From: Schistosoma haematobium
Lineage: Eukaryota; Platyhelminthes; Trematoda; Strigeidida; Schistosomatidae
Assembly: GCF_000699445.3 (NCBI RefSeq)
Contig: NC_067198.1
Location: forward strand, 5,862,801 to 5,926,800
Reading direction: 5' to 3'
DNA length: 64,000 bases
A model generated the notes under the pieces. That model was not told where the DNA came from. It saw only the letters and a program-made list of their open reading frames with translations, and did not search any database. Shown here one piece after another: positions 1 to 64,000 of the stretch. The stretch's first letter is position 1; each line of letters begins with the position of its first letter. The position numbers were made by a program, and so were the translations under genes.

Positions 1-1129
1 TTCCTGAATCTTTCAGTCAACAGTAATTTCTAATAATAATAGTTATCTCAGTTTTATTAGTGTATTTCATTTCTTTGTTATTGATATTAATTTTTCTATA
101 TTTTGCAACTATCATTCAGAATCATCATCAGGATGTACACTGTACTGTATATATTATTAACGCAGCTGAAATAGTGAGTAACGTAACGTTATTTGAATAT
201 GGAAATAGAACCCAGTGTACTAAGCTTACAGTAGGTTGATAATTTTCCATTTCAATAGTTGAACTCATAAGTCGATCTAAACTAGATCATAATTGAAACT
301 TCGAAGCATTGGATAGCCGTTTCATCTTAGTATGATGGAACTTCTCAGCAGTGCACATCCACGATCTTACACATGGAACTTGAACTCAGGACTTTCGGTC
401 TTGTGCGCGAACGTTTAGATAGACTCATCAATTCAACTATTAAAATTAATACAATCTTCATAAATTCACATTCTGATAATTTCCCATTTAATAACATAAT
501 AACAATTTGTATGTGGGATTTAAAAATTTAAAGATATACTTGGATTCAGATGAGGTTAGGAATGTGAAACTGACGCTTATGTTCTAATTCTTAGGATTAT
601 CTTTACTTTATCAGTGATATTTACAAAAACATGTTTAGTGTTTTGGTCTCAATTAATATATGCAGACAAATTTTAACGTAAGAATAAATTTGTTATAACG
701 TGTGGTTTTATACTCTTGGTTCTTTGTTTTTCACCCCGTCACCTATTGTTATGACGCTCTGTTTTAATTCGTCTAATGTTATAACGGTTGGGTTTCCACG
801 TTTATACGTATGGGACGTTAATTTACCTTAGACGAATATTTACACTAGATTCCCTCCCAGTGTCTATTCTACAGGACTTTAACACAACTCAGATCAAGAA
901 CACGTGATTAGGTTTACTAGAACATAAATATATTTCGATACCAAAAACCGACACAATCCAACAGCAATGAACAATCAATGAGTAGTTCACTGAACGACTT
1001 TATTTATTAAATATACCATCGCGTTATCCACTTAGTTACTGAGTCTTGATAGCTACTAGCTTATGCAATGGATTGAAGTTTAAATTTATTTTGTATTATT
1101 TGTTTGTATCTTCCTATAAATGTTTAGGA
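1..1129. other. No gene recognised; one repeat copy inside
   Basis: Apart from the SINE-like copy at 250-475 I see no coding exon here. The sequence is AT-rich with many stops in every frame. A block around 670-1080 is slightly less AT-rich and could be an old LTR or other repeat, but I found no second copy of it in the window. Confidence 0.4.
250..475 (-). repeat. Hammerhead-bearing SINE-like repeat, copy A
   Basis: Read on the minus strand, this copy has a tRNA-like head with a degraded B-box (around 400-412), then a hammerhead-like block (306-352), then the shared 3' part. The same order recurs at 1640, 2745, 18260, 22195 and 41690. The ribozyme core reads CUGAGAA where CUGANGA is needed, so the invariant G8 is lost and this copy should not self-cleave. 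The family resembles schistosome Sm-alpha, a pol III-type SINE known to carry hammerheads. Confidence 0.7.
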
Positions 1130-1410
1130 CAGGTGTTGATAAGTCCCTTATTGGCATATATGCATTCGGTGCAGTATTGGGTTCGAATCTTCGAGTGACT
1201 ATTACTTCTGGGATGCAGGTACATAAAGCTCACGAGTCTCAAATAGGACGAAACGAGTGTCTTAGATTTCACTGATAGCCACTATCCACCTTTGTTATAA
1301 TGCTTGTGACTTAAGGCAATATCAAAGCAATCCGTACAGGATGCAAATGTGCCAACAAGAGATTGATCAATTGCAGCCCTTAGGGAAAATAAGAAGACAC
1401 AAATAAATAA
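1130..1410 (+). repeat. Sm-alpha-like SINE with decayed hammerhead
   Basis: The copy has a B-box-like GGTTCGAATC near 1181 and a hammerhead block at 1213-1256 with the Sm-alpha stem-loop II (GTCTCAAATAGGAC) and GAAACG. It ends in an A-rich tail near 1395-1420. The first core segment reads CUCACGA instead of CUGANGA, so it is probably inactive. Its first about 45 bases (GTCCCTTATTGGCATAT and flanks) are the reverse complement of the family's own 3' region, which also appears inverted at 46120-46225. This type differs from the CTGAGGA type elsewhere in the window. Confidence 0.7.
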
Positions 1411-1547
1411 TACAAAATGAATGTAAGTATTAATGTCAGCCTAGTTTATTCCGGTCTACTTTGAGCATTTAAATAGAAAAGATATGAATAAAATCCAAAC
1501 AACAGTCTAAGATTACATTTATTCATTAAATTTTAATAGAACATATA

Positions 1548-1825
1548 TTTATTCTTGATTGAGATTATAAATCGATTGATGTTAGACCACCATTGAAAAC
1601 GTGGAAGCACTGGACGGCCGTTTCGTCCATCACTGCTGGATGCCGGATCAGTGGTCTAAAAGTTAAGTGTTCACTCATGAAACCGAAGGCCGAGGTTTGA
1701 ATCCCGCGAGCAGGATAGTGGATGTACACTGCTGAGGAGTCCCATACATGGACGAAACGGCCGTTCAGTGCTTCCAGGCTTTTTTATGGTGGTCTAGCTT
1801 TAACTGACTCGTGAACTCAACTATT
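1548..1825 (+). repeat. SINE-like repeat copy B in fold-back arrangement
   Basis: The left part (1548-1635) is the reverse complement of the family's 3' end, up to and including part of the ribozyme block. It is followed directly by a plus-strand copy (1636-1825) with a tRNA-like head (CAGTGGTCTAAAAGTTAAG, then GAGGTTTGAATCCCGC as B-box) and the hammerhead. The two parts can pair into a hairpin. The same inverted arrangement is seen at 41608-41990. Confidence 0.7.
1727..1770 (+). ncRNA. Hammerhead ribozyme (type I), best preserved copy
   Basis: Stem I is CACTG (1727-1731) pairing with CAGTG (1766-1770). Core CTGAGGA lies at 1732-1738, stem II GTCC (1739-1742) pairs with GGAC (1750-1753), and GAAA lies at 1754-1757. 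A very short stem III ACGG/CCGT follows, with the cleavage triplet GUU ending at 1765. All invariant core bases are present. GUU fits the NUH rule but usually cuts more slowly than GUC. Outer bases GGA and TCC could extend stem I. Very short stem III is typical of retroelement-borne animal hammerheads. Confidence 0.75.
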
Positions 1826-1829
1826 AAAT

Positions 1830-2214
1830 AAAATTTTACTGTGAAGCAATTAGATTGAAGTTTAAGAATCTATGTCATTCTAGAGAAATTTATGTCATCT
1901 ACTAAACAATCTCGATTACAATTTTACCTAGTAGTTTCAATTTTGTTTGATTACATGTTTCACGTCATTTGAAAACTTAGCTCACCGATTACAATTTAAA
2001 ACCTATGGGTTACAACTAACCACAAGAATGACAAATAATTTGCGTTTACTGAACAAAGCTGAATTGAAACAGACAATGTAAGCTCCATGAACGTCTTTAA
2101 AGAGATAATGTTTCATTTTACTTGAATACTAATACCGTTTTACGTCTTCACATTGGTTGATATTTATGTTGATGGACACAGAGTAAAATAGCGATGATTA
2201 CTCCTTCAAAATTC
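1830..2214. other. No feature seen
   Basis: AT-rich sequence between the copy-B repeat and the left outer boundary of the inverted repeat. I see no exon, RNA gene or repeat that recurs in the window. Confidence 0.4.
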
Positions 2215-2323
2215 TGCATCTGATCAATCCTGGGTTCGAAACTCGGAGGTCTAATTCAACGCTCGGGCTCTCCGATGTGTATGCTTATGTATGAGAATCT
2301 CAGAAGTTCTCGGACCTCAACAA

Positions 2324-2520
2324 TCTTCACAATTCTATACTGTTATTCTAACCAGTTTATTTCTTTGATCTCGATTATATCCTGGAGAGTATATACCTAT
2401 TGAATTTTGTGCATTCACTTATCCAGAATGATTCTTAGGGGTTAGGAGAAATGTTACCACAATATTCAAAATACGGTAAGACCATAAATTATGGAAGACA
2501 TTTGAGCGATGCCAAAGTGA
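2324..2520 (+). repeat. About 200-bp repeat, direct copy of 8641-8850
   Basis: The segment from CACAATTCTATACTGTTA through ACCTATTGAATTTTG to the ATACGGTA region matches 8641-8850 in the same orientation with many substitutions. Both copies lie inside the left arm and are mirrored in the right arm (about 9736-9945 and 16070-16266). They precede a SINE-like copy in one case and follow one in the other, so this may be a flanking module of the SINE-like family. Confidence 0.6.
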
Positions 2521-2744
2521 CAGTATGAATGTCCATTTACTAACTGACAAGGACTAAATGAGAGTTATCAAACAGTGTGAGGAATTGTATTCATGATTTA
2601 CGGTTGATGGTTGTGGTTAGGAATTAGATTTAGTGTTTTCATCACGAACTGAGATCAGCTGAAATGCCAGAACGCTATTTAAGCAAACGGACGAATGAAT
2701 TTCATACCAAAATCCAAGACCTCATAATCTATCATGTGATTATT

Positions 2745-3190
2745 TTGATAGTTGAATTCATGAGTCAACTGATGATAGATCACCATGGAAAACTAGGAAG
2801 CACTGAACAATCGATTCGTCCTAGTATAAGACTACTCAGCAGTGCACATTCACGATCCAACTCCTGGGATCCAAACACAGGACATTCAGTCTCTCAAACG
2901 AATGCCTAATCTCTAGACCAATGAGCCGGTCAGTATCCGACGATGTTAATATCTAACCTCAACCAATCCACAGAATTGCTCGACCATCTTCCATTGCACT
3001 GAGATAGACACCTGTTTCTACCCGAAACGGATTGGCTCCATTGGTCACGGCTTCTCACTAGAACTTCAAGAATTCCCTCACGAATCTAGTCACTAATGAG
3101 CACATGCTGATCATTAGTATGAGGTTGTGAAAATCATTAACATTTTGATTGAGATCATGAATCGAGGGATATCAGACCACCACTGAAGTA
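2745..3190 (-). repeat. SINE-like repeat copy C plus start of a tandem copy
   Basis: This is the fullest minus-strand copy (2745-3140). It holds the 3' part, a decayed hammerhead (2800-2845; core CUGAGUA and GAAU, so inactive), the tRNA-like head and a further 5' part. It is followed at 3143-3190 by the 3' end of another copy in the same orientation, so the family can sit in tandem. Confidence 0.7.
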
Positions 3191-3345
3191 TGTTTATGTT
3201 TTTATTTAAGTATAATCTGTCTGACTGTATTAATGGTAGCAACATTTAAATGTATCCATAGAATGTGTTTCACTAACTCATTGAATAGTAATTAAATTGA
3301 CCAGTTATCATAAACAACAACAATTTATGATTGTTAAATAAACAA

Positions 3346-3351
3346 TTTATT
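3346..3351 (-). terminator. Poly(A) signal AATAAA, left cysteine-rich gene
   Basis: Mirror of the signal at 15239-15244, just past the left gene's stop codon. Confidence 0.5.
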
Positions 3352-6300
3352 TACGGTTGATTACACAATGTTATTCCATGTGAAATGTACAACATTGAAT
3401 GAAGCAATAATGGCGCACAACTAAACAGTATAATAACATATACAACAGTTTTATGATAAGAGGAAGAATAAGAGGAAGAATAGAATAGAATAGGGATAAG
3501 TGTACAAAAGAAGAACACTGATGAATGGACCACTGGAATTTATACAAATGATATATGTATATATATAAACAATCTGGAAAATTATGCAACACAATCTACA
3601 ATACGGATAGATAATCCAATCAATCAGTGATTGTGTTCACTATGGATTCATTTGATGATGATTGGATATGAATAATGATTCCTGTATGAATTGTGCATGA
3701 CATACAGTGTCAGCTTAACTCTCTCCCTACTTTATACCCATGTACTAGAAATGCTAACAATGTGAAGTGTTACACAAATAAGCTTGTGTAGATTTGATCG
3801 TCTATTCCTTATCTATTCGAGTTACACAATCTTTGTCACGAATCAAAAAGGGAGTTTCCAGTAGCTTCATTGAAACTGACAGGAAGTGTCTTACTATATG
3901 TTATTCAATGATATGATAATGCTATCTGACCAATACACTACAAGACTCTCCTCAACTACATACAGGAATATTCTATCCACTTTAACAATAATAATATTCA
4001 CAAATTTTAATTACTAATATTATATAACATGCAGTGTGTACGTGTGAGTGTGTGTGAATACTTCACTTACCACAACATACTTTCCCACCAGTCATTTGTT
4101 CCATCGTATCATTGTATATTACAGTTGTATTCATGACACCACTAAATAGTGAGCACCATCTTGGACGATCCTGTATAAATACCAAACAAATTTATGTTGA
4201 ATGCAATGAGGTTGATTTTTGTTTCTCTGTACACTTTCAGAAAATTCTTAATAAGCAGTAATAAATGAAATGATATGGTTTGTGAATCGTTCACTTGAAT
4301 GAACATAAAGTGTGTATTTTGAGTGTGGGTGCAGTGACACTGTCCCGGTGGCCAGATCGATTCAGGTGCTCTCCTTGGGTAGCAACACCTGGAGCATCCG
4401 ACCTGAATGGCTGATCCCCAACACAATGAAGCAACGTCAGAGGATGCAGTCACATGTTAGTCGGCGACCAACAATTGCTTCACACACCATTTGTTTCGTT
4501 CAGGATCCTGGAGTCCATGTGAACCATTGGTTTGGAATACTGGTTTTCCAACTCCCTAGGTGGACATTTCGTGTCCACCAACTTATCACTGTTTAACCTT
4601 GAGAATATTATCGATTGGTTACCTGTCTTAGTCTTAAAATATTTGGATACATCTCGAATTTCATCATGGATATATATTGCTGACATCATTAGAGGAAATT
4701 CCAACTGATAAGCAAATCAATGTTCCTAATAATCTCAATACTCATATTTGATTTTTAAAGAGATCTCAAAGTATAATTACACTATTTTGCAATAAACTAC
4801 ATATCTAGAATGTTTCTTAGTAACTATCTTATTTTTGAGCTACAGTTTCCTGTAGATTTCTGTTCGTCGACTTTCACTTCAGTATATTGCATTATACTAC
4901 TAACTAACATTCAGTAACCAGTTCAACACGTTCGAAAATAAATCTATCTCGAGGCCAAATCAGTCATTGCAACCAACAAAATAATTTTGATACGCTCTCA
5001 AGGTTTATGCATTCAACTCGATAACCGTTCGACTTTCTATAGCATCAAATCTGTTTAGTGGATTTCGATACCTGACAGTCACATTTGTTTGTAATGTCTC
5101 TTGTATATAAGCATCACTTATAACATAAATATCAATAAATGATTGTATAATAATATTCAATTAAAACGATGAACAGAATATACTGAACTTACAACAATAT
5201 ATGAAAACGACATGCAGTAGGGATTGAGTTCACATTCGCTAGCACAATTTATTGTAGCATTGACTTCTCTGAGAAAATAGGTACTGAGGAATTGATTGTT
5301 CGGTAATCCTGGCTTCACTACATAATATGTTTGATTACATTGCATGAGTTTTGTACAAGTGGAACATGGGAGACACGGTGACATGATAACTCCATAGTTT
5401 TTAATATCATCTAGAACAGAAAAGTGTTATGAGGTCTTACATCGTTGTACACACAGTTGTCGTATGAAACAAATAGAGACTGTGGAGGAAATTATTTGTT
5501 AGTTAATGTTTAAATTAAATACGAGTCCGTGTTTCGCATATTGCTGACGCTATCGCGATCCATATACACAAAACTAACCTTCGCATCCGAAACAAGTTTG
5601 TACAACCACTCTCACTAGGTTGGCCAACGATCAAGGAGTGAGTATACAGCTCAACTTCGATTAAACTCATTTCATTCAAAATTATTTCAACTATCTTCTA
5701 ATTTCTTACACATTTGTCTCTTGATCCTGACGTAATCGCTACGATACTGGTCTATGAGTGAGTGAACAAACTTGACTCAAATACAAGTAACCGGTCATAT
5801 AGAATTGTTGTCCCATCCATATATCATTGTGTACACATGCCGAATTGAAGCAGAATCACTACATGTTTACTGTAATAGACCGTTTATGAAAAATATTGCT
5901 GTCCGAAACCAAAGTGAATACATGTTCTTGTAAGCTAGTCATTTCCTTTTAATACACTCTGTGTGATCAATTCAAAATACAAATGTTCCATTTGTTTAAC
6001 TAAGCTTAATCATTGAAACTTACTACAACATATTCTTGTTCCATATTCGAATGCGGTACGATTGTATAATTCACCAGTTAGATTGATCGGCTTTGAATAT
6101 AAGGTGCATTGTGTTGGTAAATCCTAATAAAAGTGTCAAAATAGAAAGCACATTTTATGAAGCGAATAATAATCTGAATGATTTATGGAGAAGATGAGAT
6201 TACTTTGTTTTAACCATAATGTTGAATGAAAGTTTCAAGGTGTCCTGGAATTCGACGCTTTCATCCACAGTGTGAGATGTATACAGTTGATCTGATTAAA

Positions 6301-6689
6301 ACAATAAGACACAATTCACATTCTACATCGCACTCATTCATTTACCCAATGCGGTGCATTCATGTGTTTAAACAAAAACATGGAAATTCATTTCAACTTA
6401 CAGTTGGACTTGTGTATGAATAACATAGAGGATTCGATAGACATTCATTTAAGCAAGATGATGAAGTTTGGACCATACTGAGAGTACAGTTGTTTATAAA
6501 TGACTGATTTGGTTGTCCCCATCCACCTATCCATTTTGAATAATTACAAGGCATAATTTTACTACAGTTCGCACACCATTTACATGTCGATAACACATTG
6601 ATACTTGATCTTGAATTTGTTTGTGTGTAATAACAAGCGAGAAAGTGAATTGAAATGTATGCATGAATAATGAATAAATGTTTAATCAT
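3351..6689 (-). CDS. Secreted or surface cysteine-rich protein, two PAN/apple-like repeats (left copy)
   Basis: Five exons on the minus strand: 6689-6402, 6123-6024, 5410-5193, 4170-4071 and about 3532-3351, all with GT-AG introns. Exon 1 starts at ATG 6689 and encodes a hydrophobic signal peptide (first about 20 residues). Two homologous units follow, each split by a phase-0 intron. Each has the spacing C-x2-C-x2-C-x5-C, then C-x3-C-x5-C with NP before the last Cys, then a 100-nt exon ending in a Cys-Cys pair. About nine N-glycosylation sequons are present. The C-C-NP-C pattern recalls PAN/apple adhesion domains, but this is not proven. The last exon gives a hydrophobic tail. The predicted protein is identical to the right-arm copy. 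Confidence 0.7.
4312..4605 (-). repeat. Partial copy of the about 520-bp GC-richer repeat (R2)
   Basis: Read on the minus strand it contains the family landmarks CACCTAGGGAGTTGGAAAAC, GGTTCACATGGACTCCAGG, ATCCTGA and TGCTCCAGGTGT. It is an internal part lacking both ends. It lies in intron 3 of the left cysteine-rich gene. Fuller copies are at 20280, 45006, 48070 and 52798. Confidence 0.7.
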
Positions 6690-6776
6690 TTGGAGTAAGT
6701 TAAAATGTATGAGGGATTAGTATATAAATAATTTGAGATCTAACTGAACAATGATGATTTCGTTGAATTTTAAGCG

Positions 6777-6813
6777 TTTATATAGTTGGATGTCATGAGC
6801 ACACTGACCAATC
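6777..6813 (-). promoter_or_regulatory. Core promoter of left cysteine-rich gene
   Basis: Mirror of the right-arm promoter: TATATAAA on the minus strand at 6784-6777 and GATTGG at about 6813-6808. The two genes diverge from promoters about 5 kb apart, with the spacer between them. Confidence 0.6.
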
Positions 6814-6834
6814 AGATAAGATGGATCCTGCCTT

Positions 6835-6900
6835 TTAAGTGCTTCCAGGTTTGCATTTGTAGTCTTTCATTGAGCTATTCATGATCTCAATCAAAACCCA
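6835..6900 (+). repeat. SINE-like fragment near the left gene promoter
   Basis: Only the 3' part of the SINE-like family (AAGTGCTTCCAGGTTT through ATGATCTCAATCAAAACC) is present, just upstream of the left gene's core promoter. It is mirrored at 11691-11756. Confidence 0.6.
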
Positions 6901-7188
6901 CATAATTACACTAAAAGCTGAAATACAATACAAATAATAGAATACAAATAATTGTTAAACATGGTAGTTGCAATTGATGAATAGAATACATTTACTAATG
7001 AATATTGTGTATATGAGGTGAAGTGGAATGGTGTCATTCAATTGTATCTCTGGTAACATCAATTGTATTCTCTTTTATTTGTTTAAGTGAACTCATTGAA
7101 TTCACCTCAACTTCATATTACCTATTTTGTATTTATTGTTCACAAATACAAAATTTCCTATTAGTGATATACAGTTTTGTAAGTTCAC

Positions 7189-7254
7189 TTCATTCATTCA
7201 TTCATTCATTCATTCATTCATTCATTCATTCATTCATTCATTCATTCATTCATT
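7189..7254 (+). repeat. (TTCA)n microsatellite
   Basis: About 16.5 uninterrupted TTCA units, 500 bp upstream of the left cysteine-rich gene. The mirrored array at 11332-11401 has one unit more. Confidence 0.95.
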
Positions 7255-7856
7255 GAAGTTCTCACAGGATTGTCACATTCTGTTTGTACTTGCGTTATGA
7301 TGACTGCTGTAATAAAATGCATTCAGCTTTCATTTGTAATTTCACGCTTGAATTAAATAAATGCGTATAATTGTGCATTGTATATGATGGAACAATGGAA
7401 CTAGTACAATACACAATTTCCCTATTGTGTTGACTGAATACAATCAAATGAAACAGTTCTCGTTCTGGGTTACCTTGTGAATGGTAGTTAAGGAAGACGG
7501 AACAATAAGCAGAAGTGAATAGTTGTTAAGAGATGAAAGGAGAGAAGCTGTGAGTTGGGTATGTGAACGACAGTTGAATGCATCAAATGTTTCATTGTTC
7601 CTCAACCAATACTTACAATACAATCTATAAGAGTAATGCATTACTGTATCTCATTCATTGCTTAATAAATTGTTCCATTATTCCACAATACTACACTTCG
7701 TTGTGATTTCCTTGGGTAATTACAGTTATATGACCTTAAAATGAATGAAATTCAAAACAATGACAACAAGCAACTATTTCAAGCAATTGAAAGAAATTCA
7801 TTCAAGTATATAAATGTTCTTACAGCTAAGTGTGAAACCCAATAAGTAAGTAATTA

Positions 7857-7943
7857 AGTGAGTAAGTGAGTGAGTGAGTGAGTGAGTGAGTGAGTGAGTG
7901 AGTGAGTGAGTGAGTGAGTGAGTGAGTGAGTGAGTGAGTGAGT
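7857..7943 (+). repeat. (GTGA)n microsatellite
   Basis: About 20 GTGA units with small imperfections at the left edge. The mirrored array at 10643-10729 has the same length. Confidence 0.95.
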
Positions 7944-8443
7944 ACTAGGAATTGACTGTGCGTTAACGATACATGCAGTGTTGTATGATGCTTAGGCAAA
8001 TTACCCACATTCCTTAAACAATGAAAAGAAATTAAAATGCTCGATAACAATGTGATTGAAGGATAATATGTTCATTCTCTGCCAAACTGCTTTGAAGAAT
8101 ATCTTCAAAATGTATTGAAACCAGTGAATTTAAACAGTGTTCGCAACGTATAAGTGTAGTTACTATTTCGTAACGAAATAATCGACCTCTGTTCGCTACT
8201 ACTTAAATCTGAAGAAGTAACTAAATCGGAATACATATATACAAATATAAATACAGTGGTTGGTTGTTGCTTTTGTAAACAAATGTGATTATGATCAGTG
8301 GAATGTTTCAGGGATAATTTGTGAATATATTATTATGAAAATGGGGACTTGTAGAGATTGTAGTATTTTAACAGGTGGATCGACAAATAGATGTAAGAGA
8401 GACCATTATCGAAAACCAATCGTGGATCGATTGAAACTAGACA

Positions 8444-8640
8444 TCAATACCTTTGTATGTATGCTCAGTGGTCCAGGGTTTAGGCGTCCACATGAGATAC
8501 AGAATATTCTGAATTTGAGTCCCGTGTGTGATTTGAAGCATGCGCACAACGGGAGAGTCCCATATTACGATTAAACGGACATCCAATGCTTCCATCTTTC
8601 CAGTGGTGCTCTTGCATCGGTCGATTAATGATCTCAATCA
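8444..8640 (+). repeat. SINE-like repeat copy D (decayed)
   Basis: The tRNA-like head (CTCAGTGGTCCAGGGTTTAGG) is followed by a much decayed ribozyme block (about 8542-8590, core GGGAGA) and the 3' part ending in TGATCTCAATCAAAAC. It cannot be an active ribozyme. Confidence 0.6.
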
Positions 8641-8850
8641 AAACTCAACGATTTCCACAACCCTATACTGTTAATCTAAATAGTTTACTTTCTCGATCTC
8701 AATTACATCCCGTAGAGTAAATACCTATTGAATTTTGTACATTCACTTCTTTTTCACAATTATCATCCATAATGATACTTAGTGGTTGGAATGAATAATA
8801 TCACAATAGTGAGAATACGGTATCACTATACTTGATGGACGACATGTGAT
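8641..8850 (+). repeat. Second copy of the about 200-bp repeat
   Basis: Diverged direct copy of 2324-2520, directly downstream of the SINE-like copy at 8444-8640. Mirrored at about 9736-9945 in the right arm. Confidence 0.6.
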
Positions 8851-9078
8851 TAAAGCGTTGTCAAACTCCGAATATCTGTGGCATCTTCATTATATTCAGT
8901 CTCATAAATCCAGTCACATTGTTATAATTGAATATACTTCTTATAGTTTTTTGAAGGTTCTGATTATAGGCAGAGAATATGATTATATATTCTTCATCAG
9001 TTATATCACTATTACCATAGATATTCATGTCATATGAAAATGGAAATGATAGTGGTTTCGAACTTAAGCAAATTGTGG

Positions 9079-9507
9079 CTTGTAGTACTGTTATGTTGTA
9101 TATTCGCTTTTCAGACAGTCGACTTTTTTAACATATCTGGATACTAGATTACATTGACATCATTCATCAGCTAGTTAGTACGGTCAAAACACCAGATCAT
9201 CAAACAGAACTCAACAACAAACTTAGGATTCAAAGCACAGGAAGTTTGAATCAGTTAAAGAAGCTGTACATTTGGATTGAGTGTGTTGATCAGAGTGTAA
9301 ACAAAATGTAGATTATGTACAATACAAATCTAAAGTGTAGTTATGACGAATTTCTGTCATCTGGAATCATTTTGATCCTAATGTTAACGGTGTGGCGTAA
9401 AATTTATGTTTGTGATGTGATATTCACTGTCGTTTCCATACCATCTTCAATTCTTTATTGGTTGAGTAAGCATTTCGAAAGTTATCACATTGTGGGTTGA
9501 CGTCAAC
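9079..9507. other. Unique spacer of the inverted repeat
   Basis: These 429 bp separate the arms and occur once. No gene is recognised; one 61-codon frame (9315-9500) has no family features. The spacer ends inside a perfect 26-bp palindrome (9489-9514) that runs into the right arm. Confidence 0.85.
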
Positions 9508-9514
9508 CCACAAT
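9489..9514. promoter_or_regulatory. 26-bp perfect palindrome containing TGACGTCA
   Basis: ATTGTGGG, TTGACGTCAA and CCCACAAT together form a perfect palindrome centred at 9501/9502. It contains the CRE/ATF consensus TGACGTCA. It spans the junction between spacer and right arm, and its outer eight bases repeat the last bases of the left arm (ATTGTGG at 9072-9078). It may be a binding site or only a footprint of how the inversion formed. Confidence 0.5.
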
Positions 9515-9945
9515 TTGCTTAAGTTCGAAACCACTATCATTTCCATTTTCATATGACATGAATATCTATGGTAATAGTGATATAACTGATGAAGAATATA
9601 TAATCATATTCTCTGCCTATAATCAGAACCTTCAAAAAACTATAAGAAGTATATTCAATTATAACAATGTGACTGGATTTATGAGACTGAATATAATGAA
9701 GATGCCACAGATATTCGGAGTTTGACAACGCTTTAATCACATGTCGTCCATCAAGTATAGTGATACCGTATTCTCACTATTGTGATATTATTCATTCCAA
9801 CCACTAAGTATCATTATGGATGATAATTGTGAAAAAGAAGTGAATGTACAAAATTCAATAGGTATTTACTCTACGGGATGTAATTGAGATCGAGAAAGTA
9901 AACTATTTAGATTAACAGTATAGGGTTGTGGAAATCGTTGAGTTT

Positions 9946-10142
9946 TGATTGAGATCATTAATCGACCGATGCAAGAGCACCACTGGAAAGATGGAAGCAT
10001 TGGATGTCCGTTTAATCGTAATATGGGACTCTCCCGTTGTGCGCATGCTTCAAATCACACACGGGACTCAAATTCAGAATATTCTGTATCTCATGTGGAC
10101 GCCTAAACCCTGGACCACTGAGCATACATACAAAGGTATTGA
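9946..10142 (-). repeat. Mirror of SINE-like copy D
   Basis: Right-arm counterpart of 8444-8640. Confidence 0.6.
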
Positions 10143-10642
10143 TGTCTAGTTTCAATCGATCCACGATTGGTTTTCGATAATGGTCTCTCTTACATCTATT
10201 TGTCGATCCACCTGTTAAAATACTACAATCTCTACAAGTCCCCATTTTCATAATAATATATTCACAAATTATCCCTGAAACATTCCACTGATCATAATCA
10301 CATTTGTTTACAAAAGCAACAACCAACCACTGTATTTATATTTGTATATATGTATTCCGATTTAGTTACTTCTTCAGATTTAAGTAGTAGCGAACAGAGG
10401 TCGATTATTTCGTTACGAAATAGTAACTACACTTATACGTTGCGAACACTGTTTAAATTCACTGGTTTCAATACATTTTGAAGATATTCTTCAAAGCAGT
10501 TTGGCAGAGAATGAACATATTATCCTTCAATCACATTGTTATCGAGCATTTTAATTTCTTTTCATTGTTTAAGGAATGTGGGTAATTTGCCTAAGCATCA
10601 TACAACACTGCATGTATCGTTAACGCACAGTCAATTCCTAGT

Positions 10643-10729
10643 ACTCACTCACTCACTCACTCACTCACTCACTCACTCACTCACTCACTCACTCACTCAC
10701 TCACTCACTCACTCACTCACTTACTCACT
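10643..10729 (+). repeat. (TCAC)n microsatellite
   Basis: Mirror of 7857-7943 with the same unit number. Equal length is notable for an array this long and argues that the arms are very recently identical or homogenised. Confidence 0.95.
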
Positions 10730-11331
10730 TAATTACTTACTTATTGGGTTTCACACTTAGCTGTAAGAACATTTATATACTTGAATGAATTTCTTTCAAT
10801 TGCTTGAAATAGTTGCTTGTTGTCATTGTTTTGAATTTCATTCATTTTAAGGTCATATAACTGTAATTACCCAAGGAAATCACAACGAAGTGTAGTATTG
10901 TGGAATAATGGAACAATTTATTAAGCAATGAATGAGATACAGTAATGCATTACTCTTATAGATTGTATTGTAAGTATTGGTTGAGGAACAATGAAACATT
11001 TGATGCATTCAACTGTCGTTCACATACCCAACTCACAGCTTCTCTCCTTTCATCTCTTAACAACTATTCACTTCTGCTTATTGTTCCGTCTTCCTTAACT
11101 ACCATTCACAAGGTAACCCAGAACGAGAACTGTTTCATTTGATTGTATTCAGTCAACACAATAGGGAAATTGTGTATTGTACTAGTTCCATTGTTCCATC
11201 ATATACAATGCACAATTATACGCATTTATTTAATTCAAGCGTGAAATTACAAATGAAAGCTGAATGCATTTTATTACAGCAGTCATCATAACGCAAGTAC
11301 AAACAGAATGTGACAATCCTGTGAGAACTTC

Positions 11332-11401
11332 AATGAATGAATGAATGAATGAATGAATGAATGAATGAATGAATGAATGAATGAATGAATGAATGAATGA
11401 A
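11332..11401 (+). repeat. (TGAA)n microsatellite
   Basis: Mirror of 7189-7254 with one additional 4-bp unit, which accounts for the main length difference between the arms. Confidence 0.95.
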
Positions 11402-11777
11402 GTGAACTTACAAAACTGTATATCACTAATAGGAAATTTTGTATTTGTGAACAATAAATACAAAATAGGTAATATGAAGTTGAGGTGAATTCAATGAGTT
11501 CACTTAAACAAATAAAAGAGAATACAATTGATGTTACCAGAGATACAATTGAATGACACCATTCCACTTCACCTCATATACACAATATTCATTAGTAAAT
11601 GTATTCTATTCATCAATTGCAACTACCATGTTTAACAATTATTTGTATTCTATTATTTGTATTGTATTTCAGCTTTTTAGTGTAATTATGTGGGTTTTGA
11701 TTGAGATCATGAATAGCTCAATGAAAGACTACAAATGCAAACCTGGAAGCACTTAAAAGGCAGGATCCATCTTATCT

Positions 11778-11814
11778 GATTGGTCAGTGTGCTCATGACA
11801 TCCAACTATATAAA
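11778..11814 (+). promoter_or_regulatory. Core promoter of right cysteine-rich gene (CCAAT and TATA)
   Basis: GATTGG (reverse CCAAT) lies at 11778-11783 and TATATAAA at 11807-11814, 88 bp before the start codon. The spacing is that of a standard pol II promoter. A SINE-like fragment ends about 20 bp upstream of the CCAAT box. Confidence 0.6.
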
Positions 11815-11901
11815 CGCTTAAAATTCAACGAAATCATCATTGTTCAGTTAGATCTCAAATTATTTATATACTAATCCCTCATACATTTTAACTTACTCCA
11901 A

Positions 11902-14900
11902 ATGATTAAACATTTATTCATTATTCATGCATACATTTCAATTCACTTTCTCGCTTGTTATTACACACAAACAAATTCAAGATCAAGTATCAATGTGTTA
12001 TCGACATGTAAATGGTGTGCGAACTGTAGTAAAATTATGCCTTGTAATTATTCAAAATGGATAGGTGGATGGGGACAACCAAATCAGTCATTTATAAACA
12101 ACTGTACTCTCAGTATGGTCCAAACTTCATCATCTTGCTTAAATGAATGTCTATCGAATCCTCTATGTTATTCATACACAAGTCCAACTGTAAGTTGAAA
12201 TGAATTTCCATGTTTTTGTTTAAACACATGAATGCACCGCATTGGGTAAATGAATGAGTGCGATGTAGAATGTGAATTGTGTCTTATTGTTTTAATCAGA
12301 TCAACTGTATACATCTCACACTGTGGATGAAAGCGTCGAATTCCAGGACACCTTGAAACTTTCATTCAACATTATGGTTAAAACAAAGTAATCTCATCTT
12401 CTCCATAAATCATTCAGATTATTATTCGCTTCATAAAATGTGCTTTCTATTTTGACACTTTTATTAGGATTTACCAACACAATGCACCTTATATTCAAAG
12501 CCGATCAATCTAACTGGTGAATTATACAATCGTACCGCATTCGAATATGGAACAAGAATATGTTGTAGTAAGTTTCAATGATTAAGCTTAGTTAAACAAA
12601 TGGAACATTTGTATTTTGAATTGATCACACAGAGTGTATTAAAAGGAAATGACTAGCTTACAAGAACATGTATTCACTTTGGTTTCGGACAGCAATATTT
12701 TTCATAAACGGTCTATTACAGTAAACATGTAGTGATTCTGCTTCAATTCGGCATGTGTACACAATGATATATGGATGGGACAACAATTCTATATGACCGG
12801 TTACTTGTATTTGAGTCAAGTTTGTTCACTCACTCATAGACCAGTATCGTAGCGATTACGTCAGGATCAAGAGACAAATGTGTAAGAAATTAGAAGATAG
12901 TTGAAATAATTTTGAATGAAATGAGTTTAATCGAAGTTGAGCTGTATACTCACTCCTTGATCGTTGGCCAACCTAGTGAGAGTGGTTGTACAAACTTGTT
13001 TCGGATGCGAAGGTTAGTTTTGTGTATATGGATCGCGATAGCGTCAGCAATATGCGAAACACGGACTCGTATTTAATTTAAACATTAACTAACAAATAAT
13101 TTCCTCCACAGTCTCTATTTGTTTCATACGACAACTGTGTGTACAACGATGTAAGACCTCATAACACTTTTCTGTTCTAGATGATATTAAAAACTATGGA
13201 GTTATCATGTCACCGTGTCTCCCATGTTCCACTTGTACAAAACTCATGCAATGTAATCAAACATATTATGTAGTGAAGCCAGGATTACCGAACAATCAAT
13301 TCCTCAGTACCTATTTTCTCAGAGAAGTCAATGCTACAATAAATTGTGCTAGCGAATGTGAACTCAATCCCTACTGCATGTCGTTTTCATATATTGTTGT
13401 AAGTTCAGTATATTCTGTTCATCGTTTTAATTGAATATTATTATACAATCATTTATTGATATTTATGTTATAAGTGATGCTTATATACAAGAGACATTAC
13501 AAACAAATGTGACTGTCAGGTATCGAAATCCACTAAACAGATTTGATGCTATAGAAAGTCGAACGGTTATCGAGTTGAATGCATAAACCTTGAGAGCGTA
13601 TCAAAATTATTTTGTTGGTTGCAATGACTGATTTGGCCTCGAGATAGATTTATTTTCGAACGTGTTGAACTGGTTACTGAATGTTAGTTAGTAGTATAAT
13701 GCAATATACTGAAGTGAAAGTCGACGAACAGAAATCTACAGGAAACTGTAGCTCAAAAATAAGATAGTTACTAAGAAACATTCTAGATATGTAGTTTATT
13801 GCAAAATAGTGTAATTATACTTTGAGATCTCTTTAAAAATCAAATATGAGTATTGAGATTATTAGGAACATTGATTTGCTTATCAGTTGGAATTTCCTCT
13901 AATGATGTCAGCAATATATATCCATGATGAAATTCGAGATGTATCCAAATATTTTAAGACTAAGACAGGTAACCAATCGATAATATTCTCAAGGTTAAAC
14001 AGTGATAAGTTGGTGGACACGAAATGTCCACCTAGGGAGTTGGAAAACCAGTATTCCAAACCAATGGTTCACATGGACTCCAGGATCCTGAACGAAACAA
14101 ATGGTGTGTGAAGCAATTGTTGGTCGCCGACTAACATGTGACTGCATCCTCTGACGTTGCTTCATTGTGTTGGGGATCAGCCATTCAGGTCGGATGCTCC
14201 AGGTGTTGCTACCCAAGGAGAGCACCTGAATCGATCTGGCCACCGGGACAGTGTCACTGCACCCACACTCAAAATACACACTTTATGTTCATTCAAGTGA
14301 ACGATTCACAAACCATATCATTTCATTTATTACTGCTTATTAAGAATTTTCTGAAAGTGTACAGAGAAACAAAAATCAACCTCATTGCATTCAACATAAA
14401 TTTGTTTGGTATTTATACAGGATCGTCCAAGATGGTGCTCACTATTTAGTGGTGTCATGAATACAACTGTAATATACAATGATACGATGGAACAAATGAC
14501 TGGTGGGAAAGTATGTTGTGGTAAGTGAAGTATTCACACACACTCACACGTACACACTGCATGTTATATAATATTAGTAATTAAAATTTGTGAATATTAT
14601 TATTGTTAAAGTGGATAGAATATTCCTGTATGTAGTTGAGGAGAGTCTTGTAGTGTATTGGTCAGATAGCATTATCATATCATTGAATAACATATAGTAA
14701 GACACTTCCTGTCAGTTTCAATGAAGCTACTGGAAACTCCCTTTTGATTCGTGACAAAGATTGTGTAACTCGAATAGATAAGGAATAGACGATCAAATCT
14801 ACACAAGCTTATTTGTGTAACACTTCACATTGTTAGCATTTCTAGTACATGGGTATAAAGTAGGGAGAGAGTTAAGCTGACACTGTATGTCATGCACAAT

Positions 14901-15239
14901 TCATACAGGAATCATTATTCATATCCAATCATCATCAAATGAATCCATAGTGAACACAATCACTGATTGATTGGATTATCTATCCGTATTGTAGATTGTG
15001 TTGCATAATTTTCCAGATTGTTTATATATATACATATATCATTTGTATAAATTCCAGTGGTCCATTCATCAGTGTTCTTCTTTTGTACACTTATCCCTAT
15101 TCTATTCTATTCTTCCTCTTATTCTTCCTCTTATCATAAAACTGTTGTATATGTTATTATACTGTTTAGTTGTGCGCCATTATTGCTTCATTCAATGTTG
15201 TACATTTCACATGGAATAACATTGTGTAATCAACCGTAA
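11902..15239 (+). CDS. Secreted or surface cysteine-rich protein, two PAN/apple-like repeats (right copy)
   Basis: Exons are 11902-12189 (phase 0 end), 12468-12567 (phase 1), 13181-13398 (phase 0), 14421-14520 (phase 1) and 15058-15239 (stop TAA). Exons 2 and 4 are both exactly 100 nt and end in CC codons (GTRICC, GGKVCC). Exons 1 and 3 both end in a C-x3-C-x5-C block (CLNECLSNPLC, CASECELNPYC). The gene therefore arose by tandem duplication of an exon pair. The total is about 295 codons. The last exon could instead start at 15017 in another frame, ending at 15219; both readings give a hydrophobic C-terminus, so membrane or GPI anchoring is likely but its form is open. Function unknown; a host-interface or adhesion role is only a guess. 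Confidence 0.72.
13985..14279 (+). repeat. R2 repeat, mirror copy in right arm
   Basis: Right-arm counterpart of 4312-4605, in intron 3 of the plus-strand cysteine-rich gene, ending about 140 bp before exon 4. Confidence 0.7.
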
Positions 15240-15244
15240 ATAAA
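15239..15244 (+). terminator. Poly(A) signal AATAAA, right cysteine-rich gene
   Basis: AATAAA overlaps the last base of the stop codon of the 15058-15239 reading. If the alternative exon frame (stop at 15219) is used, the signal lies 20 bp past the stop. Mirrored at 3351-3346 in the left arm. Confidence 0.5.
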
Positions 15245-15399
15245 TTGTTTATTTAACAATCATAAATTGTTGTTGTTTATGATAACTGGTCAATTTAATT
15301 ACTATTCAATGAGTTAGTGAAACACATTCTATGGATACATTTAAATGTTGCTACCATTAATACAGTCAGACAGATTATACTTAAATAAAAACATAAACA

Positions 15400-15845
15400 T
15401 ACTTCAGTGGTGGTCTGATATCCCTCGATTCATGATCTCAATCAAAATGTTAATGATTTTCACAACCTCATACTAATGATCAGCATGTGCTCATTAGTGA
15501 CTAGATTCGTGAGGGAATTCTTGAAGTTCTAGTGAGAAGCCGTGACCAATGGAGCCAATCCGTTTCGGGTAGAAACAGGTGTCTATCTCAGTGCAATGGA
15601 AGATGGTCGAGCAATTCTGTGGATTGGTTGAGGTTAGATATTAACATCGTCGGATACTGACCGGCTCATTGGTCTAGAGATTAGGCATTCGTTTGAGAGA
15701 CTGAATGTCCTGTGTTTGGATCCCAGGAGTTGGATCGTGAATGTGCACTGCTGAGTAGTCTTATACTAGGACGAATCGATTGTTCAGTGCTTCCTAGTTT
15801 TCCATGGTGATCTATCATCAGTTGACTCATGAATTCAACTATCAA
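15400..15845 (+). repeat. Mirror of SINE-like copy C
   Basis: Right-arm counterpart of 2745-3190. The ribozyme-like block lies at 15745-15790 and has the same disabling changes as the left copy. Confidence 0.7.
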
Positions 15846-16375
15846 AATAATCACATGATAGATTATGAGGTCTTGGATTTTGGTATGAAATTCATTCGTC
15901 CGTTTGCTTAAATAGCGTTCTGGCATTTCAGCTGATCTCAGTTCGTGATGAAAACACTAAATCTAATTCCTAACCACAACCATCAACCGTAAATCATGAA
16001 TACAATTCCTCACACTGTTTGATAACTCTCATTTAGTCCTTGTCAGTTAGTAAATGGACATTCATACTGTCACTTTGGCATCGCTCAAATGTCTTCCATA
16101 ATTTATGGTCTTACCGTATTTTGAATATTGTGGTAACATTTCTCCTAACCCCTAAGAATCATTCTGGATAAGTGAATGCACAAAATTCAATAGGTATATA
16201 CTCTCCAGGATATAATCGAGATCAAAGAAATAAACTGGTTAGAATAACAGTATAGAATTGTGAAGATTGTTGAGGTCCGAGAACTTCTGAGATTCTCATA
16301 CATAAGCATACACATCGGAGAGCCCGAGCGTTGAATTAGACCTCCGAGTTTCGAACCCAGGATTGATCAGATGCA

Positions 16376-17309
16376 ACAGAGTGAGTGGTCGGTAGATCTC
16401 TGTGACCGCCTTAGTTGGCTTGAAGGGTTGCAGCCACTATCTAGCAGCGCCTCGAGGAGGCCTCAGGTAAGATTTTACTGCGGCGTAATATGAACCCTCC
16501 ATTTACACATACACGGTAAATGAATGATTCCAGTAGATTTATTAAATCACCCAACTAGTATTCACATTTGCTTGTGGATCGTCGGCGTAGTGAGAAAATA
16601 TTGCAAACCGAAAATGTACAGAATAAATTAATGCGTGCTCATACAACACTCAATCCACGTTCTTGTCTACAAAACAAGACTGTATTCAATGTATGTCAAT
16701 GCGTTCCTTTGGAATAATTTGACGTAAAACAGTAGGCTCACAGTTTGTACAATGTACGTTTTCACAACTTAACGAGTAATGAGATTACGAGTAAATAATT
16801 ATAATTTGGTTTCAAGGTTGATGCATACTATGAAGTGAATACGAATACCAAGTGATCCATATCTCAATCAGACATAGTAACTGATCATTTTTCATTGCCG
16901 ATAAACTTCAGAATGCTAACATGACACGCTTACGAATATTGTGAAATACAAACTAGTTTCCAGATGACTTACAAAAAGTTTATTAATACGAAATGAAAGT
17001 TTTGAGTCCATTGATAAAGAAGTGATGATCGAATCCTTGAGAAGCACTTTACAGACAGCAGAAAGATTTATGAACCAATGAATCCTGATTATTCATTGTC
17101 ATATGGACTGATTCTAGTCGTGAAATTCAACCGGAAACATTAGAGTAGTAGTGTGGTGTGTGCTACTGACGTCGATAGGTATAAGTTGTATGCATCATCA
17201 GTCGAGAGTGAAATACCTGCCAGCAGAAGGTTAGAAAGATAGAAGAATAAAGATCGAGAATGGATAATGTTTGGTGTGTAAATGAAGGAACAGTCAATTG
17301 GAATGAATC
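16376..17309. other. No gene; outer flank of the inverted repeat
   Basis: Unique sequence begins at 16376 after the right arm. Its first 80 bases are GC-richer (GTGAGTGGTCGGTAGATCTC onward) and look like part of another repeat cut by the arm boundary. From 17140 a repeat shared with 62455-62640 begins. I see no exon. Confidence 0.4.
17140..17309 (+). repeat. Repeat shared with 62455-62640
   Basis: GTGGTGTGTGCTACTGACGT, GTGAAATACCTGCCAGCAG, AAGGTTAGAAAGATAGAAG and CAATTGGAATGAA have diverged counterparts in the same order at 62455-62640. It runs directly into an R2 3' end, so both may be parts of one composite element. Confidence 0.55.
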
Positions 17310-17513
17310 TCCTTGCATTGATCCAACGCTTTGTGGATCACACCTTTAGGCCAAGGGCTCCGGGTATGATTTCTCAAGAAATCCACCTGCTACGATCTGG
17401 GCATTCGAGCAGTATCGCAGCCCACACACAAATCAAGTGAACTGTGTGGCGCATATGTATTCGGTGTCCCTTTGTACCAATATTTATATGTTCAAATAAA
17501 TAAATAAATATTT
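17310..17513 (+). repeat. R2 repeat, 3' end only
   Basis: It matches the last about 200 bp of the R2 family: TGTGGATCA, CTCCGGGT, CACACACAAATCAAGT, TATGTATTCGGTG, then the tail TTCAAATAAATAAATAAAT. The preserved 3' end with loss of the 5' part is what target-primed reverse transcription would leave. Confidence 0.7.
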
Positions 17514-18259
17514 TGATTGATTTATCAAACGATCGGTAACTGAGTTAATTTAAGTCTGTGGTCTGTGATATGAATTGGTCGAAGTTTTCGACTCATCTTG
17601 CATATCAATATATTTAGCACTAAAGATTAATAGCAAGAGAGACTCAAACATTCATGCAAATGGATAAACATTAAAAATCAATCATCTAAGAATAAATAGA
17701 AAATAATCAATAAGTTGAATAGGCTATATTTATTAGTAACAACAGTCAGTACTCCATATCGAAACTGATTTAGGCAATTTACTCTTTAGATCAGTGATCT
17801 GAAAAGGTTACAGATCTCTCTATGTTTAAGTGAATTTTTCACATGTGGTCAGTGAAGTAAGATGTGATAGATACAAATTAGTAAGTATCTGGTCAGTATT
17901 CTTGAAGATAAAATATTTGGTTTAATAGCAGTCACACACAGGACATTAAAAAGAAGATTCATCATTCAAATTCATACAGAAATTTCAGTGACAGTTACTG
18001 ACATATGCACGTCAAAATCCAATTCCTATTGTGATAGCTTTAGTTACTCGTAATGCGAAATCTAAACTGTGTGTACAAACTGATCTTTTCTTTATAATTA
18101 AGGCTACTGAAATTGTTGTAATAAAAATCTTTGGGATATGTATAGACTGAATAAATGAAATGTTTGGTTGAAACAGTATACATTTTATTTTCACTCTCTA
18201 GTTTAATGATCTTGTTACATTCAATTTTTGTAATTAGTAGTTTAATGAGTAGTTTGGGA

Positions 18260-18600
18260 TGATAATCGGAAAAGTTTAGTTCTAGTGAGGAGCCTTGACC
18301 AGTGTAGTTTAACCAAGTCTGTTATGAGATGGTAACTTACTGAAGACAATCGTGAACAGTGGTGCAATTTCGTGGATTGGTTGAAGTTAGACAGTGAAAC
18401 CGTTCGATTCCAGGAGGTTCAGTGTTCTAGAGGTTAAACGTTTGTACACTCGAGAGCGAAGGTCATAGGTTCGAATAAGCGTGCGGAATCATAGATGCGC
18501 ACTGCTAAGGAGTTCCATACTAGGACAAAACGGCTATCCAGTGCCTCCAGGCTTTCCATGGGGTCTAGCTTCAATTGACTCATGAATTCAACTATTAAAA
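18260..18600 (+). repeat. SINE-like repeat copy E
   Basis: Nearly full plus-strand copy. The 5' part runs from 18280, the tRNA-like head is TCAGTGTTCTAGAGGTTAAAC with B-box-like AGGTTCGAATAA (18470s), and the ribozyme block lies at 18497-18544. The core reads CUAAGGA and AAAA in place of GAAA, so it is inactive. Confidence 0.7.
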
Positions 18601-18789
18601 GGTTTGAATTTACCCATATTCTTTGAAATTTCAATCACATGTATGTAAGTACTATAAAGATATATCATCAAAATGAGGTTTATAAATTCGAAATATGTAC
18701 AGAAGAATTGAATTCACATTGAATAGTATCAATGATAAGTATGAAATACATTTTGTATCTAATAAATCAGTATATAGAACACCGTGGAT

Positions 18790-19150
18790 TAGTTTTGATT
18801 GACCATTTGCGGATTGTTGAAGACGTTAGATCCCCAGAACTCACTTGGAGAAAGTCCTAACTTCCTAATTTTCTTCTCAAAATTTGAATTTTATATTTTC
18901 GCACTAAGAGACGCTAAGTTGACCTACAGCTTACATTTCCCACTGGGAAATCTTTGACTGTCATTGGTTGACGGATTTTTTAGTACGTTATTTTGTGGCT
19001 CTCCCAAGGGCGTTTCTATCAGTGTATAAATAAGCTTGATTTATGTGCTTAGTGACCTCGTATTTTCTAAGTGCTTGTAGAATACATTCTCTACGCCTCA
19101 TCAAGAGTTCTTGATTTAGTTAGCGGGGCCGGGGACAACGGATTAGAATA
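18790..19150. repeat. Possible solo LTR or promoter block
   Basis: A GC-richer patch has a CCAAT-like CATTGGTTG near 18964, TATAAATAA near 19027 and a G-rich stretch (GCGGGGCCGGGGA, about 19120). This combination looks like an LTR or a pol II promoter. I find neither a paired copy nor a gene behind it, so this is weak. Confidence 0.25.
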
Positions 19151-19964
19151 GCCTATCGTGTCACTGTATTTTTGACCTTTGTTCCGCTTACCGAGTAAGG
19201 TGAACTCGTAATAGCATTCAAGGATATCACGGATGTTGTAAGTATTGTTCTTCAAAATGAATGACTGGAAAAGTATATACAAATTCGTGAAAGATTTATT
19301 AAGACTTTACATTTTTATCACTTCTTTTTTACCAATAACTACATGAAGAAATTGAGGATTCCAAATAAACAAACACCAAGATAGAATTTTATAACTCATT
19401 AAGTACCCAATCAGAATTTGTTATATTTTACATAATCCATAATTTGTTATGCACTGAGTTATTATTATTCTGCCTATATTGACTGAATGGATATTGATTT
19501 TGATACGATTACCAAAATTTGGTGCCGAAATCCTATAAGTTACTGTGATAATTCTGATTATCGATTTTGCAAACTGAATAAGTTAATCAATAATCTGTCC
19601 AATTTTCCTAAATATTCTCTTTTATAGAACGAATAGTTTGATAGTACTTGAGCGCCGAGTATAGAGGAGTCATTATATGTGAAAATTATATTTGAAATAT
19701 TCTCAGCGATTGAAATTTAACTAATTCCAACGTTTCGTCGAGCTAGCTTGTCTGGACTTCTTCAGGGTAATAATAATATATTCTCTTTTATGTTACTTCT
19801 TTTTATAAATATTCATTATTTGTCATCCGTTACAAAAATGGCTTACTCTCCATATTACATATTTTAAGCAGACATACAGAATTACGAGGTCATCTCGCGA
19901 AGTCAAATGTATAATGATTGACTACTTCAATATTAAAGTTTCATGCTTAACACGTAATAATTTT

Positions 19965-20175
19965 AATCGAGGTTATGAACTGATCAATGTTAGACCATTA
20001 TTACCAAGATGGAAGCACTGAAAGGTCGTTTCATTCTAATATGGTTAATTCACACACATCAACTTAATCATCATTTGAAAAGTTATCTCTATTGTTTAGG
20101 TTTTCTAGTATGATTGATTATTTCTTTAGACAAATAAGCTACTCAGTGCTTCTTGGTTTTACGTAGTCGTTTAAT
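19965..20175 (-). repeat. SINE-like fragments
   Basis: A 3' fragment with the start of the ribozyme block occurs at 19965-20045 (minus), and a short inverted piece (CTCAGTGCTTCTTGGTTT) at 20130-20160. It may be an old fold-back copy like those at 1548 and 41608. Confidence 0.45.
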
Positions 20176-20279
20176 CAAAGTGAGTGTGTGGTTAGAAATG
20201 ATGATAGTTGAGTAAGCTGAGTCAAATGATTTACTGAACATAATTAACTGAGATTTTATTGGGCATTCAACTATGCCCA

Positions 20280-20792
20280 TAAATGCCTTGTTATGGCCGA
20301 GGGTGGGGAGAGTCAGCTCTCCCTCTCCAAATGCTTTCACATGGCCATAAGTATACAGTCACTGTCAGGGAAGTTCTACTCACTGCCTTCTCGTGGTATT
20401 ACTGTTGTTTACGAAATCGAGAGGACGAAAAGCGAGTGTCAGGCACTTTAACCGGGTTGGTGGGCACGGAGGGTCCACCTAGGAGAGTTGGAGAACCCTG
20501 GTTCCAAACCAATGGTGCACATGGGTTCCAGGATCCTGAGAGAACAAATGGCGTATGAACCAATGGTTGGTCACCGGCTACCATGAGACGACATCTGCTT
20601 ACGTTGCTCTATTGTCTTGTGGATCAGATCTTCAGGTGGAAAGCTCCGGGTGTGGCCCCTTAAGAAAAACATCTGCTTCGGTCTGGGCATCCAGTAGTAT
20701 CATAGCTCACACACAAATCAAGTAACTTGTATGGTGTACATGTATTCGGTGCCCCTTTTTACCACTATTTATGTGTTCAAATAAATAAAGAG
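20280..20792 (+). repeat. R2 repeat, near full-length copy
   Basis: Starts at AATGCC/GGCCGAGGGTGGGGAGAGT and ends in GTGTTCAAATAAATAAAG. Landmarks in order are CTTTCACATGGCCA, GTGGTATTACTGTTGTTTAC, GGTCCACCTAGGAGAGTTGG, TGCACATGGGTTCCAGGATC, CTCCGGGTGTGGCCCC and CACACACAAATCAAGT. It is GC-richer than its surroundings. No long ORF is conserved among copies, so it is non-coding. It is a dispersed retroposon-like family with an A/T-rich 3' tail; its class is unknown to me. Confidence 0.8.
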
Positions 20793-21209
20793 AATCCGAA
20801 TGCATCACGATGATTATCTTTTTCATAATCATTGATATTTACCGTGTAATATGTATCAGTTAGTATATTACTTTCAAAAGATTGTTATGTAATACTATAA
20901 AATGAAGGCAATGCATAATATAAACTGAAATTACTATATCATATGAATATGTATAACAGTCAAGATTGGAATGATATTCATCTACACAACTTCGATAGGC
21001 AAAGACGATTTTGCTATGGTAGAAATCAATGAATTCCTTATCAATTAATCTTGGTTTCTCTGAAATATAACAATTAATGAGGATATAAATTAAATCATGT
21101 ACAACTTGTATACATGATACATAGATTGGTTCACAACGGGAATTAAGTCAAACAGAAAGTATTATATACGGATGAAGAATAAGTAAGTGATAACCTCTAG
21201 GATCTATTT

Positions 21210-21660
21210 ATGAACTATAGTCATATATATTCATATTGTATAACTATTAAGTAACTAGATTATATGTATATTTATATTCCTTTTATTATAAGATTTCATA
21301 TGGCCTAATGATTACTATTATACAATTTGCTATTCCTAAGTTATTCCCAATTTATTAGTTAGTGTCTCACAATCACGGCCACTTTTTGGTCAGAACTTGC
21401 CTAATTGTCATTTTCTATTATATAGTATGATGCGGTCTGATCTATTTGTATATAAACTGCGTATGTTTGCAATACATGATTCATATAACGAAGGCTGATA
21501 TTGACGTTCTGAACTGAACCGGCTGCGTGAACCAATAACAACTCAGAGTTCACTCTAGGCTCCTCGTACTGGTTTATGCATCATTGGTCTGTTACAGTGC
21601 TAGGTTCGTGTTTTAATTGGCGATCGTATCACATAATATGATTAACAGGGTAAAAACGAT
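21210..21660 (+). repeat. About 450-bp direct repeat R3, copy 1
   Basis: Matches 22590-23050 in the same orientation: CCTTTTATTATAA, GGCCACTTTTTGGTC, GTATATAAACTGCGTATGTT, GTTCTGAACTGAACCGGCTG, ACCAATAAC, CTCTAGGCT and TTGGCGATCG. A TATA-like motif lies mid-element with CCAAT-like motifs after it. This may be a pair of solo LTRs or a dispersed repeat. Confidence 0.65.
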
Positions 21661-22194
21661 ATAACAGAAAGTAAAACATTAAAACGATTAAAATCAACAA
21701 ATGATTCTATCATAAATAACCAAGGAGTCCAAATAATAAGTCTTATCAGTTGTTGATAATTCATTTCAAAGCTAAAATAATATCTTACTGATTTAATAAC
21801 AAAGTTAGTTATTGAATATAAATGTAAATCGAAAATCAACTCTGTCTTGTCATCAAATTGACTCCATTGGTAAATAGTGTTTTTAGGGTCACAGTATCAA
21901 TTATGCACAATTGACTTGAATATATTAAGAGAAAAAAAAAACTTCATTCGGATTGTAATATCAATTGAATCATCAAGTTGAATCCACTATTAAGGTAAAT
22001 ATATGTAACAAAAACTGTAGTAAATCTCACATTTTTATCTATTATTTACATGTTTGAACTAAATATGAATTTGAATTATACCGATGATCCAATAAAGCAT
22101 CTTGATGGTACTTTGATTATCTTTAATTAATACTTATTTATAAATGACTGTTTTAGTAGTATCAGAAAGGGTTTTGTGGAGATTGTACTAATTT

Positions 22195-22560
22195 CAGTAG
22201 TTGAGATCATGAATAAATTGAAGCTAGACCACCATGGAAAGCCTGGAAGTACTGGGCGGCCATTTCGCCCTATTGTGGGACTCCTCAGCAGTGCGCATCG
22301 ATCCAGGACCTAGCAGTCTCACGCGCGAGCGCTTAACCACCAGACCACTGAACCGACTGTCAGCCAACGGTGTTAATGTCTAACTTCAACAAATCCACGA
22401 AATTGAGCGACACATCCACTATTGTCTTCAGTGAGTTACTCTCACAACAGACCCGGTTGGACTCCACTAGTCACTGCTTCGCACTAGAACTCCAGGATAT
22501 ACCTCTTAAAGCCAGTCACTGGTGAGCAGATGTTGATTAGTATTAGTGTTAGGTCGAGAT
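22195..22560 (-). repeat. SINE-like repeat copy F
   Basis: Full minus-strand copy. The ribozyme block (22248-22294) keeps CTGAGGA, stem II (GTCC/GGGC with one G-U pair) and GAAA. The cleavage triplet reads GCC instead of GUC, so cutting should be lost by a single change. A tRNA-like head with a decayed B-box follows at 22305-22370. Confidence 0.75.
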
Positions 22561-22589
22561 AAACATAGTGAATGGTAACTTTGGGATCC

Positions 22590-23050
22590 TATTATGGACC
22601 AATACTAAACGTATATTTTTATCCTATAATTGTCAAACAACTAGACTACTCATATTCATATTCCTCTTATTATAAACTTTATTTTGACCTATGAACCATT
22701 ATTATACGTTTTACAATTCTTGAATTATACCTGTCTATTAGTCACTGCCTTCCACATTCACAGCCACATATGGCTAATTCTTGTACAAATGTTGTTCCAT
22801 ATTTTATTGGTACGTTGTGGTCTGTTTGATTGGTATATAAACTCAGTATGTTTGAAATATGAGGATTCATATTGCAGAGGCTGAGACCGGTGTTCTGGAC
22901 ATAACTGGCTGGGCTAGGCGGAAAGCAGGACCAATCAGGACTCTAGGCTGCTCGCACGTGTTTTACGTGTCCTTGGTCCGATCGATAATTCGCTGCTTCT
23001 GATTGGCGGTTTTGGGCCATAACAATCAGGAGGGGTTTTAATAGTCACTA
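22590..23050 (+). repeat. About 450-bp direct repeat R3, copy 2
   Basis: Second copy of R3, 1.38 kb downstream of the first, with GGTATATAAACTCAGTATGTT and GGCTGGGCTAGGCGG. It is better preserved in its GC-rich half. The SINE-like copy F lies between the two copies. Confidence 0.65.
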
Positions 23051-23204
23051 ACCGCCTACGCACTACGAATTACTATAAGACATGGTCTTACAAAATACCA
23101 AGCATTGAAAATATAACAGTAACTGTACATAATCACTCGCTGCATGTGTTTGTGTGTGATAGCAATCTAAGAAATAATGAAGGAATGTTGTAAATTTGAT
23201 CATG

Positions 23205-23580
23205 TTTCAGAGGTATGAAAAGACAATATTTACTTGCTACCAATGTATTAGAACCAATATCCATTGGCTGGTTACGATCAGCAATAGCCTATTGTGGGAG
23301 AGAACAAACCAGCTTCCAGCTGAAGAGCAAATCAGGAAAAGACGTTGTGAGTGGATAGGACATACATTACGAAAATCACCAAACTGCATCACGAGGTAAG
23401 CGCTAATTTGGAATCCTGAAGGGGGACGGAAGACAGGAATGCCCAAGAACACACTACATCGAGAATTGGAATCATGTATGAAAAGGATGAATAGTAACTG
23501 GAAAGAAGTGTCCAGAACAGTGTTGGATGAAGAATGCTGGTGGGCGGCCTATGCTCCTCGACGTCTGACAGGCGTAAGTA
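23205..23580 (+). mobile_element. RTE-type retrotransposon, 3' ORF fragment
   Basis: Two reading frames (23196-23399 and 23439-23636), separated by a frame change near 23400, together encode the C-terminal tail of a schistosome RTE/SR2-like polyprotein. It shows [48 protein letters not shown] and WKEVSRTV, ending at the family's GGCGTAAGTAA 3' terminus. The 5' part is missing, as expected of 5'-truncated insertions. Confidence 0.8.
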
Positions 23581-23639
23581 ATGTATCAGAACACAAATGT
23601 AATGAAAGGATCATTTGTTTCCAACTTCATTTGTGATAT

Positions 23640-26600
23640 TTTCAGCATTTAAATATTGATTAATCAAATCAATCCAGTTGGTTAGATCACTTCTATCTCA
23701 CAGATTGAATATTAACATTCGTATACTCTTAAATAATGCAAGTTGTCGTACATTTCGAAGTATTACAGGATTTCAGAATAAGTGATTGACTTGATTGGTA
23801 ATCAATGTACTTTAGAAGGCACTTCAGTAACTACCCACTAAAAATTCGTCTGTGGAAATATTACTTGAATCCTAATTCAGCATCAACTCAACCATGTTTT
23901 GTCATTTGATATACTGATATAATCATAATGCAATCCGAAGTGATCGGGTGAAATGTATTTTATTAAAAAGTAAACTCACAGATTTGTAGTAGTGATCGGA
24001 CATTTGACTGCACAAATATATTAGACTTTTGTTGAATATACCCTCGAGTATGCTACTTGGGAGGTGTTTATGTAACTATACTTACTTTTCAATAATTTAT
24101 TTATTCTGAAGTGGAGTAATTTCCTGTATGAGTAGGAAAATGTATCACTCACAACAGGTTTGAATCTTAATTAAACGGATTTTGACACATATACAGACTA
24201 TCTCCATACATTTACGGTTTAACAGCTCGTAAAAACATTACCCGCTTATTTACGAAAACGGCCGATTTGAGTGCAGTGTTTAGACAATTCAATTTACTTT
24301 ATACATTGTTGTCCGGTAACGCTGATAAACAAATATTCGCTTAGTGATTTTTCGATTTCATCCAATCTGCTTCCATTTAGTACAAATAATACCAACCTTT
24401 TCATAGACAATGCCAGACAATGTAGGCGTTCAGTTTTGTCTTTGTATTACTATAATTTTCTATGATAAATGTTTTATTCCAGATGTTTAAAGCATAGTTT
24501 ACTGTATAATGAGTCTAACATTGTGGACAGATAATTCGAAAATATCATTTCAAAATCTAAAACATATTCTCTTCTGATAGATATGTAGACTTGAATGTTG
24601 CATGGAGACGACTTTATTTACTACACATAACCTCATCAACCAATAATTTGAACAATACCACTCACTAATTGTATTTAATGTCAGATAGTTTCATAATGAT
24701 GTTTGGTTTGTTTTTTTTTTACATCCAACTGACCTAAGTGGTATTTCCAAAATACTATTTAGTTTAATCGAATTTTGTATAAATCAGTGATGAATAATAA
24801 GCACAGATCAAAATCATCGACGAAAAACTTTACTTTAAGTGCTATTGTCAACTATACCAAGCAATTATCAATGGTAACGCAACCATATTTACACATGTTT
24901 GTATAACATGATTGTTAACCTGAATAAGTATTTGAATCATAGTCTATTTATTATACTACTTTTGGTCTTAACTACATGACTTGCGATGATCATTTTGTGA
25001 GTTTGTTTCATTTATGCAAAATAAGTAGATATATGTTGTCGTTTCATAGAAATCAAAGTACATAAATAAACAATTAAAATGGTCGAATTCACGTTTATTG
25101 AACTATTTCGAAAACAAAAACCTTCACACAAAATAAAAATGAAATCCATATTCTTTTAATTACAATTCGATACACAATCATTAAATGAAACGTTCTGCTC
25201 ACAACATCGATAAGCAAGTATTTACAAGAGGATAATTTATTCAAGTTGACTATGTTATATTATTGAATGAAAATCGAATATGTGAAAAAATACAGACAAA
25301 ATTTCTCAGTGATAAATGAATCAATGTAATCCATGGGATAGTAAGCCATGACATACATTGGGTAGTTTTAATGTAAGTGAGACATAATCACTTCTGGTGC
25401 TTACGTTCACACAATTAAATCTCAACGAGAATGACTAAGGTTTGAGTGTTGTCCACGGTGAATTCTATTTATGAACGACTCTTGTAGTACGACTTAGCGA
25501 ATAGGAACTCGAATCGACTGAATGTCTGTCACACAACACTTCAACATTAGTAATTAGCTTGTGAACACAGATAAAGAAGGGACTTTAAAGATAGTGAGTA
25601 GCAATGAAGTATACGAACCAATCAGTCGGATTTCGTTTGGAAATACATTTTTGCTAAGCATCTAATGTTAGGTTGTGACGAAAACTTTAAAAATTCAAAC
25701 AAGGAATCGTTATTCGTGTTAAAACTGTTAGTCAAATATCATTGCATTGCTTCCCAGTCGTGATTCATTTCATATAACGACAACAAATGTTACTACTGAT
25801 ACTAATGCTTTTACTACCAATAATAATTACAGTACCTTCACATATATCTCATAACTGAGTCTGCAGTTCTACTTTTTGTATCTAATGTGTGTTTTATGTA
25901 TCTATGCACGTACCATTTTATCCAATCTGTTTCTTTGTCTCACTACGTATCATCTAGTCTGAGTTATACTAGAGCTTGTAAAGAGTAATATCTTCAGTGG
26001 ACTGTTTTGCTTCCTCCACTATTCGTCTGTTTGTCGAAATGACGTTTTATTTCCAGTTTTACAGTTTCTATAACTGATTAATATGCTTTTATCTTCGAAA
26101 CTGCATATATCACTGAGAAATACTTGTTCCCTCTCTCTTTCCGTGAAAAAAGCCTTCACAATGCAATTAAAGCAATGTATGTGTGTATGTGTGTGTGTGT
26201 GTGTGTGTGGTCAGTGTACACTAGTATTCAAATATCTGTAAATTATCAACTATTTGGAAAACAGAATTGTGTACTACAAGGTACATTTCTCATCATTCGG
26301 AGCAAGTATCATTTTTGCTTTGTTTATGATCCTACTATGTATGCATGTCTTAAGTGACATTACTGATGAAGAACACATATTATTACTATTATTATCATTA
26401 TAATTGTTCAATATCGGTAATTAGAAGTTCTGAGCACAAAATCAAATCAAATGAAAGATAAAAAAATGAAACCCATAGCCCTATTTAAATGATACCTCAA
26501 CTACTAGTGTTTATATTATGCTTCCAGTTTATTTCAAAAATTCAAACGATAGGAAGATTTAATGTATGTAGAAATGTGTGAAGGAAAAATGAGAAATGAA

Positions 26601-26900
26601 GTGTTTGAATATCCAGAACAGAGAAAATACAGTGTAATAGAAAACTATGGTGGGAAACTTTGTAAATGGAATGAACATTTAAACAAAATCAAATCATAAT
26701 TATGAGTAAGTAATTTGTGATGATGGTTGGGTAATGCCACCATTATACATATTATAGGCAATGAAAATTATGAGTGATTATTGCTAGGAAAGAAAACAAA
26801 TAGGAATGCAAAAGCTGACGATAATATACGTTATTCCGAGTTTACTTCAATCAATAAATAACGCAACTTCCATGGTAGGAATACTCACAATCAAGGATAA
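23640..26900. other. No gene recognised
   Basis: AT-rich intergenic DNA downstream of V-ATPase subunit B. A (TG)n run lies at 26177-26209. I see no exon with good splice sites and no repeat shared with the rest of the window. Confidence 0.4.
26177..26209 (+). repeat. (TG)n microsatellite
   Basis: TG/GT dinucleotide run with two TA interruptions at its left end. Confidence 0.9.
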
Positions 26901-26913
26901 ACCAACTAACCAA

Positions 26914-33970
<7,057 letters not shown>

Positions 33971-34030
33971 CTTTATTGCCAGATCATAAACGAAACGTAT
34001 CCGTAATACGCGCTCAGCAAAACTACGGTG

Positions 34031-34655
34031 CAAATGGTTCAAATGGTTGTGGACGGATAGAAGAAGCTTTCGCCTAACGGGCTTCCGTGTGCAGCAGCAG
34101 TGGATCACCAATACTTTCAAGCAGGAATCTAGATATATTAACGATAATAAAAGAAAAAAGAAATCGGTAAATCATAGTGAGATATTATCCCTAATCCTTA
34201 AGAATATGTCAAGTTCCCTCTTAAAGGACTCCCAGAAAGTCGCTTTGACTAGCCCGGCCGGCAGCGAATTCCAGCATTTAATAACTCTTAGGGAGTAGAA
34301 GTTGTGTCTACAGTCCGTTGTGCTATGTTGTGTCTCCAGTTTCTGGATGTTACCCCTTAGTTTTGTGTTGGAGTTAGACTTAAGTAGGTGTTTAAGGGGA
34401 TGTCCAGAAGTGTTAATGATACTGTAAGCCGTTAGGTCACCTCTAGGACGACTAAACTCTAATGGGTAAAGGTTAAGTGATTGGAGGCGCTCTTCATAAG
34501 GCTTGGATTTGTGTCCCCGAACTGATTTCGTGGCTTGCCTTTGGATACGCTCCAGAGTGTCTTTATTTTTTGGATTGAGGGAGGAAATACTATGTTTCCG
34601 TATCCTAAATGGGGACGAATAAAACTGTTGAAGATCACGCGGAAAGTTATACCGT
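34031..34655 (-). mobile_element. Older CR1-like retrotransposon, 3' part (interrupted)
   Basis: Reverse complement of the last about 620 bp of the CR1 element at 34656-36764, diverged from it. It begins with the 3'-terminal repeat CAAATGGTTCAAATGG at 34031. Its missing upstream part continues at 36765-36978, so the plus-strand copy was inserted into this one. Its 3' end lies 60 bp upstream of the V-ATPase start codon, in the same orientation as that gene. Confidence 0.85.
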
Positions 34656-36764
34656 CTTATGTGCTCTTATGTGCTACAGACCATTCAGTTCCTCAAACGG
34701 TTCCCAAAAGCTTCAAGCCACCTACAGTAATCAAGAACCGTACCCTTCGCCTCCTAAGCCGCAAACGGCACTGTTGGGCGGAATACAAACGAACTAATAA
34801 CGATGGAGCGTATAGGCAATACAAACATATCAGGAACACATGCACGAAGGCTATAAGAGAAGACAGGCTTCAGTACCAAACAAAGCTTATGGACAAATTC
34901 GCCTCTAACCCTAGAAGCCTATTCCGTTATGCAGCCTCTCTTCGTCAAGCCAAAACAGGAGTTTCTCAACTGCTAGGTCTTAACGGCCCGACCAACAACG
35001 ATGGCGACGCCGCTAACCTTCTGGCGGCCCATTACTCTCAAACATTTCAACCGGCTGACATCAACTTTATTGACGACAGTCTCATCTCCAACTCCACAGG
35101 ACTTTCTGAAGTGGACCTAAGCGCTGACTTGGTGTTCCGGAAATTGCAGCACTTAAGACTTGACACTTCTCCTGGCCCGGATATGGTTCATCCTGCCATA
35201 CTGAGGAGGCAGCCTCAATCCTGGCAACGCCGCTTAGCGTGATGTTTTCACACTCGCTTAGCCGAGGCAAATTACCGGAAAACTGGAAGTTGGCTCACAT
35301 CACACCAATTTTCAAAGGTGGTCGACGCAATGAACCTTCAAGTTATCGGCCGGTGGCTCTTCTGTCATTACCTTCAAAACTCATGGAGTCCCTGATATGC
35401 GACGGTTTAAATGACTATCTACTGTCCTTAAATTTCTTCTCACCCCAACAGCATGGTTTCAGGAAGGGTTACTCTTGTATAACCAACCTGCTGACTGCGG
35501 TGGACAGATGGACAAGCATCCTCGATTGCAAGGGAAAGGTTGATGTCATTTACCTTGATTTCTCAAAAGCTTTTGATAAGGTTAACCACTTGTGTCTTAT
35601 CAACAAGCTCAAACGACTAGGTATCAAACCACCTCTAATCGATTGGCTTACTTCATACCTAAAAAATCGACACTTTAAGGTTAGGGTTAATTTCACTTTA
35701 TCTCAGGCTATGGAATGTCCTAGTGGGGTCCCCCAGGGCTCAGTACTAGGGCCTCTTCTCTTCTTGATCTACATAAATGATCTTCCTCAACAGGTAACGT
35801 CAGACTTACTACTTTTTGCCGACGACGTGAAACTTTGGAGAGAGATACGCAACCAAGACGATACACAGGCACTTCAGGAGGATCTGACGCGACTTCAAAG
35901 TTGGGCAGACGACAACGGACTTACCTTTAACACTTCAAAGTGTAAAGTAGTCCATCTGCGACATGTCGCAAACTACAGTTACAACTTAGGAAACTCCTCT
36001 CTAGTAGTATCCCAAGTCGAAAAAGATTTAGGAGTCCTGGTGCCCCATGACTTAAAGTCTTACGTTAACTGTGACAAAAATGCCTTCCGAGCAAACCTTG
36101 CACTGGTAACGTTGAAGCGCATTTTTGGACAGTTTGACGGACGAACTTTCCATACAATCTTCAATAGTTTCATCCGTCCCCATTTAGAGTACGGAAACAT
36201 AGTACTCCCCCCCTCACTCCATAAGGACAAGGTCATTTTGGAGCGTATCCAACGGCGAGCCACGAAATCAGTTCGAGGACTCAAATCTAAGCCTTACGAA
36301 GAACGCCTCCGTTCACTAGACCTTTACCCACTAGAATATAGGCGTCTTAGAGGTGATTTACTAATGGCTTATAGTATTCTTAACACTTCTGGACATCCTC
36401 TTAAACACCTACTTAAGCTTAGTTCGAATAATAATCTAAGGGGTAACACCCAGAAACTGGAAACACAACCTAGCAAGACGGAATGTAGACACAACTTCTA
36501 CTCCTTAAGAGTTGTCAAAAGCTGGAATTCGCTGCCGGCCGAGCTAGTCCAAGCGACTTCTCAGGAGTCCTTCAAGAGGCAACTTGACCTATTCTTAAGG
36601 ACCAAGGACAGCATCACATTATGATTTACCAATTTCTTTTCCTTTTTTATTGTTAACATACCTAGGTTCCTGCCTGGAAGACTTGGTGATCCCCTGCTAC
36701 TAGACACGGAAGCCTGTTAAGCGAAAGCTTCTTCTATTCCGTCCACAACCATTTGAACCATTTG
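34656..36764 (+). mobile_element. CR1-like non-LTR retrotransposon, 5'-truncated
   Basis: It contains the linker region and the reverse transcriptase of a CR1-clade element, ending in the short repeat ATTTGAACC ATTTG. The endonuclease domain is absent, so the copy is 5'-truncated. The linker frame (to 35242) and the RT frame differ by one base: the shift lies near 35203-35210, in a GAGGAGG stretch. It is inserted in opposite orientation into an older CR1 copy. Confidence 0.9.
35239..36624 (+). CDS. CR1-type reverse transcriptase, long ORF
   Basis: This 461-codon ORF encodes most of the reverse transcriptase. Residues about 105-115 hold YLDFSKAFDKV, about 160-170 hold GVPQGSVLGPLLF and about 191-196 hold LFADDVKLW with the catalytic Asp pair. 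A thumb region follows, then the C-terminal block with SFIRPHLEYGN and SWNSLPAEL found at the end of CR1 ORF2. All three catalytic aspartates remain. Homologous sequence continues upstream in the same frame to about 35206, so the Met at 35239 is not a real start. With no endonuclease it cannot move on its own. Confidence 0.92.
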   Translation: MMFSHSLSRGKLPENWKLAHITPIFKGGRRNEPSSYRPVALLSLPSKLMESLICDGLNDYLLSLNFFSPQQHGFRKGYSCITNLLTAVDRWTSILDCKGKVDVIYLDFSKAFDKVNHLCLINKLKRLGIKPPLIDWLTSYLKNRHFKVRVNFTLSQAMECPSGVPQGSVLGPLLFLIYINDLPQQVTSDLLLFADDVKLWREIRNQDDTQALQEDLTRLQSWADDNGLTFNTSKCKVVHLRHVANYSYNLGNSSLVVSQVEKDLGVLVPHDLKSYVNCDKNAFRANLALVTLKRIFGQFDGRTFHTIFNSFIRPHLEYGNIVLPPSLHKDKVILERIQRRATKSVRGLKSKPYEERLRSLDLYPLEYRRLRGDLLMAYSILNTSGHPLKHLLKLSSNNNLRGNTQKLETQPSKTECRHNFYSLRVVKSWNSLPAELVQATSQESFKRQLDLFLRTKDSITL

Positions 36765-36978
36765 AAAATGGACAAAACTGCGCTTCAATGTTACCAGTGC
36801 AAGGTTTGCTCGAAAGGCATTTTCGTCAGTTAGTGTAAGTCTTCTTATCGTAGGGTACCAGCACTCCTAGATCTTCTTCTAGAGAAGAGTTTCTTAAGTT
36901 GTAACTGTAGTCTGTATTGTGTCTCAGATGGACCACTTTACACTTTGAAGTGTTAAATGTAAGTCCGGTGTATTAAAG
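36765..36978 (-). mobile_element. Older CR1-like copy, upstream part of the interrupted element
   Basis: Reverse complement of the region matching 35920-36130 of the inner copy, diverged and with small deletions. It ends near 36978 where homology stops, which is this copy's own 5' truncation point. With 34031-34655 it forms one element of about 840 bp split by the inner insertion. About 12 bp around the break are not accounted for. Confidence 0.8.
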
Positions 36979-39900
36979 TATCCACACAATATTCAATATC
37001 TTCGTGGTGAGTTAGCATAAACTATTTTTGCCTTCATCGTGACATCAGAGAAGTGGTTAAGCCTTTGAGCAGAGTTCAGAGAGCGTTCAAAAGATACAGA
37101 AAACTAAAATTCCAATGAACATCAGAAGTGATCTGATGAATTCGGTTGTTGAGTTTCGCACTTTACTAATCTCTGTCCAATCCCACTACATTAGAACGTT
37201 TTAAACGTCGTCATTGTATAAGTTTGGCAATTCCACTCCTAAAAAAAGGACAGAGAATTGTCAGAAGTACTTCAAAGAGTGTCAAAAAATTCGATCAGTA
37301 AAATCTCAGTGACACCATATAATAAGATATCGGCTATGTTGAACGCGTCCGTCTTATTTTAAAGATCCAGCAATGCGTCTAGAGACGTCACGGATGTTCA
37401 GGGCTTGACGATGCTCTGGCCTGTAACATCTCTATAACCGAGAGTCCCAAATACAGTCAAACCAGAAGTTTCAATGGATGATTTAGAAGATAGTTGGTAT
37501 ATCGAGAAGCGTGTGTACTCAACTAACTAAATGTTATGAGGGTTGTGTACAACAGCTTACCCAATAATGAAATGATAAGGAAGTGTGATCGAGCACCCTC
37601 AGCTAAGACATATCCAGTAAATCTCATCATGTCTGTATTAATGTCAGAGACTCACTGAACCATTTATCACGGGGAATTACAGCTGCTTTGAGACCTATAT
37701 CTCGCACCGGAAGGATGTCTACATGTATTACCGTCTACGTTAACTAACTTGCTACGCTGTACTTTATCAGCACTGGGCAAAGATTCGAAGGATCGGTTAC
37801 TGGCATCTCAGTTCCTCGAGTGTACTAGCGCTTAAAATTCTAGGGGTGAGGGGCTGCTGAGTAGGAATGAATGAGTGTGGAATACAGCATCGTTTCACTG
37901 TAACCAAAGGGAGAAGATTTTCTCATAGGAATTCAGGCAGTGATCGACTTGAATGACAGAACAGTGACCACTAAGCGTGGGTAATCAATCACATACGAAA
38001 GCAGTGGGAAAGCAGATATACAAACACTGACCATAAAAGGTATCAGACGTTGAAATAATCTTGGTAAAGTGTGGAAATTTATTCATTGAACACGGGTGAG
38101 CCCGTGGGTTTTGTGGTAAAGTGACGCACAAAATCCCAATAAGGAGTCTCCGAAAGACAACACTTCATATCCTATTCTTCACTTGTTTGTAACTTAATTT
38201 TATCTGGCTAGACATAATGATTAATGCTGAATGAAAGGATTTGACTCACACGCCTTCTACACTACGCGCCATCTCGTTTTGCTCTCTCTTCTTCCCTTCC
38301 TTCACTACGTCTCTGAGTGTCTGTTCAGATCAATGATTGTACAAAATATACGTATCCGAAATCCATTCTCGTATTTGGCTTATTTAATTCCGTTATTCAC
38401 CAACGTGGATTAAGTCGATAATAATACACGAGAATTGGCAATATGTACATTTCACTAGCAATCATTCGTACAATTCAAATGGGGCCAGATCTCGGGCTAC
38501 AAAAATGTCACCGCCAATGTAGTAAGCTCAATTTCGAACAAAACGCACCCTGCAGATCTACGCAGACAGTGAACATTTCGAACTCTACACATTCGCTAAA
38601 CAATCTAAGTAACTGAAGTCAATGAGCAACTCAAATTACTCAATCTCTAATCCGGCCCACTCAGCAAAGCCAGTACTGCAGTGACATGGACACGCTGCAA
38701 TTCCATTACCTTATCTGTACTTTGTCCTCGTGTCAACTCTGCTCACTGATATATTTGGAGGATTGTTCCATTATGATTGCCATAATTATCATATTTCCAT
38801 ATCATCACGATGTAAAATTATTATTTTTGTTCGTGCTGACACTAACTTGTGGCATATCACTCACCGAACAAATTATAATTTTATGAACGTTTCACGTTTT
38901 GCTATTCGAAACTCACTCGTTCACATAGCTGAGGTCATTTTTATGTTGTCATACCACATATTTTTCATTTCCATATAATCTATTGTGCCTGTGGATGCCT
39001 TTAATTTTAATTAGCCTTTTGCTAGGATCGGCGACCTTTATCTTGTTCTGGATCATTCATCATATCAATGGCTTAAATACTATCGTTCATTTTTGTGGAT
39101 ATATGAATATCACATGTCATATATTTTCGACAGATTTACTAGCTGTTCGTATACCAAACAACCTGTAACCTGTCGAGTAAACTGTCAGTCTGGAGACACA
39201 CATGAACCGTCAGTCTAAGCAGCCAAGCAAACCTCATGCACGTTGATAACAGCATGATCACAACACTGTCGCAGATATAAGTCTGGAGTCATACTTGCGG
39301 TAGTAAGGACTTATGTTCTTGAGATGTGACCAATGTTTATTGATCACATTGGTACGCGGCAATTATCGTTTCAATGACAATATAAATCGAACTCCAGCCA
39401 TTTTTTAAAATTTAATCGGTGATTCTTACTTTAATGCATACACATAAACCAAGTATCTGACCCCGCATTGCTGTCCAATTAGTGACGATTATGTTCATCT
39501 TATCTATTTCTTCACTTATATAACTGCACGATTTATTTTTCACTACCCATAAATAGCACTCGATCACTACAATCAATACTCTTTTCCCGTCGCACTTTAT
39601 ACCGGAACATAGAGTATAGAGCTGTTCTCTAAAAATACACTCTTGTCCGTCACATCAATGTCAGTTTCACTCTCCATTATCGGTGACCATATGTATTGGT
39701 ATTGTTATCATGCCATAGCAAGGTTTCATAACAAACAAGGTCGAGCGCATATCCTCCTACTAACATTAGTCCTTCATGAAGAGCACACACTAATATATAT
39801 GTTTCATAAGTGAGTAGAATGTCTATACCAATTAGATGACAGTGAGAGGTCAGCTTAGCAAAACACTAGTCAGTCAGTTAAACAACGCTTTGAAACCTGA

Positions 39901-41607
39901 AATTAAGACTAAAACTAAGGTGACCTTGTGTCACTGGTTGTCATCATTGGTTCATTCTATTTACCTAATAGTTAGAACGCTGATTTGATAAAAAAATCGC
40001 ACTGTATTTGAAATTTTCGCTTTCAGGTGGCATCACAGTAAGACATATTGGATTTTCCATAACCTTATTTCCATGTTGATTATAAATTCGTCGAAATCAC
40101 TTCTGTTCTGTCATGTTCACGTTCTCTGATGCTCGAATGACTGATAATAAATTATTCGAATCGTGCCACGATGCCATTTACAGGTGACTGAAACGTTATT
40201 ATTTCTAAATTATCATCAATTTTTTCTCACAAATATATGAACGTGCTGAATTAGAGACAAATAATTATTACCCTTTTAAATTTTAATTACTTTTGAGCAT
40301 TACGGTTTTCACATAAGTTACTGATACTTTTGATTTATAATTATTCTCTTTTGGCAGGTTTCATGAACATGCGAATGGTTAAACAAATACTGACACATTA
40401 TCTACAATATTCATCATGGGTATTCACCTGAATTTCGAAGAACTCTTTAGATAAAAGAGCAGACCATAAATTCATATGTTTAACTGAACTTCTTAGGGTG
40501 ATTTGAGATCCCTTGAATGTATACTATTTAGTGAGTAGCTGAGAGAATGATGAAATCGAAAGCTCAGTTCATTAAAATAAATGAGATAAGGCAATTACTG
40601 AATTTGGTTCTAATTACAGTTCTCAACATTAGGAATATTTTCGATGTCTGCTTTCATTCACATCATTCTTGCTCACTAATACCATAAAATATGTAAGATC
40701 CAAACTAAGGTTTGGACTGAAGAATAGCTGTCTAGGTGGGTTAGATACGCGCCCTTGCCCGGTTCAAACCAAAACAAAGCGATGGCGGTTGTGAAACTCA
40801 TCATAAATTTAGATGTACATTGTTACCTAAACAATTATGACAACACAGATATCCAACCAATAATCGTTTAATTAATCAAATGTAAATTACAATAAATAAG
40901 GAAGTTGAAAATAGATGCGAGAAAATTACCAATCACAACAAATAAATGTTATTCCATCCTGTCTGGATAGACCACGCATAGACAAATGTTTAGTCAGTCA
41001 TGTAATATTTTATCTATATGTCAAAGTATTTAGCTATTAAATTATTCAGTGTTGTTTGAAATAACTTGATAATTTGGTTATATTCTGAAAAATGTTTGGT
41101 GTCTTATAACAGCTCACATACATTTGAGTTTATTCACGCTTAATTTGGTTAAGCCCTTTTGTTAGTTTATATACCAGGTAGAGTCATTTATACAGCAGCA
41201 ACTTATCTATAACACTGTAGTTTTATTATTCTTGCGTTTGTATGAACATGTATGCTAGAGCATTGCAGAGTCTATGTACGAATTACAAACAGAACAAGGA
41301 CGCCTTTGCTTTAAACTTTGCCTGTTTCTAAACATAAAAATAACAATTTGATTAGTACAACAACTGAAGGAGTTATAGTCATTAAGTGGAATGTACGAAC
41401 ATACGGACCAGTATTGCGTGTTTTATTTAACTGAATAGAAACTATGAGTCACACCAATATAACAGGATAATAATGTCTTTTAATTGGCACGTCACATCCA
41501 ACAGAGATAGTCCACAGACACATCAAACCAGATTGACGTGGTGGGCGTTTAAACAACGACTTCATTCGTTGGCTATATATTATTAGTATGGGTCGTGGAG
41601 ATTGTTT
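36979..41607. other. No gene recognised; scattered old repeat
   Basis: Positions 37280-38170 are somewhat GC-richer and have the look of a decayed repeat (for example GGGTGAGCCCGTGGGTTTTG at 38096), but I cannot classify it. A possible exon at 40352-40413 (after CTCTTTTGGCAG, before GTATTC) has one open frame but links to nothing. At 40720-40790 a tRNA-like head with B-box GGTTCAAACC suggests another SINE remnant. The rest is AT-rich. Confidence 0.35.
40700..40800 (+). repeat. tRNA-like SINE remnant
   Basis: TAGCTGTCTAGGTGGGTTAG resembles an A-box region, and CCCGGTTCAAACC (about 40758-40770) is a good B-box. I cannot draw a complete cloverleaf, so it is a SINE head or pseudogene rather than a tRNA gene. 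Confidence 0.35.
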
Positions 41608-41990
41608 AGTTGTTGATCGAGATCATGGATCTATTGTTGTTAGACCACTATTGGAAATCTGGAAACACTGGATGGCCGTTTAATCCTAGTGCTCACTAGT
41701 GAATAGCTTTGTGAGGGAATTTTCAGAGTTCTAGTGAAAACCGTGAGCGGTGGGGTACAATCCGTGTCAGTCAGAGACAAGTATCTACCTCAGACACTCG
41801 AAGATGGTCGCGAAATTTCGTGGGTTGGTTGAAGTTGAAGATTAACACCGTTGGATGCCGGCTCAGTGGTCTAGGGGTTTAGCATAAGTGCGTGATGGAT
41901 GCGTACTGCTGAGGAAACTTATATTGGGACGAAACTGCCATCCAGGGCTTTCAGGTTTTCAATGGTGATCTAACATCGATTGATGCATGG
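41608..41990 (+). repeat. SINE-like repeat copy G in fold-back arrangement
   Basis: First comes an inverted 3' end (41608-41685, up to CACTGGATGGCCGTTTAATCC). It is followed by a plus-strand copy with the 5' part, tRNA-like head (GGCTCAGTGGTCTAGGGGTTTAG, near 41860) and ribozyme block at 41901-41948. The core CTGAGGA and GAAA and an AUC cleavage triplet are kept, but stem II reads AACT against GGAC, so pairing is weakened. Confidence 0.7.
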
Positions 41991-42115
41991 TATCAACCAA
42001 AAAAATATATCCATAATAATATTCATGATATTTCTGTGCAGTGCAACATCTGTTCGTTAGTGAGTAAGACTTTAGTCCGTCAGGTTATTTTTTAGTTAAC
42101 TGAGAATTTCTTCAG

Positions 42116-42267
42116 GCATGTCATACGGTAAGTATTTTGCATTAATTCTTTATTGAATTCATTTTCTTGTTTCCTCTCTTTCTAGTGAACGTGCTATTCG
42201 TTCGTTAATCATTGAACTTTTAGATCGATGTTTAAAATTGAGGTCGTGCTTTCGCGATGATGAATAA
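42116..42267 (+). CDS. Two 3' exons of an unrecognised gene, one only 12 nt
   Basis: The acceptor TTTCTTCAG is followed by a 12-nt exon (42116-42127) and a donor GTAAGT. After a 58-nt intron ending in CTCTCTTTCTAG, a terminal exon runs 42186-42267 (stop TAA). Only one frame is open across both and it gives an Arg- and Leu-rich helix, RERAIRSLIIELLDRCLKLR, then an acidic end. Phases agree. Upstream exons should lie between 37 and 42 kb or further left, but I could not link any. Function unknown. Confidence 0.45.
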
Positions 42268-42929
42268 GATTCCGATTGTCGTCAGTGCTGTGCTCTCTAC
42301 TGTTATGTTAAAAACTTTGGAAAACTTCAAATGAATCACTAGCTAACTGGAGTAATAATGACTTAGGAAACTCTAAAATTACAATGAATTATTCTTAAAA
42401 ACGATTTTTAAAAACCTTCAAAATATGTCAGGACAAACGATTTTTAGACAAACTAATGTAAAAATTGTTGGGACAAATATCTTAGGATTATATTAATAAT
42501 AACTAATCCCCTCTATGAATGAACCGCCAGACCTAACGTCTGTAAAGCAAACATACAAGATATCATGCATTCAGCATTGTCAGTGGATTGTCCAATAGAC
42601 CCAGAGTCCTCAATTGAAACGGCTTGGTAATTCTTTCGAAATTTATACTTAAAAGTTACCGCACCGCACATCCCTTGGATTAAACCAAGGGGGCCTAAAG
42701 TTAACTCTGCACCATAGTTCAGTAGGGAGGTTCGCATCCTTCTCTGTAAGAGAAGAAAAATGCGGGATAAATTTAGGTTACTGAGTTCTGATGAGACAAA
42801 ATCTTAGTATCGAAAAGCTCAGAATATCTGTGCCTCGACCCTACTTAAGTCTAGCAGCTTCTAGACAACCTGTTTTACGAAGAGAAAATTGTTAAAGAGT
42901 CCATAAAATTTCCTAATTTCTTGTATTTC

Positions 42930-44680
42930 TATATAAACCGAAGGACAAAAAGAAGAGGAAATATTCCCGCACTATGGTCAGACAGTACTGCCTCATCATT
43001 AGTGGAGGACGACTCTGTTAAGGCTCAAGTATTTTCAAACTAATTTAACAACTTATATACATTGCTATGGTATATATATACACCATAGGAACACCCTTCC
43101 CATAAGTCCATACAAATCCCCCCACACGAACAATGGATAGCGTGACCATTAAAGAACTCGATGTCTTTGGTCTGCTAAATAAACTTGACATAGGTAAATC
43201 CACGGGGCCCGATGATTTGCATCCTAGGCTACTAAAGGAATTATCTAACATCGTTGCGAACCCTTTATTACATGCTTCAATCTATCCGTAACCCAGGGTC
43301 GTTTACCAAAAGACTGGAAGAACGCCATAGTAAGTCATGTCTTCAAAACAGGTACGAAACAGAAACCTGAGAATTACCGACCCGTTGGCCTAACTAATGT
43401 GGTTGCTAAAATTTTAGAAAAGAATATTCGGAAGGACCTGTTTAAGTTTCTCGATGAAAACCCGATCCTTTCGGAGAAGCAGCATGGTTTTAGAATAGGT
43501 TATTCTTGTCTAATCAACTCATTTGTCGCTCGTGAAAACTGGTGTGCTCTTAAGGACCAAAAGTTACCAGTAGACGTAGCTTATATTGACTTCAGCAAAG
43601 CTTTTGATAAAGCTCCTAGCAACCGGCTCTTATATAAGCTAAGAAATGTCGGGATTGAAGGCAGTCTATTGATGTGGATAAAAGACTTCCTAGTTGGGCA
43701 CCAACGAAGATTCAGAGGGCGATACGAAGTGAGGGTGATAGCTTAGAACTCCAAAATGACCTGGAGAAATTATCTGAATGGTGTCAAACCTGGAAGTTGC
43801 TAATAAACACTTCCAAGTGCATTGTGATGCATGTCGGTCACCAAGGTACAGATACATACACGATGAATAACACTGAGCTGCCTGTTGTCCAGACACACAA
43901 TGAACTAGGAGTCTGTGGTGTTTTAATGAACTGATGATTTCTTTGTACTTGTTGAATGCTTGACTTCGAATTCTAAATACAGTACACTCGTTTGTGCTTA
44001 TCTAGTACTTCTTGATTCAATTGCGTTATTTCTGGGACTCTTAGTTCGTACTATAATTCAAATAATTCGAAACATTATAGAGTCATCGTTAGTCAAGACT
44101 TAAAGACTACTACACACTGCCGTGCAACTGCCGCCAAAGGTTTTAGAACTTTGTAGTCAATACTTAGAGCTTTTAGTCATGTCGACGCTAAGACGTTTTT
44201 GACTTTGTATACACTGTTCGTACGTCCTAAACTTGAGTACTGCATACAAGCAGCTAGCCCCTGCTTAAAAAAAGACAGTGAACGTTTGGGAAAGGTTCAA
44301 AGAACGGCGACTAAGCTGATTCCCGGAATAGCGAAGCTCCCGTATGACGCTCGACTCGCCAGGCTAAACCTATTCCCGTCGTCATGTCGAAGAACTAGAG
44401 GCGACTTGGTCACAGTTTTCAAATTGCTTAGTGATAAATTTGCACCTGATATGCCCTCATTTTTCTTGTCTTCTAAAACAGAGAATTTACGAGGACACTT
44501 CAAAAAAGTTCACAAGCCCAGGACAAATTATTTGTCAGTTGACTATGGACTTTCCCATCGAATCATCGAGTGGAATTAATTACCTCAGCATGTCGTTAAG
44601 GCTCCATCCGTTGACTCTTTCAAAAGAAAGTTGGATCAACTGAGAGACCACCATTGCCAGGACTAACACAGGCCATCAAG
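42930..44680 (+). pseudogene. Decayed CR1-like retrotransposon with deleted RT core
   Basis: It has linker and RT parts of a different CR1 lineage from that at 34656. KSTGPDDLHPRLLKEL is near 43200, YRPVGLTNVVAKILEK near 43378 and QHGFRIGYSC and YIDFSKAFDKAP near 43480-43620. Near 43720 it jumps to the region after the catalytic FADD box (ELQNDLEKLSEWCQ), so the VPQGS and FADD motifs are deleted. At about 43925-44080 about 150 bp of unrelated AT-rich DNA interrupts the frame. The C-terminal part resumes at 44085-44580 (LYTLFVRPKLEYC). It cannot be functional. Confidence 0.88.
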
Positions 44681-45005
44681 CCTCCTGTTCTTTCCAAACT
44701 GAAACTAATATCATCCATGGTTTATAAAAACTTGTGATTTTTCCAGAACTTAATGGCTCTATCAAGGTTGGCATAGATTTGTGAGAACGTAGTTGCACGG
44801 AATATGAATGTTGGGTTGATTTTGTTTTTTAAACGAGCCTCCAGAATTTTATTTTAGTGATAAAAACACGACTGTCTCATAATCTATGTAATGGTTGTTC
44901 CGGTTTAGTATCTATAGTCAGGATTCAAAGAAAATGAAAAATATTAAAAGATGACTGAAAGTGACATGGCTAAAAGTATAAGTTCTTTGTTTATTTTGAT
45001 TTCAG

Positions 45006-45545
45006 GCCCCTAAATACCCTGGTACCGCTGAAGTTGGTGACAATCCTCTCTCCCTCTCAAAATGCTCTCACATGGCCACGCGTATACAGCCACTGCCAGA
45101 GAAGTCTTACTCACTGACTTCTAGTAGCGGTAGTGTCGACGAATTTTAAAGGACGGAAAAATAATGTCTGGTGCTCCAAACGGGATGGTGGATACAGAGG
45201 ATCCATCTGAGGGAGTTGGAAAACCCTGATTCCAAACCAATATCGTACGTCGGTAGCAGAGCCGTGAGGAAACAAAAGGTGTATGAACTATTGTGGTCAG
45301 GGGCTACCATTGGACTGCATCTCCTAACGTTACTGCACTGCCTTATGGATATAACCTTTAGGTAAATAGCTTCAGGTGTGGCCCCATAAGAAATCCACCC
45401 GTTTCGATCTACACACCCGGGCAGTATTACAGTCCCCACACAAATCAATGATAACTGCTACTGGCTTTATTGTTATTTTTTGGCGCACGTGTACTTAGTG
45501 CCTCCTTATACCAAAGTTTCTGTGTTCAATTAATAGTAATAATAA
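45006..45545 (+). repeat. R2 repeat, near full-length copy
   Basis: Starts at CAGGCCCCTAAATACC/CTGGTACCGC and ends in GTGTTCAATTAATAGTAAT. All internal landmarks are present with scattered changes. It lies about 160 bp from the last exon of the minus-strand gene at 45700. Confidence 0.75.
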
Positions 45546-45699
45546 CAATGACATGCAAGAATATGGTGTTGAAAAATATCATCAATTATTAGTAACGCAT
45601 AGAGATGTATTTATAACAAGAGCCGGTTAAAATACAGAAATTTAGTTAAGTCATGATTGATTGATGAATATCAAGCTGATGAATATTTATATCTAATTA

Positions 45700-48600
45700 T
45701 TAGGAAGTTAAATTCAATGGATCATAGAAGAATTTGTAAGGCATTTTTAAGACTACTGAAGAATTGAACTTTGAATGTGTTATTGAATACGTATCAAGTA
45801 TTGTCAGTACTGTACACGGATAAAATTTATTCATGGCTATATCTTGTTAGTTGTTGATCAGTATTTTTCTTTTTAAATAATCTCTGTTCAATTTTTCATT
45901 TGTTCTAAATTAAAACACGAATTTATGATAAAAATCAACGGATATTATACTAATTGAGTGGAATAGATTTTTAAATATGAAAAACTACAAAATCCTATAT
46001 AGTATTAGCATGTTTAAGAGTTTATGTATTCTATTCTCTTGATATATAACCTATTAGGAAATTGTGAACATAGATAATGATAATTCATTTTCTCATTAGT
46101 TGTTTAAATCTTCTCATTGATGTTTACGACTGTAATTGATCAGTCTCTTATTGGCATATGTACATCCTGTACGGACTGTCTTAATATTGTTTTAAGTCAC
46201 AATCATTATAATGGTAGACTGAATCAAACTTCACGCCATTGTACATGTTAGCGGCTATCAGGACTCGGTAGCTAAGTAGATAACACGATGGCATTTGAAG
46301 CGAGTCCCACAGTAAACATCAACTCCGGGATTCAGGCACATTCAGTTGAAGATTCCCACAACAGGATAGAAAACCCGTCATTATTTCTACTGCTAATCAC
46401 CATCCATCATCTCTGCTTATCAATACTGATAACTCGATTCATTGAATAGACAAAATATAAATAGGATGAAATGAATATTTCAGGTTCCATTCCTAGTGAT
46501 AACTTGAAACTTCAAGTTCTACAGTGTAGTGACAACTTAAAACGTTTTTGAATCTTTCCAGCAATTGATTGAATTCGTTGCGTGATTTAATCTGACTTAA
46601 TAAATATTCAACGTATCGAATATGAAAGATAATTTCACTTCTGTGTTTTACAACTTACGTTTTATTTTTCTAGCAACATCCCAACTGAATTTACTGAAAA
46701 CTGAAATAAAAAATTGAATTTAATCATTTTCACTTTGGTCGAACAAATTTTTTTATCATAGTTCATTGACGATCTGCTTGAACATCTGGGCTACCTGTTC
46801 CTGCCATCTAGATATTTCAACAAGTTATCTAATTTTATCTGGTTTAATACACCATTATAGCGGCTAATCGCATGACCTATTCGGGTGCGTTTGTGCAAAG
46901 TGTACAACCTTTCATTGTACAAGTTATAAAAGGCCCAATCAGATAATTCGTGGTTGCTGGTAATATGTATGCAGAGAAAAGAATATCCTTAGTTTAAATG
47001 TCGATTGACTGGACTGCTAACATCTAACTGGCGATCACTCATTATTTATCGTTAGGATCGACCAAGAAGTAAGAAACGGAATCTTGTGCTGAGAATTCTA
47101 TATTACACCAAAAATATCATATTGAATAAAGCCACTGATAATAATTATAATATAATTAACAAAAATTCAAATAAAATTAGACTCAGTTGAATGTAGAAAA
47201 TATTGAAGTCGTAATAGAAACCAGAATTCAGTTGAATGTGCACAGTTTTAACAAACTTGATTAGTTGATTTATTCTTAGTAGTGCAATTTATGAAACACA
47301 ATTCGTCGATGAGTTTGAACTCGTCAACTGAAAGCTTCGAATGTTAATGTTGATTTTGTTACTGAGATAAAAATCACAATGTGTCATCTATTCACCTTTC
47401 ACGTTTTGGTAACTGTTAATTTGTACATTAATGATCATTTGTAAATATCTGCATACGTGTGAACGTGGATAATGTGTATGTTGTGGGATAAAATGTTAGG
47501 CTAACCGTATATCAAATATATTAGAATACTGAAGTACTTATCTTAGAAAAACCGATAGAAATATTTGTAACCCAGGTGGACTACATCGTCAAGTGAAAAG
47601 TGAAAAGATTGCTTAAAATAACAATGAAAACTGTCTAATCTTCAAATTTTTCAATTCAGACAACACCATCTGATCTTAAGATAATCATTTGTACGATCTT
47701 CAACTGAAAAGAAATTCTAAAGAGCCACTTTCTTGTACAAGTTAGTTGATGATATGTATTCAAAAGCCATCCATCGTATACTCAAATATAAATAATATCA
47801 ATGCAATTTACTTACACAAATGTTTACTAAATTCTGCTTTACAGTGATATAAATCACCTAATTTGGGATGGAGAATGATAGTGCCTGTAACAAAAATATG
47901 AAATTTGGAAAGCGATCGATCATTTTGTTGCATTTGTTGTGAAATAATCAAATGTAATGCCTTATTCGAATAAAATATTGAAGTATTATAATAAGTAATA
48001 TCAAAATATACTTTGTAGGATAATCCTATGCGAACTATTTGCACGACTTCAACTGAATAAATATATAGTGTTTATTTATTAAATTTTTTTTACTTAAACA
48101 CAAACGTTGGTACAGGGAGGCACCAAATAGATATGTGCCACATAAATCATTCGACTTGTGCGAGGGCTGGTATACTGTTCGGGTGCCAAAACTGAAGCGG
48201 GTGGTACTCTTAGTGTGCCACACTCAGAGCCTTCGATCTAAAGGTCTGATCCATAAGGCAGTGGAGCAATGTCAGGAGGTGCGGTCCCATGGTAGCTGTC
48301 GACCAGAAAATGGTTCATACTCCATTTGTTTCTTCAGGATACTGGAGCCCATGTGCACCATTGATTTGGAATCAGAGTTTTTCAAATCCCCTAGGTGGAC
48401 TCACAGTGTCTACAAACCCGGTTAAATCGCCAGACATTGATTTTTTGTCCTCTCAATTTCGTAAACAACAGTAATGCCGCGTAAAAGCAGTGAGTATGAA
48501 TTTCCGGGCAGCCGTTGTATACACGTGGTCATGTGAAAGCATTTCGAGAAAGAGGGCTGATTCTCCCTACCCTCGGCCGCACCAGGGCATTTGGGGACAA

Positions 48601-51600
48601 AGAACGTCATAAATTTCATTATTTTCTCGCAACCTGACTTTGCCTGCCGATTTAGGATTAAAATTCCATGCTAAGACCACTATTTCCGACCGCCTGGTTT
48701 TCTGAAGGATATCATAGTTTTCCGTGAAACTCGTATTTCACTCTGTCTAAGCCTCGGTCAGTGCGGGCAGAAGCAGAAACGACGACGGGGTGTATTCTCA
48801 TCACTCCGATTTATTACTATGCAATTGAAATGAACAGCACCTAAGTGGCTGACAATAGGAATCCAGTCTATGAGCACTTGTTCAGCCTTCAAATTTCGTG
48901 GTTTATCCCCAACTGCAAGACTACGAAAAGTCCCGTCGTATTTCCAGATACACAAAGGGTACATTGCACTGGTTCAGTGAGGTTAGGTGGGACTTCGATC
49001 TCAGACGTCAAATTGCTGTTTTTAGTTTTACTGCTCTCAAGCCAGTGTGACATAGCAGGAACTAGAAGAATGAATGTTTCAGCCAACATAATCACGCTGG
49101 GTTATCATGATATGTAAGCCCGACAACCAAGTCAAGATAGCAGTTATGGTAGTGTAACATCTCGACAGAAAATAAAATAGACTATATTACCTCTAAACAA
49201 ACTCCAAATGTTGACTGTATAAGGTGAAACCTATCGTTTCATCGTTCAGTTAAATTTAAATATATTTGCATACTGATGAATAAAACTACTACAATATAGT
49301 TCACAAATAAACCTCTTTTATAATGTAAAATTAAAAATAAATTTTGTAAAATGTTATTACTTTGAAAAAGTTCTACTGGTATATTGTTGTAACACGCAAA
49401 ATCAACACGACTATCTCTTTCTTCTAATTAATTGTGGAAAAAAGAAAGAAAATTGAAACCAATAGTCAATGGGATGAACTAATGTTCAATTTGTCAGTTC
49501 CTAGTATCATCATCTGATATTGCAATTTAAAAACATAGACCATTGAATGTTTCCATTCATGTATAGGCATAACAAATCCTTCATATATCCATCTACGTCC
49601 CAGTGTAATCACATATACAAAGGCTTCAATTGTTAACATTATAGCTCAATATGACAATAAATAAACTAATTATCACATATTTGTTTCTCTTGTGAAAATT
49701 TGAAAATTGATGGCTTCATCACAAAACAAAGTTATCCCTAACAGTCTCATGTCATTTTCTCAGTATAATTGTCAATGTTGTCAGCTTATAATGAATACAA
49801 GTTAATAAAAGTGTTCTCAGTTTATTTTACAACTTGTTATTGACAAATCTTCTTTAGTAAGAAACATTTCCAATGTACATATTTCCTTCCTCTTTTCCTG
49901 AAGGGAAGTGGAAGAGAAGGATGCCAAAGAACACATTACGTCGAGAAATAGAAGCAGATATGAAAAGGATGAAAAGCAAATGGAAAGAGCAAGAAAGGAT
50001 TGTCTAGGAAAGGGTTTGACGGAGAGTGATAGAGGGTGGCCTATGCTCCTACAGAGGAGTAACACGCGTAAGTAAGTATTTCCATAAACATAATCATGTG
50101 AATGATACGTTTCAGCTGAGATTTGAATGAAAACATTTATAGATCACTGAAAAGTATCTTTTAAATTGTAATTGAAATATGGAACTCAAAACAACTATCT
50201 GTCAACCAATATCAAAGCCAGAATCTTCAATATCAATATCAACGCACTTTTACTGTACGAGGCTAAAACTTTGAGAAATACCACAACCATCATCAAAAGA
50301 GTTCAAGTATTTGTGAACAGTTGTCTATGTAAGATACCGAATGTCCGTTGGTCGAATATCATCAACAACGGAAAGGGGGAAGGCCAAATTGCACACTGTG
50401 ACGAGAATCAGTAGCAGACACAGTAAGGGTGAATGTCAACTGGAAGCAATTGGAAAGGATTGTCCAGGACAGATTTGGATGAAGAATAGTGGTGGGTTGT
50501 CTGTGCTTCTCCACGAGGCGTAACAGACGTAAGTAAGTAAGCAAGTTCTAATTCAAATAGCTAAAATATATATACACATTCTGCTAACAGACAAGAGTTG
50601 AAAATTCCAGGTTTCTTCTACCAACACTATTAAAAACGCTTCTTCAGTAACTTTAGTTACAAACAACAAAAAAATAAGACAACTTCATTACATAGTAAAG
50701 TCAACTTCGTTCAATGGGATCAGTAAACAGGGAGAATGTCAATGCAGCAAGATGTATCATCACACCTTAAAAATATATATCTCTTACTTTGATACTGTTT
50801 GATTTGTCCCTGAAAACAATCTATAAGTTCAGTGTAGTTTTCTTTCAGTATTGAACCTAATAAAATTGGTGAAGTCAAAACATTCGTCAAATTCCTTAAA
50901 ATATGGAACTATACAGCAAGTAACTAACTACATGGTAAATAACTCAACGATAATTGATTCGAACACAGATACAATCTTAAACTTACTAGTATAATCTAAG
51001 TTGCCTTTCATGTACTCTATGATTTCTGTAAATTTTATATCAAACAACATGATGCGTAATAATAATGTTTCTCAGTTTCGTGAAAAGAATGATACAGTAG
51101 TTATTGAGGAAGAATTGAATTGAACAGAGTATCATTTACAGCCCCCCTTCTAGTCAAACAACTTGGTGAAGCTTAGTAGGCACTTTTAGAGATAAACAGG
51201 CCACATTGAAGCACGACACAACTACCGAGGCCAGAATACCTGTTTTTGCAAGCAGTTGGGGTTTGACCCGTAACGAACACTCGTTAATTTTTTGTCGTTT
51301 TTTCATCCAAGTGTAATTGTGATGTGTTTCTTTGTGGAGTTCGTAATCGAATTGACGGCATCGGTTGAGTGGGTGATTAGTTCGATCTCTACCACTCGGA
51401 TTTTCGCTCACGTTAAGTCAAGAGTCGTTCGTCCCACTATCCATGAGGCGCGACGCGTACATGTGACTCGGATTCGGTCTCATTTACAGATTACGTGTTA
51501 AAATAAAAATAATTACACTTCCTCATGAAACAAGCTTGGGCCAAATCACCGAACAAAATTTTGAATTTACTACAAATCCATTCACTGATATTTTACAAAT

Positions 51601-54600
51601 ACATTCTTCCTCCTTAATGTCTTATATTAACTCAGTGCCCAGAGACTGGGAAACTATTCGTTCAAAACTAGACGAAAGTTATTACATATTATGTTGCAAT
51701 TATATTTTGGTTATATGATTTCTGAAAGCACAACAGTTTCGTTCTATATTGAATGAGAAAACGAAACTGCAATGAGAAACTAAGGAACTTAATAAACCCA
51801 AAAGTAAGTCTTGAATGTCAATCTCCATTTGTATATTAATCCTTAGTAGTGAAATAGGCATGGCAAGTTTCTAGAAACATAGGAAGAGGCATAGGTGTGC
51901 GTGAGAAGTATTAAACTAAAATCGGAGCTTCACGAGGATAATCAGAATGAATACATCTGCCTTATTGAAACAAACCTTGTGCCTTGTCACCTACGATTAC
52001 AACCTTACTCCCTAATACTTACTGTTTGTACTGCAACATATCTCACACTAACGGTTATATTTATGTAGATGTTGTTACACTGTCATACAGGTCCCAACTA
52101 CGTCAATTAATCAGCGGCATATTATTTTTATAATTTTAACGACTCACTGAATCGATCTAATTCTCTACGTCTTACCTTGGCAATACTTATCTCTTAATCT
52201 TAACATACAAGAACAACCATTTGAAAACACGTATAATTAAAGGCAACCAACTTAAACGTGCATTCTGCAATCATTGGTTAAGCTTATCAACCATACCCGA
52301 ACACACAACATGAAGCTATGCATATCCATACTGAAGGTAAAATATAAATATTCTAATCCTACAGAACATGTGATGCATTTAGATCAATGAATAATAATCT
52401 TAGTATTCACATTATAGAAAATGATATGATGTAATAAAATTGAAATAACTTTGTTCTTCTTGTTGTTGTGATCTGATTTTCCTATACATTAGATAATTTC
52501 TTCATAATTATTCAATGAAAGTGCGAGGATTATAAATAAACATACCAGTGAACACAGTTATTCCTTTTTCACTCTCATAATATATTCTTTGGCATTCAAT
52601 TACTAAAATGGAAATATTAATTGATTATTAAATTGTTATGTAACAGCTTACATTTTTCAAACACGACACCATGATTTTCCATTTGAACAGTTAATTCATC
52701 TATAAAAATGTATTTAAAGAAAATAATAACATTAGTGTTTTGATAAACGAGGTCGGTAAATATTTTTGTTTACATAAATAACTATTGAAAACGTTGTTTA
52801 ATTATTTGGATATATAAATATTGATACAAAGAGGCAACGAATACATATGTGCCGCACAAGTCACTTGATTTGCATATAGGTTGTGATAATGCCAGTGTGC
52901 CCAGACCGAAGCAGGTGGTTTTTCTAGAGGGCCACACTCGGAGCCTTCTACCAAAAGGTCTGATCTATAAGGCAGTGGAACATCAGGAGATGCAGTCCAA
53001 TGGTAGCCGGCGACCAACAATTACTTCATACGCCATTTGTTTTTTCAGGATGCTGTATTCCACGTGCACCATTGGTTTGGAATCAGGATTTTCTAACCCC
53101 CCTAGGTGAACTCTCCGTGTCCACAAACCCGGTTAAATCGCCAGACATTGATTTTTCGTCCTCTCAGTTTCGTAAACAACAATCGCGCTGTGAGAATACA
53201 GTGAGTAGGACTTGCGTGATAGTGGCTGTATATGCGTGGCCATGTGAGAGCATTTGGAGAAGGAGAGCGGACTCTCCCCATCCTCGGCCATTACTGATTG
53301 AACTAGTAAACTATTTTGAAAATTAAAGTTTCATTGCTATTGGTTAGTGAATATTTTTGGTTTTATCATATTCCAAAATGAAATAGTATTTGTTACTTTA
53401 TACTCATTAGTTATTAATTAGAAGCATTACGTCCACCATATATTTCTCACTTATATACACGATAAATAACTACAGAGGCATTCTTAATAAACGTACGAAT
53501 AAAATGAATACATAGTAACATTGCTAAACAAGCATAAAACTGTTCGAAATTGAAGTGAGTTCATACAAAATTTATTAATGGTGCTTTATTCTTATCACAT
53601 TCTAAACACTTTCCATTTGTGTTATTGGATTCACTCATTCTATCTCAGTTTCTATCATTTGAAACCACCTCAGCAATTCAGCTCACTTGTCCCTGACCTC
53701 AGATCGCTCTGTTAGTTATGGGACCGTAATTTTATTCTTGTTAATTTTATCACTTATCAGTAGATCAGACAGTGTTTTACCACACTGTGTTCTCAATATA
53801 AACAGTTTTCTGACATCGATATAATTTTTACAAATTTACGCAGTTATTCATCAACTATAGAGTGTAAACAGTTTTCGAGAAACACAAATGATTGCACAGG
53901 TCCAGTGTTTTCATTGACAAACGAAACTGAATATGATTTTTAACTCGCGATTATAGTATTATACTTAAAATGCTTATTAGTTTGACATGGACTCTGCCTG
54001 TAGCTCATTTAGAGTAACTGCCGATCCCAGGATCGGGCATACTGAGAACGGTTGTTAATAAGGTCATCAAGACCATCCCGTAGAAAACATCCTTGCTAAC
54101 AAAGGATAACCAGAATGAACAATTTAAAACGTTTAAACTGTGTTCTGGAAGTTGGAGGAAGAATTATGACGCCTCATGATAGAAACCGAGATTCTTTGGA
54201 GATCACGAAACTGATGCCTTTTCAAACAGTCAGAGCAACAATTTCGATAGGTACATGGGACGGCCGGACAATGCGGGAGACCATGAGTACCAGTCAAATA
54301 GCTGTGGAAATGAGGAGATACAAATTGGCAGTACTCGGAATCAGTACTCTAAACCCATTGGACCAAAGCTGGACAACAAAGGCTATACACGGGAGAGATT
54401 CTGCTGTACTATGGTCACGAAGAGGACAATGCTCCGCACACTCAGGGAGTTGCTCTGATGCTGTCCAAAGAAGCATGTAATGCACTTATACGATGGAAAT
54501 CTTATGGAACCAGGATCATCTAAGCATCATTGTAAACAATGAAGGAGGTAGTCACGATGAATGTTATCCAATGTTATGCATCAATCAATGATAGCAATGA

Positions 54601-57600
54601 CGATGATGACGATTATTTTTACGAGAGGCTTCAATAGATCATAACGAAGTGTTCAGGAAAGGATCTGACAATCCCAATGAGAGATATAAACGCCAAAGTC
54701 GGGTCTGAAGATATCATGGGATGGCATTGACTGACTGGGATAAATGAACGAGATTTGTGGTGGATTTGCAAATTTGTGAGCATTAAACAAAATGGTCATA
54801 GGTGGCACAATATTTCCGCACAAATGCATATACAAGGCTGTATGATTATCACCGTATCACATCACGGAGAACCAGATAGACCATATTTGCATCAGTAAAT
54901 AATTCGTATGGTAATGGAAGACATGAAAACCAAAAGAAGAGTAGACAGAACTCCAGGACATCTCTAGCTGGAGGTTGCTAATATGAGAGTGAAGATAAAG
55001 AAGTATTGGACAACTGGACAAGCAGCATTACAAAGGTTCAATGCAGCCATCCTTCGAGATGCTAACAAACTCAACCAATTCAAGGTAACTCTCCACAACA
55101 GATTTCAAGCCTTGCACGGTCTACTGAATAAAGAAGAAACTACAATGGAGAACAAATAGAAAGGGATCAAAGAAATACTAACTTCGACGTGTGAGGAGGA
55201 GCAAGGCCGCAATAAATATCATCATAAAGAATGGATCTGTATCGAGACATTGGTCAAGATCCAAGAGAGTAGGAACAAAGAGACAGCGACTAACAACAGC
55301 CGAACAAGAACAGAGAAAGTCAAGGCCCAAGATGGATACACAGAAGCAAACAAGTAAGTGAAGAGGAGCATTAGAGCTGTCAGGCAGAAATATGTGAAGA
55401 CCTAGTAAAGACAGCGGTAATAGCTGCAGGAAGGTGATGACAATCACTGTGGCGGAAGCCTGTGCATCATTAGGCCTCAACATGTACAAGGGAAAAGCAA
55501 GATCCTCAAATACAGCGCAGAGAACACCGATTCAATTACACTTAAAAAATTCTGGAAGAAAAAGAAGCTTTCACTTTTCTTCATAGTATTATCGATGAAC
55601 AGAGAAGATTGGATGCAGAAGCAAAGGCGAGGATTGGCGAAACATGGTCAACATTACCTACAGCTGAAGAACATATGGAACTCAAAACAACTGTCTGTCA
55701 ACCTATATCAAAGTCAGAATCTTCAACATGAACGTCTATTTGATCCATGTCTTTTCGATATACTTGGGTGTCTGTGTCGTTGACGTATCTGAGATAACCT
55801 CCCAATCTTTTGACGCTTTTTCTCCGGTTTCTTTCGATTGCTTTCAAGGTAAGATTCACTGAACACCTTGATGCTAACGTTAAAAGTTCGTATATTAAGA
55901 TCTAGTCTGTGCCCATCTACAATTTCGCTGGCGACATGTCGTTGAAAATAGTTGGAATATGTCTTCCAAACATGGCTTCAACAGGTGACTTTACATCTGG
56001 GATAGTTAGGTTCGGAGTAGTTCGGCAGGCCACTAACAACTTTGTGATAACATGTCTAGTTGTCCCCTCACCTAACTTTTCAGTTATACACGTTTAAAAG
56101 AATCGACAGAACGTTCTACTTGTCCATTCGATTAAAGATGATGGTGCGGAGAACGTAGATGTGTTATTTTCGGCAGCTTCACGAAATGATAGGCATTTAC
56201 GGCATTTGTGTTCAGTGACTTTGTCGATTGACGGCCAATAAGTGTAGATTCGATTCAATGATTTCATTTTATTGATCTCGGGATGACCACTGTCAAACCG
56301 TTTGAGAACCTCTTGACACAATAATTCTGGAGTAACAATGCATCACCGAACATAATATATGAGTCGACCAGCATCAGTAAGTCACGTTGACAAAAATATA
56401 CCAATGTCCTCCCTCTAGGTGATTGTTTGGTTATTTAATTGAAGGACAGAGTTAAACTCAATGTCTCATTAGATTCAGTGGTCTCCTTGATAGCTTCGAA
56501 GGTAACACGGAGTCCATCCACTGCTTTATCCAATACACGGTGAACTCCTGCTGCAGCATTTATATTTGCCACAATAGTGTCTTCTGACGCTTTTGACTAA
56601 GAACGTATTTATCTTGCTAACGCTTGCCCGAAGCATGTAGCAGACTGATACTTGATCGTGAAATCGAAACTCAGAAGTGCTGTTGCACATCGCTGTAGCC
56701 GCTTGGCCGTGTAAACAGGAATACCGTTCTTCCACGAAAACACGGCAAGTAATGGCTTATGGTCCGTTATTAAGGTGAAATGACGACCAAATATCATCTT
56801 GTGGAACTTTTTCACTGCAAAGATAATTGACAGAGGTTCTTTCTCAATTTCACCATAGTTCCGTTCTGTCGTTATCAATGATCTGGCAGCACGTAAGGTG
56901 GCTTTTTCAGACCCGTCAGGGAAAATGTGAGTTATTACTAATCCAATACCATAGTTCGAAGCATCTGAAGCAACCACTATTGTTAGGGAAGGATCATGAT
57001 GCGCCAGTAAGAGATTGGAAGCTAGGCTTTGCTTGATTTTCTCGAAAGACGCCTGACAATTTGCCGACCAATCCCGTTTTTTATTGTTCTCTATCAGGTG
57101 GTCTAACGGAGCACGCAGACGGTGGGGATTAGGGAGGAGGGTACCGTAATGACTGGCCAGACCCAGGAGAGATTGTGAGGTATTGATGTCCCTGGTCGTT
57201 TACAGATTCAAGACGTTCTAATTCCTGTTGAACTACTGGAAGGATGTCACAAAGCAAAGAACTCTTAGGTAGAAAAGCGGGAGATTTGAGGGGTAGTAAT
57301 GCTTTGGCTTTCATACATTCTCCCAATACTTTTATAAACACGTGGTGGTGTCTTTGTAGCACAGCATATTTCTGCTTCCACATTAAGGGGTTATCAGTTC
57401 TGATTCTGCTGCAGATGTTGTTATTCGGATGCTCTGCTAGTTTCTTGTCTCTGTCAGATTTAATAACAACAAGCCGGATGCTGGATTCTTGTAAGATATA
57501 CTCTTGCATTACATTTAGAATCAGTTCAGGGAACTTCTCCAAAAATATGAAAATTGCTGCCAGATGCACAGTGTGCTTATTGTGTTGTTGGATGAGCTGT

Positions 57601-60600
57601 GAGTCTCCCAATATTCCTTCAAGTTTCTGGGATGATTGGAGTAATATCAGATGCTGCATCAAGTTGAAGGTGAGTACTCTGTTTATTAATATTCAAGGGG
57701 AAATACTTTCTTTGGCGGTAAATTCGTGCTTTGCTATGAGATACCAATATTTTGTGAGTTATCGCACCAGATCTGTATTTCGTGAAATAAGGTCTTTAAG
57801 AATGACTTCAGCGTGTTCTTTTTCTCCCAGCCGGATTATAAATGACGCTTGCGCTGACATTTAGTGCAACGATATCTTTTATATGGACAGAACCTCTTAT
57901 AATATTATAAGAGCATATGCTAACCTCCACAAGACTAGCATGGAGGTGAAGGCTCATTGTCTGTGTAGGATAGCTTACATGAGCCTAAATTCTACTTGTT
58001 GTTGACAACATGAACATATGGCGACTTGCTGTTATGTTCAACCACGGGGGTGTCATGTTTCAAGTTCACCAATCTCTGGCACACCATGGTTACTTCCTGT
58101 AGCGAACGTCAACACAATTCTACTGCACGAGGCTAAAACTTCGAGAACTACCACAACCATCACCAAAAGAGTCCAAGTGTTCATAAACAATTGTCTATGT
58201 AAGATACTGAATGTCCGTTGGTCGGATATCATCAGCAACAGCCTATTGTGTGAGAGAACAAACCAACTTCCAACTGAAGAGGAAATTAAGAAAAGACATT
58301 GGAAGCGGATAGGACACACATTAAGGAAATCACGAAACTGGATCACAAAACAATCTCTAACCTGGAAACGTGAAGAAAAAACGGTAAGTAGGAAGGCCAA
58401 ATTGCACACTGTGTTACGATAATCGGTAGCAGACATAGAAAAGGTGAATGGCAACTGGAAGCAATTGGAAAGGATTGTCCAGGACAGATTTGGATGAAGA
58501 ATGCTGGCGAGGTGTCTATGCTCCTGTACGATGGGTTGTTAAGTTCGCTACATCACTAACGCAGAATACGGTTTTTAATTAGGACACTCGCATGTATAGT
58601 ACCCTCGCATTTGAAAGTAAGAAAATAGAGCAAGACTGTTGAAGCGCTTGTTTAGTAAGAATCAACATGTATAGAAAATCATCGATATTTACAGATATTA
58701 CCGTTTGTTATATCAACATTATAATTTAGCCAATCCGCAAAGAGGCATGTTTTGCTACTGTCCAATAGTAGCGTGTCACGTTGATATTCCATCATGATCT
58801 GATTGGATTGAAACTCTTCGGCTCCTTCGTGGCCTCTGAAGGCTCCGTTATAGTTCTCGGAAGCCGTTCCATTAGGGTAACAGGCGTAAGTAACTGGGCA
58901 ACTTTGACTTTGCATGTTTGTTATGCCATCATGTGATCTATACTACATGCACCTCATGTGTTTAACTTAGTTGAATTGAGTATAGTACGTGGTAATCTAT
59001 GGGCATAATTATAGAGAACCTATGCACCTAGCAATTCAAACGAAAGTTTCATGGAGTTTTATTTCACGTTGTTAAGTGAATCAATCAGTCGAATCAGCAT
59101 TTACAAAAATAAATCGTAATGATTTACTTACTTATGACATTTTGGGCATCATCTTCTGCAATTTGTGCTTTCTTGTCTAATTCAGGTAATTTCTCTGTGG
59201 CAAAATTATATAGGCGTATATAATAAACCGTATGTTTTGTCTTTATATATATCACAAAGCGTTTTGTCCGTAGAACACAATTTGTTGACACACCACGTTT
59301 GTATTATTTTATCTTAAATTCAAAACTTACAAATGAGACTTATATGCTCAATAATCTGATAGCCGACTACTTGTTATAACGAGATAATAATTTTTTTATA
59401 GAACTGATGTTTGTTTTGAGACTGGAACCTTCGATATCCCTGTGGTTTAGACCAACAGCCACCATGTTAGTTTGTTTGTAAACTATCATCAATTCTGGAT
59501 GACATAATAATGTGGTCTATATTATTAATAGATAATATTCGTAGAGTGAAGATTTCGGTGTACAAGGAAGATCACTGCAGTTTGAGAAATGAAATTCAAA
59601 CATTTCCTTAGTTTGCTCATAAGTATACACGCATATGGCTAATAAGTATGAAACTTGTCTTCAGTATTTCCTAGTTATTATCTCGTGTCAATAAATATAG
59701 AACGATATTGACCATGATACTAAGTCACTTACAATAGATGCCACGTTGAGATTTTATAAGTAGAAATTATCCAACACATTCTCTATACCAAAAATACACT
59801 ACAATCTTTGAATATAGTAATGTCTTTTGTTGAAGGTAAACTTTTGATATGTATTTTAAAACTGAATTTATGTAAACTGAGGTGGCTTTATTTCAGCGAT
59901 TCAACATATTCAGGTTATATACTTACTTTAAAACTACAAAGTTGTTATCTCCAATACACCAAAATTATTACAAATGAATTAGTATTGGGATATTCATAAA
60001 AGTATCCCAAAAATTATTCTGTTTATTCTAATGCTATTTTTGAATATGAAATGGTGTCGGTTTCCTATTGGTCAATATTTATTTTCGTGTTGTTTTCCTA
60101 CTGGTCAATATTTACGGTCGTCCTGACTGTATAAATATTCATTGTCTGTAAAGTATGGTCATTCTTCTCCTGACCTCATAAACAATTTTCATCTAACGGT
60201 TCATATTCTGATATATTGGACATTGAGGAACAGTATTGCGGTCGTACTGGGATATCTGAAGTAAGTCAATCAGTAAAATTCAGAGTAGCTACATTGCAGT
60301 ACATAATAATTATGAGTTGAAATAGTATTTTACATTGTCTACAAAAAAATTCAATGTGTACTAACCATCATAAAATTTAGCACTGCCTTCAATATCTTCA
60401 ATAATTTTTGAACATTTCAATTCTTAAATTCAGAGAAGTTCAAATGGTCAAATTCTTGTTCGCATAGTGAGTAAATATTATCAATAAAAATTCTTAACTG
60501 GAAGGTCTGTACTGTATAAGCAGAATATTCACATCATCTTATTTGATAATATGTGCATTTAAATTCACCTGGTATTGTTTGATTGAAGCATCCCGTTGAT

Positions 60601-61755
60601 GTTTAAAACTTCGCCCCGTTGCACAATCAAGTGGCTATCACGATTCAGTGGCTAAGTGGATGCGGCGATGGCGTATGAAGCGAATTTGGATTCTGTATCC
60701 TGAGTAAAGTTCATCCGCCTAGGTATTTACTTACAATATGTGAATAAAGGATTAATTCCCATGGTTAATTATAAAACATCAGTAGAGCAGTCACGTGGTA
60801 GTTTCTATTTAGCGTTATGGGTTGGTCTTAATTAAATTAACATTGAAAGTCAGAAAGCTCTAAATAGTTGTCTCATCTTATATGAAAATCATGAACACTA
60901 CCTTTCAAGGTGACTGTCCCATATGTGATTTGATGAAACCCCACCGACCACGAAATTCAGAAAACTGCTGCAGCATTATTGCGAATAGATTTAATTTACA
61001 CATGTAAAACTTTGGGTTATGGTTTAGTAATTTAGAGTTCAGAGCTCACACATGAAACTGGATCTCCTGGGTTCGGTCCATTGTGAGGGTATGGATGCAC
61101 ACTCCTGAAGAGTCCAATACCAGAACGAAACTACTGTCCCATACTTTCTAGTCTTCAGTGATTACTCATCTCTGATCAATCAGTGGTTTTGGTTGTCAAA
61201 TTCAACTACATTACAGTTTGACTAAAAGTCAGGTTTCTGATGATGCGATTTGCCAAAAAACTAAGCATAATTGAAAGAATATTTGACTGTTGATAATCAT
61301 GTAGTAGTGATTTATATCCATCACTTATTTTCAATGGTTTTATGTGCTGTAAACAGGACAGTTTACTTTGGGATCTTTTATTGTTATACCTTTGACTCCT
61401 GATGAACGATCAACCGTGTTTGTGTCCTACCAACGTTTTAAGAAGCTTCCTAATATAAATGTTTGAAAATCGTCCATTTCTACCATAAATTACTTATGAT
61501 CAATGGTGAGGCATATACAGCATATCGTAACTAAAATAACATATAGCGCAAACCATCAACTGGAATAATCCCACACATTAATTATATGAACATAATAATT
61601 GGTAAATAGTGTTTAATAAAATCGTTCAAGTATATTTAAGGTAAATAGCATTAGCACGAACGCTACAAAACACCTACCTTTCTGTATCAGTATGCACAGT
61701 AATAGGAAGAAGTTGTTTATACAATAGTGTGCCATGAAGTACGATGTTACTACTT
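45700..61755 (-). CDS. Unrecognised gene built of small symmetric phase-1 exons
   Basis: Minus-strand exons, in order: 61755-61678 (78 nt), 60422-60366 (57), 59194-59132 (63), 52699-52652 (48), 52602-52546 (57), 51025-50987 (39), 50856-50788 (69), 47884-47816 (69), 46700-46659 (42) and 45809-45700 (110, stop TAA). All nine before the last are multiples of three and start and end in phase 1. Each is flanked by good AG and GT (mostly GTAAG) sites, and the joined frame stays open, about 210 residues. Exon 1 could hold a start (ATG 61735, then a hydrophobic stretch [11 protein letters not shown]) or could be internal. The middle is charged and helical ([40 protein letters not shown]), somewhat like BAR or other coiled domains, but I recognise no family. 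Symmetric small exons recall schistosome micro-exon genes, although those usually have exons below 36 nt. Confidence 0.6.
45810..46119. other. Intronic sequence, no feature
   Basis: AT-rich sequence of the last intron, between the terminal exon and the Sm-alpha-like pair. Confidence 0.4.
46120..46430 (+). repeat. Sm-alpha-like repeats, inverted pair
   Basis: The left part (46120-46225) is the reverse complement of the 3' region of the 1130-1410 copy (CTTATTGGCATATGTACATC, GTACGGACTGTCTTAATATT). The right part (46255-46430) is a plus-strand 5' half with a tRNA-like A-box region (CTCGGTAGCTAAGTAGATA) and a decayed hammerhead (46339-46395: TTGAAGATTCCC, GATAGAAAACCCGTCA). It lies in the last intron of the symmetric-exon gene. 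Confidence 0.65.
48070..48600 (-). repeat. R2 repeat, near full-length copy, minus strand
   Basis: On the minus strand it starts with GGCCGAGGGTAGGGAGAA and ends in an AATAAATAAA tail. It contains the CCTAGGGGATTTGAAAAAC and CACATGGGCTCCAGTATCC landmarks. It lies inside an intron of the symmetric-exon gene, in the gene's orientation. Confidence 0.78.
48640..49130. other. GC-richer block, unclassified
   Basis: It has overlapping short frames on both strands (48845-49117 plus; 48758-48964 and 48889-49095 minus) and higher GC than its neighbours. It directly follows an R2 copy, so it is probably another dispersed repeat rather than exons. I found no second copy in the window. Confidence 0.3.
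49895..50075 (+). mobile_element. RTE-type retrotransposon, 3' terminal fragment
   Basis: It resembles the last part of the RTE ORF (GAAGGATGCCAAAGAACAC, GAAATAGAAGCAGATATGAA, ATGCTCCTACAGAGGAGTAA) and ends in the 3' terminus CACGCGTAAGTAAGT. About 180 bp. Confidence 0.7.
50165..50545 (+). mobile_element. RTE-type retrotransposon, 3' fragment with internal deletion
   Basis: It carries WNSKQLS-like then [38 protein letters not shown] and jumps to the end of the ORF (GTCAACTGGAAGCAATTGGA, GATTGTCCAGGACAG), ending in GGCGTAACAGACGTAAGTAAGTAAG. The odd internal segment GAAGGCCAAATTGCACACTG is shared with 58380-58420, marking a derived subfamily. Confidence 0.75.
51150..51510. other. GC-richer block, unclassified
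   Basis: It contains an 85-codon minus frame (51411-51154) and a plus frame in the same place, without splice-site support. A C-run (CAGCCCCCCTTC, 51140s) bounds it. Base use differs from the AT-rich intron around it, which suggests a repeat insertion. I cannot name it. Confidence 0.3.
51526..52540. other. Intronic sequence, no feature
   Basis: AT-rich intron between exons at 52546 and 51025 of the symmetric-exon gene. Nothing else recognised. Confidence 0.4.
52798..53290 (-). repeat. R2 repeat, near full-length copy, minus strand
   Basis: It has the usual landmarks on the minus strand (AGCATTTGGAGAAGGAGAGC reversed at the right, GGGGGGTTAGAAAATCCTGA mid-element) and a short AT tail at the left. 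It lies in the 6.4-kb intron between exons at 59132 and 52699. Confidence 0.78.
53291..53989. other. Intronic sequence, no feature
   Basis: AT-rich sequence between the R2 copy and the RTE element. No exon or repeat recognised. Confidence 0.4.
53990..55739 (+). mobile_element. RTE-type retrotransposon, 5' part with deleted RT core
   Basis: It begins with a 5' leader like that at 63230. A decayed endonuclease follows ([30 protein letters not shown], then frame changes), then the linker ([26 protein letters not shown]-like). It then jumps past the reverse transcriptase to the late region ([31 protein letters not shown]). It breaks off at 55739 within the block corresponding to FNTNV, where gypsy DNA starts. 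The element resumes at 58096. Confidence 0.82.
55740..58095 (-). mobile_element. Ty3/gypsy retrotransposon relic inserted in the RTE copy
   Basis: Domains in order on the minus strand: a decayed gag zinc-knuckle region (about 57990-57840), a protease with LDAASDIT (about 57680-57600) and the segment before RT ([23 protein letters not shown], to about 57190). Connection and RNase H follow (57120-56609: [45 protein letters not shown]), then the integrase zinc finger (56321-56190: [23 protein letters not shown]) and integrase core (about 56150-55900: [22 protein letters not shown]). The RT catalytic core is missing between ELERLES and SLLG. Frameshifts and stops are present and I see no LTRs. 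It is a dead relic. Confidence 0.85.
58096..58535 (+). mobile_element. RTE-type retrotransposon, 3' part resumed after the gypsy insertion
   Basis: It continues the RTE frame: [59 protein letters not shown]. It then carries the subfamily-specific AAGGCCAAATTGCACACTGT and the terminal part up to ATGCTCCTGT. Both junctions of the gypsy block carry GAACGTC (55727-55733 region and 58095-58101 region), a candidate target-site duplication. Confidence 0.8.
58536..59131. other. Intronic sequence with possible RTE 3' end
   Basis: GGGTAACAGGCGTAAGTAAC at about 58875-58894 matches the RTE 3' terminus, but the sequence before it does not resemble the ORF, so at most a short tail fragment remains. The rest is AT-rich intron. 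Confidence 0.35.
59195..60365. other. Intronic sequence; possible promoter-like or LTR patch
   Basis: Positions 60050-60250 have repeated CCTATTGGTCAATATTT / CCTACTGGTCAATATTT motifs followed by TGTATAAATATTC, which together look like CCAAT and TATA elements of an LTR or promoter. No partner copy was found. Confidence 0.3.
60600..60720 (+). repeat. Sm-alpha-like SINE head fragment
   Basis: GTGGCTATCACGATTCAGTG GCTAAGTGGATGCGGCGATG matches the tRNA-like head of the 46255 copy (GCTATCAGGACTCGGTAGCT...). The ribozyme part is absent. Confidence 0.5.
61010..61210 (+). repeat. SINE-like repeat copy H (decayed)
   Basis: A B-box-like CTGGGTTCGGTCC (about 61067) is followed by a ribozyme-like block (61095-61150: GCACACTCCTGAAGAGTCCA, CAGAACGAAACTAC) and the 3' part. 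The core has CTGAAGA and GAAA, so the core is partly kept, but stem I is broken (CACTC against CCAT). Confidence 0.6.
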
Positions 61756-62084
61756 CTGAAGAAAAAAATACTATTGTTGTTTCTTTTATACCATGAATAC
61801 AGGCCAAGAATGGACTTATCATAAGCTCATTGATAAGCTAATTATTCTGTCTACATTTATTTACTAAAATCTGATTTTTGTTGACCGTAATTATCATTGT
61901 ACTAAAACGACAGCTGAATAACTTCATTGTCATATATGTGTGATTTAACAGACACACCCATTCAGAATTATCAGAAATATGCTCATGAAATGTAGTAGAA
62001 GATGAGAAATTATTTTCATTAATGAAACTGAAAAGTGATTCCAGCTAAATTATCAGAGTAAATCAGGAATTACTGTACAAGCAA

Positions 62085-62235
62085 TTAAGTCTATGCATGA
62101 GACTCTCCATCAGTGCTCATTCTTGAACCTCGACGGTCGACCAAAACTAGCACTTTCGAACTCATGTGGGTATGCTTAGTCTCTGGACCACTAATCATGT
62201 ATCCAATGATCTACATGTCTAACTTTAAATTATGA
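62085..62235 (-). repeat. SINE-like repeat fragment I
   Basis: Minus-strand fragment: CTCCATCAGTGCTCATTCTT, then a decayed head (CTCTGGACCACTAATCATGT) and the start of the 5' part. Confidence 0.5.
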
Positions 62236-62454
62236 AATTTCTACAATTTACACAAGGAAAAATTATTAATTCTTAACATGATACTGTGATGTCAATGACA
62301 ACAAGAAACTGAACAAAAGAATTACAATAAGCAGTATTTACTGAAATAGATATACCGTTCTACGAAATAACACGTTATATTTAGTGCGTTTTATTTCATA
62401 AAATATACCTATGATCTTGCTTGTCATCAAATTATGATTTGCAACATTTAGTGA

Positions 62455-62640
62455 CTATAATATTGAAGATAGTACTGTGGTGTATACTAAAGATGTCGAT
62501 AAATATGAATAACATATAACATCAATAGAAAGTGAAATATCTGGCGACAGAAGGTTAAGAAGATTAAAGGAAAGAGAATGATTGATAAGGAAACGAAGAA
62601 ACAATGAAGTTTGAGACAATTGGTTGACATTTTGCAAATG
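62455..62640 (+). repeat. Repeat shared with 17140-17309
   Basis: Diverged copy in the same orientation: GTACTGTGGTGTATACTAAA, GTGAAATATCTGGCGACAG, AAGGTTAAGAAGATTAAAGG. The next block (62690-62760) may belong to the same element. Confidence 0.5.
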
Positions 62641-63229
62641 AAGTATTTACAGTACGGCTCTCAGATTTTACTAAGGGATTCTGTAATTTTGTATTCAGAT
62701 ATATTCGATTGTTCCCACTGGTGTTCTCGTTCACTGCAGTACTAGGAATACAAAGCAGGTGATATAATTTACAATAGTTTTAAATCTAATAACAACATAG
62801 AGAGCTACATTTAAACTGAACGATAGCGCGATTGAGAAAGACCAGTTAACTCTTTAATGTAAAACTACAGAATGCTTTGAGAGAAAATGAAAACCACACA
62901 TTAAATACATAATTTGCACATCTTACATCAAATGTCCTCTGTATGCTTCATGACTTTTTCATTTCTGTTGTTATTACAGTTCCTTTTCTTTTCAATTGAA
63001 TCTTCCCAATCTTCTCTATACATATATTCCTATTGGTGCGACATACTACATATAACTGTCAACATAATTAGCATAAAACATACATTCATCGACACAAGTT
63101 ATGAAAATTAAAACTGATAACACTGTACATTGTTTAATGAATTTATTTGTTAACCATACAGTTACGTTTTTACTTAGGTAGGAATATTGCAAAAGCATAA
63201 TGCATTATTTTACATACAATGACAAAAGC
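62641..63229. other. No gene recognised
   Basis: AT-rich DNA before the RTE element. The 62690-62760 part is GC-richer and repeat-like. Confidence 0.4.
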
Positions 63230-64000
63230 TTCTGAACTCCGCCTGGAGTCCCCCTGGGGGCTACTGCCGGTCCTAAGCCCGGATAAAGGAGGAGGGTTGG
63301 GCATGGGGTTAACGTCCCCATCCCGTAGAAAACTAACTCGCTAAAAAAACGCTGACCAGAAAAAAATTATTCAGACCACTTAAACTCTGCCCTAGTGTCA
63401 GAAGGTCCTCATTTAGAAGAACTATGACGCCTTATGATGAAAGCCGAATTCCTTCGGAAGTTACGAGGCCGATGCCCCTTCTGACAACCAGAGCGACCAT
63501 TTATTTAGGTACATGGAATACTCGTACAATGTGGGAGACCGGGAGAGTCTTCCAAATTGCTGCAGAAATGAGGAGGTACAACCTAGAGGTGCTTGGGATC
63601 AGTGAAACACATTGGACGCAAGTTGGACAAGAACGACTAGCTTCAGGGGAGCTTCTGTTATACTCCGGCCATGAAGAGGAAAATGCTCCACATACACAAG
63701 AAGTTGCATTGATGCTGTCCAAACAAGCGCAAAATGCGCTTATAGGATGGGAATCTCATGGACCAAGGATCATCAAAGCCCCGTTCAAAACAAAGAAAGA
63801 GGGTATTTCAATGAACATCATCCAATTCTATGTGCCTACCAACGACTACAATGAAGACGCTAAAGATCAATTCTACAATAGGCTGCAGTCAATCGTCGAG
63901 AAGTGCCCAACAAAGGACCTGACTATTCTGATGGGAGATTTCAACGCCAAGGTTGGAACGGACAACACTGGATATGAAGACATAATGGGACGACACGGAC
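63230..64000 (+). mobile_element. RTE-type retrotransposon, 5' end, continues past the window
   Basis: It starts with a GC-rich leader (63236-63310, with a CCCCCTGGGGG hairpin) matching the leader of the copy at 53990. The open endonuclease frame follows. It is much better preserved than the other RTE copies in the window. Confidence 0.85.
63424..64000 (+). CDS. RTE endonuclease domain, partial at window edge
   Basis: Open from ATG 63424 to the last base (192 codons visible). It shows apurinic-type endonuclease motifs: YLGTWNTRTMWETGR (residues about 29-43), EVLGISETHWTQ (about 54-65) and LTILMGDFNAKVG (about 167-179) with the catalytic Asp-x-Asn. No stop or frameshift occurs in the visible part, unlike the copy at 53990. 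The reverse transcriptase would lie beyond 64000. Confidence 0.85.
   Translation, partial: MTPYDESRIPSEVTRPMPLLTTRATIYLGTWNTRTMWETGRVFQIAAEMRRYNLEVLGISETHWTQVGQERLASGELLLYSGHEEENAPHTQEVALMLSKQAQNALIGWESHGPRIIKAPFKTKKEGISMNIIQFYVPTNDYNEDAKDQFYNRLQSIVEKCPTKDLTILMGDFNAKVGTDNTGYEDIMGRHG

Follow-up and report, generated by a model that had tools for sequence, protein, structure and literature searches.

A near-perfect 14-kb palindrome in the Schistosoma haematobium assembly: a possible recent inverted duplication trimmed at its centre

The 64-kb stretch of Schistosoma haematobium DNA analysed here (the window, to which positions refer unless stated otherwise) contains a 14-kb palindrome. Its arms, 2215-9078 on the left (+) and 9508-16375 on the right (-), are reverse complements of each other by self-BLAST and by global alignment. 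The preferred reading is a recent, real inverted duplication, followed by a one-sided deletion at its centre, probably on a non-sex chromosome; judged from the sequence, we give it a probability of about 0.5. That the structure is real, all possible forms taken together, appears likely on the same evidence.

Only one long inverted match is present in the window: 2215-9082 pairs with 16375-9504 at 99.898% identity over 6,873 columns. The second-longest self-match, also inverted, covers 611 columns at 84%. This minor pair (34031-34635 and 36157-36764) overlaps a reverse-transcriptase reading frame (35164-36624) and is, by its look, ordinary retroelement sequence. The preliminary description had claimed a near-perfect palindrome whose arms differ by one TTCA unit and two single-A changes, and the global alignment (ends 9078/9508) returns exactly these three indels, with zero substitutions: one A at 3845 (A5 in the left arm, A4 in the right), one A at 6912^6913 (A4 left, A5 right), and one TTCA unit at 7188^7189. 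The TTCA array has 16 units in the left arm (7184-7254, +) and 17 in the right copy (11332-11406). The (GTGA)n arrays, said to be equally long, indeed have 19 units each (7857-7943, +, on the left; 10643-10729 on the right). The inner ends can be set in two ways. With 9078/9508, the spacer measures 429 bp and 6,863 aligned bases contain no substitution; with 9082/9504, the spacer measures 421 bp and the 6,867 bases contain a single mismatch, C/G at 9079/9507, four bases off the inner end.

Among the 40 scored of 16,691 first-look candidates in the genome, a full-length arm occurs at two loci, both of them described here; the further matches listed represent fragments of dispersed repeats. Within the 124 kb that surround the palindrome, inverted pairs with 150 bp or more at 90% identity or more are limited to the palindrome itself and a single pair of 184 bp. 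With near-identical inverted arms, a short spacer, and a complete predicted gene in each arm, the locus has the features of a long gene-bearing palindrome. Elsewhere in the window, two type I hammerhead ribozymes (1726-1771, +; 22249-22294, -) exceed the Rfam gathering score; they probably belong to the short repeats with hammerheads that schistosomes are known to carry. A reading frame for subunit B of the vacuolar ATPase is located at 31961-32527 (-).

The predicted genes occupy 4063-6689 in the left arm (-; exons 6402-6689, 6024-6123, 5193-5410, and 4063-4170, stop included) and 11902-14528 in the right arm (+; exons 11902-12189, 12468-12567, 13181-13398, and 14421-14528). Both have four exons with intact frames and GT/AG splice sites, and their coding sequences are identical. 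Lying on opposite strands, they both point away from the palindrome centre. The predicted protein of 237 aa has a hydrophobic, signal-like N-terminus (judged by eye) and two PAN/apple-type repeats, 34% identical to each other. Its score of 26.0 bits with Pfam PAN_1, for a cut-off of 21.4, assigns it to the PAN/apple type. Four of the 23 candidates in a protein search reach E <= 0.001, and all four are from Schistosoma. The S. bovis protein is 92% identical over the full length, has the same terminal residues, and scores 30.0 bits with PAN_1; that of S. rodhaini is 77% identical, differs at its C-terminal end and, with 18.9 bits, stays under the cut-off. The 237-aa S. bovis model fits the four exons of the arm gene. 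The S. haematobium database protein (P0004, 133 aa) runs into intron 2 and stops there; its sole match is a sub-threshold one to PAN_3. Among the titles listed by a search for work on schistosome apple-domain proteins, none concerned this gene.

Genes or fragments of PAN type form a small local family around the palindrome, as far as sequence similarity tells. Two diverged relatives with E-values of 5e-6 or better are found at C4:5,841,806-5,842,015 (L073, -) and C4:5,853,623-5,856,796 (L033, -). A diverged, exon-like relative lies in the right flank, at C4:5,883,735-5,883,857 (window 20935-21057, -), with an E-value of 3.6e-7 against an exon of a left-flank paralogue and of 0.034 against the S. 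bovis protein. Furthermore, 132-221 (+) shows weak, exon-like similarity to the arm gene (E 0.56), and may be a relic in the opposite orientation. The left gene copy is on the same strand (minus) as the three clearest relatives, and the right copy is not.

The spacer (9083-9503 in its 421-bp form) matches a single place in the assembly at E <= 0.001, so that it is single-copy sequence between the arms, as in fold-back duplications. A 26-bp perfect palindrome (9489-9514, centre 9501|9502) spans the join of spacer and right arm. It is the longest perfect palindrome without spacer in the window, the runner-up measuring 20 bp. In 60 simulated 64-kb sequences, which kept the base-to-base transition frequencies of the window, the longest perfect palindrome also measured 20 bp, so that 26 bp is beyond the simulated range. 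We read it as a remnant of an original symmetric centre.

Going rightward from 9501|9502, the mirror symmetry is kept for 13 bases, then exactly 417 bases are skipped, and then the right arm follows. The whole centre is thus that of a palindrome without spacer from which 417 bp are missing on one side. At the skip, CAACCCACAAT is connected with CAAGCCACAAT, with a perfect microhomology of 7 bp and 10/11 identity overall; such a short inverted homology at the inner join is also a mark of fold-back duplications. When this sequence was joined at random 200,000 times, 13-200 bases from the centre and 50-1500 apart, microhomology of at least 7 bp arose at a rate of 0.0007. Two 11-mers are involved, ATTGTGGCTTG at the inner end of the left arm (9072-9082, +) and ATTGTGGGTTG near the end of the spacer (9489-9499, +), the reverse copy of the latter (9504-9514) marking the proposed deletion join. 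Matches of at least 10/11 are found nowhere else in the window than at 9072 and 9489 (direct) and 9504 (inverse). A one-sided deletion from a symmetric centre is the simplest reading of this arrangement: one such event would account for the spacer, for the 26-bp palindrome, and for the only mismatch between the arms, as 9079/9507 is where the two 11-mers differ.

The duplication would have started with a break or a stalled fork near 9501, from which synthesis turned back on its own template and produced a symmetric, spacer-less palindrome with arms of ~7.3 kb. In a second step, as the join sequence suggests, 417 bp would have been lost on one side between the near-identical 11-mers, so that the one-sided 421-bp spacer and, of the former centre, the 26-bp palindrome remained. 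One-sided losses of this kind make long palindromes more stable. The outcome would be a doubled dose of the gene for a predicted secreted protein. The intact frames and splice sites of both gene copies, their identical coding sequences, and the full-length likeness to the S. bovis protein speak for this reading. Conversion from arm to arm may help to keep the arms alike and would not be required at such an age. In mice, a perfect palindrome of 15.4 kb was altered in ~35% of the offspring, according to a review (PMC8701086). That review also reports that, in cells, 93% of 118 palindrome events were deletions, mostly small and at the junction, and that small central deletions breaking the symmetry increase stability ~25-fold. 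In yeast without Mre11 or Sae2, large palindromic duplications can start from inverted repeats of 5-9 bp (PMC7999016).

The two outer edges are not equivalent. A dispersed repeat of ~209 bp (16273-16481, -) runs across the right outer join, 16375|16376, and the same repeat is cut in the left arm, where its truncated copy (2215-2317, +) stops at 2215. A search with the right-edge repeat gave 26 matches, two of which are this locus; the other 24 represent 22 elements, after two second pieces of elements already counted were set aside together with the two self matches. In all 22, the alignment has bases on either side of 16375|16376; among the 14 aligned rows displayed (13 elements), a single one carries a deletion at the very join. 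For the left-edge repeat, none of the 12 other matches extends left of 2214. To judge from these alignments, with the repeat continuing across the right join and stopping at 2215, only the left of the two outer edges is broken, and sequence was lost or exchanged there. The outer flanks next to the arm end have no common bases that could explain the left join. The evidence on which arm is the original conflicts: the repeat marks the left edge as broken, whereas the strand of the neighbouring relatives favours the orientation of the left gene copy. Trimming of the left edge after the duplication would look no different and would reconcile the two.

A break on the left alone is also what would be expected if the left arm were false. 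In that case, nanopore fold-back reads would have given a hairpin end (A-S-A') on a rightward contig, which scaffolding or gap closing would then have joined falsely, at 2215, to another contig. We regard such an assembly artefact as possible and somewhat unlikely. Shae.V3 was built from nanopore reads with Canu, Medaka, purge_haplotigs, three scaffolding steps, gap closing, and two more polishers, and the several scaffolding rounds and the gap closing offer occasions for a false join. The libraries, described in the paper to which the assembly paper refers for its reads, were made both by ligation and by the rapid method from native DNA of a pool of 50 worm pairs, and the consulted part of that description mentions no amplification step (PMC7918261), a point in favour of a real structure. 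Fold-backs make up ~0.55-0.6% of nanopore genomic reads, in one example with ~2 kb between the halves (PMC12870357), and ligation libraries are worse than rapid ones in this respect (PMC13141652). The arm length would be on the scale of a read. Moreover, read correction would render a false arm identical, and Canu correction of pooled nanopore reads can make arms that are only near-identical look identical. On the contrary, an artefact requires two false joins within 14 kb, in a window with zero N bases and equally none in the surrounding 124 kb, and the fold-back point would have to hit the longest perfect palindrome of the window by chance. To our knowledge, no assembler product gives a precise one-sided loss of 417 bp with a 7-bp microhomology.

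A real palindrome born in one step, with its spacer already in place, is a doubtful alternative to the symmetric-centre model. A 3' end would fold back, pair with the inverted 11-mer ~420 bases off, and be extended, by fold-back or by serial template switching, without passing through a spacer-less stage. Human inverted duplications set a precedent: all 21 of the 21 sequenced joins have single-copy spacers (766-70,466 bp), and 13 of them have 2-8 bp of inverted microhomology (PMC3907307), to be compared with the 421 bp and the 7 bp (10/11 overall) observed here. Nevertheless, the 26-bp palindrome beside the join would then be a separate coincidence or call for another round of snap-back. An ancestral right outer join would further require that an exchange between the arms had flipped the spacer, a step which the symmetric-centre model makes superfluous.

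The absence of substitutions sets a 95% upper bound of 4.4e-4 per site on the divergence of the arms, equivalent to ~27,000 generations at 8.1e-9 per site and generation, the rate used for S. mansoni (PMC8346512); the bound, computed with 6,867 sites (6,863 gives the same at this precision), assumes that the arms evolve apart and that the consensus is correct, and conversion or read correction loosens it. The preliminary description had left a choice between very young arms, arms kept alike by conversion, and an assembly product, one form of which was two haplotypes placed side by side. That the arms are very young or converted agrees with the lack of any substitution in 6,863 bases. An old palindrome homogenised by gene conversion between its arms, as on mammalian sex chromosomes, would also show near-identical arms, and we nevertheless find it very unlikely: the scaffold does not have the size of a sex chromosome, the microsatellites nearly agree as well, with (GTGA)19 in both arms and 16 versus 17 TTCA units, and an age of less than ~27,000 generations is sufficient on its own. 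The window is part of a 48.3-Mb scaffold, the third in size of Shae.V3 (L50 = 3). Because two scaffolds, of 89 and 93 Mb, exceed it, linkage to Z or W, suggested earlier, finds no support and is unlikely, a judgement made from scaffold sizes.

The two-haplotype origin does not hold up well either, as ~24-36 SNPs would be expected between the arms. This expectation derives from a divergence of 0.35-0.52%, which we calculated from the 1.4-2.1 million SNPs that field worms each show relative to this reference (PMC8846543), and the argument may be weaker if the laboratory line varies less or if read correction hides differences. A transposon with long inverted ends was rejected, since by eye the flanks lack a target-site repeat, the left end falls within a dispersed repeat, and the 40 scored of 16,691 candidates include no further full arm copy. 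Chance is ruled out by the 6.9-kb length of the arms.

The gene-bearing palindromes of the mammalian X and Y chromosomes have near-identical arms, a short spacer, and a gene copy per arm, all of which are shared by the schistosome structure. Most of them are larger than its 14 kb; the present one is located on an autosome-sized scaffold and is without sign of long-term maintenance. With human fold-back inverted duplications (PMC3907307), it shares the inverted copies, the short single-copy spacer, and the short inverted homology at the inner join. Those described in that source are large and mostly beside terminal deletions, whereas the schistosome duplication is 7 kb long and internal to a chromosome scaffold. 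The centre-break transgene palindromes of mice, studied by Akgun, Zhou, Cunningham, Lewis, Jasin and others according to PMC8701086, are likewise long palindromes with a small one-sided deletion at a symmetric centre. They were observed over generations, whereas the spacer-less stage in the schistosome is inferred from sequence alone. The inverted amplicons formed in yeast by ODIRA (PMC10766183) also have their inner join at short interrupted inverted repeats. These are inverted triplications with repeats within ~100 bp of each other, in contrast to two copies and ~420 bp here; an interstitial triplication with an inverted centre copy was not found, as the 40 scored of 16,691 candidates contain two full-length copies.

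This kind of structure is already known. Among the open-access titles listed in literature searches, none concerned such a structure in schistosomes, although one paper on schistosome W elements contains the word palindrome once (PMC8490949); most subscription papers lie outside those searches. Work tracing the two-step birth of palindromes appears to come mainly from transgenic mice, yeast, and cancer. If false, the palindrome would mean that the reference genome of this major human parasite contains an erroneous gene duplicate as well as a misjoin, and it would serve as a test case for detecting further errors of this type. If real, it would represent a natural two-step birth of a long palindrome in an animal parasite, and the gene for a predicted secreted protein would be doubled. 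A more far-reaching view, which we hold to be improbable as a whole, is that of a fresh autosomal gene palindrome, just past its symmetric birth and centre deletion, in a cluster of genes for secreted PAN proteins, with arms that recombine and convert; schistosomes might thus multiply and homogenise host-facing families outside their sex chromosomes.
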